A stretch of 43,528 nucleotides of DNA. Origin: Planctomycetota bacterium. GTDB lineage: Bacteria > Planctomycetota > Planctomycetia > Planctomycetales > Planctomycetaceae. Positions within the stretch are counted from its first letter, which is position 1; every line of letters starts with the position of its first letter. The translations under genes and the position numbers were made by a program. Shown here in pieces: positions 1-43,528 of this stretch. The notes below the pieces were generated by a model that saw nothing but the letters and a program-made list of their open reading frames with translations, was not told the origin of the DNA and did no database searches. Location: NCBI GenBank assembly GCA_027618475.1, contig JAQCEJ010000040.1, forward strand, positions 1 through 43,528, read 5' to 3'.

Positions 1-340
1 CCAGCCCGGTCCGCAGAGCCGGGGTTAAGGCCACACGTCAACTCTCTTCAGGCCCAACGGGCCGACCGTTCGTCTTAGCTCAACACCGCTCGCAAATGGA
101 ATGCCCGGCCCGTTGGGCCTTCAAGACATTGTCTACACACCACATGGACCAGGCCCTTGCGGACCTGGCTATAGGAACGGCTGGCCCTTCGGGCCGATAG
201 ACCACACTATTTAACGGAGCCACTCGTTTGCCGATGCCCTATCATCGCAACCTGGCAAAAAATCCGGTAGCATGCCGTCATCGTCCCATTGAAGTGAATC
301 GTGTCATCATGACATGCGGCGCATATCGAAAGAGGTCAAC
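1..340. other. Gene-poor left edge with three GC-rich hairpins
   Basis: No convincing gene is seen here. Three short perfect hairpins share the same arms, GGCCC and GGGCC, around 3-nt loops: 51-63 (loop AAC), 107-119 (loop GTT) and 183-195 (loop TTC). The first two also form a 14-bp perfect inverted repeat with each other (50-63 and 107-120). They may be folded leader or terminator structures of a gene left of the window, or remnants of a small repeat. The 118-aa frame at 228-584 overlaps the sialidase-like gene in another frame and looks spurious. Confidence 0.6.
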
Positions 341-1462
341 ATGCAGATCAAAGAACGAGGAATTCTCAATCGCGGTGAACCGGGAACGTGTCGGGCGTTT
401 TCGACGTATCCCACGACGACCGTGTTATCCGATGGATCGTTACTGGCAACCTATCGCGTCGGGTCGAAAAAAGATGGTGACGACGAGAAAGTCGAACTCC
501 GCCGTTCGAGCGACGGCGGCAGAACCTGGAGCGAACCAGAGTCACCGTTCGCCGACACGATCAACGGAAAACGGGGCTCGTTAAAAACTGTCTATCTGAC
601 GCCGCTCGGCGGAAATCACATTATGGCGTCTTCGCTGTGGATCGATCGAGAGGCGTATCCCGGTAAGAACCTGTTCAACGACCAGACCGAAGGTTGCCTG
701 CCGATGGCGTTGCTCGTTGCCGATTCACACGATCAAGGACAATCGTGGTCGCCGTGGCGCATCGTCGCGGTTCCGGACGATATCGGCCCGCCGAGTTTGA
801 CGAGTCCGGTCTTGAAAATGAAAAGCGGCCGACTCGCGGTGAGCATCGAAACCAACAAGAACTACGAAGACACGTCGAAGTGGTTTCAGCGCGTGGTCTA
901 TGTTTATTCTGACGATAACGGTCAGACATGGGGCGAACCGGTGACGGTCAGCCAGGATCCGACCGCCCGCATTTTCAACTGGGACCAGCGGGCAGGCGTT
1001 TGCCCCGACGGCCGCGTCGTGACGTTTAGCTGGACGTACGATCGCGAAACAACCAAGTATTTGAATATCACCCGGCGGATCAGCAGCGACGAAGGAGCGA
1101 CGTGGACCGAACCCGAAGACCTGGGATTTCCCGATCAGGCGTCGGTGCCGGCGATATTGCCCGACGGCCGCATGGTACTTGCCTGGGTCGATCGATTTCA
1201 CACACATTCGATTCGTGCGCGACTTGCCAGACAACCCGATGCACCGTTTACCGCCGAGTCGGAGGCCGTATTGTACGAACTCAAGACCACGAGCAAGACC
1301 GTAGAAGGAGAAGGACACACAGGCGACTTGCTGGTTGAAATGGGAATGTGGAATTATGGACTCCCCTTTGCCACGGCGTTACCCGACGGCGACGTACTGG
1401 TGACCTATTACGAAGGAACAGCCGATTGCATGCAGGCAACCTGGGTGCGATTGGGTTTATAG
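341..1462 (+). CDS. Sialidase-fold (BNR/Asp-box) protein, probably cytoplasmic
   Basis: A 373-aa six-bladed beta-propeller protein of the sialidase/neuraminidase superfamily. Four Asp-box-like repeats are visible (SxDxGxTW type): SSDGGRTW near residues 56-63, SHDQGQSW near 129-136, SDDNGQTW near 190-197 and SSDEGATW near 251-258. The start at 341 is chosen because AGAGG lies 5 nt before it; the frame stays open to 314, where no ribosome site is seen. From this start there is no signal peptide, so the protein is probably cytoplasmic. The canonical FRIP motif of exo-sialidases is not seen near the N-terminus (CRAFSTYP lies there instead), so sialic acid may not be the substrate. The next gene follows 66 nt downstream on the same strand. 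The fold is confident; the substrate is unknown. Confidence 0.85.
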   Translation: MQIKERGILNRGEPGTCRAFSTYPTTTVLSDGSLLATYRVGSKKDGDDEKVELRRSSDGGRTWSEPESPFADTINGKRGSLKTVYLTPLGGNHIMASSLWIDREAYPGKNLFNDQTEGCLPMALLVADSHDQGQSWSPWRIVAVPDDIGPPSLTSPVLKMKSGRLAVSIETNKNYEDTSKWFQRVVYVYSDDNGQTWGEPVTVSQDPTARIFNWDQRAGVCPDGRVVTFSWTYDRETTKYLNITRRISSDEGATWTEPEDLGFPDQASVPAILPDGRMVLAWVDRFHTHSIRARLARQPDAPFTAESEAVLYELKTTSKTVEGEGHTGDLLVEMGMWNYGLPFATALPDGDVLVTYYEGTADCMQATWVRLGL

Positions 1463-1528
1463 TGTGAACGACATTCGCACGATCGTCGTAAAACGAGTTT
1501 GAAAATTCGCTAAAGGAACCGATTCACA

Positions 1529-2428
1529 ATGTGGCATTGTGCCCTGGAACTTTCACCCGACCGGCGTGTCACCGCCGGTAGTGACGTTGCCCTTTGTGCG
1601 GCGATCGAGTGCGGTGCCGACTTGCGCATTTACACCGAGTTCCTGTTTGAAGAACATATCGAACCGAACTGGAAAGGGGATCCGAATCAGAACGGACTCA
1701 TTCGCGAAGTCATCGACTTTCGACAAACCATGCTGATCGATAGAAAACACACCGCCGCGGTGACGACGCAGCGACAACCGTTGCATCCTCCATTCGGTTT
1801 CAATGGAACACAGCCGAAGATGTCGTTCTTTTTGTACAACATGGATGGCCAACAGGCGTGTGCCAATATGGTGCTGGACGACTCCCAACTTGCAACGGTA
1901 CCGGGAGCGATCGAAACATATCCCCCTCCCGCCGACATGCTCAAGATGAGTGCGATGCAGGTCTTCGACGGTGACACATACGGGCCAGGACGCAATTTCA
2001 TTTACGACATGGAGGTTTACCGGTTTTTTGTCCGCGACGACTGGGAATTGATTTACGCACACGACGTCGACGGCACACCGACAACAGGCAACGTCGAGGC
2101 GATCGAGAACGCACAACTGGCGGGACGGGAGATCAAAGTCGGCATTCGCAACTTGAATGCCGATTGGAACACGAACATCGACCACGAAGTTTTTTCGCAG
2201 GTTGGCTCGGGGTTTTATCATTGCGGACCGCGCGTCTATGCGTGCAGCACGCATCCGATTGTCCGCGTCAAACCGGGCATTCCCGTTGTATACGATTCAC
2301 AAGGATGGGATCTCTGCTGGGTCTTTCTGCGATCTGATGGCCAGAGCGTCGTTCGCCGGCTTGATCCCATGACGCGACGATTCCGTGATTTCGATACGCG
2401 ATTGGCCTGTCGCTGGTTCGCACGGTGA
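1529..2428 (+). CDS. Conserved hypothetical protein, 299 aa
   Basis: I do not recognise a named family. The protein has no signal peptide or membrane segment. It is rich in aromatic and acidic residues and has tryptophan motifs such as FVRDDWELIYAHD in the middle and DSQGWDLCWVFLRSDG near the C-terminus, a composition typical of a beta-rich soluble protein. AAGGA at 1513-1517 lies 11 nt before the ATG. It sits 66 nt downstream of the sialidase-fold gene on the same strand, so the two may be co-transcribed and act on the same carbohydrate or compound; that link is inference from position only. Confidence 0.7.
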   Translation: MWHCALELSPDRRVTAGSDVALCAAIECGADLRIYTEFLFEEHIEPNWKGDPNQNGLIREVIDFRQTMLIDRKHTAAVTTQRQPLHPPFGFNGTQPKMSFFLYNMDGQQACANMVLDDSQLATVPGAIETYPPPADMLKMSAMQVFDGDTYGPGRNFIYDMEVYRFFVRDDWELIYAHDVDGTPTTGNVEAIENAQLAGREIKVGIRNLNADWNTNIDHEVFSQVGSGFYHCGPRVYACSTHPIVRVKPGIPVVYDSQGWDLCWVFLRSDGQSVVRRLDPMTRRFRDFDTRLACRWFAR

Positions 2429-2645
2429 ACGAAATCCGCCCAGAGACCGGGAACAACACTCCGAACTGCCTCACCGCAACTATTTACATATAGACAGGTT
2501 GCGTTAACTCGCCCTCGCCGTCTTGGCCTCAGATCGGCCTATTCTGAAAATCGGCGTTGTGATACATTTCTCCGTTTCGTGCGGGACATTCGTTGGTTTC
2601 AGTTATTCCACGAACTGTCAGGCAACCGGGGGGAACGGGTAGATC

Positions 2646-3002
2646 ATGAGAGGTCAGCGAAGGCACATCGGATGGCTGCTTGGGGTGTGCGCGTTGAGCG
2701 GCTGCCTCAATCCGATGACGACGCGGCTTCCGACCTGGAATATCGGTTCCCCCGAAGCAGAAAAAAAAGCGTACGAACAATTCGATCCCTTCCCCGATGT
2801 TTCGACCGGACCGAACACATTTTCTCGGCCGCGCGGTTTCACTCAACAGCGGGAACCAAGCCGGCAAGCGATCGAATTCAATCAGAAGCGACGCCCCTCG
2901 TCGATTCCCGGATATCCCGTTTATCCCGGCAACCCCGGTCCTGATCTGGGAACGCCGAATTCCAACCTCGGCTCGGATTATCCATACGTCGTCCAGCCGT
3001 AA
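2646..3002 (+). CDS. Small secreted lipoprotein, 118 aa
   Basis: The N-terminus is basic (MRGQRRH), followed by a hydrophobic stretch and the lipobox LSGC, so Cys20 would be lipidated and the protein anchored in a membrane. The mature part is low in complexity and rich in Pro, Gly and Asn (for example YPVYPGNPGPDLG), with a YEQFDPFPD segment in the middle that I associate with short planctomycete lipoproteins. No enzyme domain is visible. A purine-rich GGGGGGAACGGG lies just upstream of the ATG. The function is unknown. Confidence 0.7.
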   Translation: MRGQRRHIGWLLGVCALSGCLNPMTTRLPTWNIGSPEAEKKAYEQFDPFPDVSTGPNTFSRPRGFTQQREPSRQAIEFNQKRRPSSIPGYPVYPGNPGPDLGTPNSNLGSDYPYVVQP

Positions 3003-3096
3003 TCGCTTCGCGAGAAATCTTTCGGCCATGTCTCTGATGTGAACGATTTGTTCTGTCGACCCGCGAAAATTCACGCTATCATGAATTTCGTCGATC

Positions 3097-3220
3097 CTGA
3101 CAGCCCGTGAAAATGAGGGATGGTGCCACGGGTGGCTTATCCACCCGTGTTATTCCGATATCTCACAACTACACTGCCGGACAAGCCGGCAGTGCCACCA
3201 TTTATTCAACAGGCTGCTAA
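3097..3220. repeat. MITE-like double-hairpin repeat, copy 1
   Basis: A ~124-bp intergenic element that recurs in reverse orientation at 11090-11224. It contains two perfect 9-bp stems: CACGGGTGG / CCACCCGTG (3127-3135 and 3141-3149, loop CTTAT) and CACTGCCGG / CCGGCAGTG (3172-3180 and 3186-3194, loop ACAAG). Its ends are imperfect inverted repeats: CTGACAGCCCGTGAAAATGA on the left and the complement of TTAGCAGCCTGTTGAATAAA on the right. It contains no gene. This is the layout of a non-autonomous mobile repeat. Confidence 0.75.
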
Positions 3221-3234
3221 CGACGAAATCTCTC

Positions 3235-4389
3235 GTGGTGAAAGTATCGATCGTGGTCAGAAACTATAAACAGCAGTCGCATTCGCGGTCGGTGCTTACG
3301 ACATCAGATGCACGGTTTCGCAGGGCCGTCTGGTCTCTGTTGGGGATCGTTTCGATTCTGTGCAGCCGATTACAATTCGTGAACGCACAAGATGACGTCC
3401 CTTCGAAACGACCACAATCCCATTCGGTGGAAACCAGCGGAAAAACGATGATGACGCCGGTGACGATCGGGAGTATCGAGAAAGGACTCGAATTTCTCGC
3501 CTCGCGGCAACACACCGATGGTTCATTCGGGTCGGGGAGCGTCTATCAGCGAAACGTAGCGGTCTCGTCGCTTTCGGGACTGGCATTTATCTCCGCGGGA
3601 CATACTCCCGGCCGAGGGAAATATGGAGACGTTGTAGATCGCGCTGTCGCTTTTATTCTTGGAAGTACGCGAGCCTCCGGATACATCATTCAAGACGAAA
3701 GCCCTTCGCACGGGCCGATGTACGGGCATGGCTTCGCTACGATGTTTCTGGCAGAAGTCTACGGCATGACCGAACAAAAAGAAGTTCGCGAAAAGTTGGA
3801 AAAAGCGGTTAAGCTCATCATTCAGACGCAGAGCAAAGAAGGGGGTTGGCGGTATTATCCCGAATCGAAGGATGCCGATTTATCCGTAACGGTCTGTCAG
3901 ATCATGGCGTTACGAGCCGCTCGCAACGCCGGTATTTTCGTCCCCAAGAACACGGTCGATCGCTGCATCGAATATGTGGAAAAATGTCAGAATAGCGATG
4001 GTGGATTTCGCTATCAGTCTATCAAACAGTCGGAGAGCCTGTTCCCGCTGACCGCCGCCGGTATTGTGGCCCTGAACAGTTCAGGAATTTATGATGGTCC
4101 CGAATTGCAGCGCAGCGTCGATCATCTGATGCGATATCTGCCGCACCCCAAAATTGTCCGTTACGAAGGGCATTATTTCTACGGACATTATTACGGTGTA
4201 CAGGCGATGTGGCAGGCCGGGGGAAGCGAATGGGAGCAATGGTATCCGGCGATCCGCGACGAACTGGTCCGTAAGCAATATGCGAACGGGAGTTGGGACG
4301 ATCCTCAAATCTGCACCGAATACGGCACCGCGATGGCCTGCATCATTCTACAGATTCCGAATCAGTACATTCCGATTTTTCAGCGGTAA
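3235..4389 (+). CDS. Secreted terpene-cyclase-fold (prenyltransferase/squalene oxidase repeat) protein
   Basis: A 384-aa protein made of alpha/alpha-barrel repeats, as in squalene cyclases and protein prenyltransferase beta subunits. QW-like repeat cores are QHTDGSFG (~93), QTQSKEGGWRYYP (~198), KCQNSDGGFRY (~250) and KQYANGSWDD (~352). A hydrophobic N-terminal segment ending VNAQ (~51) suggests export. The cyclase acid motif DXDD is reduced to DADL in KDADLSVTV, so classical cyclase activity is unlikely. Conserved YGHGF and HYFYGHYY motifs are shared with the paralogue at 26497-27546. The start is uncertain: the frame begins with two GTG codons at 3235/3238 and has no good ATG before the signal segment. 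The NPCBM-domain gene follows after 33 nt. Confidence 0.75.
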   Translation: MVKVSIVVRNYKQQSHSRSVLTTSDARFRRAVWSLLGIVSILCSRLQFVNAQDDVPSKRPQSHSVETSGKTMMTPVTIGSIEKGLEFLASRQHTDGSFGSGSVYQRNVAVSSLSGLAFISAGHTPGRGKYGDVVDRAVAFILGSTRASGYIIQDESPSHGPMYGHGFATMFLAEVYGMTEQKEVREKLEKAVKLIIQTQSKEGGWRYYPESKDADLSVTVCQIMALRAARNAGIFVPKNTVDRCIEYVEKCQNSDGGFRYQSIKQSESLFPLTAAGIVALNSSGIYDGPELQRSVDHLMRYLPHPKIVRYEGHYFYGHYYGVQAMWQAGGSEWEQWYPAIRDELVRKQYANGSWDDPQICTEYGTAMACIILQIPNQYIPIFQR

Positions 4390-4422
4390 GCACCTCTCGT
4401 TCTTTCCATAGGCTTCGATGGT

Positions 4423-5739
4423 ATGCCCGCACGAATTGCGATCTTCGCCTGTCTGATAGCAGGCTTGTATTTTTCCCCTTCGACAGTGGCGACGGCTCAA
4501 GGTCGCGCCGGTCCTCCACTGTTATTCGCGGTGCAGTCGGTTGATGGAACGCCGACAGTGGGACGAATCAAAGCTTTGACTCCGGACAGTCTCACGCTAC
4601 TTACCCCCGAAGAATTGATCCGGCGTCTCGACGATGTCATTCTGCTGGAGCGGGTTGTTCCGCAAACGGACCGTCCGACGGATGAACCTCTCCCATACCG
4701 TCTGTCGGATACCGCTTCTCTAAAACCAGTGAAGCGAGCAGCCCCCCGTTTGTGGCTGGCAAACGGCGACCGGATCGCTGTCGAATTGATGACACTCGAT
4801 GACGTCAATATTACGGTTCGCGTTTTGAGCGTTTCTGCACAACCGATATGGACGATTCCACTGGAACTGGTGCGCGGTTACGCCGACTCCGAACGATCGC
4901 CGCATGCCGCCGCGTTTGCGGGTCGTACGATGGTCGATCAGGGGGTCAATGCCGACGTGTTGTCGCTCACCAATGGCGACCACATCGTCGGAGAACTTCA
5001 AAACTTCAAAGACGGCACATTTACCATCGAAACAAGTACCGGCGTTATCGAGATTCCACAGGATGGGATCGAAGCGTTCGCGATGAACCCCGAGTTGATG
5101 GCCATCCCGCGACAGTTCGACGAACGCTTATTGACCATACTGGCTGATGGATCGTTCCTGACGTTGACCGATCTTCAATCCGATGAATCAGAAGCGGAAC
5201 ATGTTCGATTGACCGCGGCAACAACGTACGGCCAGGCCGTTACGATTCCCATTGGTGATCTGCACAGGCTCTACGTTCTCAATCGGAAGACCATGATGTT
5301 GTCGGACCTGGAGCCGGTTGCGTATGAGTTCACTCCCTACTTTTCGCGGCAATGGAAGTATGCGGTCGATACAAATGTCGCCGGGGGACCGCTGCGCGTC
5401 GACAACCGAGAATACGTCCACGGACTGGGGCTGCACTCGCAATGCCGGTTGACATACGATCTCGACGATCGCTATTCGCGATTTCAGGCCAAGGCGGGAA
5501 TCGACGATGGCGTAGATCATCGGGGACAGGCATGGTTGTCGGTCTTCATCGATGGCAAGCCTCGCATCGAACGCCTGTTATTGAAAGGGACGGACGGCGT
5601 GAAGGAGATTCTCGTCGATCGCCTCGACGGGGCGAAACAGTTGACGATCGTCGTTGAATTCGGACCGTTCGGTGACGTGTGCGATCACGTCGATCTCGTC
5701 GATCCTGTTCTCGTTCGGAAAGCACCCGCACAACCGTAA
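4423..5739 (+). CDS. Secreted NPCBM/NEW2-domain protein
   Basis: A 438-aa protein with a signal peptide (hydrophobic residues 4-24, cleavage near ATAQG). The N-terminal two thirds are repeated beta-rich units built on phrases such as LANGDRIAVELM and LTNGDHIVGELQNF, which resemble planctomycete proteins that describe a residue-binding beta scaffold. The C-terminal part, from about residue 305, is an NPCBM carbohydrate-binding domain: it has the typical order of VNGGPLRVDNREYVHGLGLHS-like residues, then FQAKAGIDD, VDHRGQAWLSVFIDG and FGPFGDVCDHVDLVDP. It probably binds glycans outside the cytoplasm. It starts 33 nt after the terpene-cyclase-fold gene and is likely in one operon with it. It ends 8 nt from the convergent DUF2063 gene. 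Confidence 0.8.
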   Translation: MPARIAIFACLIAGLYFSPSTVATAQGRAGPPLLFAVQSVDGTPTVGRIKALTPDSLTLLTPEELIRRLDDVILLERVVPQTDRPTDEPLPYRLSDTASLKPVKRAAPRLWLANGDRIAVELMTLDDVNITVRVLSVSAQPIWTIPLELVRGYADSERSPHAAAFAGRTMVDQGVNADVLSLTNGDHIVGELQNFKDGTFTIETSTGVIEIPQDGIEAFAMNPELMAIPRQFDERLLTILADGSFLTLTDLQSDESEAEHVRLTAATTYGQAVTIPIGDLHRLYVLNRKTMMLSDLEPVAYEFTPYFSRQWKYAVDTNVAGGPLRVDNREYVHGLGLHSQCRLTYDLDDRYSRFQAKAGIDDGVDHRGQAWLSVFIDGKPRIERLLLKGTDGVKEILVDRLDGAKQLTIVVEFGPFGDVCDHVDLVDPVLVRKAPAQP

Positions 5740-5747
5740 CATCCACG

Positions 5748-6665
5748 TCATTCGATTTTCAGCCCGTAGATATACCCCAGCCGGGTCCACTCACGAAAAT
5801 CGTCGTGCAATGCGGTGCTGATGTTCTCCGGTAATTCCACATCGGTCTCGAAGAGATGCTCCACTGCCGTGTCGAGCGATACTCCTTCTTGTAACGCTTG
5901 CAGCAACACGTATTGTCTCTTCAGCAGCGGCCCGCGATGGACAACATAATCGCGCCGTGTGACGGCAAGCCATGTGACACAAGGATCGGGAATGCGCAGC
6001 GGCGTTTTCGATGGGGTACGGTCGAATTGCCTCGCCGCCGTAATATAAAGCTGAACGGGGTACTTCAGTTCGATCGTTCGAAAAGCAGGGTTGAGTTGAA
6101 CGTAGACGCGCGGAAAGTCGTCGGGGTCGATCGATCGAAATTGATCCCACAAAAAGGGGGGCTGACCTTCAATCCCCGGGCCGTCGAATACATCGGCGTA
6201 GAGTCGTTCGAGTCGGGCCAGATCGATGATGAAATCGGTCCAACCGGCGTCGGCCGATCCCTCGAACGTCTCGCGGCGTGTTTCAGCAAGAAAGGGAGGA
6301 AAATTTCTGCCGAGTTCGCCGAGCGTGTAACTGTTCGACGGATAGCGTTTGAGATATTCAAACGCAAAGCCGTCGAAGACTGAATCTCCCAGCGCGTGAC
6401 ACAGCGAGGGAAATTCAGCGCGCAGACATTCCATCAGGCGGGCAAAATAGGCCTGATTGTAAATCTGCAGTCGCTCGACCGACGAGAGATTACGCGATCG
6501 TTCGATGACCGTTTCGAGATTTTCCGGGGTCATCGCAAGGACATCATTCGCGATTCCTGTTTCCAGACCGTCGACAACACCCGCTGGATGCAGAATGATC
6601 TGCTGCATCCAGCGTTGAATGTCGTTCAGAGTCGGGGGATCGGAATGAGGCGTCGGCGATGTCAT
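5748..6665 (-). CDS. DUF2063 (HvfC/BufC N-terminal domain) protein
   Basis: A 305-aa protein. The N-terminal ~100 residues carry the DUF2063 pattern: LNDIQRWMQQIIL, then a Leu/Arg helix and RLQIYNQAYFARLMECLRAE, FPSLCHALGD and FDGFAFEYLKRYPSNSYTLGELG. In the known HvfC/BufC systems this domain acts with a DUF692 enzyme (HvfB/BufB) that modifies metal-binding bufferin peptides. No DUF692 gene and no DUF2282 precursor peptide are present beside it. Instead it lies 37 nt downstream of a sugar aminotransferase. The C-terminal half resembles the usual DUF2063 C-terminal extension. Its partner must be elsewhere, or it has another role. Confidence 0.8.
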   Translation of the reverse strand: MTSPTPHSDPPTLNDIQRWMQQIILHPAGVVDGLETGIANDVLAMTPENLETVIERSRNLSSVERLQIYNQAYFARLMECLRAEFPSLCHALGDSVFDGFAFEYLKRYPSNSYTLGELGRNFPPFLAETRRETFEGSADAGWTDFIIDLARLERLYADVFDGPGIEGQPPFLWDQFRSIDPDDFPRVYVQLNPAFRTIELKYPVQLYITAARQFDRTPSKTPLRIPDPCVTWLAVTRRDYVVHRGPLLKRQYVLLQALQEGVSLDTAVEHLFETDVELPENISTALHDDFREWTRLGYIYGLKIE

Positions 6666-6702
6666 GGTGCATCATGATACCATGCCAACCGGTCTGTTTC
6701 AC

Positions 6703-7914
6703 TTATGCGGCGCGCGTTTGCTTCAGGCGGACCGACTGTCTCTCACTGAGTTCGAGAATCTCGACGAGGCCTTCGACGACGCGATCTTGCTGATCTTCGC
6801 GGAGTTCGGTAAAGATCGGGAGTGCGAGAACTTCTTCGCATGCGAGTTCTGCATGCGGAAAATCGCCTGCGCCGTAACCGAGAAACGCGAAACATTTCTG
6901 CAGATGCAGCGGCGAAGGATAATACACCGCCGCGCCGATCTGCCGTTCGCGCAGCGAGGCCAGAACTTCGTTGCGACGGTCGCTTTTCACACGGACGACG
7001 AATTGATTGAAGACATGGCGGCGCTCGCCCAAAACCTGCGGAAGTTGCAATGTGTCGTCGATATCGTATGTCTCGAAGAGTTGTGCATATCTCCCGGCAT
7101 TCTTCTGACGTCCTGCCGTCCAATCGTCCAAATGTCGAAGTTTGACGCGAAGCACGGCGGCTTGCAGCGCATCGAGCCGGCTGTTGAGTCCGACTTCGAC
7201 ATGCCGGTATCCTCCCGTATCTCCATGCACGCGCAGGCGTCGTAACCGCGACGCAATTTCGGGATCGTCGGTCGTGATGATTCCACCGTCACCGGCACCG
7301 CCGAGATTCTTGGTTGGGAAAAAGCTGAAGCATCCGGTCGTTCCGAGCACACCGGCGCGTCGGCCTCGGTATTCCGCACCGATCGCCTGACAGGCATCTT
7401 CGATCACCACCAGGCCGTGCTGCACCGCCATACGCCAGAGAGGTTCCATCTCGGCACACTGCCCAAACAGATGGACCGGCATAATGGCCCGCGTACGGCT
7501 GGTAATGGCCTCTTCAACCTGTTCGGGAATGAGATTGAAACTCACCGGGTCGATATCGACGAACACCGGTTTGGCACCGACTCGACAAATCGAACTCGCA
7601 GTGGCGAAAAATGTAAAAGGGGAAGTAATGACTTCGTCCCCCGGTCCGATATCGTGAGCCATTAACGCCAGAATGAGAGCATCGGTTCCTGATGCGCAGC
7701 CAATGGCATCGCGGGCATCGCAGTATTCGGCAATCTCGTACTCGAACTCGGCGACTTCGTCACCAAGTACGAAACTTTGGGCCGCAAATACACGAGCGAC
7801 AGCCTCTTGAACTTCGTCGGCAATCGTCTGATGCTGGGCGACCAGATCGATCAATGGCACGGCAGCAACAGAGGGAGATGACGGAACGGAATCTGATTGA
7901 ATCGGCTGGGTCAT
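6703..7914 (-). CDS. DegT/DnrJ/EryC1/StrS-family sugar aminotransferase
   Basis: A 403-aa PLP-dependent aminotransferase (fold type I) of the nucleotide-sugar family. These enzymes transfer an amino group, usually from glutamate, to a keto-sugar nucleotide for surface polysaccharides. Visible motifs are the cofactor-binding CASGTDAL, the Asp of VIEDACQA (~173), the Schiff-base lysine in SFFPTKNLGG (~202) and GLNSRLDALQAA in the active-site region. The start at 7914 is chosen because AAGGAG lies 7 nt upstream; the frame stays open to 7977. Sequence features such as LIDLVAQ at the N-terminus and HLFGQ resemble WbpE/WlbC-type 3-keto-uronate aminotransferases, but the exact sugar cannot be set by reading. 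No other sugar-nucleotide genes adjoin it. Confidence 0.9.
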   Translation of the reverse strand: MTQPIQSDSVPSSPSVAAVPLIDLVAQHQTIADEVQEAVARVFAAQSFVLGDEVAEFEYEIAEYCDARDAIGCASGTDALILALMAHDIGPGDEVITSPFTFFATASSICRVGAKPVFVDIDPVSFNLIPEQVEEAITSRTRAIMPVHLFGQCAEMEPLWRMAVQHGLVVIEDACQAIGAEYRGRRAGVLGTTGCFSFFPTKNLGGAGDGGIITTDDPEIASRLRRLRVHGDTGGYRHVEVGLNSRLDALQAAVLRVKLRHLDDWTAGRQKNAGRYAQLFETYDIDDTLQLPQVLGERRHVFNQFVVRVKSDRRNEVLASLRERQIGAAVYYPSPLHLQKCFAFLGYGAGDFPHAELACEEVLALPIFTELREDQQDRVVEGLVEILELSERQSVRLKQTRAA

Positions 7915-8103
7915 TACGCGACTCCTTTCGCCTGGAATAACCCGAATTCGATGGGTCGGAAGTACAACGCCGTGCATCCTGCACGGTCGACGGAAGATTA
8001 TGCCTGGAAGCGATTTCTGTCAACACGAACCGTCACGGAATTCACGATCGACGGATGTCACTGTTCGACGGCGTTCAAATCGAGCGGGCAAGCATCTAAA
8101 CCC

Positions 8104-9966
8104 TTATTCCGACACGGTTTCAAACGTGGCGTCGTCGCCGATAGTGACTCCTGATTCGTTCTCCGCTACGAGGCGGTAGTGATAGGTGGTCCCTGGTTTC
8201 AGTCCGTCAATCGCGGCGAAAGCGAGTCGCGGCGTCATTTGTAACCCGCCGTATTGCGGTGAGGTCGAGTTGCCGTAACGGGTGTTGGTTCCATATTCGA
8301 AATAGAACACGGTTTTCTTCCCCAGCGGAGTCAACCGCCCCGTCACTGTGGCCGACGAACCGGCGAGACGTTTCGCTGCTCCCGTCACCACATGGGGTTT
8401 GGCGTCGGCGGGAATGGTAAACTCGACGTCGTCGCCATAGGTTGTGCCGAGTTCGTTCTCGGCAACCAGGCGAAAGTGATACGTCTGACCTGGGGCAAGC
8501 TCGTCCACATCGAGATTGACGTGGTACCAATCGTCATCCGTCGTATACTCGGCCCCCGTGCCGAAGAGTTCGATTTCCCCCAGTCCCCAGCATTCGGGCT
8601 GATAGCCGGATAAAATTCGAACTTTGACATACTGCGCTTCGGCGTTGAGGTCTTTCTGCAAAAAATAGACGAAGCCTGGTCCGGCGGTTGAGTTTGTTGC
8701 AATTTCACCGGTCGTTAACGATTTCCACGTCATGCCATCCTGCGACGTCATGACTTCGATCTCTCGACTCGGCCAATCTGTATGCTGATGAATCTGTACG
8801 ATGTTAACGGTTACAGGACGATCGAATTCGTAGACAAACTCTTGGGGGTGGTCTGGGTTTTCGCTGCTCTCCCACATTTTATCTTGACCGTTGCGCCAGC
8901 CATCGGTGAGTCGCGACGGTTCGCCCCCTCCTGTCGGGGACGCGATCAGTTTTCCTCCATTTGCGGGATGAACCAGCGAATAGTTGCGATACGCCAATTC
9001 AAATTCGTCAATGTCGATCGAACCGACAGGACGATTTGACGGATCGACAAACGCGAGCAGATGAAAAAAATCGCACGTGACATGCCCAAGCGAATGATTG
9101 ATCGAGGCGTATTCGTAGTTCGGCCGCAATTGAGCCAGATTGTTGCCGCCGTACGTCCAGGCGTGCGAATCGTTCGTTAGACGATACGTGACATGTTCCC
9201 ATTCTCCCGAACGAAGTGCATCGGTAAGGGTAAAACCTGTGTAGGCCCAGTTGGCACGACGCCAGTCGGGAGTAAATTGTTGAGTGATATCGTTTTCACT
9301 CTGCGTCCACCAGCAGAATTCGGCACCGTTCGGATGAAACTCGTTTCCTCGAACGGCGAGCGAGACGCGGGCATCGCGAAAATCGGGATCCCCGCCGGTA
9401 AAATTGACGAGTTGCCCATCGCTGTTGGGATGCGATCCGGGATAGAAATAAGATGTCAAATGCAACGTACCGATGCCATCGACATGATTGGGATCGTCGC
9501 CGCTCGGTTCTGAAAACCGCACGAATCCTCCTGTCGAACCTCCCGAGTCGTGATGCACCAGATCGGTTCCCGTCATTCCTCCCTGCCAGCCCGCAATACC
9601 GGAGTTCCAACTTTCGTGATAATAGGCCGCGAGTTTGGGAGGAAGGTTCTGTTTCGTTGTTGTTGAGCCATACTCGGTCGAGGTACCGTATTCGAACCAG
9701 TACCGGGTCGGTAGTTCATGTGGCTGGATGCGTCCGTTGACCGTCATCGCCGTCAGGCCGAGCGGTGATGCCTTACTCGTTTCGACTTCGGTTTTTGCTG
9801 GGACGTTCGCTGCCACCGCCCGATCGCCAAACCATGCTGGTCCCCCCTGTGTGAACAACACAACCAGAAGGCCTGCCACGCCCAGTGCGATCGAAAGAGA
9901 TCGTCCGACGTGTGGGAATGGCAGACGACAACGATTCTTGAATGAGCCAATGATGTGGTGAATCAT
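8104..9966 (-). CDS. Large secreted protein with fibronectin III-like and discoidin-like domains
   Basis: A 620-aa exported protein. A basic N-terminus is followed by a hydrophobic segment (~24-42), a signal peptide or anchor. Fibronectin III-like modules have the repeated phrases FEYGTSTEYG (~92), YHFRLVAENELGTTYGDD (~500), FEYGTNTRYGNST (~560) and YHYRLVAENESGVTIGDD (C-terminus). Between them, at about 350-470, lies an F5/8-type-C (discoidin)-like domain: NGGKLIASPTGGGEPSRLTDG, then YEFDRPVTVNIVQIH, SREIEVMTSQDGMTWKSL and AQYVKVRILSGYQPECWGLGEIELFG. The N-terminal third (~120-330) looks like a concanavalin-type laminin-G/lectin domain. Such proteins usually bind glycans or matrix; no catalytic motif is seen. 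It is divergent from the Cys-rich gene at 10.2 kb. Confidence 0.75.
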   Translation of the reverse strand: MIHHIIGSFKNRCRLPFPHVGRSLSIALGVAGLLVVLFTQGGPAWFGDRAVAANVPAKTEVETSKASPLGLTAMTVNGRIQPHELPTRYWFEYGTSTEYGSTTTKQNLPPKLAAYYHESWNSGIAGWQGGMTGTDLVHHDSGGSTGGFVRFSEPSGDDPNHVDGIGTLHLTSYFYPGSHPNSDGQLVNFTGGDPDFRDARVSLAVRGNEFHPNGAEFCWWTQSENDITQQFTPDWRRANWAYTGFTLTDALRSGEWEHVTYRLTNDSHAWTYGGNNLAQLRPNYEYASINHSLGHVTCDFFHLLAFVDPSNRPVGSIDIDEFELAYRNYSLVHPANGGKLIASPTGGGEPSRLTDGWRNGQDKMWESSENPDHPQEFVYEFDRPVTVNIVQIHQHTDWPSREIEVMTSQDGMTWKSLTTGEIATNSTAGPGFVYFLQKDLNAEAQYVKVRILSGYQPECWGLGEIELFGTGAEYTTDDDWYHVNLDVDELAPGQTYHFRLVAENELGTTYGDDVEFTIPADAKPHVVTGAAKRLAGSSATVTGRLTPLGKKTVFYFEYGTNTRYGNSTSPQYGGLQMTPRLAFAAIDGLKPGTTYHYRLVAENESGVTIGDDATFETVSE

Positions 9967-10244
9967 GCGAGCGACCTTTGTGCTCAGGGGAAAAGACGTC
10001 CGATCGGCAGGGAGCCGAATTCAATCCCTATTGTATCGTGAAACGCCGTTATTCCTACCACATCGCGGATTGATTTCGATTTCCGCAGACCGGTGAACAC
10101 GAAACCCACGGTTCCCAAGTTCAAGAAATTTAATGGTCAAATGGGGTTTGAGTTGCATTAGGATCGTTTTCGATTTACGCTGATGATGTGGAGAGCGAGC
10201 CGATTGAACGTCGTCAAACGTCTTTCGCATCGCGTGTACCGATT

Positions 10245-10892
10245 ATGGTTTTCCGACTCGATATGCCCGTTCGCCCCTGGTTGCACCGGCTCATCAGCCT
10301 GTGTGCGATCGCAGCATTGCTCGTCGGAATTGTACCTCTTCCATTAGACTCGTCTCCGCCGGTCGCGAAAGATACCTCGAAGCCATTCCCCTGCCAGAAC
10401 CATCGCTGCGGATGCCGTTCCGCCGATCAGTGCTGGAAGAAATGCTGTTGTTTCACCAATCAGCAGAAACTGGCGTGGGCCAAAAAGCACCGCGTCGCAT
10501 TACCCGAATTCGTCATCGCGGCTGCGAATCGAGAACAAACGTCGGAGACCACGTCGCCGCCGTTGTGCCACTCTCAGGCCAAACAAACCTGTCAATCGGG
10601 GAAAAGCGGTCATCGTGCTAAAGGCGTCTCTCCGTCTGTTAGCCACGCGTCAGAATCGCCGGCAAATAGACTCACAGACGCCCAAGAGGACGTGACGTTT
10701 GTCGTCGGTCTTCTGGCGCAGCGATGCCGGGGGGAAAGCACCTTCTGGAATTCACTCCCGTGGACCATTTTGCCCCCCGCAATGACCATCTCGGCTCGCC
10801 CCGAAAAGCCGATCGATACCTGGTCGCTCACGTCCGACGAGAGTGTCGACGTATCGCAGCGACCCCCTGTTCCGCCGCCGCGAGCAGTCTGA
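10245..10892 (+). CDS. Cys-rich membrane-anchored protein, possible metal-binding
   Basis: A hydrophobic N-terminal segment (LISLCAIAALLVGIVPLPL) anchors or exports the protein. It is followed by a dense cysteine cluster, C-x4-C-x-C-x5-C-x3-CCC, in CQNHRCGCRSADQCWKKCCC, and then FTNQQKLAWAKKHRV. I recall this arrangement as a recurrent uncharacterised planctomycete family. The rest of the protein is polar and low in complexity. The start is uncertain: the frame opens at a GTG at 10188, and ATGs occur at 10245 and 10263, none with a clear ribosome site; 10245 is chosen because it lies just before the hydrophobic segment. A metal role is inferred from the cysteines and from the DUF1559/DUF4198 genes that follow. 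Confidence 0.65.
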   Translation: MVFRLDMPVRPWLHRLISLCAIAALLVGIVPLPLDSSPPVAKDTSKPFPCQNHRCGCRSADQCWKKCCCFTNQQKLAWAKKHRVALPEFVIAAANREQTSETTSPPLCHSQAKQTCQSGKSGHRAKGVSPSVSHASESPANRLTDAQEDVTFVVGLLAQRCRGESTFWNSLPWTILPPAMTISARPEKPIDTWSLTSDESVDVSQRPPVPPPRAV

Positions 10893-11254
10893 CAACCGAC
10901 TGTCGGACCGACTTCATTTTCCGCCATGCGCTATGTGCACCGGCGCGGCCTGTGGCGATGTTATCGCGACAGATGCTGCGGCTTATGTTCGCACGCTCAC
11001 GCGGGTCTCGGTCTCGCTCTCCACAACAGCCTGGCTGTTGGCCTTTGTGAGCGTGCCACCATGCGCCGCGGCGAAATGTCGAAACTCCGGCACGACAGTT
11101 GAAAAATGGGTGGCACTGCCGGCTTGTCCGGCAGTGCGGTTGTGAGGCATCGGAAAAACACGGGTGGACACGCCATCCGTGGCACACACAATTTGATCAT
11201 CCCTCATTTTCAACGGGCTGTTAATACATCTTCATCACCTGAGAGGAACATAAA
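10893..11254. other. Intergenic stretch carrying repeat copy 2
   Basis: The first ~195 bases after the Cys-rich gene show no gene; several overlapping frames of 60-120 aa occur on both strands and none has family features or a ribosome site. The rest, 11090-11224, is the reverse-oriented copy of the double-hairpin repeat. GAGAGGA at 11241-11247 is the ribosome site of the next gene. Confidence 0.6.
11090..11224. repeat. MITE-like double-hairpin repeat, copy 2 (inverted)
   Basis: This is the reverse complement of the element at 3097-3220, slightly diverged. The hairpin CACTGCCGG / CCGGCAGTG (11114-11122 and 11128-11136) is intact; the second, CACGGGTGG / CCATCCGTG (11159-11167 and 11173-11181), has one mismatch. 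The right end, ATTTTCAACGGGCTGTTAA, is the complement of the family end TTAACAGCCCGTTGAAAAT; the left end is degraded. It sits 30 nt before the DUF1559 start codon, so it would be in that gene's leader if the promoter lies upstream. Confidence 0.75.
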
Positions 11255-12292
11255 ATGTCTCCCCGAAGATCTCGCATCCACCAACGGCGAGGTTTCACGC
11301 TGATTGAACTGCTGGTGGTTATTGCCATCATTGCTGTGTTGATCGCGTTGTTGCTCCCCGCCGTGCAGCAGGCCCGTGAAGCGGCACGACGAATCCAATG
11401 CCGCAACAATCTCAAGCAGATCGGACTTGCACTTCACAACTACGAATCGTCGCATAACAGTTTTCCACCGGGACGGGTCGGCTATCCGATGGTGTTTTCG
11501 GCCCATGCGGCGATTCTCCCCTACATCGATGGTGCCAATCTTTCCAATGCCATCGATTTCAACACGGCTCCGACGTTTGTCGAACCCCCGGTCGCACCCT
11601 ATTCTCAGAACGTGATTGCCGCCATGACGGTCATACCGATGTATGTCTGTGCGAGCGACTTTCAACGGATGTCCGGGAACTCGTATGCTCCCACAAATTA
11701 CGTCGTCTGTGCCGGCAGTGGCTCTGACGCAACCACACGCTATATTCGCCGCGGCGATGGCGTGATGTTCGACGTGAAGTTGCTGGGCGTTACCAGACTT
11801 CGCGATATTACCGACGGACTGTCGAATACCGCTGCCGTCAGCGAACAGACGCTGGGAATGGGTTATAGCGGCGGGAGCGGGTCGTCGGCGGCCCCGGCGA
11901 TTCCCGGATCGACCCCTCCGGTGCAATACGCGCAACAGGTGCTTAACCTTTCCAGTTCACAGAACGATTCGATCAGCGGAACCGACACCAGTCCGGCGAA
12001 TTGCGTCGTGGGAGCCTCGGGATGGTGGAAAGGGATTCGAGGCGCAAAATGGATGAACGGCCATTACGGCGATACGATCTACAATCATGCGATGACGCCC
12101 AACGCGAAAACGTTCGATTGCGGCAACGCCAGCCACAATGCCGGATTGACCGCCGCTCGCAGCCAGCACGCCGGAGGTGTCTCGATGTTATTGTGCGACG
12201 GTAGCGTTCGTTTCGTCAGCGACAGTGTCGATCTCGGCATTTGGCGAGCATTGGCGACAAAATCCGGCACCGAAGTGCTCGGTGAATTCTAG
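11255..12292 (+). CDS. DUF1559 pilin-like (prepilin N-terminal cleavage/methylation) protein
   Basis: A 345-aa protein with a type IV pilin-like N-terminus: [18 protein letters not shown] and a long hydrophobic helix to about residue 36, with the expected Gly|Phe cleavage site and Glu at +5. Then comes the DUF1559 signature [20 protein letters not shown] and, near the C-terminus, the H-x-DG-type motif [15 protein letters not shown]. Members occur in large numbers in planctomycetes and probably form pseudopilin-like surface or periplasmic assemblies. GAGAGGA lies 7 nt before the ATG. It is followed after 32 nt by the DUF4198 gene, most likely in one operon. Confidence 0.9.
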
Positions 12293-12324
12293 AATTTCGA
12301 TGTTTCAGAAAGCAGGTTCTGATC

Positions 12325-13128
12325 ATGATAAAATCAGCGTTGATTTCGGTCGGTGTCGTTTCGGTTCTCGTTCTCGGTCAACTGCACGCACACGACACGT
12401 GGGTGCAAACCAATACCAATCTCGTTCGCATCGGCGATGGTGTTCACATCGATCTCGTGTTGGGAAATCACGGCAACGATCATCGCGATTTCAAAATCGC
12501 CGGTAAACTTGGCATCGAAAAAGCCGTGCTGAAAGTGCATGCACCGAACGGGTCGGCCTATGATGTCAAAGACCGGCTCGCCGATCTTGGTTACGCTCCC
12601 AAAGAAGGATTCTGGTCGACAAAGTTCGTTGCCGCCGAACCGGGACTTTATCTCGTCGAACATGTTGTCGATCAAGTCGTTAATCACGGCATGCCGGTCC
12701 GCTCGGTCAAGAGCGGCAAGACCTGTTTTGTTGTCAGCAAGTCGCTCGACGACGTTCCTCCGTCACACCCCGGTTTCGATCAACCGCTGGGACATCCCCT
12801 CGAAATCGTACCGATCGCCAACCCGGTGACACCGATGGGGCCCGACGTCGCTATTCGCGTGCAGGTTCTCTACAAAGGGAAACCGCTACCCGATTCGCGC
12901 GTCTCGTTTATTCCGCGCGGCGCGACGCTGGCCGAAGGGTTCGATGAAAACTTCGAGAGGAGGACAACCGAAAACGGAACAGCGTCGTTCACGCCACGAG
13001 AAGGGAATTATTATCTGGTCGTCGTCCATCACAAGACCGACGAGAAGGGTGACGACTACGAAAGCACATCGTATGCGGCGACGCTGACGGTCTTTGTCCC
13101 CGACGTTTGTCCCTGCTGTGGTGAGTGA
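12325..13128 (+). CDS. Secreted DUF4198 protein, metal-uptake accessory candidate
   Basis: A 267-aa protein with a signal peptide (hydrophobic residues 5-20). Cleavage after LHA would leave a mature N-terminus beginning with His (HDTW), as in DUF4198 proteins, which are often found beside nickel/cobalt uptake genes. A DUF4198 core follows: FWSTKFVAAEPGLYLVEH, PLGHPLEIVP, VRVLYKGKPLPDSRVSFIPRG-like text and NGTASFTPREGNYYLVV. The C-terminus has a CPCC motif (DVCPCCGE). N-terminal His and terminal cysteines would both suit metal binding. It lies 32 nt after the DUF1559 gene and only 3 nt from the convergent SpoIID-domain gene. No transporter is adjacent. Confidence 0.8.
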   Translation: MIKSALISVGVVSVLVLGQLHAHDTWVQTNTNLVRIGDGVHIDLVLGNHGNDHRDFKIAGKLGIEKAVLKVHAPNGSAYDVKDRLADLGYAPKEGFWSTKFVAAEPGLYLVEHVVDQVVNHGMPVRSVKSGKTCFVVSKSLDDVPPSHPGFDQPLGHPLEIVPIANPVTPMGPDVAIRVQVLYKGKPLPDSRVSFIPRGATLAEGFDENFERRTTENGTASFTPREGNYYLVVVHHKTDEKGDDYESTSYAATLTVFVPDVCPCCGE

Positions 13129-13131
13129 ACG

Positions 13132-14454
13132 CTATCGTCCGGGATCAAGCACCACGATATCAGCCCGAGGGTAATAATACCGGAGGATCTCGACGCACGA
13201 TTTTTTTTCAAGAGCCTGTCCGCGGGCTCCCCATTGGCAGAGACCGACGCCGTGACCATGACCCGAGCCGCGAAGATGTATTTGCGTGCTCGTCGGTTCG
13301 ATGCTGAACTTGGGAGAATACAATTTCGAGGTTCCCAGTTGGTTACGAAGATCGATGCCGCTGACAACGGCTCGCTTTCCCTGATTCGTCAAGAAGAATG
13401 TGGGAATCAACCCAAGCTGTTTGAGCGGAATCGATTCGATGTTAGACACCCGACGATCGGCGATACCGGTATTTGCACGGTTGGACTCGAGTAACGAAGC
13501 CGTTCGTTGAAAAAAGTCCTTCCGTTCGAATTCGGCACTCCAGCGGTACCGATCGGCCGCCGAGCACCAGTTGCAGGAAACCCCCGTCAGCCAGGTCGGC
13601 GTATCGGGAAAAACCTCGCGGCCCGACGTCGTCGAACCGCCGCAGACCGCCGAATAATAGGTGCGAAACAGACGGCCGCGATCGAGACACACCATGCCGC
13701 GCGTCTGCTCGACAATCTGTCGGCTTTCTTCACTTTCGCCGGCGAGACGCCGTTGACCGTCGCGGTACTGGAAGCCGAGGTATTTTTGGCTTTGCACGCT
13801 GGCATAGACGTCGAACAGATCCGATCGTCGCTGCTGAATCTGATACAAGGCGAACGTTCGTGCGACGACCGCCTGCGCCTGACGTGCCGCCGGAGGAAAC
13901 GCTTTCGGCATTTCGCTGTCGACGACACTCGCCAGATATTCTTCGAGCGGCAGCACGTTGACCGCCAGAAATGTCTGATCGGGGCGACGTATCAATCGCA
14001 AACGTCCTCGATACTGATGATCGTTCACCCAGAACCCCGGCGAACGCACCGGTACGAGTTCGATCTGAGAAGCCCGATACGTTTGATCGCCGAGTTTGAA
14101 CTCCGTTCGAGTCGTCGTCATCTTCACCGTCCCGCGCGGCAGTCGGTTGAACTTCTCTCGTTGTCCCGACAGGTAAATGTCGCACGGACCATCGATTTCG
14201 ACGTTCAATTCACGCACGGCATCGTGCGTCAGAACAACACGCACGTCAAAATCGGCCCTCGTTGCGGGAAGGGGAGTTTGATTGGCACGACGTATCTGTA
14301 ATTCCGGCAGCAATTCGCGAGATGTCTCGTTCGGTCCCCGATGTACCACCGACCAGCCGGTGACCAGACCCACGACGATAACGAGCATCAAACCGACTCG
14401 CTGCGCGAGTCGATATCCGATGCTCGAATGTACGGCTGAGCGGTCGCGGCTCAT
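13132..14454 (-). CDS. SpoIID/LytB-domain protein (peptidoglycan lytic transglycosylase-like)
   Basis: A 440-aa protein with one N-terminal membrane segment (~19-33) and an exported body. The SpoIID core starts near residue 160: LPLEEYLASVVDSEMP, with the catalytic-type Glu181, then AARQAQAVVARTFAL, a central YYSAVCGGSTTSGREVFP with the conserved Cys/Gly region, and the terminal GSGHGHGVGLCQWGARGQA. SpoIID cleaves denuded glycan strands of peptidoglycan in sporulating bacteria; homologues in non-sporulating bacteria act in the cell wall. It follows the phosphoglucosamine-mutase gene after 30 nt, so the two probably form an operon for peptidoglycan precursor and remodelling. The stop codon lies 3 nt from the opposing DUF4198 stop. 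Confidence 0.88.
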   Translation of the reverse strand: MSRDRSAVHSSIGYRLAQRVGLMLVIVVGLVTGWSVVHRGPNETSRELLPELQIRRANQTPLPATRADFDVRVVLTHDAVRELNVEIDGPCDIYLSGQREKFNRLPRGTVKMTTTRTEFKLGDQTYRASQIELVPVRSPGFWVNDHQYRGRLRLIRRPDQTFLAVNVLPLEEYLASVVDSEMPKAFPPAARQAQAVVARTFALYQIQQRRSDLFDVYASVQSQKYLGFQYRDGQRRLAGESEESRQIVEQTRGMVCLDRGRLFRTYYSAVCGGSTTSGREVFPDTPTWLTGVSCNWCSAADRYRWSAEFERKDFFQRTASLLESNRANTGIADRRVSNIESIPLKQLGLIPTFFLTNQGKRAVVSGIDLRNQLGTSKLYSPKFSIEPTSTQIHLRGSGHGHGVGLCQWGARGQALEKKSCVEILRYYYPRADIVVLDPGR

Positions 14455-14484
14455 GAGTCTCTCTTTTCGTCTTTCAGCAACCGG

Positions 14485-15837
14485 TTATTCACTCACGGCG
14501 TGCTTAACAGCGTCAACAGCACGCCGACAGAGTTGACTGGCGGAGTCCCCATCGGGAGCTTCGGCAATAATGCGAATGATCGGTTCGGTGTTGCTGGCTC
14601 GCACCTGCACCCATTGTCGATCCCAATCGAGCCGTAAGCCATCTCCCTTTTGTGCGTCGGCATCCGCAAAGATCGCCTCGAGCGCGGCGCAGGCGACGTC
14701 GACTTTTTCTCGGGGACAGGTGAGCTTGTCTTTAACGATCGCATACTTCGGCAGCGAATCGACCCACGCCGAGAGGGGAATCTCCTTCTCGGCGAGTCCT
14801 GCCAGCGTATAGGCCATCGCCACAAAACTGTCGCGAACATAACCGACGCGCGGCTCGATGACACCGCCGTTTCCTTCACCACCGAGAATCCCTTTAACCT
14901 CTTTCATCTTCGTGCAGACATGGGCTTCGCCGACCATCGAACGGTGAAACTCGCAACCATAGCGTGCGGCGATATCGGCGGTCACCCGGCTGGTCGAACC
15001 ATTGACAACCACCGGACCCGGACGATGCGCTAAAACGAAATCGGCGGAAAGCGCGAGCGTGAGTTCTTCACCGATGAAATTTCCCTTCTCATCGACAATC
15101 GCCAACCGGTCGGCGTCGGGATCCTGAGCGAAACCGACGTCGGCACCATGGTGACGTACGGCATCGCAAAGACCGGTCAGATTGTCGGCGATCGGTTCTG
15201 GTGTATGCTCGAACCGTCCGTCGGGAGTTTCACCGAGCACGGTCACATCACACCCCAGTTGTTCGAGCAATCGCGGCGTCGCGACTCCTCCCGATCCATG
15301 ATTGCAATCCAGTACGACACGAAACTTTTTTGCGACAATTTTTTCGGCGTCAATAAGTAGCATCACGCGCTCGATATGCGGCGTTGCCGCATCGGGGTAC
15401 GATTCGAGCGTTCCCAACCGATCCCACGGCTGATATTTGATATGTCCCGATTCGAGAATATGGAGCAGTTGTTGTCCCTGGGTCTGATTGAATACCGATC
15501 CCGCCGACGAAAACGGTTTAAGGCCGTTCCACGGCGGAGGATTGTGGCTTGCGGTAATCTGCAAGCCGGCAGCGGCTTTGAGATGTTGCACCAACACACC
15601 GCACGTCGGCGTGGTTGCGATGCCGGCGTCAATGACGCGACACCCGGTGGCGAGAAGTCCTGCGAAGACGGCCTGCTGCAGCATCGGCCCGGTCGAGCGA
15701 CCGTCACGAGAAACAACAACCGTTTTTCCCTCGGCCCATGTTCCCAGAGCTGCGGCGAATCGCACCACATATTCAGGATCGAGTCCGTCTCCGATAATTC
15801 CTCGCAATCCCGAGATGCTCAATATCCGCTGCGTCAT
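14485..15837 (-). CDS. glmM: Phosphoglucosamine mutase / phosphomannomutase family enzyme
   Basis: A 450-aa alpha-D-phosphohexomutase with all four family signatures in order: the phosphoserine loop TASHNP (Ser97), the Mg-binding DPDADR (~239-244), the sugar-specificity GEGNGG (~320-325) and the phosphate-binding RASNTEP (~413-419). The sugar loop GEGNGG fits glucosamine-type enzymes, which make glucosamine-1-phosphate for UDP-GlcNAc and peptidoglycan. The N-terminal LSISGLRGIIGDG is more like the archaeal/ManB-type subgroup than E. coli GlmM, so phosphomannomutase remains possible. The start at 15837 has GAGGGGAG just upstream; the frame is open to 15867. It is followed by the SpoIID-domain gene 30 nt downstream, which supports a wall role. 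Confidence 0.85.
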   Translation of the reverse strand: MTQRILSISGLRGIIGDGLDPEYVVRFAAALGTWAEGKTVVVSRDGRSTGPMLQQAVFAGLLATGCRVIDAGIATTPTCGVLVQHLKAAAGLQITASHNPPPWNGLKPFSSAGSVFNQTQGQQLLHILESGHIKYQPWDRLGTLESYPDAATPHIERVMLLIDAEKIVAKKFRVVLDCNHGSGGVATPRLLEQLGCDVTVLGETPDGRFEHTPEPIADNLTGLCDAVRHHGADVGFAQDPDADRLAIVDEKGNFIGEELTLALSADFVLAHRPGPVVVNGSTSRVTADIAARYGCEFHRSMVGEAHVCTKMKEVKGILGGEGNGGVIEPRVGYVRDSFVAMAYTLAGLAEKEIPLSAWVDSLPKYAIVKDKLTCPREKVDVACAALEAIFADADAQKGDGLRLDWDRQWVQVRASNTEPIIRIIAEAPDGDSASQLCRRAVDAVKHAVSE

Positions 15838-16012
15838 CCTGATGCTCCCCTCAACTCCGTGAAACACGAATTCTCGTTCGGTCGTGTGCCGTCAGCAATC
15901 GGAAATATAGCGGTTCGAGACAAATCGGGAAACGGGGAAAGTCCAACTCCTTACGACGATTACCATTCAGAGAATGAAACCCGCATCAAGGAGGGTCAAC
16001 GAAAGAAAATCA

Positions 16013-16042
16013 TTGCCCGTATCAACAATACCGGTGTATAAT
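16013..16042 (+). promoter_or_regulatory. Sigma-70-type promoter of the antitoxin-like gene
   Basis: TTGCCC (16013-16018), 18 bp spacer, perfect TATAAT (16037-16042). The ATG at 16049 lies 6 nt after the -10 box, exactly where transcription should begin, so the mRNA is probably leaderless. No ribosome site is present, which agrees. Confidence 0.6.
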
Positions 16043-16048
16043 CCCACC

Positions 16049-16318
16049 ATGAAAACAATCCTCACTAACGAACAGCGTCTGGCGCTCGACGAACAGCCTG
16101 AAGGAATCGAAGTCGAAGATCCACAGACGCAGAAAAAATACGTTTTGACGGACGCCGCATTGCATCATCGGGCGATGCAGGCACTTCACCGGCAGGAAGA
16201 TCGCGATGCGATTCAAGCGGGGATCGAGGACATGAAGGCCGGCCGCGTCGAACCATATTCAGAGGTAAGCCGTCGACTCCGTGCCCACCTTCGTGAGAAA
16301 TTCGGCGCTTGCACGTGA
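16049..16318 (+). CDS. Antitoxin-like small protein, 89 aa, without visible partner
   Basis: The ATG at 16049 begins MKTILTNEQRLAL; the frame stays open to 15974 but a perfect -10 box just before 16049 settles the start. The N-terminal half (DEQPEGIEVEDPQTQKKYVL) resembles short DNA-binding beta-strand antitoxins. The C-terminal half, DAIQAGIEDMKAGRVEPYSE followed by VSRRLRAHL, is the tail often seen in antitoxins of plasmid-maintenance type. No toxin gene lies next to it: downstream is the convergent plsC gene 42 nt away and upstream is the divergent mutase gene. It may be a solitary regulator or a relic of a toxin-antitoxin pair. Confidence 0.6.
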   Translation: MKTILTNEQRLALDEQPEGIEVEDPQTQKKYVLTDAALHHRAMQALHRQEDRDAIQAGIEDMKAGRVEPYSEVSRRLRAHLREKFGACT

Positions 16319-16360
16319 CCGTTTTAAACCAGATGAAATTGATTTCCAGAGCGGTGAGAA

Positions 16361-17062
16361 TTAGTGTCGAAGCTCATCCTTTTGTTTACCGCCCCCCTTC
16401 TCACAGCGCCACGCTTCCGCTTCATCCTGACAGATACATACGCGTTTACGGATGAACTCGACCAACTGCTGCTCGCACCCTTTCTCTAATAGCGGTTCCA
16501 GTTCGGCGTACGTTAATGGCGTGCCGAATACGATGCGAACTTTCTTCAATTTCAAGAACCAGGCATGACGGGGGAGGGCGAGATGTGCTCCCGCGATGCC
16601 AACCGGGTAGACCGTCGTTCGAGCTCGACGGATGAGCGAGATAAACCCCGGCTTGAATGGACCGACCTCACCATTATGCGTCCGCGTCCCTTCGGGAAAC
16701 ACGCCGACAAGAAAACCATGATCGATGCGACGAATCGCATCGCGCAGCATCGCCGGGCTGGCGGCGTCGCGGTTGATCGGCATGACGTATGTATGTCTCA
16801 ATATCCAACCGATAATCGGCACGCGAAACAGAGAATCGCGGGCCACGTAGCTGATCGGCCGTTTCAACGGCAGACCGACAAGCATCGGATCGAGAAAACT
16901 CTGGTGGTTTGCGAGTATCAATCCTCCCCCCGTCGGCGGGATGTGTTGAACCCCTCGAGCGCGGTATCGGAGCCAGAACTGAAAAAGGTTCTGCAAGACG
17001 AACTGATAAATCAACCAGAGCGCGTTACGCCGATTCGGTGATGGTAGGTCCGCTGATGACAT
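16361..17062 (-). CDS. plsC: 1-acyl-sn-glycerol-3-phosphate acyltransferase (PlsC family)
   Basis: A 233-aa membrane-associated acyltransferase that adds the second acyl chain in phospholipid synthesis. The catalytic motif HX4D appears as NHQSFLD (~52-58), the second block as GWILRHTYVMPINRD, the third as FPEGTR (~122-127) and the last as VYPVGIAGAHLAL. A hydrophobic N-terminal segment (ALWLIYQFVLQNLFQFWL) anchors it. ATG at 17062 is used; an in-frame TTG at 17080 is possible and would leave only 6 nt from the aldehyde dehydrogenase stop. The two genes are probably co-transcribed. Confidence 0.87.
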   Translation of the reverse strand: MSSADLPSPNRRNALWLIYQFVLQNLFQFWLRYRARGVQHIPPTGGGLILANHQSFLDPMLVGLPLKRPISYVARDSLFRVPIIGWILRHTYVMPINRDAASPAMLRDAIRRIDHGFLVGVFPEGTRTHNGEVGPFKPGFISLIRRARTTVYPVGIAGAHLALPRHAWFLKLKKVRIVFGTPLTYAELEPLLEKGCEQQLVEFIRKRVCICQDEAEAWRCEKGGGKQKDELRH

Positions 17063-17086
17063 CGCGACATCAATCCCCAAGTCGCC

Positions 17087-18664
17087 TTAAATGCCCCCTT
17101 GCGTCCACACACCGTCGATCAGCCGCCAGGTTTTCGACTCGGTCGCCGCATTCTGCAGAATCATCGGCAACCGATGGGGACGGATCCCGTCGTAGCATTG
17201 CAGCATGCCGAAACGACGCAGCGACGCTGGTATTCCAACCGCCGTAAAACCGGAATGCCCCGTAGCGGGAAACGGTCCGCCATGATTCATCGCCGGCGAG
17301 ACGGCGACACCGGTCGGCATCTTGTCGTTCAGCAGCCGTCCCACTTTCTGACGAACCGGCGCTTCGAGCTTTTCGTACAAGGCATCGTCCCCGCCGTCGG
17401 TCGCCGTGTAGAGCGTTCCGGTCAGATTTCCTTCCAGTCGCTCGGCCAGTAACGGTAATTGATCGGGATTCGAAGCGATAACAAACAGCGATCCGTTACC
17501 GAACGCTTCCGCCTGCAGCGCTTCAGGATTCGCCATAAACGCATCGCCGTCGACGGTGAGCAGCGTATTGGTGCAGGAGACGCCGGTACCACCTCCTGCG
17601 GTTCCGCCGGTGATCAGTTTTGCTCCGCAGGCCTGCAGACTGTTCACCGCGTCAAGGAAATTCTTTTGCACGCCGGAACTGAGCATCGTTCCGACCGCGG
17701 CGGCCTGAAATCGTTTCGCAACGGCGTCGACAAATGCCTCAGAACTCGGTCCACCGGGAAGAAATACGAGACCGGGATTCGTGCAGAATTGCCCCGTTCC
17801 CATCAGACAACTTCCAGAGAATTCGTCGGCGATCGCTTCCAGGCGTTCGGACAACGCTCCGGGGAGAATGAAAATAGGATTAATGCTCGAAAGTTCGAGA
17901 TACATCGGTTTGCCGACGGCATCCGCCGCCGTTTTCAACGTGAGACCGGCATGGCGCGACCCGGTGTAGCCTGATGCTCCGATAAGCGGGTGTGACACCA
18001 GCTTTGCACCATCATCGTGACTGGTACGATAAATGAGTTGCACCCACGCCGGAGGAAGATCGGTCTCGCGAACCGCGTCGAGGGCCAGTTCGGCGAAAAG
18101 TCGGGTCGTCGACGGATGCGAGGTATGACCTTTCGCAATCACCGGGTTGCCCGCGGCGATGGCAGCCGCAAAGTCGCCCCCGGCGGAACTGTTGAACGCA
18201 AAGGGAAAATTGTTGGGACCGAACACGGCGACCGGTCCGATCGGCCCGAGATACGAGCGGATATTCGCCTTGGTGTCGATCGTCGGTAACGACCAGCTCC
18301 CCTCGCGGGCCGCAGCGGCAGCCTGACGAAGCTGATTGGTTGTGCGTGGAAGCTCGCCCTCTTTCAGACGGGGTGAAACAGGAAGCGCCGTCTCTTGATG
18401 CGCAATCTCGACGAGATCATCGGTGCGGCCTTCGATCTTGTCGGCGAAACATTCGAGAAACTGTGCGAAGCGGACACCGTGCCAGCCGGCCGTTCGGCGA
18501 AACGCGGCGGAGGCCGCATCCAGTGCCTGTTCGATTTCTGCCCAGGGACTGACAGGATACTGATCGGGCAGAACCTGCTCGGTTTTCGGATTCAACGCCT
18601 GAAAGACCGTGGTCCCTGTGGAAGCCCTCCACTGACCGTCAATTAATACGGGATGAGCCGACAT
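17087..18664 (-). CDS. Aldehyde dehydrogenase (NADP+), alpha-ketoglutaric semialdehyde type
   Basis: A 525-aa aldehyde dehydrogenase of the subgroup that oxidises 2,5-dioxovalerate (alpha-ketoglutaric semialdehyde) in pentose and sugar-acid pathways. Key residues are the oxyanion Asn in GPNNFPFAFN (~151), the general base Glu in MYLELSSINP (Glu257) and the catalytic Cys in GTGQFCTNPG (Cys294). Late motifs ETFGN-like EAFGNGSLFV and VSPAMNHGGPFPATG also fit this subgroup. AAAGGA lies upstream of the ATG. No other genes of that sugar-acid pathway lie beside it, so the substrate call rests on the subgroup pattern. Confidence 0.87.
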   Translation of the reverse strand: MSAHPVLIDGQWRASTGTTVFQALNPKTEQVLPDQYPVSPWAEIEQALDAASAAFRRTAGWHGVRFAQFLECFADKIEGRTDDLVEIAHQETALPVSPRLKEGELPRTTNQLRQAAAAAREGSWSLPTIDTKANIRSYLGPIGPVAVFGPNNFPFAFNSSAGGDFAAAIAAGNPVIAKGHTSHPSTTRLFAELALDAVRETDLPPAWVQLIYRTSHDDGAKLVSHPLIGASGYTGSRHAGLTLKTAADAVGKPMYLELSSINPIFILPGALSERLEAIADEFSGSCLMGTGQFCTNPGLVFLPGGPSSEAFVDAVAKRFQAAAVGTMLSSGVQKNFLDAVNSLQACGAKLITGGTAGGGTGVSCTNTLLTVDGDAFMANPEALQAEAFGNGSLFVIASNPDQLPLLAERLEGNLTGTLYTATDGGDDALYEKLEAPVRQKVGRLLNDKMPTGVAVSPAMNHGGPFPATGHSGFTAVGIPASLRRFGMLQCYDGIRPHRLPMILQNAATESKTWRLIDGVWTQGGI

Positions 18665-18910
18665 ATCAATAATCCTTTTGCTGCAGGATTTCGCTGCGAG
18701 GTGTTCTTTGAACCGCTACACTTCAATACAGAACAGGCCATCGTTACATATGCGACGGCGATGGACCTGCTTATTGTAACAGAGCGATGATGTGAATCCA
18801 ATCGGCGGACGGGCCATACAGATGCCGGCCTCCGATGGGCAGAAACGACCATTTTGCAGAGGATTTTCCGACTGACGAATGTGTCGGCCCGATCTCGTCG
18901 CGGCGAACGC

Positions 18911-21133
18911 CTACGGTATGATCACGAACTCATTCGAGTTCAGATATGCCCAGAAGACATCCTGCAGTCCTTGAGCCATCGCCAGTTGACGGTCGTCGCC
19001 CACTTGGGAATCGGCGACGCGATCAACAATGATCTTACGCCAAAGTTCCATTTCCTTTTGGGTCGGTTCGCGCGACAAGGCGGAGACGCAGAGCAGACGA
19101 AGTCGCTCTTGTTCGGTCATCCGCTTCTTAAGAAGTTCGCTCAAATAGCTCCCCCGGTCGAGACTGAGCGATTTGGAAATCATTTCGCTGTTCATCATCA
19201 ACAGCGCCAGCGACACGGTTCCTTCAAAATTGCTCATCTCGTTATTTTCGTCGGTGTTCATATTGGTGACGAACTGCTGCATCCACTGATCGCGGAGAGG
19301 CTCATCGGCTGCCCAACTGATCCGTTTCTGATTCTGAGGACGGGTCGCCACCACCAGCGAATCGTACAACTGCTCGGCAGTCATCGATTTGGGATAAACG
19401 CGGCTGAACATCGGCGGCAGTCCCGCTTCGGGATTATCGCTGAGATTGGTGTCGTTGAACTGGCTGCTCCGCTGATACGCTTCCGACAAGCAGATCCAGC
19501 GAATCAGTTTCTTCATGTCGTAACCCGAATTGACAAATTCTTGCGAGAGCCGTTCGAGTAACTCCGGATGCGTCGGCGTGTTATGCGGTCCCATATCGTC
19601 GACCGGGCTGGTAAACCCCTTGCCGAAGAAATGTTGCCACATACGATTGACCAGCGACATAGCCAACTGAGGCCGGCTCCCATCGGTCATGAGTTTGGCG
19701 AGTTCCTGCCGTCGATTGACCGCTTCGCTGCGATCGACATTCACGCCGTCAAACACCGGATACGCAACCTTCATCAGTCCACGACGGTTCTCGTAAAATT
19801 CGGGATCGCCGACCGGGTTCACCTGCAGTCGGGCAATTCGCTCGGTCTCGCCGGTTTGCGGGTTGACCAGTTCTTTACGAACGACGGTTGTCTGCTTGAA
19901 GAAGCTCTTCAATTCCCAAAACTGGTCCTGCTTCCAGTCGTTAAAAGGATGGTCGTGGCATTGAGTACATTGAACCTGCGTCCCCAGAAAAATGCGGGCG
20001 GTAATCGCCGTCGCGGGGACCGCCTGATTGTTCATGTGTGCCACAAGAAATGCCGCCGCACCGTTTTCGCGTGTGGAACCTTCGGCCGCGACAATGTCGT
20101 AAACGACCTCATTCCATGGGCGATTGTGGGCAAAGCTGTCTCGTAGAAATTTTTGAAGCGCGGGACGGTCGACATCCGGGGAGAGCGAGCGACCGATCAG
20201 CAGGTTCGTCCAGATCGTCGTCCAGTTGCGGACGAAAGCGGGATCATCCAGGAGTCGTTCGACGACCGCTTCCCGCTTCTCTCGTTGCAGGCGCGGATCG
20301 TTCAAAAACTCCAGAACCAAACCCGACGACGGAATATGCCCCACAATGTCGAGATAGACGCGACGCAGCCACTCCGAGTCGTCGGCGATCTCCGACGGCC
20401 TGACACCCGAACCCTCCAACCCCGACGCAATCTGATCGTCGATAAAGGCCACCATCTGGTCGGAGGCACCAAATCGCGAGGCCAACGCCGAACCATCGAA
20501 CGAAGAGCCATCGATGCTCGAAGCGACGTTGTCATCCGAGTCACCCGACGAATTGACGGCAAGATCTGATGTCGAAGCGGAATCGACCTTCGGATGATCG
20601 AGTTCGATCCGCTGAAGTTTTCGCGATGTGTTTCCTCTTACCGGGAGTCCGCCGTTCAGTTCGGAAGACGCTCCGTTGCCTTGGGAGGGGATCGCCGTGC
20701 GATTGGCCATCTCCAGAGCGCTCTCGCGATCGGTATTACGATTGAACAACAGGAAGGCTCCGCCGATCATACAAACAGCTGCGATTCCTGCGTTGATCAC
20801 CAATCTGTGACGCGACCGTCGGTTTGCCGCATGAGGCGTTGCCGAAGCGGAAACCGTCGCAGAACAGACCTTCTTCGTTTCTTCAGAGGACATCGATTCG
20901 TATTCATCCGAAATCGATTCCATAAAGCTATCGGTATATTGCGAAGCGACAACTCCGACGTCCCACAACAGGCTGCCGTGCAGGTCGATATATTCGAGAT
21001 ACCGCCGCATCATCGCGGGTTCGCCAAGGACAAGTTGTTCGAGTCGCGCAACCTGGGCCGATGTGAGGTTGTTCTCACACATCGCCTCGAGCAAAACATC
21101 GAGTTCCTGGTTGTTCTCGTTGAATTCAGTCAT
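18911..21133 (-). CDS. Transmembrane anti-sigma module fused to DUF1549/DUF1553
   Basis: A 740-aa fusion. Residues 1-60 carry the short planctomycete anti-sigma/FecR-type module (LDVLLEAMCENNLTSAQVARL and AMMRRYLEYIDLHGSLLWDV). A single membrane helix follows at ~111-130. The exported part holds DUF1549, with WLRRVYLDIVGHIP, the cytochrome-like CTQCHDHPFNDW (Cys389, Cys392, His393), and DUF1553 with VDDMGPHNTPTHPELLERLS, FSRVYPKSMTAEQLYDSLV and a C-terminal ending in FWAYLNSNEF. It starts 25 nt after the ECF sigma gene, as for an anti-sigma partner. The protein thus could sense through its surface cytochrome-like part and hold the sigma factor on the cytoplasmic side. The fusion is direct sequence evidence; signalling is inference. 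Confidence 0.85.
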   Translation of the reverse strand: MTEFNENNQELDVLLEAMCENNLTSAQVARLEQLVLGEPAMMRRYLEYIDLHGSLLWDVGVVASQYTDSFMESISDEYESMSSEETKKVCSATVSASATPHAANRRSRHRLVINAGIAAVCMIGGAFLLFNRNTDRESALEMANRTAIPSQGNGASSELNGGLPVRGNTSRKLQRIELDHPKVDSASTSDLAVNSSGDSDDNVASSIDGSSFDGSALASRFGASDQMVAFIDDQIASGLEGSGVRPSEIADDSEWLRRVYLDIVGHIPSSGLVLEFLNDPRLQREKREAVVERLLDDPAFVRNWTTIWTNLLIGRSLSPDVDRPALQKFLRDSFAHNRPWNEVVYDIVAAEGSTRENGAAAFLVAHMNNQAVPATAITARIFLGTQVQCTQCHDHPFNDWKQDQFWELKSFFKQTTVVRKELVNPQTGETERIARLQVNPVGDPEFYENRRGLMKVAYPVFDGVNVDRSEAVNRRQELAKLMTDGSRPQLAMSLVNRMWQHFFGKGFTSPVDDMGPHNTPTHPELLERLSQEFVNSGYDMKKLIRWICLSEAYQRSSQFNDTNLSDNPEAGLPPMFSRVYPKSMTAEQLYDSLVVATRPQNQKRISWAADEPLRDQWMQQFVTNMNTDENNEMSNFEGTVSLALLMMNSEMISKSLSLDRGSYLSELLKKRMTEQERLRLLCVSALSREPTQKEMELWRKIIVDRVADSQVGDDRQLAMAQGLQDVFWAYLNSNEFVIIP

Positions 21134-21158
21134 GATCGTTTACTATCGGTAACAGGCG

Positions 21159-21803
21159 TTAATGCGATTCGGCGGCGATCCGTCGGCTGATACAATCGAG
21201 CAGCGTTCGCCGGATGCGGCTGAGCGACTGATAGACGGCATTCACCGGCCGGCCGAATTTCGCAGCGACCGACTTTCCGTTTTCTCCTGTCGCATATCGG
21301 TTCTTGATCAGTTCTCGATCGGCCGATCTCAAATTCTCAATGCATTCGAGCATAATCCCGCGTCGGTGCTCGAGTTCATCCTGCATCTGTCTTGATTCTC
21401 GAGCGACGGCGCTGACGAATTCGCTGCTGAATTGATGTCGGTCTTTGCGGCGGCGCTCGCGATGTTTCAGAATTTCGTAATGCGAAATCTGGCAGACCCA
21501 CGCGAGAAAATGACTCCCCGGAACGAACTGTTGATACTTCTTCCAGATGATGACGTTTGTCTCCTGCAATATCTCCTCGGCATCAACCGGACTCCCCACC
21601 TGAGAGAGAATGTGCAGATAGAGACGGCGCTGGCATTTGGTGAATTCCTGCACGAATTCTGAACTGGGAGGCATCTCGCGGCGTGGTGGTGCCGAACGAT
21701 CACCATTGGCGGACTTCTTCCGCGAACGGCTATCCGATCCGGAACTTTCGCTTCCGAGAATGATCGACGATTCAGGGCCGGACGTGTCTGCAACTGTTGT
21801 CAT
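21159..21803 (-). CDS. ECF sigma factor, Rhodopirellula/Verrucomicrobium type
   Basis: A 214-aa RNA polymerase sigma factor of the ECF group. A disordered N-terminus (~1-45) precedes sigma region 2, FTKCQRRLYLHILSQVGS, then DAEEILQETNVIIWKKYQQF and FLAWVCQISHYEILKHRERR. Region 4 is near the C-terminus: ECIENLRSADRELIKNRYAT, then SVAAKFGRPVNAVYQSLSRI with a helix-turn-helix. The pattern matches the family known from Rhodopirellula and Verrucomicrobium. It is followed by the anti-sigma/DUF1549 fusion after 25 nt, and probably both are one transcript. No clear ribosome site precedes the ATG. Confidence 0.9.
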   Translation of the reverse strand: MTTVADTSGPESSIILGSESSGSDSRSRKKSANGDRSAPPRREMPPSSEFVQEFTKCQRRLYLHILSQVGSPVDAEEILQETNVIIWKKYQQFVPGSHFLAWVCQISHYEILKHRERRRKDRHQFSSEFVSAVARESRQMQDELEHRRGIMLECIENLRSADRELIKNRYATGENGKSVAAKFGRPVNAVYQSLSRIRRTLLDCISRRIAAESH

Positions 21804-21952
21804 GGCACACTGAGACCTTAAACCAGAAAATCGTGTCGCACGCGACGAAGACCGGACGAAACAAGCTCTCGACAGGACGCGACGACCGAAAGTCGATCAT
21901 CGCGTCTTGCCTTTCGCTTATTCCGACATACTCCGTTCGATCCGAACAGAGA

Positions 21953-23221
21953 TCAGCCAATCAGTTCGGCAATGGCCGTTCCGCCGTTGGTAATCTTCAT
22001 CGGACGACCATTTTTCGACGTGTAAACCTTGTCGAGCGGAATTCCCAACGCATGCGCCACGGTCGACCAGATGTCGCCGGGAACATACGACTTGCCGACA
22101 ACGCTGGTTCCGTCGGCATCGGTTTCACCGATCGCCTGGCCACCTTTCAATCCGCCGCCACCCACCATCACCGACCAGCTATTGGCCCAGTGATCGCGAC
22201 CGACATCCTGATTGATACGCGGCGTACGAGCGAATTCACCCATCCACACCAGTACGGTGTGTTCGAGCAATCCACGTTGCTTCAGGTCGTTCGTTAACGC
22301 GGCGATACCGCGATCCAACTGAGGCAGCTGATTGGTACGCAGTGCGTTAAACACGCCCGAGTGCAAATCCCAGCCGCCCATATTGACTTCCACGAACGGA
22401 ACACCGGTTTCCACCAGCCGGCGGGCCAGCAGCAACCCCTGTCCGAAGCTGTTGTCGCCGTACGCTTCTTTCACTTCCGGTTTTTCCTGATCGACCTTGA
22501 ACGCCTCCATCTGAGGCGACGTCATCAGGTTCACCGCTTTGGAATAGACTTCTTTATGAGACAACGGCGTCTCGCCGCGCTTCGACTTGATAAAGCTCGA
22601 TTCGATTTCGGCGAGCATCGTCAAACGCTGATTGAGACGTTGTTCGGTCACGCCTCCCATCGAGGCGTTTTGAATCTGGCCGTTGCTGCTCACAACGAAC
22701 GGTGCGTTGGTCATCCCCAGGAAACCGGACGATTCGCTGGGACCGCCGACGGAGACGAACGCAGGAATTTCCAGATCCTTGCGTTGTTCGCCAAGTTCGT
22801 AGCTGGCAATCGACCCGAACGTGGGATGCACGACGGTCGGATTGGGGACATAACTCGTATGCATGAAGTAGCGGCCCCGGCCATGGTCGGCTTCGCGCGT
22901 GCTCATCGAGCGGACGACCGACAGCTCGTTCATGACCTTGGCGGTCTCGGGCATATGTTCGGAGATCTGTAAATCTCCGGCGGTACTGATCGGCTTAAAT
23001 TCGCCGCCGTTCTTGGAACCCGGCTTCAAATCCCAGATGTCGATCGTCGGAGGACCACCCCCCATCCACATCAGGATGCACGCCTTCTGATTCTTCTTCA
23101 CCTGCTGGGCATTCGCCTGCAAGTGAGACAGGAACTGAAGGGCGGGAAACGTCGCCACGCCGGTGGCCACATGATTGAGGAAATGCCGACGTGACATACC
23201 TTTAGGAATGATGAGACTCAT
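21953..23221 (-). CDS. DUF1501 protein with twin-arginine signal
   Basis: A 422-aa protein of the sulfatase-like DUF1501 family. It carries a Tat signal (SRRHFLNH near residues 10-17, hydrophobic to ~36). Conserved blocks are [20 protein letters not shown] (the metal-binding Asp region), [55 protein letters not shown] and [12 protein letters not shown], and a final [19 protein letters not shown]. In planctomycetes such proteins are regularly coded beside DUF1549/DUF1553 proteins, as here. AAAGGTGGA lies upstream of the ATG. It lies 163 nt downstream of the DUF1549/DUF1553 gene. Confidence 0.92.
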
Positions 23222-23384
23222 GAATATCCACCTTTACGTTAGACGCCCCTCGGGAACTACTCTTTGGAAAACCACGTGTTACATACCGAACTGCTTCGCT
23301 GCGTATGAATCAATCATGCCTGAATGAACCACACGCCCAACCGCAGATTTAACTTTCGCGTACAATAAAAACCGGCAAATTTGA

Positions 23385-25094
23385 TCAATGATTCGTCATA
23401 AACTCGTTCGAATTCAGCAAGGCCCAGAAAAGATCCTGATAGGCAATCACCTTATCGCGATTCACCTTGATCAATTTCCCCGCCGTTGAAAACTCACGAC
23501 TGGTAGGAGCACGCCCCAGCGACGCCAGATACAACTCTTTCACCTTCTGATTGTCCGAACCCTTCTGCGACAGCACGGAATGCAGATAGCTTCCGGGTGC
23601 GGTATTGATGGCGTTTTGCGTCAATTCCCCATTCATCATCATCAGTGCCTGCGGAATCGTGCCGTTGAAAATCGTCGCTTCATCCCCTTCATCGGTGCCG
23701 AAGGCGATGACGAACTGCTGCATCCAGCGCTGTCGTTGCGACTCGGCCTGCTCCCATCCTGCACTTCCCGATTTGTGTGCCTGAGTCGCCACGATCAGCG
23801 AGTCGTACAATTGTTCGGCCTGCAGCGCCTTGGGATACATATGGCTGAAGAGCGGAATCTCTCCGGCTGACGGATCATCGCTCTCATTCTTCGAATTAAA
23901 CTGGCTTGTGAGATTGTACGGTTCGCTGTTGCAAATCCAGCGAACCAGTTGCTTGATGTCGTAGCCGCTCTTCACGAACTCTTCGGACAGGCGATCGAGA
24001 ACTTCCGGATGCGACGGCGAATTGTGAGGGCCCATGTCGTCCACCGGGCGGGTGAATCCATATCCCATGAATTGTCCCCACGTCCGATTCACGAACGCCT
24101 GAGCGATCAACGGTTTTTCTCCTTCAACCATAAACCTCGCCAACGCCGCGCGACGGTCGGTGTCGAGGCTGTCGTCAACCTTGATATCAAAGAACGCCGG
24201 GGAGGCCGCAACCATCAGGCCGCTTCGTTTTTCATAAAAGACAGGCCCTTCGAAATCGGCACGGACGAGTTCCGAATAGTCGTCGACCTGACGACCCGAT
24301 TTTTCATCGAACTTGCGATGGTCGATCCGCCGCATCTGGCGGAAAAAGCTGTTGAATTCCCAGAAACGAGCCTGTTTCCAATCGTTGAACGGGTGATCGT
24401 GACACTGCGTGCATTGCACCTGCATGCCGAGAAACAATTTCGTCGTCTTAGCAGTCGCCTGCACCCCTTCGTCCGCCATCGTCATTTGAGCGAGCAGATA
24501 GTTCACGGCACCGTTGCGTTCGAAATGCCCTTCGGCACTGGTAATGTCGAAGACGATTTCATTCCAGGGACGATTCTTGGCAAAGGCTTCTCGCAGAAAC
24601 TTCTGCATTCCCGCCTGACTGACGCGGCGGGGAGGCTGACGGCCGATCAACAGGTTACTCCAGATCGTGGTCCAGTTTCGCACATAATCGGGGTCGTCGA
24701 GTAATTTATCGATAAGCTTCGACCGCTTGGCATCGTCGCGGTCTTCGACGAACGCTGTCACATCGGCTGACGGCGGAATATGACCCAGAATGTCGAGATA
24801 AACCCGACGAATCCATTCTTCATCGCTGGCAACTTCAGACGGCTCGATTTCGTTATCGACCCAACCCTGGCGAATCTGCTGGTTGACGAAATCGATAATG
24901 ACGTCGGACGACCCGGTGGTGAAGGAGGTCCGACTCTGAGCAGCCGAATCCGCTTCCTTCTCATCGGAAGCATCTACCGCCGCCACTTTTTTCGGCTTCG
25001 CCTGGGCTTCGGCACACGACGGCGCCACACCGACGGCCACTCCAACTCCCACGATCAGCACGATCCACAGTCGCGTTCGAATCATGTTTAACAT
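23385..25094 (-). CDS. Secreted DUF1549/DUF1553 protein
   Basis: A 569-aa exported protein. The signal peptide is at residues 8-31. DUF1549 is marked by EWIRRVYLDILGHIPPSADV and CTQCHDHPFNDWKQ (Cys228, Cys231, His232, a c-type heme-like site). DUF1553 is marked by VDDMGPHNSPSHPEVLDRLS, LVRWICNSEPYNL, LFSHMYPKALQAEQLYDSLI and FWALLNSNEF. It is the paralogue of the C-terminal 540 residues of the fusion protein at 18911-21133, but has no anti-sigma module. DUF1501 is encoded next on the same strand. The exact role of these pairs is unknown. The start may be at 25094 or at the in-frame ATG at 25085. Confidence 0.9.
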   Translation of the reverse strand: MLNMIRTRLWIVLIVGVGVAVGVAPSCAEAQAKPKKVAAVDASDEKEADSAAQSRTSFTTGSSDVIIDFVNQQIRQGWVDNEIEPSEVASDEEWIRRVYLDILGHIPPSADVTAFVEDRDDAKRSKLIDKLLDDPDYVRNWTTIWSNLLIGRQPPRRVSQAGMQKFLREAFAKNRPWNEIVFDITSAEGHFERNGAVNYLLAQMTMADEGVQATAKTTKLFLGMQVQCTQCHDHPFNDWKQARFWEFNSFFRQMRRIDHRKFDEKSGRQVDDYSELVRADFEGPVFYEKRSGLMVAASPAFFDIKVDDSLDTDRRAALARFMVEGEKPLIAQAFVNRTWGQFMGYGFTRPVDDMGPHNSPSHPEVLDRLSEEFVKSGYDIKQLVRWICNSEPYNLTSQFNSKNESDDPSAGEIPLFSHMYPKALQAEQLYDSLIVATQAHKSGSAGWEQAESQRQRWMQQFVIAFGTDEGDEATIFNGTIPQALMMMNGELTQNAINTAPGSYLHSVLSQKGSDNQKVKELYLASLGRAPTSREFSTAGKLIKVNRDKVIAYQDLFWALLNSNEFMTNH

Positions 25095-25558
25095 CTGGGA
25101 TCCCGATTCCTGCTAAAGGTTCAATTTCAGGAAGCTCCCGCTTCCTTGTGTTCAACACGCGTTTCTACGTACGATGTCGGCTACTCAACAATTCAAATTT
25201 GCTACCGTTCGTATTTTCTTCAAGCGCCCCAAAAAGTGGCTCGTTGCCATATGACAACTGCTAAAGGCGTTGATGATTGGCCGTGTCGCCTAATCATAAA
25301 ACCCGAAAACCACTTTGAATGTTCGTGGCGATTTCGATACGTTGCATATTTACATGAGTGTGCCCCAGCGCCGTAGCCACCGAGACGGCCACAACTCATT
25401 ATATCGCCGTTGCTTGTGGCATGTCCACAGAATCTGTCGTCCGATTCAATTCCGGTGACAAAAAAACCAATCCCCAGCGTAGAATCAGGGGTCGTTTTTT
25501 TCTCAAATCTCGTGGATCACAAACCGTAACGTTCGTTAACATTCGCCGAAAGTCATAG
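25095..25558. other. 464-bp divergent intergenic region
   Basis: Region between the DUF1549/DUF1553 gene (-) and the SDR gene (+), so it should hold both promoters. It is richer in A+T than the surrounding genes. I see no convincing gene. A short inverted repeat, TAACG-TT-CGTTA (25527-25538), lies 20 nt before the SDR start and could be an operator; GGGG followed by a run of seven T (25488-25500) is weakly terminator-like. Both are low confidence. Confidence 0.45.
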
Positions 25559-26347
25559 ATGCACAATAAGTTACTGACAGGACGCACGGCTGTCGTTACC
25601 GGAGCGTCCGACGGAATCGGACGTGCGACCTCCTTGTTGCTGGCAGAGCAGGGGGCTCGCGTTTTTGCTGCGGATATCCGCCAGAACCCCGAAAATCAGA
25701 CCGTTTTCTCTGAACTCGACATTTCTTTTCAGATCTGCGACGTCCGTCAAGAGTCCGACCTGCAACGGGTGTTTGCGGAGGTCATCTCAACTTCGGGGCG
25801 TGTCGACATCCTGGTCAACAACGCCGGTGTCGGAATGGTCAAGCAAATCACCGACGTCACCGAAGCCGACTGGAACTCGTGCATCGACACCAACCTGAAA
25901 GGACCATTCTTCGGCTGCAAGCACGCGATCGGCCAGATGCAGAAAAACGGGGGAGGAGCGATTGTGAATATCGCGAGCAACGCCGGTATCCTGCCGCGGG
26001 CTCATGATCCGGTTTACTCCATCAGCAAACTGGCCCTTGTCGGACTGACCAAAAGTCTCGCCCTCTGTCATGCCCGCGACCGCATTCGCATCAATGCCGT
26101 CTGCCCCGGACCGGTCGGCGACACAGGAATGATTCGCGAGGATATTGCCCGCGCCGATGACCCCGAAGCTTTTACGCAATCGCTGATCGACGCCAGTCCG
26201 CTGGCGAAGGCCTGCGAACGGATGATTTCCCCGCGCGAAATTGCCGAAGCCGTGTTGTATCTCGTCAGTGATGCCGCCCAGATGGTGACCGGCACCATCG
26301 TCGCCATCGACGGAGGGAAGTCGCTCGGCGTCCCGCCGAAAAGCTGA
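25559..26347 (+). CDS. SDR-family NAD(P)-dependent oxidoreductase
   Basis: A 262-aa classical short-chain dehydrogenase/reductase. The Rossmann cofactor motif is TGASDGIG (14-21), the structural motif is NNAG (87-90), and the catalytic set is Ser140 with YSISK (Tyr153, Lys157). The C-terminal VSDAAQMVTGTIVAIDGGKSL is usual for the family. The acidic ADIRQ after beta strand 2 suggests NAD(H). No ribosome site is seen before the ATG. The substrate is unknown. The next gene lies 149 nt downstream on the same strand. Confidence 0.9.
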   Translation: MHNKLLTGRTAVVTGASDGIGRATSLLLAEQGARVFAADIRQNPENQTVFSELDISFQICDVRQESDLQRVFAEVISTSGRVDILVNNAGVGMVKQITDVTEADWNSCIDTNLKGPFFGCKHAIGQMQKNGGGAIVNIASNAGILPRAHDPVYSISKLALVGLTKSLALCHARDRIRINAVCPGPVGDTGMIREDIARADDPEAFTQSLIDASPLAKACERMISPREIAEAVLYLVSDAAQMVTGTIVAIDGGKSLGVPPKS

Positions 26348-26496
26348 ACTCCCCTTGTTCGCAACATGCCGGCAAGGTATTCTCGCAAACAGCAGGCCAT
26401 TCGCATCGGCGTTCGGGGATGTGCGACGAAAAGTCGATGATCTCCATTTTCAATACCGCGAACGCCGGTATCGCCGAACGTCAAACCCAGGGGGCG

Positions 26497-27546
26497 ATGA
26501 TTATGAATCTCACACGTCGTCAAATGTTGGGAAGTTTATGCGGCGGTGCGCTGTTGCCTCTTGGATTACCGCAACGGGCACGTGCCGAAAAATCGATCGA
26601 CCCGAAAGTGGCACAAGCGGCTATTAATGCTCTCAACTATCTGGCTCGCGAACAACGCCGGCAGGGATACTGGGAAGCCAATACCGGGCAATACCGCGTC
26701 GCCATGACGGCCCTCGCCGGTACCGCCATGCTCTGCGAAGGCTCGACGACCACGCGCGGCCAATTCGCGAAGAACATTCGGCTCGCCGTCGGTTATTTGC
26801 TCGAAACCTCTCAGCCAAACGGCCTGATCGGTTACAAGAACGACTTCCATTACACTTACGGCCACGGGTTTTCGATGCTGTTTCTCTCGCAAATCTTCGG
26901 CGAAGAAGAAGATACCGAACGTCGCGAAGAACTGCAGCGTGTGCTGACCAAAGCGGTCGAATTCAGCATTTCGGCTCAGACGAATCTAGGCGGATGGGGT
27001 TACGTTTCGGCGAAGGACGGAAACAATTTCGACGAAGGCTCAACCTGTGTGACGCAGGTGCAAGGTTTAAGAGCCTGCCGCAACGCCGGCATCCCCGTTC
27101 CGAAAGAGTCGATCGAGGCGGCGATAAAATATATCCGCGACTGCATGACCCCGGACGGCGGCATTCAATACAGCATCCGCGGCGGAGGTGCCAGACCGGC
27201 AATCACCGCGGCGGCCTGTGCGACGTTGTTCAACGCCGGAGAGTACGATTCCGACCAGCTCAAGCTGATGCTCGATTACTGCAAGAAAAACGTCTGGCCC
27301 GGCGGTTCGAGCGCCCAATACTTCGGCCACTGGCATTATACCCATTATTACTTCGCACAGGTGATGTACCGCATGGGAGGGGACGACTGGGTGAAATACT
27401 TCAAAGAAATCAGTAAAGAAATCCTCTCGAAGCAATCGGCCTCGGGCGTGTGGAAAGAAGGGCACATCGGCCCGGTTTATACCACGGCCATCAACGCCAC
27501 GATTTTGCAATTGGATTACGGGTATCTGCCGATTTACCAGAAGTGA
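26497..27546 (+). CDS. Secreted terpene-cyclase-fold repeat protein (paralogue)
   Basis: A 349-aa protein with a Tat-like signal: TRRQMLGSLCGGALLPLGL. The alpha/alpha-barrel repeats have cores such as REQRRQGYWEA, QTNLGGWGYVSA, MTPDGGIQYSI and KQSASGVWKEG. No DXDD is present; the equivalent stretch reads FDEGSTCVTQVQGLRACRNAGI. It shares with the protein at 3235-4389 the YGHGF motif, RxCRNAGI.VPK, HYTHYYFAQV and a C-terminal ending in YLPIYQK (IPIFQR in the paralogue). The start at 26497 (MIMNLTRR) is favoured by GGGG just upstream; the frame opens at 26419. The catalytic role is unknown. Two small membrane-protein genes follow. Confidence 0.78.
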   Translation: MIMNLTRRQMLGSLCGGALLPLGLPQRARAEKSIDPKVAQAAINALNYLAREQRRQGYWEANTGQYRVAMTALAGTAMLCEGSTTTRGQFAKNIRLAVGYLLETSQPNGLIGYKNDFHYTYGHGFSMLFLSQIFGEEEDTERREELQRVLTKAVEFSISAQTNLGGWGYVSAKDGNNFDEGSTCVTQVQGLRACRNAGIPVPKESIEAAIKYIRDCMTPDGGIQYSIRGGGARPAITAAACATLFNAGEYDSDQLKLMLDYCKKNVWPGGSSAQYFGHWHYTHYYFAQVMYRMGGDDWVKYFKEISKEILSKQSASGVWKEGHIGPVYTTAINATILQLDYGYLPIYQK

Positions 27547-27563
27547 CCCGCCAGGCCTGATGT

Positions 27564-27848
27564 ATGGGTACGACACCACGGTCGCCGTTCGACAACCTGA
27601 AACATATCCCGCTGTGGCAATGGGGTCTGTATTGCATCATCGGAGGCGTGGGCGCCAATTTTGTCTTGTCGACGATGCAACCTCTGAAGGGGATCACGAC
27701 AGCGGCTGAACGAGGCTTTGCATTCGGTCGCGGACTGGCAACGTTTCTCTTTGTGATCGCCGGTGTGATCCTCATCGTTCTGCACTTCATCAAACGTCGA
27801 CCGGGTTCGCGTACGAAAACGCCGAAACGAAAACGCAAACCATCCTGA
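27564..27848 (+). CDS. Small membrane protein, 94 aa
   Basis: Starts 17 nt after the terpene-cyclase-fold gene. Two membrane helices are visible: WQWGLYCIIGGVGANFVLS (~18-36) and ATFLFVIAGVILIVLHFI (~59-76). The C-terminus is strongly basic (KRRPGSRTKTPKRKRKPS), so it should stay in the cytoplasm. No family is recognised. Tight spacing suggests co-transcription and a membrane role linked to the exported repeat protein; this is inference. Confidence 0.55.
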   Translation: MGTTPRSPFDNLKHIPLWQWGLYCIIGGVGANFVLSTMQPLKGITTAAERGFAFGRGLATFLFVIAGVILIVLHFIKRRPGSRTKTPKRKRKPS

Positions 27849-27918
27849 TCGAAACCCTGTCGCGAGGGCCATCCAAAACCAAGAAGAAGCATCGAATGTT
27901 GTCTGGGGCACCCTGGCG

Positions 27919-28161
27919 ATGAACCATAGTAATTATTCAAATGAATTCATGCGAGTTGGACAGTTTTTCTTTTTGTGTGCGGTGGTCGAATTCATTCTCT
28001 CTTGGATTGTTTGCGTTCTAGCGCAATCCATCATGCCCCATTTTTTTCCTGATTTTATTGTTCTTCTTGCCTATTTTAGCGGGCCGTTACAGATAATTCC
28101 CGCTGGGTTCGCTTTCGTTGGCTTGTGCGCGGTCTTCGCCTCTTTTCTATTGAAGAAGTAA
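27919..28161 (+). CDS. Small membrane protein, 80 aa, A+T-rich
   Basis: Starts 70 nt after the previous gene. Two or three hydrophobic helices: VGQFFFLCAVVEFILSWIVC (~13-32), FIVLLAYFSGPLQIIPAGF (~46-64) and a last one reaching FLLKK. Codons and base composition are more A+T-rich than in the neighbours. No family is recognised. It could be recently acquired, but a small gene is weak evidence for that. Confidence 0.45.
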   Translation: MNHSNYSNEFMRVGQFFFLCAVVEFILSWIVCVLAQSIMPHFFPDFIVLLAYFSGPLQIIPAGFAFVGLCAVFASFLLKK

Positions 28162-28224
28162 CCCGCCTGATGCTACTGCTAACAACTTTGGGTCAGCAGT
28201 GCTCTTCTCTACCATCAAGCAGAA

Positions 28225-28254
28225 CCCTGCTGAATGCAGAGCCATTCAGCAGGG
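28225..28254. terminator. Perfect 12-bp hairpin in front of threonine synthase
   Basis: CCCTGCTGAATG (28225-28236) pairs with CATTCAGCAGGG (28243-28254) around the 6-nt loop CAGAGC. No T run follows, so it is not a classical intrinsic terminator. It could end the small membrane-protein transcript by another route, or be an RNA structure in the leader of the threonine synthase gene, 87 nt upstream of its start. Confidence 0.5.
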
Positions 28255-28341
28255 GCACATGGCCTGCTTACGGTCGACTTGTTTCCAACTCCTGCCAGCG
28301 ACTACGATGAGTCTTTTCACACTCAGCAAGGAAGTCACACC

Positions 28342-29418
28342 ATGAGTATCTGGCGGTTCGCGCAGGGGTTCGATTCGGTTCCGGAACAGTTTCGCATCAC
28401 GCTCGGTGAAGGGGATACCCCGCTGATTCGCTCCGAAAAAATCGGACCGCAGGCGGGGCTGGCGAATTTGTATTTCAAACTCGAACTCGCCAATCCGACC
28501 GGGTCGTTTAAAGATCGCTTCGGTGCCGCGGCGATTTCGCATATGCTCGCCAACAAAAAGCGAGTCTGCATCGCCACATCGAGCGGAAACACCGGCGCTT
28601 CACTCGCCGCCTGTTGTGCGAAAGCGGGAATTCCCTGCAAGATCGCCGTCGTCGAAACCGCCCCCGAGGGAAAGCTGAAACAGATGCGTGCCTACGGAGC
28701 GGAAATTCTTCGCGTCCGCAAATTCGGTCTCGACCCCGACGCGACACAGCAGGCGTTCGATCTGCTCAAACAGCGGGCCACTCAACCCGATACGGCCTTG
28801 CAGGTCAGTTCATTCATTTACAGCCCCGCAGGAATGAGCGGCGTGCAGACCATCAGCTACGAACTGGCAGAACAGACGACGCGACCCATCGATCACGTCT
28901 TCTGTCCCGCGGGAGGAGGGGGATTAACCTTGGCCGTCTGTCGCGGTTTTCGTCGGCTTGTCGAGCAAGGTCAACTCGAAAAATCTCCCGCCGTCGAATG
29001 CGTTCAGCCCGAGGGGAACAACACGATGGCCGGCCCGCTCCGCGACGGCATGGACCGGGGACAAGCCATCACCTGCACGACGAAAATCAGCGGGTTGCAG
29101 GTTCCCAACATCAACGATGCGTCTCTGGTCGTCACAGCCTGCCGCGCGTCGGGTGGAACGGGACATCTCGTCACCGACCAGAATGTCTGGTCGACGCAAA
29201 AACGGCTGGCGCGCGAAGAGGGGATTTTCTCCGAACCCGCCGGAGCCACGGCTCTCGCCGGCGTATTGCAGGCCGCGGCAAACGGCTACTTCAAGCCCGA
29301 TGCACACATCATCTGCCTGATCACGGGCTTCGGCTTTAAGGACGAAGAGTCGATCGGCCGGATGGTGGAAGACGTGCCGATTCGAGAGATTGACGTCGAA
29401 GGGCTCGCAACCTGCTGA
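28342..29418 (+). CDS. thrC: Threonine synthase
   Basis: A 358-aa fold type II PLP enzyme that converts O-phosphohomoserine to threonine. The Schiff-base lysine lies in NPTGSFKDRF (Lys57), the phosphate-binding loop in SSGNTGASLA (~80-89), and the cofactor glycine loop in FCPAGGGGLTLA. The start at 28342 has AAGGA 8 nt upstream; the frame is open to 28234 but that extension lacks a ribosome site. It resembles the short (bacterial/archaeal class) form. It ends 37 nt from the convergent zinc-ribbon protein gene. No other threonine-pathway genes adjoin it. Confidence 0.9.
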   Translation: MSIWRFAQGFDSVPEQFRITLGEGDTPLIRSEKIGPQAGLANLYFKLELANPTGSFKDRFGAAAISHMLANKKRVCIATSSGNTGASLAACCAKAGIPCKIAVVETAPEGKLKQMRAYGAEILRVRKFGLDPDATQQAFDLLKQRATQPDTALQVSSFIYSPAGMSGVQTISYELAEQTTRPIDHVFCPAGGGGLTLAVCRGFRRLVEQGQLEKSPAVECVQPEGNNTMAGPLRDGMDRGQAITCTTKISGLQVPNINDASLVVTACRASGGTGHLVTDQNVWSTQKRLAREEGIFSEPAGATALAGVLQAAANGYFKPDAHIICLITGFGFKDEESIGRMVEDVPIREIDVEGLATC

Positions 29419-29455
29419 ACATCATCGGTGAGCGCGTGTTGTGTGCCGCTTGTGA

Positions 29456-31006
29456 TTATGCAAAGACTTCAATCCCCTTTAATTCCGGCGGCGGGAATTC
29501 GAGTCCGCAGTCGAGACACGTGTGACGATCACGCGGCGTCTTCGCGGCACACGACGGACAAGCCAGTCGCACCGGCCAGCGGCGATGGGCGAGGTAGCCG
29601 AGATACCCGGGCACTCCCGTCAGGAATACGAAAATCACCCACGGAATCACGACAGGGTCGCCGTAACGCCGTTGGCGGACGACAGTTCGCCAGGCGCAAA
29701 TGACGGCCAGCAGGTAAGCGACAAACAATGCCGGCCAGTTCTCTGCGAGAGAACGTTTCACCAACGCGGCGTACTCCACCGTCTCATCTGCGATCGAATA
29801 CGATGACATCGGAATAGCCAACAGCGTCATCACCGTCGCGCCGAGCGGATGAGGCATGAGAAGGGCAACAAGCAGCAAATTCTGATTCGCCCCCCGCATC
29901 GTCGTGGTGAATTGTTGCCGTTTCAGCACATCCCCTTCTGGCGAAATCGTGAACAGGACGTGGGTCGTATCGGCTTCGCGATCGTAAATCAGCTGATGGA
30001 AGATATATTTTCCCTCGATCGTGCGGGAAATCGCAATTTGTTTCCCCTTCAATTCGTCGGGTCGAGGAAGTCGCACGATCGATTCGTCGATCGGATCGTA
30101 GACCAGCACGTCATCGGCCGTAGAAATGATCAGCGCGTCATGCTGCCGACGATAAACCTTCTTGTCGTTCGGCCCGTCATTGGCTTCGAACATGACTCCT
30201 AACGAGATGCCAAGCGATAAGACTCCCGATGCGATGTCGAGTTCTTGAGGGGGCGATTCGCGTTCGCGAAGATTGACCTTCCACACGCGCCCCTCTTCGA
30301 CAAGAAACACATTCCACTCGTAGAAGTCGCGTGCCGTTGTCGATACCGGAGTGAACGGCTCGCGTACCGAACTTCCGTAATAGTTGTAGGGATTATTGCT
30401 GGCAATGGAATTCGCAAGTCCGCTCACATCTTGAGCAACATCGAACCATTCGTTTCGATTCTGTGGCGGCGACGATTGAAATCCGCGACGTGTGTAATAT
30501 CCGATAACTTCTCGCGACTGACTGTCATAGCCGACGAAATAACCGGTGTTTCGTACTCGGCGATCTTGCAGATAGTACCAGAAGGTCGAGGGAGTACGAC
30601 CGTCGTTAAAGGGAATGACGTGCGGGTACGCCACTTCCGTGATCGAAGCAGGTGCAGCGATCCTGGTCCCCTGGGCCGTCGTTTCATTCAACCCCGTCAT
30701 ATCTCTGCCAAACGATGCATACCCGCCGCCATTGAAATCGAAGTCGACGCCTTGTTGCTCCGGTTGTTCGCTGTCGATCTCTATCCCTTCCGGAGTCCGA
30801 TAAGAACTCTTTTGCGTCTTGGCATCGTAACGGACGATGACAGGAAGTCCCGCATGTGTAATCGACACCGATTCGTAAATGCGACGGCCTGATAAATTGA
30901 TGCTTTCGCCGACGAAACCGACGATCAGCGTCCACGCCGATGAAATGCCGACGGTCAAAACGAATGCCAGGACCAGCGCGGGGAGCGAGTTGAATCGTCG
31001 CAGCAT
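29456..31006 (-). CDS. Membrane protein with C-terminal zinc ribbon, ABC operon member
   Basis: A 516-aa protein. One membrane helix is at the N-terminus (~9-31). A long extracytoplasmic part (residues ~35-370) has no recognised family and holds beta-rich phrases such as ALIISTADDVLVYDPIDESIVRL. Several hydrophobic helices follow (about 385-480). The C-terminus is a zinc-ribbon-like motif: CPSCAAKTPRDRHTCLDCG (four cysteines, C-x2-C-x10-C-x2-C). It starts 9 nt after the permease stop and so is likely in one operon with the YtrA-type GntR gene, the ATPase and the permease. A role in transport or sensing is inferred from position; no family is known to me. Confidence 0.7.
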   Translation of the reverse strand: MLRRFNSLPALVLAFVLTVGISSAWTLIVGFVGESINLSGRRIYESVSITHAGLPVIVRYDAKTQKSSYRTPEGIEIDSEQPEQQGVDFDFNGGGYASFGRDMTGLNETTAQGTRIAAPASITEVAYPHVIPFNDGRTPSTFWYYLQDRRVRNTGYFVGYDSQSREVIGYYTRRGFQSSPPQNRNEWFDVAQDVSGLANSIASNNPYNYYGSSVREPFTPVSTTARDFYEWNVFLVEEGRVWKVNLRERESPPQELDIASGVLSLGISLGVMFEANDGPNDKKVYRRQHDALIISTADDVLVYDPIDESIVRLPRPDELKGKQIAISRTIEGKYIFHQLIYDREADTTHVLFTISPEGDVLKRQQFTTTMRGANQNLLLVALLMPHPLGATVMTLLAIPMSSYSIADETVEYAALVKRSLAENWPALFVAYLLAVICAWRTVVRQRRYGDPVVIPWVIFVFLTGVPGYLGYLAHRRWPVRLACPSCAAKTPRDRHTCLDCGLEFPPPELKGIEVFA

Positions 31007-31015
31007 GAGATCACC

Positions 31016-31666
31016 CTATGAATAATCGCGCGTGCGCGCCACAAATAAAATCGCCGTCACATACAACACACAACTGACGACAAACAGCGGCAGGCCAACC
31101 CACCACCACGGTATAAAATAAACCGCCGTCGTCGCCAGAAACGATGTCGCCAGCGGCATCAGCCTGATGCCGTACCACTTGCCGTCGATGAGCCCCGACG
31201 TGAATGCCCCCAGATAAATCAGTGTGAGCGACAGCCACAGCCACCACATCGGCAGCGTCATCGACCACTCGAAAGGGCTGGCATGTGTCCCCGGCGTCGC
31301 CGCCCACAACGCCACGCATACAATCGGTAATGCGCTGCAAATCAGATAGACGGCGAGGCCGATCGTTAACTTCGAGACGATCAGATCGTTTCGCCGCGCC
31401 GGCCGATGGAACAGAAACAAAAACGTCCCCTGCCACAATTCCCACGCCGTCTGCTTGAAGCCGAGAAGGATCGTAAAACCGATACCGATCAGGGCGAAGT
31501 AGTAATACCAGTCATCCCCCAGAAACGGCACCGACTGCGACGGTTCGAACAACGGACGAAAACTCATCCGCAATTCGCTCCCCGAGTAAAGAAACAACGC
31601 AGCCGTGGCGAGCGCGGCAATGCCGCACAGCTCACGCAACTCCTTGTAGATCATTGCTCTCCACAT
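31016..31666 (-). CDS. ABC-2-type permease component, 216 aa
   Basis: A membrane protein with about six hydrophobic helices, including YYYFALIGIGFTILLGF, ALPIVCVALWAA, WWLWLSLTLIYLGAFTSGL and GLPLFVVSCVLYVTAILFVA. AGGAG lies 9 nt before the ATG at 31666, so I choose that start rather than 31675 or 31711. It overlaps the end of the ATPase gene by 35 nt, which suggests translational coupling. It should form the membrane part of the exporter. The substrate is unknown; YtrA-regulated transporters often respond to cell-wall-active compounds. Confidence 0.8.
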   Translation of the reverse strand: MWRAMIYKELRELCGIAALATAALFLYSGSELRMSFRPLFEPSQSVPFLGDDWYYYFALIGIGFTILLGFKQTAWELWQGTFLFLFHRPARRNDLIVSKLTIGLAVYLICSALPIVCVALWAATPGTHASPFEWSMTLPMWWLWLSLTLIYLGAFTSGLIDGKWYGIRLMPLATSFLATTAVYFIPWWWVGLPLFVVSCVLYVTAILFVARTRDYS

Positions 31667-32582
31667 GAGAGACATCTCCTGAAAAACAGGGCAAAGCACG
31701 GCGTGAGCCACGGGTGTATTCGATAAAGGCGTCTTCGAGATTCAACGTGACAACATCGATCGAGAGCGGATCGAGCGACTCGGCCAACCGGCGATGCTCT
31801 TCGCTGTAGCCGACGATGTTGACCTCCAGCCGATTGCCGACTTTCCAGCTTCCGACCAGTCCCTGGCAGATGGGGAAATCGGGAGGTGCTTCATGAAATT
31901 CAATCACGATCTTGCGCAGCGATTCCTTGAAGTGTTCGGTCGGACAATCGACCCGAAGCACACCGTCGACCATAATACCGATGCGATCGGCGACCCGTTC
32001 GATGTCGCCGAGCACGTGCGAACTGAACAATATCGTGCGCCCTTTGCGCTGAATGATCTGGATCAGCGATTCGAGAAAATCACGGCGGACGACCGTGTCG
32101 AGCCCGAGGGTGGGGTCGTCGAGAATCAGCAGTTCGGGTTCGGGAGCCACCGCGAGTGCGAGCGAGACTTGAGCCCGCTGGCCGTTCGACAGTTTGCGGA
32201 TTTTCGATTTTCGCGGCAGTTGAAAGTGATCGAGAATCTGATCGATGAGTTCGCCGTTCCAGACGGGATAGAACTTCCGCGTGAAATCGACGGCGTCGCC
32301 GACCGACATCCATTTGTAAATCGGGTGCCCTTCGGCGAGATAGGCGATTTTCGCCCGCGTCTGCGGACAGATCGAAAACGAGTCTTCGCCGAGCAACTCG
32401 GCTGTCCCGACATCGGGATGAACGAGCCCCATCAGCATTTTGATCGTCGTCGACTTCCCGGCACCGTTCCGTCCGAGAAACCCGTAGATCGACCCTTGCG
32501 GAATCGATAGATTCAATTGATTGACGACGCATTTCTCGCCGTAGTATTTGGTCAACTGACGAGTGATGATAGCGTGTGACAT
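31632..32582 (-). CDS. ABC transporter ATP-binding protein
   Basis: A 316-aa ABC ATPase. Walker A is GRNGAGKST (38-46), the Q-loop region lies near AYLAEGHPIY, the signature is LSNGQ (131-135), Walker B is LLILDDP (151-157) and the H-loop is SSHVLGD. In Walker B the residue that is usually the catalytic Glu is Asp (DDP). The C-terminal ~100 residues are an extra domain, as in exporters of antimicrobial compounds. AGAGGA lies 7 nt before the start at 32582; the frame is open to 32612. It is followed by an overlapping permease gene and is preceded by the GntR regulator and an intergenic repeat. Confidence 0.9.
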   Translation of the reverse strand: MSHAIITRQLTKYYGEKCVVNQLNLSIPQGSIYGFLGRNGAGKSTTIKMLMGLVHPDVGTAELLGEDSFSICPQTRAKIAYLAEGHPIYKWMSVGDAVDFTRKFYPVWNGELIDQILDHFQLPRKSKIRKLSNGQRAQVSLALAVAPEPELLILDDPTLGLDTVVRRDFLESLIQIIQRKGRTILFSSHVLGDIERVADRIGIMVDGVLRVDCPTEHFKESLRKIVIEFHEAPPDFPICQGLVGSWKVGNRLEVNIVGYSEEHRRLAESLDPLSIDVVTLNLEDAFIEYTRGSRRALPCFSGDVSHVESNDLQGVA

Positions 32583-32601
32583 GCGGAGTCCTCTGTTTTC
32601 T

Positions 32602-32750
32602 CCTTCTCCCACTCCCTCTCCCTCTGGGAGAGGGCCGGGGTGAGGGTGTCTTCTGTCTTTACTGTCTTCTCAATGCTCCCTGCACTTCTGTTTTTTGAAA
32701 GGCACCCTCATCCGGCCTGCGACCACCTTCTCCCGGAGGGAGAAGGATTC
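32602..32750. repeat. Inverted GC-rich intergenic repeat (CCCTCTGGGAGAGGG type)
   Basis: Two imperfect inverted arms flank about 50 bp. The left arm carries CTCCCTCTGGGAGAGGG then CCGGGGTGAGGGTG (ending at 32648); the right arm begins CACCCTCATCCGGCCTG (32703 on) and ends CTTCTCCCGGAGGGAGAAGG. This is the widely dispersed bacterial repeat that often sits between genes. Each arm also contains its own small hairpin. It lies inside the GntR-ABC operon, where it may form a processing structure in the mRNA. Confidence 0.65.
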
Positions 32751-32787
32751 AATGCCCTCGAACCCAAGTGCTAAATGTTAATCAAGA

Positions 32788-33183
32788 TCATGTTTCGACC
32801 GTCATCCATTGAAATTGCTCGGCCCGCTGGCCGAGCAGCGAGATCACTTCGTTCGACGAAAACCCGAGGTGTACCGCCTCGGTGAGAAACTGGTCGACGA
32901 GTTCAACGAGCCGTTCTTTGCGGACTTTTTTTGTAAGTTCCGATTTGGGATGGGCCACGAAGACACCGAGACCGGGGCGTGTGTTGAGAATTCCTTCCCG
33001 TTCGAGTTCGGTGTAGACGCGGGCAATCGTGTTCGGATTGATGACGAGCTCTTTGGACAACTCGCGGACGGAGGGGAGCTTCGTCTCGGGGCGGAGCGTT
33101 CCCCGCGCGACCGATTCGCGAATCTGCTGCGTCAGTTGCCGGTATATCGGAACCCGGCTGGATGTATCGATCAGAAACTTCAT
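32788..33183 (-). CDS. YtrA-type GntR transcriptional regulator
   Basis: A 131-aa short GntR protein of the YtrA type. The winged helix-turn-helix fills residues ~10-78: VPIYRQLTQQIRESVARGTL, KLPSVRELSKELVINPNTIA and RVYTELEREGILNTRPGLGV. The C-terminal part is a short alpha-helical dimerisation region, with no large ligand domain. GGAG lies 5 nt before the ATG at 33183. It heads the operon with the ABC ATPase, permease and zinc-ribbon protein, as YtrA-family repressors usually do. A palindromic candidate operator covers its promoter. Confidence 0.88.
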   Translation of the reverse strand: MKFLIDTSSRVPIYRQLTQQIRESVARGTLRPETKLPSVRELSKELVINPNTIARVYTELEREGILNTRPGLGVFVAHPKSELTKKVRKERLVELVDQFLTEAVHLGFSSNEVISLLGQRAEQFQWMTVET

Positions 33184-33199
33184 CGGCTCTCCATTAACT

Positions 33200-33237
33200 G
33201 TACTAGTAGTATTAGTACGGACAACTGTTTCTGTCAA
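33200..33237 (-). promoter_or_regulatory. Promoter with palindromic operator of the GntR-ABC operon
   Basis: On the minus strand, TTGACA (33232-33237) is followed by a 17-bp spacer and TAATAC (33209-33214) as a modest -10 box. The palindrome GTACTA-(7)-TAGTAC at 33200-33218 lies across the -10 box, the right size and place for a YtrA-type dimer. Autoregulation of the operon is the simple reading. Confidence 0.6.
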
Positions 33238-33310
33238 TTCCAAACAACTCGAATTTCGGCTTTTTCGAAATTCTTTTTCGCCGATGATCATTCTTGAATT
33301 CCACACTATT

Positions 33311-33326
33311 CACCGGGGCTCCGGTG
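33311..33326. repeat. Small hairpin in the pyruvate kinase leader
   Basis: CACCGG-GGCT-CCGGTG forms a perfect 6-bp stem 59 nt upstream of the pyruvate kinase start. Its role is unknown. Confidence 0.35.
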
Positions 33327-33384
33327 GATATGATATCTCCCTGCGTCATCAATCGAAGAATTACCTCGTCAGGACCGTGCACCG

Positions 33385-34911
33385 ATGAATTCATCGCTCA
33401 AGCGTTATCAAGAAACACCTCTCGTCAAAACCAAAATCGTCGCGACGGTCGGCCCCGCATGCTGGAACCTCACACAACTCACCGAACTCGTGAAGGCTGG
33501 CGTCGACGTCTTTCGACTCAACTGCGCCCACGGCGAACACGCAAAATTAACCGAAATCGTCGCATCGATCCGCGAGGCTTCGCGTGAACTCGATCGACCG
33601 ATAGGCATCCTGTCCGATCTGGCCGGTCCGAAAATTCGACTCGGAGAACTCGTCGGCGATCAGATCGATTGCCTGATGGGTGAGCAATTCGAATTCATTC
33701 GCGGAGAGCAATCGGCGAGTGCCCGTCAATTGACGTGTACCTATTCCTCATTGATCGATGACGTGAAACAGCACGACCTGCTCTTGCTCGCCGACGGGAC
33801 GGTCGGCATGCGCGTGGTCGAAAAAGTGGACAACGGCAATCGACTCGTCTGCGAGGTCGAACGGCCAGGGACCATTCGCAGCCGGCAGGGCATCAATCTT
33901 CCCGGCGTCGTGCTGAGCACGCCGAGTCTGACCGAGAAGGACTGCGAAGATCTCGCATGGGCGCTCGATCACGAGATCGATTACGTCGGTCTGAGCTTTG
34001 TCCGCTCGGCGAACGATATCCGCCTGTTGCGGCAAAAAATGACCGATCATAAGCCGCGTTTCATCCCTCACATTGTCGCAAAGATCGAAAAGCTCGAAGC
34101 GTTTCGCGAACTGGAACAGATTCTCGACGAAACCGACGCCGTGATGGTCGCCCGCGGCGACCTGGGGGTCGAAGTCGACCTGCCGCGTGTGCCGATTCTG
34201 CAGAAGCAGATCATTCGCTTGTGCAATCAGCGTCGCGTGCCGGTCATTACGGCGACGCAGATGCTCGACAGCATGCAGGTTCAGGAAATGCCGACGCGTG
34301 CCGAAGCAAGCGACGTGGCCAATGCCATTCTCGACGGCAGCGACGCGGTGATGCTTTCAGGCGAAACGGCCGTCGGTAAACATCCCGTCAAGGCCGTCGA
34401 AATGATGAGCCGCATCGCGATGGAGGCCGAACGACTCGTAGTCGCCAATCAGGATGTCGACCACGATGAAGACGTACGGCATCGCGCCCGCGAAATTACC
34501 GAAGCGGTGACGCTGGGAGCGGGAACGGCCGCCCAATATATCGGAGCCGATCTGGTCGTCGTCTGCTCGCATACGGGGAAATCGGCGCTGGCGATGTCGA
34601 AGCAGCGGTTGTCGGTTCCCGTCGTCGCTCTCAGCGATCTTCCGGAAACAGCCCGGCGAATGTGCCTGTACTGGGGTGTGACGGCGATCGAATCGAAGGT
34701 CGTACAGAAATCACCAACCGAGCTGCGAAGATTCATCGTCGACTGGGGCCTGCATGAAAATGTGCTTGCCGCGGGAAGCAAAATCGTGATGATCTCGGGT
34801 TCGCGCTGGTCAAGCGAGAACCACGACATGATGCTCGTGCATTCTGTTCCGGCCGATCGACACGCGCCATTGAATCTACGGGTCGATAAAGGGGAGAGCC
34901 ATGCAGAATGA
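33385..34911 (+). CDS. pyk: Pyruvate kinase
   Basis: A 508-aa enzyme that converts phosphoenolpyruvate and ADP to pyruvate and ATP. Signatures in order: KTKIVATVGPACW, FRLNCAHGEH, a beta-barrel B domain holding LLLADGTVGMRVVEK, GLSFVRSANDIRLL, the catalytic-lysine region IVAKIEKLEAF, ARGDLGVEVDLPRVPILQKQ, ITATQMLDSMQ and PTRAEASDVANAILDGSDAV. The C-terminal domain carries CSHTGKSALAMSKQR. Length is near the bacterial norm of ~470-500. The regions that normally bind allosteric effectors cannot be judged by eye. It is divergent from the GntR gene and convergent with the cytochrome peroxidase gene (24 nt gap). Confidence 0.95.
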   Translation: MNSSLKRYQETPLVKTKIVATVGPACWNLTQLTELVKAGVDVFRLNCAHGEHAKLTEIVASIREASRELDRPIGILSDLAGPKIRLGELVGDQIDCLMGEQFEFIRGEQSASARQLTCTYSSLIDDVKQHDLLLLADGTVGMRVVEKVDNGNRLVCEVERPGTIRSRQGINLPGVVLSTPSLTEKDCEDLAWALDHEIDYVGLSFVRSANDIRLLRQKMTDHKPRFIPHIVAKIEKLEAFRELEQILDETDAVMVARGDLGVEVDLPRVPILQKQIIRLCNQRRVPVITATQMLDSMQVQEMPTRAEASDVANAILDGSDAVMLSGETAVGKHPVKAVEMMSRIAMEAERLVVANQDVDHDEDVRHRAREITEAVTLGAGTAAQYIGADLVVVCSHTGKSALAMSKQRLSVPVVALSDLPETARRMCLYWGVTAIESKVVQKSPTELRRFIVDWGLHENVLAAGSKIVMISGSRWSSENHDMMLVHSVPADRHAPLNLRVDKGESHAE

Positions 34912-34935
34912 AACGCTAAGTCGAGCAACAGTCAA

Positions 34936-35967
34936 TCAGGGCAACTCGGGGGGTTCGTGATCCGGATAACTCGCTCCGGCGAGCCCTTCTTTCAAGAACG
35001 TCAACAGGTCGGCCTTTTCTTCGTCCGACAACTTCAGTTCGAAGATTTCTTCATCGAGCTGCGGATTGGCGATCCCTCCCTTGTTGTAATGTTCGACGAC
35101 CTCTTCCAGCGTTTTCAGACTGCCGTCGTGCATGTAGGGAGCCGAGCGGGCGATATCCCGCAGACCCGGCGTCTTGAATGCACCCCGGTCGCCGCCGAGT
35201 TTGCTGATCGCTTCGCGACCGACGTCGGGTTCGGGCTTATCCATACCGACGCCGACGTTGTGAAAGCTGTTGTCGGTGAAATTTGCCCCGGCATGGCACG
35301 CGCTGCACGATGCTCTGCCGAAGAAGAGTTTCATACCGCGCTGGGCCGATTCTGAAAGTGCCGCCGTGTCGCCCGCTTTGAATTTGTCGAACGGCGCATC
35401 GCCCGAGAGAACTGTCCGTTCGTACGCGGCGATCGATTGTGCGATTCCTTCGGGGGTGACGTCGGTTCCGAAAATTTTCTGAAACTGATTCTTGTACCCC
35501 TCAATCGCATTGAGTTTCTCGACGACTTCGGGAAGCGTCATATTCATTTCGATGGGATTTTGAATCGGCCCCAGCGCCTGCTCTTCCAGACTGCCGGCAC
35601 GTCCGTCCCAGAACTGCAATTTGTTGTACGCACTATTGAGCACGGTTGGTGAATTGCGGCCTCCCATCTTGCCTTCGACGCCGGTCGCAAACTGTTCTCC
35701 GTTGCTCCACCCTTTTTTGGGATCGTGACACGACGCACACGAGACTTTGTCGTCGCGAGAGAGTCTTCCGTCAAAGTAAAGTTGTTTGCCGAGAGCAATT
35801 TTTTCGGGAGTCGACTGATTTCCTTCCGGATGTTTCACCGGATCGAGCCCGGCAGGAACCTCTTGAGCAAGAGTCGACGACGACAAGACAAAGATGAGCG
35901 ACATCGTCGCGATGATGTCTGAAAGCTGACTGTGCGTAGCAAGGCGGGAGAGCATATGGCGAGACAT
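34936..35967 (-). CDS. Di-heme cytochrome c peroxidase-like protein
   Basis: A 343-aa exported protein of the MauG/CcpA di-heme peroxidase family. The signal peptide ends near LAQEVPAG. Two c-type heme sites are visible: CASCH (77-81) and CSACH (221-225). Other conserved blocks are GRNSPTVLNSAYN, QFWDGRAGSLEEQALGP, AFKTPGLRDIARSAPYMHDG and LEEVVEHYNKGG. The protein should reduce hydrogen peroxide, or oxidise another protein, in the periplasm. AGGA lies 8 nt before the ATG at 35967; the frame is open to 36009. Each heme would need the cytochrome c maturation system, which is not in this window. Confidence 0.92.
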   Translation of the reverse strand: MSRHMLSRLATHSQLSDIIATMSLIFVLSSSTLAQEVPAGLDPVKHPEGNQSTPEKIALGKQLYFDGRLSRDDKVSCASCHDPKKGWSNGEQFATGVEGKMGGRNSPTVLNSAYNKLQFWDGRAGSLEEQALGPIQNPIEMNMTLPEVVEKLNAIEGYKNQFQKIFGTDVTPEGIAQSIAAYERTVLSGDAPFDKFKAGDTAALSESAQRGMKLFFGRASCSACHAGANFTDNSFHNVGVGMDKPEPDVGREAISKLGGDRGAFKTPGLRDIARSAPYMHDGSLKTLEEVVEHYNKGGIANPQLDEEIFELKLSDEEKADLLTFLKEGLAGASYPDHEPPELP

Positions 35968-36250
35968 GGTGGGATTCCTGAAGTAAAGCGGTTGGGCTGT
36001 ATGATCCATTTCAGCAAGAGCCGTCGCCGCGGAACCAGCATTTCAGCGGCCAACGCTCTCTAATCATATATTTACCGATTCATGCGATGAGGGCAACTCT
36101 CAGGGTCCGCTTCCCCATTATCCGGCAGCATCAGCGATCCTCGGCGTTTCAAAATTCGATTCGGACTTTATTCGCGTATCGCTACGATCTAAACTACCGA
36201 GGTTCAAGGCTTGACTTATTCTTCCTCACGACTCACGGATTTCCCTCACC

Positions 36251-37645
36251 ATGACACGGACGCGCATTGCCAAAGTTCTGCAAGATTCTCAACCCGGCGA
36301 ACAGATCGACGTCCGCGGCTGGGTTCGTACCCGGCGCGATTCGAAACAGGCGTTCTCGTTTATCGAACTCAACGATGGCAGTTGCATGAAGAATCTGCAA
36401 ATCGTCGTCGATGCCGACGTTCCCGGTTATGAAGAAACGATCAAGCAAGTGACGACAGGGGCCAGCGTGGCCATCACCGGCGAAGTGAAAGAATCGCCCG
36501 GTAAAGGGCAACGCATCGAACTCGCCGCGAAAACGCTCAAATTGCTCGGTGTCGCCGATGGGCAGACGTATCCGCTTCAAAAGAAGGGGCACAGCTTTGA
36601 ATTCTTACGCGACATCGCCCACCTGAGGCCGAGAACAAATACCTTCAGTGCCATCGGCCGCGTGCGAAATGTCGTCTGCGATTCGATTCACCGGTTCTTT
36701 CAGTCGCGCGGGTTTCTGTACGTGCAGACGCCGATCATTACGACGAGCGACTGTGAGGGGGCCGGAGCAATGTTTCAGGTCACGACGCTCGATCCCGAAA
36801 AACCGCCGCGAGACGATAAGGGGAATGTCGACTACGCTGAAGACTTCTTCGGCAAGAAGGCCTCACTGACGGTCAGCGGCCAGCTCGAAGCCGAGATTTT
36901 CGCTTGCTCGCTCGGTGAGTGTTACACCTTCGGCCCGACGTTTCGGGCAGAAAACTCGAACACCACCCGGCATCTCGCCGAATTCTGGATGGTCGAGCCC
37001 GAAATGCCGTTTTACGAGCTGACGGATAACATGGAACTCGCCGAAGCGTTCGTAAAAACGATCATCAATGATGTGCTCGAACGCTGTCCCGACGACATGC
37101 AATTCTTCAACGAGCGGATCGACAAGACCGTACTCGACACGCTGAACAACATCGTCTCACACGAGTTCAAACGGGTCGCATACACCGAGGCGGTTGACAT
37201 TCTTCTCTCATCGGGTCAGACGTTCGACTACCCGATCGAGTGGGGGAAAGACATGCAATCGGAACACGAACGATACCTTACCGAACAGCATTTCCGTCAG
37301 CCGATTATCGTCTACGATTACCCGCGAACGATCAAACCGTTCTACATGCGCTGTAACGACGACGGCAAAACGGTGCGGGCGATGGATGTGCTCGTCCCCC
37401 GTGTGGGAGAAATCATCGGCGGCAGCCAGCGCGAAGAACGTCTCGATGTCTTGCTCAAACGAATGGAAGAATGCCACCTCGACCCCGCCGAATACTGGTG
37501 GTACGTTGAGCTTCGCAAATTCGGCACGGTCCCGCACTCGGGCTTCGGTCTCGGATTGGAACGCGTCATCCAGCTTGTGACCGGAATGACGAACATCCGC
37601 GACTGCATTCCGTTCCATCGGACGCCGAAAAGTGCCGATTTCTGA
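36251..37645 (+). CDS. asnS: Asparaginyl-tRNA synthetase
   Basis: A 464-aa class IIb aminoacyl-tRNA synthetase that attaches asparagine to tRNA-Asn. An OB-fold anticodon-binding domain is N-terminal ([20 protein letters not shown], then [12 protein letters not shown]). The catalytic core has motif 1 near [20 protein letters not shown], a binding loop [14 protein letters not shown], motif 2 in [20 protein letters not shown] and motif 3 in [16 protein letters not shown]. The MFQVTT and SNTTRH residues are typical of AsnRS rather than AspRS. Its length is normal. The gene ends just before the inverted repeat at 37646. Confidence 0.95.
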
Positions 37646-37728
37646 AAAAACGGGGACAGGTCCATTTTTGGGGCGCGGGTGATGCCATCGTGAAATCCAT
37701 TGGAAAAACTGGACCTGTCCCCGTTTTT
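37646..37728. repeat. Perfect 19-bp inverted repeat, REP-like
   Basis: AAAAACGGGGACAGGTCCA (37646-37664) and its exact complement TGGACCTGTCCCCGTTTTT (37710-37728) flank 45 bp. The GGGGACAGGTCCA core is a dispersed motif in many bacterial genomes, which I associate with REP elements moved by RAYT transposases. Directly after asnS, it could also act as a transcript end. No transposase is next to it. Confidence 0.7.
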
Positions 37729-37898
37729 GCGTCCGTGGTTGAATGCTGACCACGAACGGCACGAAAAGCACGAATGGTTTGCGGGGATGCTATAAATTCT
37801 TTCAAGAAAACCAGTTCCGCAGACGATAACGGGAGAGTCTCTGAAATAATTTGCGGAATTCGCGACGTGAGTCACTATCCGGCGCGAACCTTCGCCGT

Positions 37899-37904
37899 TA
37901 TAAT
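37899..37904 (+). promoter_or_regulatory. -10 box of the initiator tRNA gene
   Basis: A perfect TATAAT lies 28 nt before the tRNA; no good -35 box is visible at 16-18 bp upstream. Stable-RNA promoters often have weak -35 boxes. Confidence 0.5.
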
Positions 37905-37932
37905 CCGTCACTCTTCGCAAGAAGACCAATAA

Positions 37933-38006
<74 letters not shown>

Positions 38007-38362
38007 CTGACAAGGCCCAGCGGAATACCGCTGGGCCTTGTGCTTTTGAATGCTCGCAAATCGGAGTGGGGTTCTGCTCCCCCGAAACAACGCCAGTTCC
38101 CGCAACCGGTTGCGGGCAGGTTTGGTGACCACGAACCTCACTTACGTCTCGCCTTGGCTCGCGTGGTCATAACCAGGACCGGGCTGAGACCGCCGATTTG
38201 GGCCAAAGTCTCGCCTCTTGACCGAGTGTCTCTCCTCAAATTTATGAGGGGGTTGCGATCTCTCAGGCGATCCCAACTCGGCATGTCTCGGCAATCAAGC
38301 AAAGGCTTGAGACCGCTTCTGCGCGCCGGTAGGATCTGGACAATTACACGGAAGGTGACTCG
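38007..38362. other. Intergenic region after the tRNA
   Basis: Begins with the tRNA terminator. A perfect 18-bp palindrome, CCCGCAACCGGTTGCGGG (38099-38116), and a short hairpin CCTCA / TGAGG (38235-38250) lie in the rest. No gene is convincing: the 86-aa and 77-aa minus-strand frames here have no family features. GGAAGGTGA at 38349-38357 is the ribosome site of the next gene. Confidence 0.5.
38011..38040 (+). terminator. Terminator of the initiator tRNA
   Basis: A perfect 13-bp stem, CAAGGCCCAGCGG / CCGCTGGGCCTTG, with the 4-nt loop AATA, followed by TGCTTTT. It begins 5 nt after the mature tRNA end. Confidence 0.8.
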
Positions 38363-39457
38363 ATGAAACAGGATCCGGCGAGCATTCTGATGACTCATTT
38401 GCAGCTCACGATATTATTAGTCGCCGCGATGTCGGCTATGGCTCCGTTCGCAGTCGCCGATGAGCCAACAGGTCGAGATTCGGCACGGGAGAATCTGAAT
38501 AAGGCGGCTCAATTCTCGGCACTCCAGCCTGCGAGCAACAAAGATCGCTTCGACTTCGAAACAGAGCGGATGCGTGGGACAATTCGATTAGACGGAGCTT
38601 ACCACGGCGTCACGGAACTGGTCGATAAAGCGACAGGTCGCCAGGTGATTAATTCAAAGTTGTCAGCGCTCAACCTATACCGGTTGATGTCCGTGAATCG
38701 CGTCATGGGCGTGCCACGTTACATGAATCGCACCACAAAGTCTGCCATCAATTGGGTCGAGGCGACATGGCCTCCCAGTGATGCACACTTGGGCGAAGTT
38801 ACATCACGTCACCAGGGGCAGGTCACGGCTCGCTACCAAATCTCTTCTCCTCAGGCGATTGACTTGACGATTACGGTCGAATCGCGGGGGACGTACGCAG
38901 GCTATGAACTCTTTCTCTCAAACTATTTTGACAAATCGCTGATACCGTATGTCTACCTGAAACCGGTACATGGCTCGAAGCAATCCAGTCGTGATCTTGT
39001 GCAACCGATCGTGCCGACCGTGAATGATGTCTTTCGCGGGACATTGCTCGTCTTTCCCCGCGACGCCCATGCCGCGAGACTCGGTCTCGATGGACGATGG
39101 GACCTTACCGACATTCAGCTGTGTCCGGTTCGTCACTACGCGGACTGTTTGGCGGTTCTCGCGGATTCTGAGAGAAAGCTGGGCGTCGTCTTGATGTCGC
39201 ACCCTCGTGATTGCTTTGCGCTCAGCACGAGGTACCACGCCGAGAGGGATGAGGACCGACTCACCACTTACAGCGCATTCGATTTGTCGTTATTCGGAAA
39301 CGACCTGTTACCGGACAATCGACGGACAGTGAAAGTCCGTCTGGCTTTAACAGCACTCGACGAAAATATGTCGCAGCCCCTGGAATTGTACCGGGCATTT
39401 GTCTCGGAAAGGGATGCGGAGCGGGATCCAGTAAACTTGCAAGAGGTGGCAAAATGA
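38363..39457 (+). CDS. Secreted protein of unknown function, 364 aa
   Basis: A signal peptide lies at residues ~11-33 (LTILLVAAMSAMAPFAVADE). The mature part is beta-rich: RMRGTIRLDGAYHGVTELVD, then SALNLYRLMSVNRVMG, YAGYELFLSNYFDKSLIPYVYL and a C-terminal VRLALTALDENM region. These phrases resemble the beta-sandwich proteins that planctomycetes pair with sugar oxidoreductases, but I recognise no named family. GGAAGGTGA lies before the ATG. Its stop overlaps the start of the next gene by 4 nt (ATGA), so the two are translationally coupled. Confidence 0.75.
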   Translation: MKQDPASILMTHLQLTILLVAAMSAMAPFAVADEPTGRDSARENLNKAAQFSALQPASNKDRFDFETERMRGTIRLDGAYHGVTELVDKATGRQVINSKLSALNLYRLMSVNRVMGVPRYMNRTTKSAINWVEATWPPSDAHLGEVTSRHQGQVTARYQISSPQAIDLTITVESRGTYAGYELFLSNYFDKSLIPYVYLKPVHGSKQSSRDLVQPIVPTVNDVFRGTLLVFPRDAHAARLGLDGRWDLTDIQLCPVRHYADCLAVLADSERKLGVVLMSHPRDCFALSTRYHAERDEDRLTTYSAFDLSLFGNDLLPDNRRTVKVRLALTALDENMSQPLELYRAFVSERDAERDPVNLQEVAK

Positions 39458-40752
39458 CTCAAAAGGAACAAGAGGCGTCTTCGCGACGGGACTTTCTGCG
39501 GTCCACAGCGTCGGCAACTGTAGGGGGCGCGCTGGCATGCCGTCTGGAAACTCCAGCAGTCGCATCGGGCGCTAACAAAAATGGGACTCTGCGAGTGGGG
39601 CTGATTGGTTGCGGTGGACGCGGCTCAGGAGCAGCGGTGAACGCTCTCGCTGCGGATCAGAACGTCGAACTCTTTGCCATGGGGGACTTGTTTGCAGACA
39701 ACCTGGAATCGAGCGTGGCAATAGTTACGAAGGAGTTCCCGCAGAAAGTTGCTGTTCCCAAAGAACGGCGTTTTGTCGGCTTCGATGCCTATCAGAAAGT
39801 CATCGAAAGCGACGTCGATGTCGTGTTACTCGCGACGCCACCCGGCTTTCGCCCGCAGCATTTGGAAGCTGCCATCGAAGGCGGAAAGAACGCATTTGTC
39901 GAAATCACGCCTGCGATTGATGCTCCCGGTGTTCGTTCGTTGCTGAAGTCAGCGGAACTGGCTGAAAAGAAGGGGCTGGCAATCGTGTCCGGCTTTAACT
40001 GGCGCTATGACCCGGGTACGCGCGCCGCCCTGGAGCAGATACGCAACGGTGCCATCGGGGAGATTCGTGCAATTTACGCCACGTATTACACGAGCGGGCT
40101 GCGCCACAAATATGACGGCGAGCGCACCGAGCGAATGAGCGACCTGGAATGGCAAATTCGAGACTGGTACAGCTACCTCTGGCTATCCGGCGACCTGACT
40201 CTCGTTCTGGCAGGCGGGCACTCCATCGACAAGATGGCCTGGTTTCTCAACGATCAACTGCCGACGGCAGCCGTTGCCGTTGGAAGCCGCATTTTTCCGT
40301 CCGACGGCAACACCTTTGACAATGGCTTCGTGGTCTACGAATTCCCAAATGGAATCCGAGGATTCCTCGGTTGCCGCACGCATGATGGATGTCATAACTC
40401 CAATCTGGACTACATCATTGGATCCAAAGGCACTTGCACGATCGGTCATGCTCCTGTCATCGAAGGTGAAATACAATGGCGCTTCAAAGGACCAAGGCAG
40501 AACTCGCACCAGCTCGAACATGACGAATTGTTCGCGTCGATCCGTGCCGGAAAGCCCATCAATGACGGCAAGCGTATGGCGCATACCACGCTGATGGCCA
40601 TCATGGGGCGTATGGCGGCCTACACGGGGCAGAGAGTCACCTGGGATCAGGCAATGAGCTCTCAGCAAAAACTCGTTCCCGAAAACATCGATTGGGATAC
40701 AAATGTCGAGCAGTTGCCGCTGGCCGTCCCAGGCCTGACGGCTCTCATCTAG
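39454..40752 (+). CDS. Gfo/Idh/MocA-family oxidoreductase with Tat signal
   Basis: A 432-aa protein. The Tat signal SSRRDFLRSTAS (Arg11-Arg12) is at the N-terminus. The NAD(P)-binding fold has GLIGCGGRGSG (49-59), MGDLFADN and VVLLATPPGFRPQHLEAAIE. The usual EKP motif is changed: the stretch reads GKNAFVEITPAIDAPG, so the Lys is Ile151 and the Pro is Thr152. The C-terminal domain has GFNWRYDPGTRAALEQI, AGGHSIDKMAWFLNDQLP and HDELFASIRAGKPINDGKRM. Such proteins act on sugars or inositol. The ATG overlaps the previous stop by 4 nt. Downstream lies a hairpin and then an insertion sequence. Confidence 0.88.
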   Translation: MTQKEQEASSRRDFLRSTASATVGGALACRLETPAVASGANKNGTLRVGLIGCGGRGSGAAVNALAADQNVELFAMGDLFADNLESSVAIVTKEFPQKVAVPKERRFVGFDAYQKVIESDVDVVLLATPPGFRPQHLEAAIEGGKNAFVEITPAIDAPGVRSLLKSAELAEKKGLAIVSGFNWRYDPGTRAALEQIRNGAIGEIRAIYATYYTSGLRHKYDGERTERMSDLEWQIRDWYSYLWLSGDLTLVLAGGHSIDKMAWFLNDQLPTAAVAVGSRIFPSDGNTFDNGFVVYEFPNGIRGFLGCRTHDGCHNSNLDYIIGSKGTCTIGHAPVIEGEIQWRFKGPRQNSHQLEHDELFASIRAGKPINDGKRMAHTTLMAIMGRMAAYTGQRVTWDQAMSSQQKLVPENIDWDTNVEQLPLAVPGLTALI

Positions 40753-40772
40753 CGCATGAAGATGATCCCCGG

Positions 40773-40875
40773 TGTGCTGGTCCAACGAAATTGATGCGAC
40801 CACATGTTCAGCGAAGTGACGAGTCTTTTGTATTGACCTATGTGCGGGACCAGCGAGATTGATGCGACCATTTGT
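40773..40875. repeat. Two direct copies of an IS end-like sequence
   Basis: Copy A 40773-40807 and copy B 40841-40875 match at 29 of 35 bases. They share TGTGC, GG, CCA, CGA and ATTGATGCGACCA. They may be subterminal transposase-binding sites, or the second may be the end of an earlier insertion. Confidence 0.65.
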
Positions 40876-40897
40876 CTATTGAACTGGCGATCGATTT

Positions 40898-40920
40898 GCT
40901 CCGAGGAACGTCCTCGGAGC
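40898..40920. terminator. Strong hairpin downstream of the oxidoreductase gene
   Basis: GCTCCGAGGA (40898-40907) pairs perfectly with TCCTCGGAGC (40911-40920) around ACG. No T run follows. It lies inside the IS left end region and could stop transcription in either direction. Confidence 0.5.
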
Positions 40921-41020
40921 GCACGCTCTTTGGCAATTTGACTCACATCAGAATGCCGAAGCGGCATTTATTCGGGAACTGCGCAGACTCTTACTGCACG
41001 GATTTCGAAGCATGAGGCGA

Positions 41021-42363
41021 TTACGCCGCCCGTTGCAGCCTGACGACAGGCAGATGCTTACGACCGGCGACGAAATCGACTTTGATCGAGAACCGATCGC
41101 CGCGTTGGCCGGCAACAAGTGTCTGGGGGGCCGCACAGCGCGACTTGCGTGGCCAGCGTGATCGCGGCTCACACCGTGGCCGACTGTTGGCCGGACGCAG
41201 ACTGTGATAGATCTCATCCGGCGTGCAACCACCAAGGCTTTCGTGCGGCCGATGCTCGTTGTACCAGTCAAAGAACCGTTTCAGCTCTTCTCGAAACTGT
41301 GCGCGACGCAGCGGAATCAGCACGCGACGCGTGCCTTCCCGTTTCATCGTGCCGATGAAGCGCTCGATCAACGCGATGCTGCCGTGTTTCCCGACGGCAC
41401 CGAAGCGTGGCTTGATGTGCCGGCGGCGGCACCAGGCCTTGAAGTCATCGCCCCAGAACTGCACGCCCTTGTCGCAGATCAGGTATTTCGGCGGACCACC
41501 AACGGCAGCGATGGTTCGCCCGAGAAACGACCGGACGGCCAGCGAAGTCGGTTTGTCCGTGAAGACGGCAAACCCCATGACACGGCGAGAATAGTGATCA
41601 ATCACCACAGCCACCCACCAGCAGAACGGCCAGCACTGTGGCAGAGCGAACGGCAGCCACGGTGACCAGCAGCCGCCATGAATCGGGACGGTCGTGAGAT
41701 CGACGTGCCAGACATGATTCGGCCGGTCGGCGGTGACTTTTCGTTCTTCAACGTCGAGATGGACGGCAACCTTCGGGGGCTGCGGTGTTTCCTTCAGTAT
41801 CCGTTGGACGGTCGTGGCCCCCAGATGCAGTGTGGCCCGCGCCAGCATCTCGGCGATCTTTCGCTGGCCCAGCGACGGACACAGCGCTTTCAGCCGCTGG
41901 ACGGCGTAGCGAACGAAGTCGGGAAACCGGTTGACCGGCTCCCGAAGTTGAACGAGAGCGTCCGCACCGGACTCATCCAGGCGATGCATCCAACTGGAGA
42001 TTGTGGCGGCCGTAAGATGAAAGGCATCGGCCGTCTGCTGCTGCGACCAGCCACGTGCCGTCCTGAGTTCGAGAATCGCCATCCGCTCGGTCGGCGGATA
42101 TGCGGGCGCTTGTGGGGATCGATCCGCTGCATCCGGGCATCCTTGATGCGGAGTTCTTCTTCCAGCAACGCGACTTCCTGACGAAGACGGCCACCTTCCG
42201 CTTTGAGTCGGACGCGGGCATTTCGACTGTCGACAGCCCAACTGCGGGTGTACACGGTCGCGTACTGGACCAGACCGATGACATGCAGCACTGCGGAACG
42301 CACGTGGCCGGTCCATGGTTTCGGCAGCGGAATCTTCGATTTCCCATTTGTTGACGCCATCAT
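41021..42363 (-). pseudogene. Transposase with integrase core (rve), frameshifted
   Basis: The start at 42363 reads MMASTNGKSKIPLPKPW and runs through a coiled segment LRQEVALLEEELRIKD to RIDPHKRP. Near 42098-42102 one base appears to be missing: the intact family continues HYPPTERMAILELRTARGWS, here found in the next frame. The rest is a helix-turn-helix (QQQTADAFHLTAATISSWM) and a DDE integrase core: Asp in HVWHVDLTTV, Asp in YLICDKGVQF and Glu in IALIERFIGTMKREG, then FFDWYNEHRPHESLGGCTPD. No slippery heptamer is seen at the break, so a simple mutation is likelier than programmed shifting. Confidence 0.85.
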
Positions 42364-42544
42364 GTTCTCCCGGAATCTCCTCTTGATGCCGGGAAATCAG
42401 CGTATCTTGAAATCACAGATTGACGCGTGTGCAGCGCAAAAGTCGGTGGGCCGGGACACCCTTCCGGGGAGAGGTTAGTCATCCCAGAATCGCCTTGGTC
42501 GTAGTTGCTGCGGAGACCCGCTTACTGAATGCGACAAGGGACGG

Positions 42545-43186
42545 CTATGCGATGTTCGCGGCCAGTGCTGCGACACTGGCTTCCAGGTCGCCCTGACGAA
42601 AGACATCGAGAATCCTCACGTGTTCATCGAAGATGCTGAGCGGTTGATCGTAAATTCGCCGCTGGGACTCCCGGAAGTGCTGTCGCACACGGACGATGAC
42701 CGATGACCAGATGGCTTCGAGGTCCGGTTGCCCGGAACGACGAACGAGGGCCCGGTGAAACAAGATGTCCTGTTCGGCAATCGACGGAAAGTCATCGGCC
42801 AGGCAGGCCTTCCGCATCTCTTCCAAAATGGAATTCCAGAGGGCAAAATCGACCTCGGTGATCGTGTGAAAGTAGCAGCGCAGAGCAAACGTCTCGACAT
42901 TCTGGCGAATTGGCACCACGAGTTCGCGGATGGAGTCGGGGGGGCGACGGGCGACCTTGATACCCGCGTTCCGCTGCCCAACGGCCAATCCCTCATGCAT
43001 GAGTTGCTGCACGGCTTCACGGACCGGCGTCCGGCTGACACCGAAGCGATTGGCCAAGTCCACCTCATTGAGATGTTCACCCTCCGCCAGCCGACCACAC
43101 AAGACATCGCTCCGCAGGATGTCGACGATTTGCTCACGCAAACTGAGATTCGCGAGGGGGGTTTTCATTGGGCTCGATTCCGACAT
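42545..43186 (-). CDS. GntR-family regulator with FCD domain
   Basis: A 213-aa regulator of the FadR subfamily. The winged helix-turn-helix is at the N-terminus: SLREQIVDILRSDVLCGRL, NEVDLANRFGVSRTPVREAV and QQLMHEGLAVGQRNAGI. The FCD ligand domain follows, with the metal-type residues Asp and His in EQDILFHRAL and His in FDEHVRIL. The last usual His of FCD proteins is replaced: the chain ends ALAANIA. The start is uncertain: 43186 or 43168 are both possible; the frame is open to 43291. It may control sugar genes, for example those at 38.4-40.8 kb, which the IS now separates from it. That link is inference. Confidence 0.85.
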   Translation of the reverse strand: MSESSPMKTPLANLSLREQIVDILRSDVLCGRLAEGEHLNEVDLANRFGVSRTPVREAVQQLMHEGLAVGQRNAGIKVARRPPDSIRELVVPIRQNVETFALRCYFHTITEVDFALWNSILEEMRKACLADDFPSIAEQDILFHRALVRRSGQPDLEAIWSSVIVRVRQHFRESQRRIYDQPLSIFDEHVRILDVFRQGDLEASVAALAANIA

Positions 43187-43528
43187 AAGCCTGGAGACCG
43201 GGAGAAGATCAAGGGACATCAAGAGGCAGGAGCGCCAACCGCATCGACAATCATGGTGATCGGGAATGTTGCCTACAATGTGTGCGGCCAAGGGGATGCT
43301 TGAGACTCAGTCCGGTGGAAATGTTCAGAACGGGGTTGATCACATTTGTCCACATTTCCGAGAATTTTCCACGGATTTTTTGCCAATGTTTTCCGAATTG
43401 ACAATGGTACCGCACGAGAATACTGTATGCAATATGCACGGTCAAGCGGATGTGCCGGAGTAACCGTTCACACCCCATGTAAGCAAAAAATCGCGGGCAG
43501 GCCAAACGGATGATTTTCGACGTTTTCG
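43187..43528. other. Right edge: intergenic region with a promoter
   Basis: No gene is convincing. The region carries the promoter described at 43398-43426. An ATG at 43510 opens a frame to the window end, but six codons cannot show whether it is a gene. Confidence 0.5.
43398..43440 (+). promoter_or_regulatory. Divergent sigma-70-type promoter with possible operator
   Basis: TTGACA (43398-43403), 17-bp spacer, TACTGT (43421-43426). Over the expected transcription start lies TATGCAATATGCA, two TGCA half-sites 3 bp apart, at a place where a GntR/FCD repressor could bind. It points out of the window, away from the regulator gene. Confidence 0.5.

Follow-up and report, generated by a model that had tools for sequence, protein, structure and literature searches.

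A putative membrane anti-sigma factor with a proposed PSCyt2/PSD1 sensor domain, encoded in a candidate autoregulated operon of Planctomycetaceae

Gene order and layout of the fusion protein

The window (i.e. the whole stretch of planctomycete DNA analysed here, 43,528 nucleotides) raises the question of what a PSCyt2/PSD1 protein with an anti-sigma-type N-terminus might do directly behind an ECF sigma factor gene. The sigma gene (21159..21803, minus strand; 214 aa) belongs to the TIGR02989 (Sig-70_gvs1) family with 142.9 bits, and is the sole one of 14 such matches in its genome to exceed the curated cut-off of 124.55. It is followed after 25 nt, on the same strand, by a 740-aa frame (18911..21133) that joins an anti-sigma module, a membrane helix, a disordered linker and a PSCyt2/PSD1 part. 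Ahead of the sigma gene, and also on the minus strand, lie the first gene of the presumed four-gene operon, encoding a stand-alone PSCyt2/PSD1 protein of 569 aa with a hydrophobic N-terminus (23385..25094; PF07583 E 1.3e-43, PF07587 E 1.7e-38), and a gene for a 422-aa DUF1501 protein (21953..23221; PF07394 E 1e-100) whose twin-arginine-like N-terminus scores 12.2 bits against TIGR01409, under the cut-off of 16.7. An initial sequence-only reading had described the sigma-fusion pair, the composition of the 740-aa frame (a single membrane helix and complete PSCyt2 and PSD1 domains included), and the two further genes, and is confirmed on each of these points, with Pfam matches identifying both further genes as genuine.

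Within the fusion, the anti-sigma module occupies residues 1-62 (20948..21133, minus strand), with predicted helices at 2-19, 25-37 and from 39 onward and an AF2 pLDDT of ~95 over residues 11-50. The hydrophobic stretch 111-130 (20744..20803, minus strand; AF2 helix 107-132) carries the basic sequence RRSRHR on its N-side. PSCyt2 (DUF1549; residues 231-415, 19889..20443, minus strand; Pfam E 6e-43) and PSD1 (DUF1553; residues 474-700, 19034..19714, minus strand; E 1.4e-40) score 147.7 and 139.7 bits, above the gathering scores of 29.8 and 28.5 for PF07583 and PF07587, respectively. The haem-c motif CTQCH lies at residues 389-393 (19955..19969, minus strand), and CxxCH is kept in 43/43 fusions of the window's type (type 1), in 15/15 of a second type described below and in 69/69 stand-alone proteins, whilst the longer form CxxCHxHPF occurs 33 times in the 43 type-1 fusions against twice in the 15 of type 2; since CxxCH is no proof of haem, the c-type cytochrome character of the fusion is assigned at the level of the motif. 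Comparison of the fusion with the PDB yielded no useful relative by sequence (best E 0.15) and no Foldseek match at E<=0.001 by fold, where phycobilisome linker domains scored best (Z 6.6). Matches to citrate synthase and AP-2 were taken as helical chance.

The order PSCyt2/PSD1-DUF1501-sigma-fusion recurs across Planctomycetaceae, the window's family. Of 36 other genomes in the family, 26 have the verified fusion and one more has it split by an in-frame stop; it is also seen in named MAGs. This rules out a chance or assembly fusion, and the fusion is no oddity but the usual state in the family. Among loci L061-L176, in which a sigma gene was counted if it exceeded 150 bits on our own sigma model, 61 of 76 distinct sigma genes are directly followed by a PSCyt2/PSD1 fusion, although these loci were selected for matching and the counts accordingly show arrangement rather than frequency. 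The 61 comprise 45 with the full order, eight with DUF1501-sigma-fusion, six with sigma-fusion, one with the full order followed by a further DUF1501 gene and one with DUF1501-sigma-fusion-DUF1501; a stand-alone copy precedes DUF1501, sigma and fusion in the same operon at 46 of the 76 sigma loci. Planctomycetes have greatly expanded their PSCyt2/PSD1 proteins, the window's genome alone giving 106 matches to the fusion protein when pieces are counted.

The N-terminal module and its counterparts

The sequence-only reading had proposed searching the N-terminus against anti-sigma and FecR families, and this gave nothing of the kind: for residues 1-151 the best Pfam match has E 0.088 and NCBIfam none at E<=1, and absence of a match to the FecR domain (PF04773) at E<=1 anywhere in the 740 residues rules out a FecR-type anti-sigma protein. 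Our anti-sigma assignment is based instead on comparisons made within this analysis, outside any Pfam or NCBIfam model. Residues 1-62 align with the N-termini of FecR, LamG and alpha-2-macroglobulin (A2M) proteins encoded beside related sigma factors with an hhalign probability of 99.4% (E 7.1e-22, 59 columns), against 0.4% for the unrelated control A5. Such homologous N-termini were found on nine FecR/LamG/CBM96/A2M-type proteins, all of them encoded next to a related sigma gene, and the module bears a signature L-HG-L-W in which L55 is invariant and L14, H52, G53 and W57 are conserved at >=90% over 27 diverse rows. The idea of an anti-sigma N-terminus is supported by this homology with the partners of related sigma factors; the anti-sigma role of the neighbouring FecR/LamG proteins is itself presumptive.

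In a second look, at structure, with 294 chains aligned, anti-sigma domains took rows 1, 4 and 6 (RsiW 5wuq_D, Z 6.4; MucA 8z6g_C, Z 5.7; MucA 6in7_A, Z 5.2), all below the tool's safe level of 8, and ChrR, another anti-sigma factor, compared poorly (Z 3.2, rmsd 9.0). RsiW and MucA are known inhibitors. Foldseek returned nothing for the module at E<=0.001, with class I anti-sigma domains at E 3-7, and a sequence search of the PDB gave it no meaningful match, an amidohydrolase coming first with E 0.032.

Set beside known systems, the fusion may resemble class I anti-sigma factors (RsiW, MucA, ChrR) in its predicted helical N-terminal domain (at Z <8 to RsiW and MucA) and has, like them, a membrane helix leading to an outer part, but that outer part is much larger and carries a haem motif. 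It shares the homologous N-terminal module and a related sigma factor with the planctomycete FecR/LamG proteins next to TIGR02989-like sigma genes (of the sigma factors at these FecR/LamG-type loci only that of L094 was so scored, at 142.2 bits), whose outer part, however, is FecR, Laminin_G, CBM96 or alpha-2-macroglobulin rather than PSCyt2/PSD1. Planctomycete-specific PSCyt2-PSD1 cytochrome proteins have the same Pfam domains, but as described lack the putative sigma-binding module and membrane helix of the fusion. A link between an ECF sigma factor and a PSCyt2/PSD1 protein has already been drawn in Rhodopirellula baltica, where RB10049 was reportedly raised under all three stresses (heat, cold and salt) and had been proposed by Studholme et al., as cited in that report, as regulator of RB10051, a protein with PSD1 and PSC2 (PMC2754498). 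The pairing is like that in the window, although the part of PMC2754498 drawn on here mentions neither an anti-sigma part nor a fusion.

A promoter motif at the operon head

Upstream of the stand-alone gene, ~200 nt before its start codon, lies an ECF-type promoter motif CGAACATT-N14-GGTTTTAT (25296..25325, minus strand; PWM 20.0 bits). Promoters were compared over 46 of 60 upstream stretches (the window included) after near-copies and stretches shorter than 300 nt had been dropped, and the motif CGAACRTT-N14-GKTAWTTT precedes the operon's first gene in 42 of the 46 distinct clusters at >=11 bits (all but L068, L071, L076 and L144), against 0/46 on the reverse strand and ~1.7/46 in shuffled sequence. 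Whilst these scores come from the PWM's own training sequences, held-out scoring gave 38/46 versus 1.3 in reverse, and an untrained seed (CGAAC-N17-GGT) 15/46 versus 0. The strict pattern has two matches in the 5.93-Mb genome, at the operon head and at C19:15117, and none in the control. A housekeeping-like promoter TGGACA-18-TATAAT (25398..25427, minus strand; 11/12 consensus matches) could serve as a basal promoter, but one site in the region compared with 3.8 in shuffles is no evidence by itself.

The motif follows the head of the operon. Where the stand-alone gene is missing, it precedes DUF1501 in seven of eight loci with upstream DNA (one site being common to L080 and L121); the remaining locus, L085, is of FecR type and lacks the fusion. 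Overall it stands before DUF1501 in 9/57 versus 0 in reverse, mostly in operons that lack the stand-alone gene, though at five loci (three different sites) it does so despite that gene's presence. At >=10 bits no enrichment was found before the sigma gene (2/70 forward, 2/70 reverse) or the fusion gene (0/69 forward, 1/69 reverse); dyad counts before DUF1501 and sigma, which are largely due to coding sequence within the stretches, were set aside. The proposed search for a promoter motif shared by the genes starting at 25094, 23221 and 21803 thus succeeded at the first of these, the operon head; before the other two the window's best matches reach 9.2 bits (DUF1501) and 1.2 bits (sigma). Of the control stretches, from loci without a sigma factor above 150 bits and including type 2, 5/34 reach 11 bits and none when reversed: L123 and L126 end before any sigma gene could show, L120 has the motif yet continues for 2.9 kb past DUF1501 without one, and at L148 and L155 neither DUF1501 nor a sigma factor was matched. 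For type-2 loci no dyad was shared by more than 8 of 22 upstream stretches, many of them from close relatives.

The PSCyt2/PSD1 domain as a candidate sensor

The window's stand-alone protein is 49% identical to the fused domain. Fused copies are less alike than stand-alone copies (mean identity 0.48 versus 0.63, the fused value being the smaller in 525 of 528 pairs) and retain 61 of 92 stand-alone signature columns, about two thirds; DUF1501 orthologues across the clusters are 66-73% identical. Six signature positions are lost in type 1, five of them also in type 2, which loses 17 of the 92, an overlap with p ~0.0007 by hand calculation assuming random choice that is suggestive only, since site rates differ. 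These comparisons omit L203_7125, L149_2 and L157_3137, and the broader PSCyt2/PSD1 set was limited to matches above 400 bits and 400 residues. Judged from these alignments the fused domain and the operon's stand-alone copy are separate paralogues, of which the fused one evolves faster, and the literature searched gave no report of enzymatic activity for either protein; the suggestion of an enzyme that serves as its own sensor thus goes further than these results.

In type-2 fusions the N-terminal module is unrelated to that of type 1, the sigma factor is of another group, and the PSCyt2/PSD1 domain falls in the tree with a different set of stand-alone copies. One origin for both types was rejected (AU p=0.0004) on a quick tree of 54 rows, hand-chosen from a larger set and tested after a first tree had been seen, which includes the very long row L203_7125 and omits the near-copies L204, L210 and L212 and most rows of the broader set. 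The arrangement accordingly appears to have evolved twice. Two origins could be mimicked by one fusion whose regulatory module was exchanged later, or by gene conversion between the PSCyt2/PSD1 genes that share an operon, although the AU test speaks against one clade.

Our preferred reading, to which we assign a probability of about two in three, takes the 740-aa protein for a membrane anti-sigma factor that controls the sigma factor encoded just before it and whose sensor arose by duplication and divergence from the operon's own product. Residues 1-62 would bind the sigma factor and hold it at the membrane, residues 111-130 would span the membrane, and the disordered linker would lead to an outward-facing PSCyt2/PSD1 sensor, derived from the operon's first product, itself the presumed partner of DUF1501. 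The sigma factor would be freed when the sensor changes, be it in haem state, by a ligand or through contact with either DUF1501 or the stand-alone copy. It would then transcribe all of the operon from the head promoter, CGAAC-N17/18-GKTAW, and the system would in this way control itself.

Whether the fused domain is instead a working partner of DUF1501 that reports its own activity, i.e. a trigger enzyme, is bound up with what it has retained. It keeps CxxCH and the 61 signature columns, of the six positions prone to loss in type 1 the window's own fusion preserves three (differing at the other three), and in type-2 loci L198, L199, L208 and L211 DUF1501 comes directly after the fusion and no further PSCyt2/PSD1 gene was matched. 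Against this stand the separate stand-alone copy at 46 of 76 sigma loci, the faster divergence of the fused copy and the signature losses common to both types, and we consider such a role unlikely. The module might also do more than inhibit, with PSCyt2/PSD1 still sensing: because the 59 N-terminal residues of E. coli FecR are needed for ECF sigma activity, according to the part of PMC7406223 drawn on, the N-terminus of the fusion could be required for sigma activity, as a pro-sigma chaperone or signal-dependent activator. Homologous N-termini do occur mostly on FecR-domain proteins, but the fusion has no FecR domain and the module's best structural matches, all at Z <8, are the inhibitors RsiW and MucA, and we consider an activator improbable. 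That the module is a leftover membrane anchor, with the sigma factor controlled otherwise, would fit the weak scores of some members against the module model (28 bits for L144 and L151); conservation of L-HG-L-W and adjacency of sigma and fusion genes in 61 of 76 loci leave this a very slight chance.

That this design apparently arose again with a different type of sigma factor points to the sensor domain, rather than the module, as what was chosen a second time. If an anti-sigma role is correct, a further and more doubtful step would be that two unrelated sigma/anti-sigma modules each took a duplicated PSCyt2/PSD1 copy as sensor for the operon encoding that protein and DUF1501, in a form of paralogue sensing: the membrane-bound stand-in would compete with, or report on, the PSCyt2/PSD1-DUF1501 complex, and DUF1501 or its substrate, once left without a partner, would engage the stand-in and free the sigma factor. 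Were this so, it would provide the first handle on the extracellular job of the PSCyt2/PSD1-DUF1501 pair, which has dozens of paralogues in one genome. A PSCyt2/PSD1 protein serving as signal receptor, tied to one defined sigma factor and one defined promoter, would make that function testable, and the arrangement may offer a way into the job of this very large family.

The four-gene cluster and its anti-sigma-type module

Four consecutive minus-strand genes encode a stand-alone PSCyt2/PSD1 (DUF1549/DUF1553) protein with a hydrophobic N-terminus (25094-23385), a DUF1501 protein (23221-21953), an ECF sigma factor (21803-21159) and, 25 nt further on, a 740-aa fusion (21133-18911), confirming the sigma and fusion frames and the gap between them that had been read from the sequence alone. 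The sigma factor belongs to TIGR02989 (NCBIfam, 142.9 bits, cut-off 124.55), and is the only one of the family's 14 matches in this genome to exceed the cut-off. Pfam places PSCyt2 at residues 231-415 of the fusion and PSD1 at 474-700. The PSD1 region also gives a weak DUF1800 match (residues 487-653, E 0.047); as DUF1800 is a frequent partner of DUF1501 too, PSD1 and DUF1800 may be distant relatives. Elsewhere in the window, a 375-aa protein (26419-27543) that comes after a short-chain dehydrogenase has an N-terminal RRQMLG motif and weak similarity to the squalene-hopene-cyclase C-terminus (E 2.7e-6).

Residues 1-151 of the fusion have no meaningful match among Pfam or NCBIfam family models; residues 1-132 as query match in 37 of 59 related genomes (E<=0.1). 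In nine fetched loci a module of this type heads proteins other than the fusion, with outer parts comprising FecR, LamG, FecR with LamG or CBM96, and one alpha-2-macroglobulin, and each adjoins a related sigma gene. Profile-profile comparison relates the fusion module (27 rows) to these nine N-termini with 99.4% probability (E 7.1e-22), which supports the sequence-only reading of an anti-sigma-like N-terminus. AlphaFold2 predicts three confident helices in the module; when 294 chains were aligned in a second structural look, RsiW came out on top (Z 6.4 over 69 residues), two MucA chains took ranks four and six (Z 5.7 and 5.2), and ChrR scored 3.2, all under the level that the tool deems safe. 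Since, in addition, Foldseek returned no significant match, the modelled likeness to RsiW and MucA is supporting rather than decisive. The hydrophobic helix at 111-130 is preceded by RRSRHR, so that by the positive-inside rule the module is predicted to be cytoplasmic and the haem-motif part to lie outside; the intervening residues 133-211 are predicted to be disordered.

The alpha-2-macroglobulin protein (L094:2301-8641, genome G047; 1895 aa) joins the module to a whole MG2, A2M and TED arrangement beside a TIGR02989 sigma, and a protease trap, if so used there, would be an unusual sigma-factor sensor. In two further genomes (G067 and G297; 61 searched) the module lies at the N-terminus of frames 2157 and 2072 aa long, the match being to the module alone.

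Conservation and origins of the fusions

Among 36 other genomes searched from the window's family, 26 have module and PSCyt2/PSD1 within a single frame, and a further genome (G009) has both parts with an in-frame stop between them; the search with residues 1-132 found no fusion in nine (G005, G008, G016-G018, G020, G023, G029, G032). With a better module model, matches were obtained in 151 of 170 family genomes, including G005 (a 799-aa frame, matched by the module alone); the best matches, among those listed, lie mostly in frames of about 690-900 aa, these being matches to the module, with the outer part read for some. Some genomes also have FecR-like matches, and most of the named relatives bear the label Planctomycetaceae, Schlesneria, Planctomyces or Fuerstiella. 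The fusion is thus real and, within this family, the rule rather than an oddity.

Gene order was counted around the 76 distinct sigma factors above 150 bits in the fetched loci, which were chosen for matching, so that the counts describe gene order and not the frequency of the system. The order stand-alone–DUF1501–sigma–fusion occurs in 46, DUF1501–sigma–fusion in nine (three at a contig start), and sigma–fusion in six (five at a contig end); three run stand-alone–DUF1501–sigma up to a contig end, one has a split fusion and 11 have other or unmatched partners. No DUF1501 match lies within 1.8 kb upstream of the L122 sigma–fusion pair. In-frame stops in L065:7594-9729 (apparently the same contig as L115), between the module and membrane helix and PSCyt2/PSD1, and in L151:10616-12793, within PSD1, reflect either decay or sequencing error.

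A second class of fusion (type 2; L156, L163, L173, L175) carries PSCyt2/PSD1 behind a membrane helix and a different N-terminal motif (DDPILDALLSEALGGHTPPDV in L173), beside sigma factors of 74-93 bits, under the TIGR02989 cut-off. By hhalign (0.4%) this motif has no relation to the first module. Among 148 genomes of the class, 19 carry it (E<=1e-4); 12 of the 19 loci have PSCyt2/PSD1 (L196 being the same stretch as L163, and L203 weaker at 179 bits), two a very weak match only and five none. The four-gene order recurs in L163, L173 and L203 and, with a weak outer part, in L200 and L214, whilst DUF1501 comes after the fusion in L198, L199, L208 and L211. In L200:5559-7493 and L214:5287-7317 PSCyt2/PSD1 can barely be recognised any longer (53 and 38 bits), and the sensor domain appears to be drifting away.

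In a 123-domain tree, 43 type-1 fusions (those of the window's kind) form one group (SH-aLRT 99) with a row labelled stand-alone (L149), which is probably also a fusion since the contig start cuts its frame. Stand-alone genes of their own family join the type-1 fusions in a larger group (support 97), and type-2 fusions lie with stand-alone genes of Pirellulales and others (support 92). A single clade of both types was rejected in a 54-row tree (p-AU 0.0004). Whilst a module swap or gene conversion is possible in place of two origins, two separate duplications and fusions are the simplest reading.

CxxCH is kept in 43/43 type-1 fusions, 15/15 type-2 fusions and 69/69 stand-alone proteins, and the longer CxxCHxHPF in 33, 2 and 63 of these, respectively. 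From a signature of 92 columns conserved at >=95% in 68 stand-alone proteins, type 1 keeps 61 at 90% and type 2 keeps 66; six fall below 60% in type 1 and count as lost, five of them in type 2 as well (N237, G267, A439, F465, P481, stand-alone numbering). Of the six, the fusion in the window differs only at A439, F465 and P481. Over 33 loci with both copies, mean likeness is 0.48 for fused copies versus 0.63 for stand-alone proteins, and lower in 525 of 528 pairs. The fused copy has thus retained its core and haem motif while changing faster, as expected of a receptor with only part of the job. Neither sequence nor fold searches turned up a solved relative of this domain.

A promoter motif at the operon head

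Dyad counts before the stand-alone gene pointed to CGAA-18-GGTA and shifted forms of it, met in as many as 12 of 45 distinct stretches (6-8 after shuffling). A fixed seed, CGAAC-N17-GGT, occurs in 15 of 46 operon heads (the DNA before the first gene), with 0/46 on the reverse strand and a mean of 0.5 in shuffles; the refined matrix CGAACRTT-N14-GKTAWTTT (spacer 17 or 18) reaches at least 11 bits in 42 of 46, against 0/46 reversed and 1.7 shuffled, and training on one half and testing on the other gave 38 versus 1.3. The window's site lies at 25325-25296 (20.0 bits). Of the shared promoter initially envisaged before several genes of the cluster, the part upstream of 25094 therefore holds, but a matrix scan of the cluster loci detected no enrichment before sigma or fusion genes. 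Eight loci have sigma and DUF1501, upstream sequence and no stand-alone gene; a site precedes DUF1501 in seven (11.4-17.7 bits, two loci sharing one site), the eighth, L085, being a FecR-type locus.

The motif tracks the sigma factor closely but not perfectly, since, among 34 control stretches whose locus lacks a sigma above 150 bits, five reach 11 bits (reversed, 0). In controls L123 and L126 the contig ends before any sigma could be seen; L120 has no sigma in the 2.9 kb after DUF1501, and L148 and L155 have neither DUF1501 nor sigma in the locus. The stand-alone genes of L120, L148 and L155 carry the motif (15.3, 12.6 and 14.4 bits) with no sigma seen nearby, and are possibly under a sigma factor encoded elsewhere.

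Cluster loci amounting to 0.99 Mb, in which some genomes were partly fetched twice, contain 48 distinct sites of at least 15 bits; 37 are operon heads, and three of the other 11 precede DUF1501 in operons without a stand-alone gene. A strict pattern matches twice in the 5.93-Mb window genome (control 0); the second match (C19:15117; locus L217 of G000, the window's genome) stands some 0.7 kb ahead of a further DUF1501 gene, and the cluster behind it, DUF1501–PPC–PSCyt2/PSD1–WD40/PSCyt1, is a candidate second target of the sigma factor. A looser pattern is not specific, as it gives 12 matches versus 5 in the control, several inside frames.

Prior proposals and a putative mechanism

According to PMC2754498, each of the three stresses tested raised the R. 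baltica sigma factor RB10049, and Studholme et al., as cited there, suggested that it regulates the PSD1/PSC2 protein RB10051; the pairing of sigma and PSCyt2/PSD1 is thus already known. Searches on these domains and on sigma or anti-sigma factors found no description of the fusion, promoter or second class in the literature covered, key subscription papers lying outside it; those for anti-sigma with DUF1549 and for DUF1501 with DUF1553 were empty.

The mechanism is most likely canonical in outline: the module would hold the sigma factor at the membrane, a change in the outer domain (candidate signals being haem redox state, a ligand or DUF1501 loading) would release it, and the released sigma would transcribe its own operon. 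What sets the scheme apart is its outer domain, itself a copy of the protein that the operon's first gene encodes.
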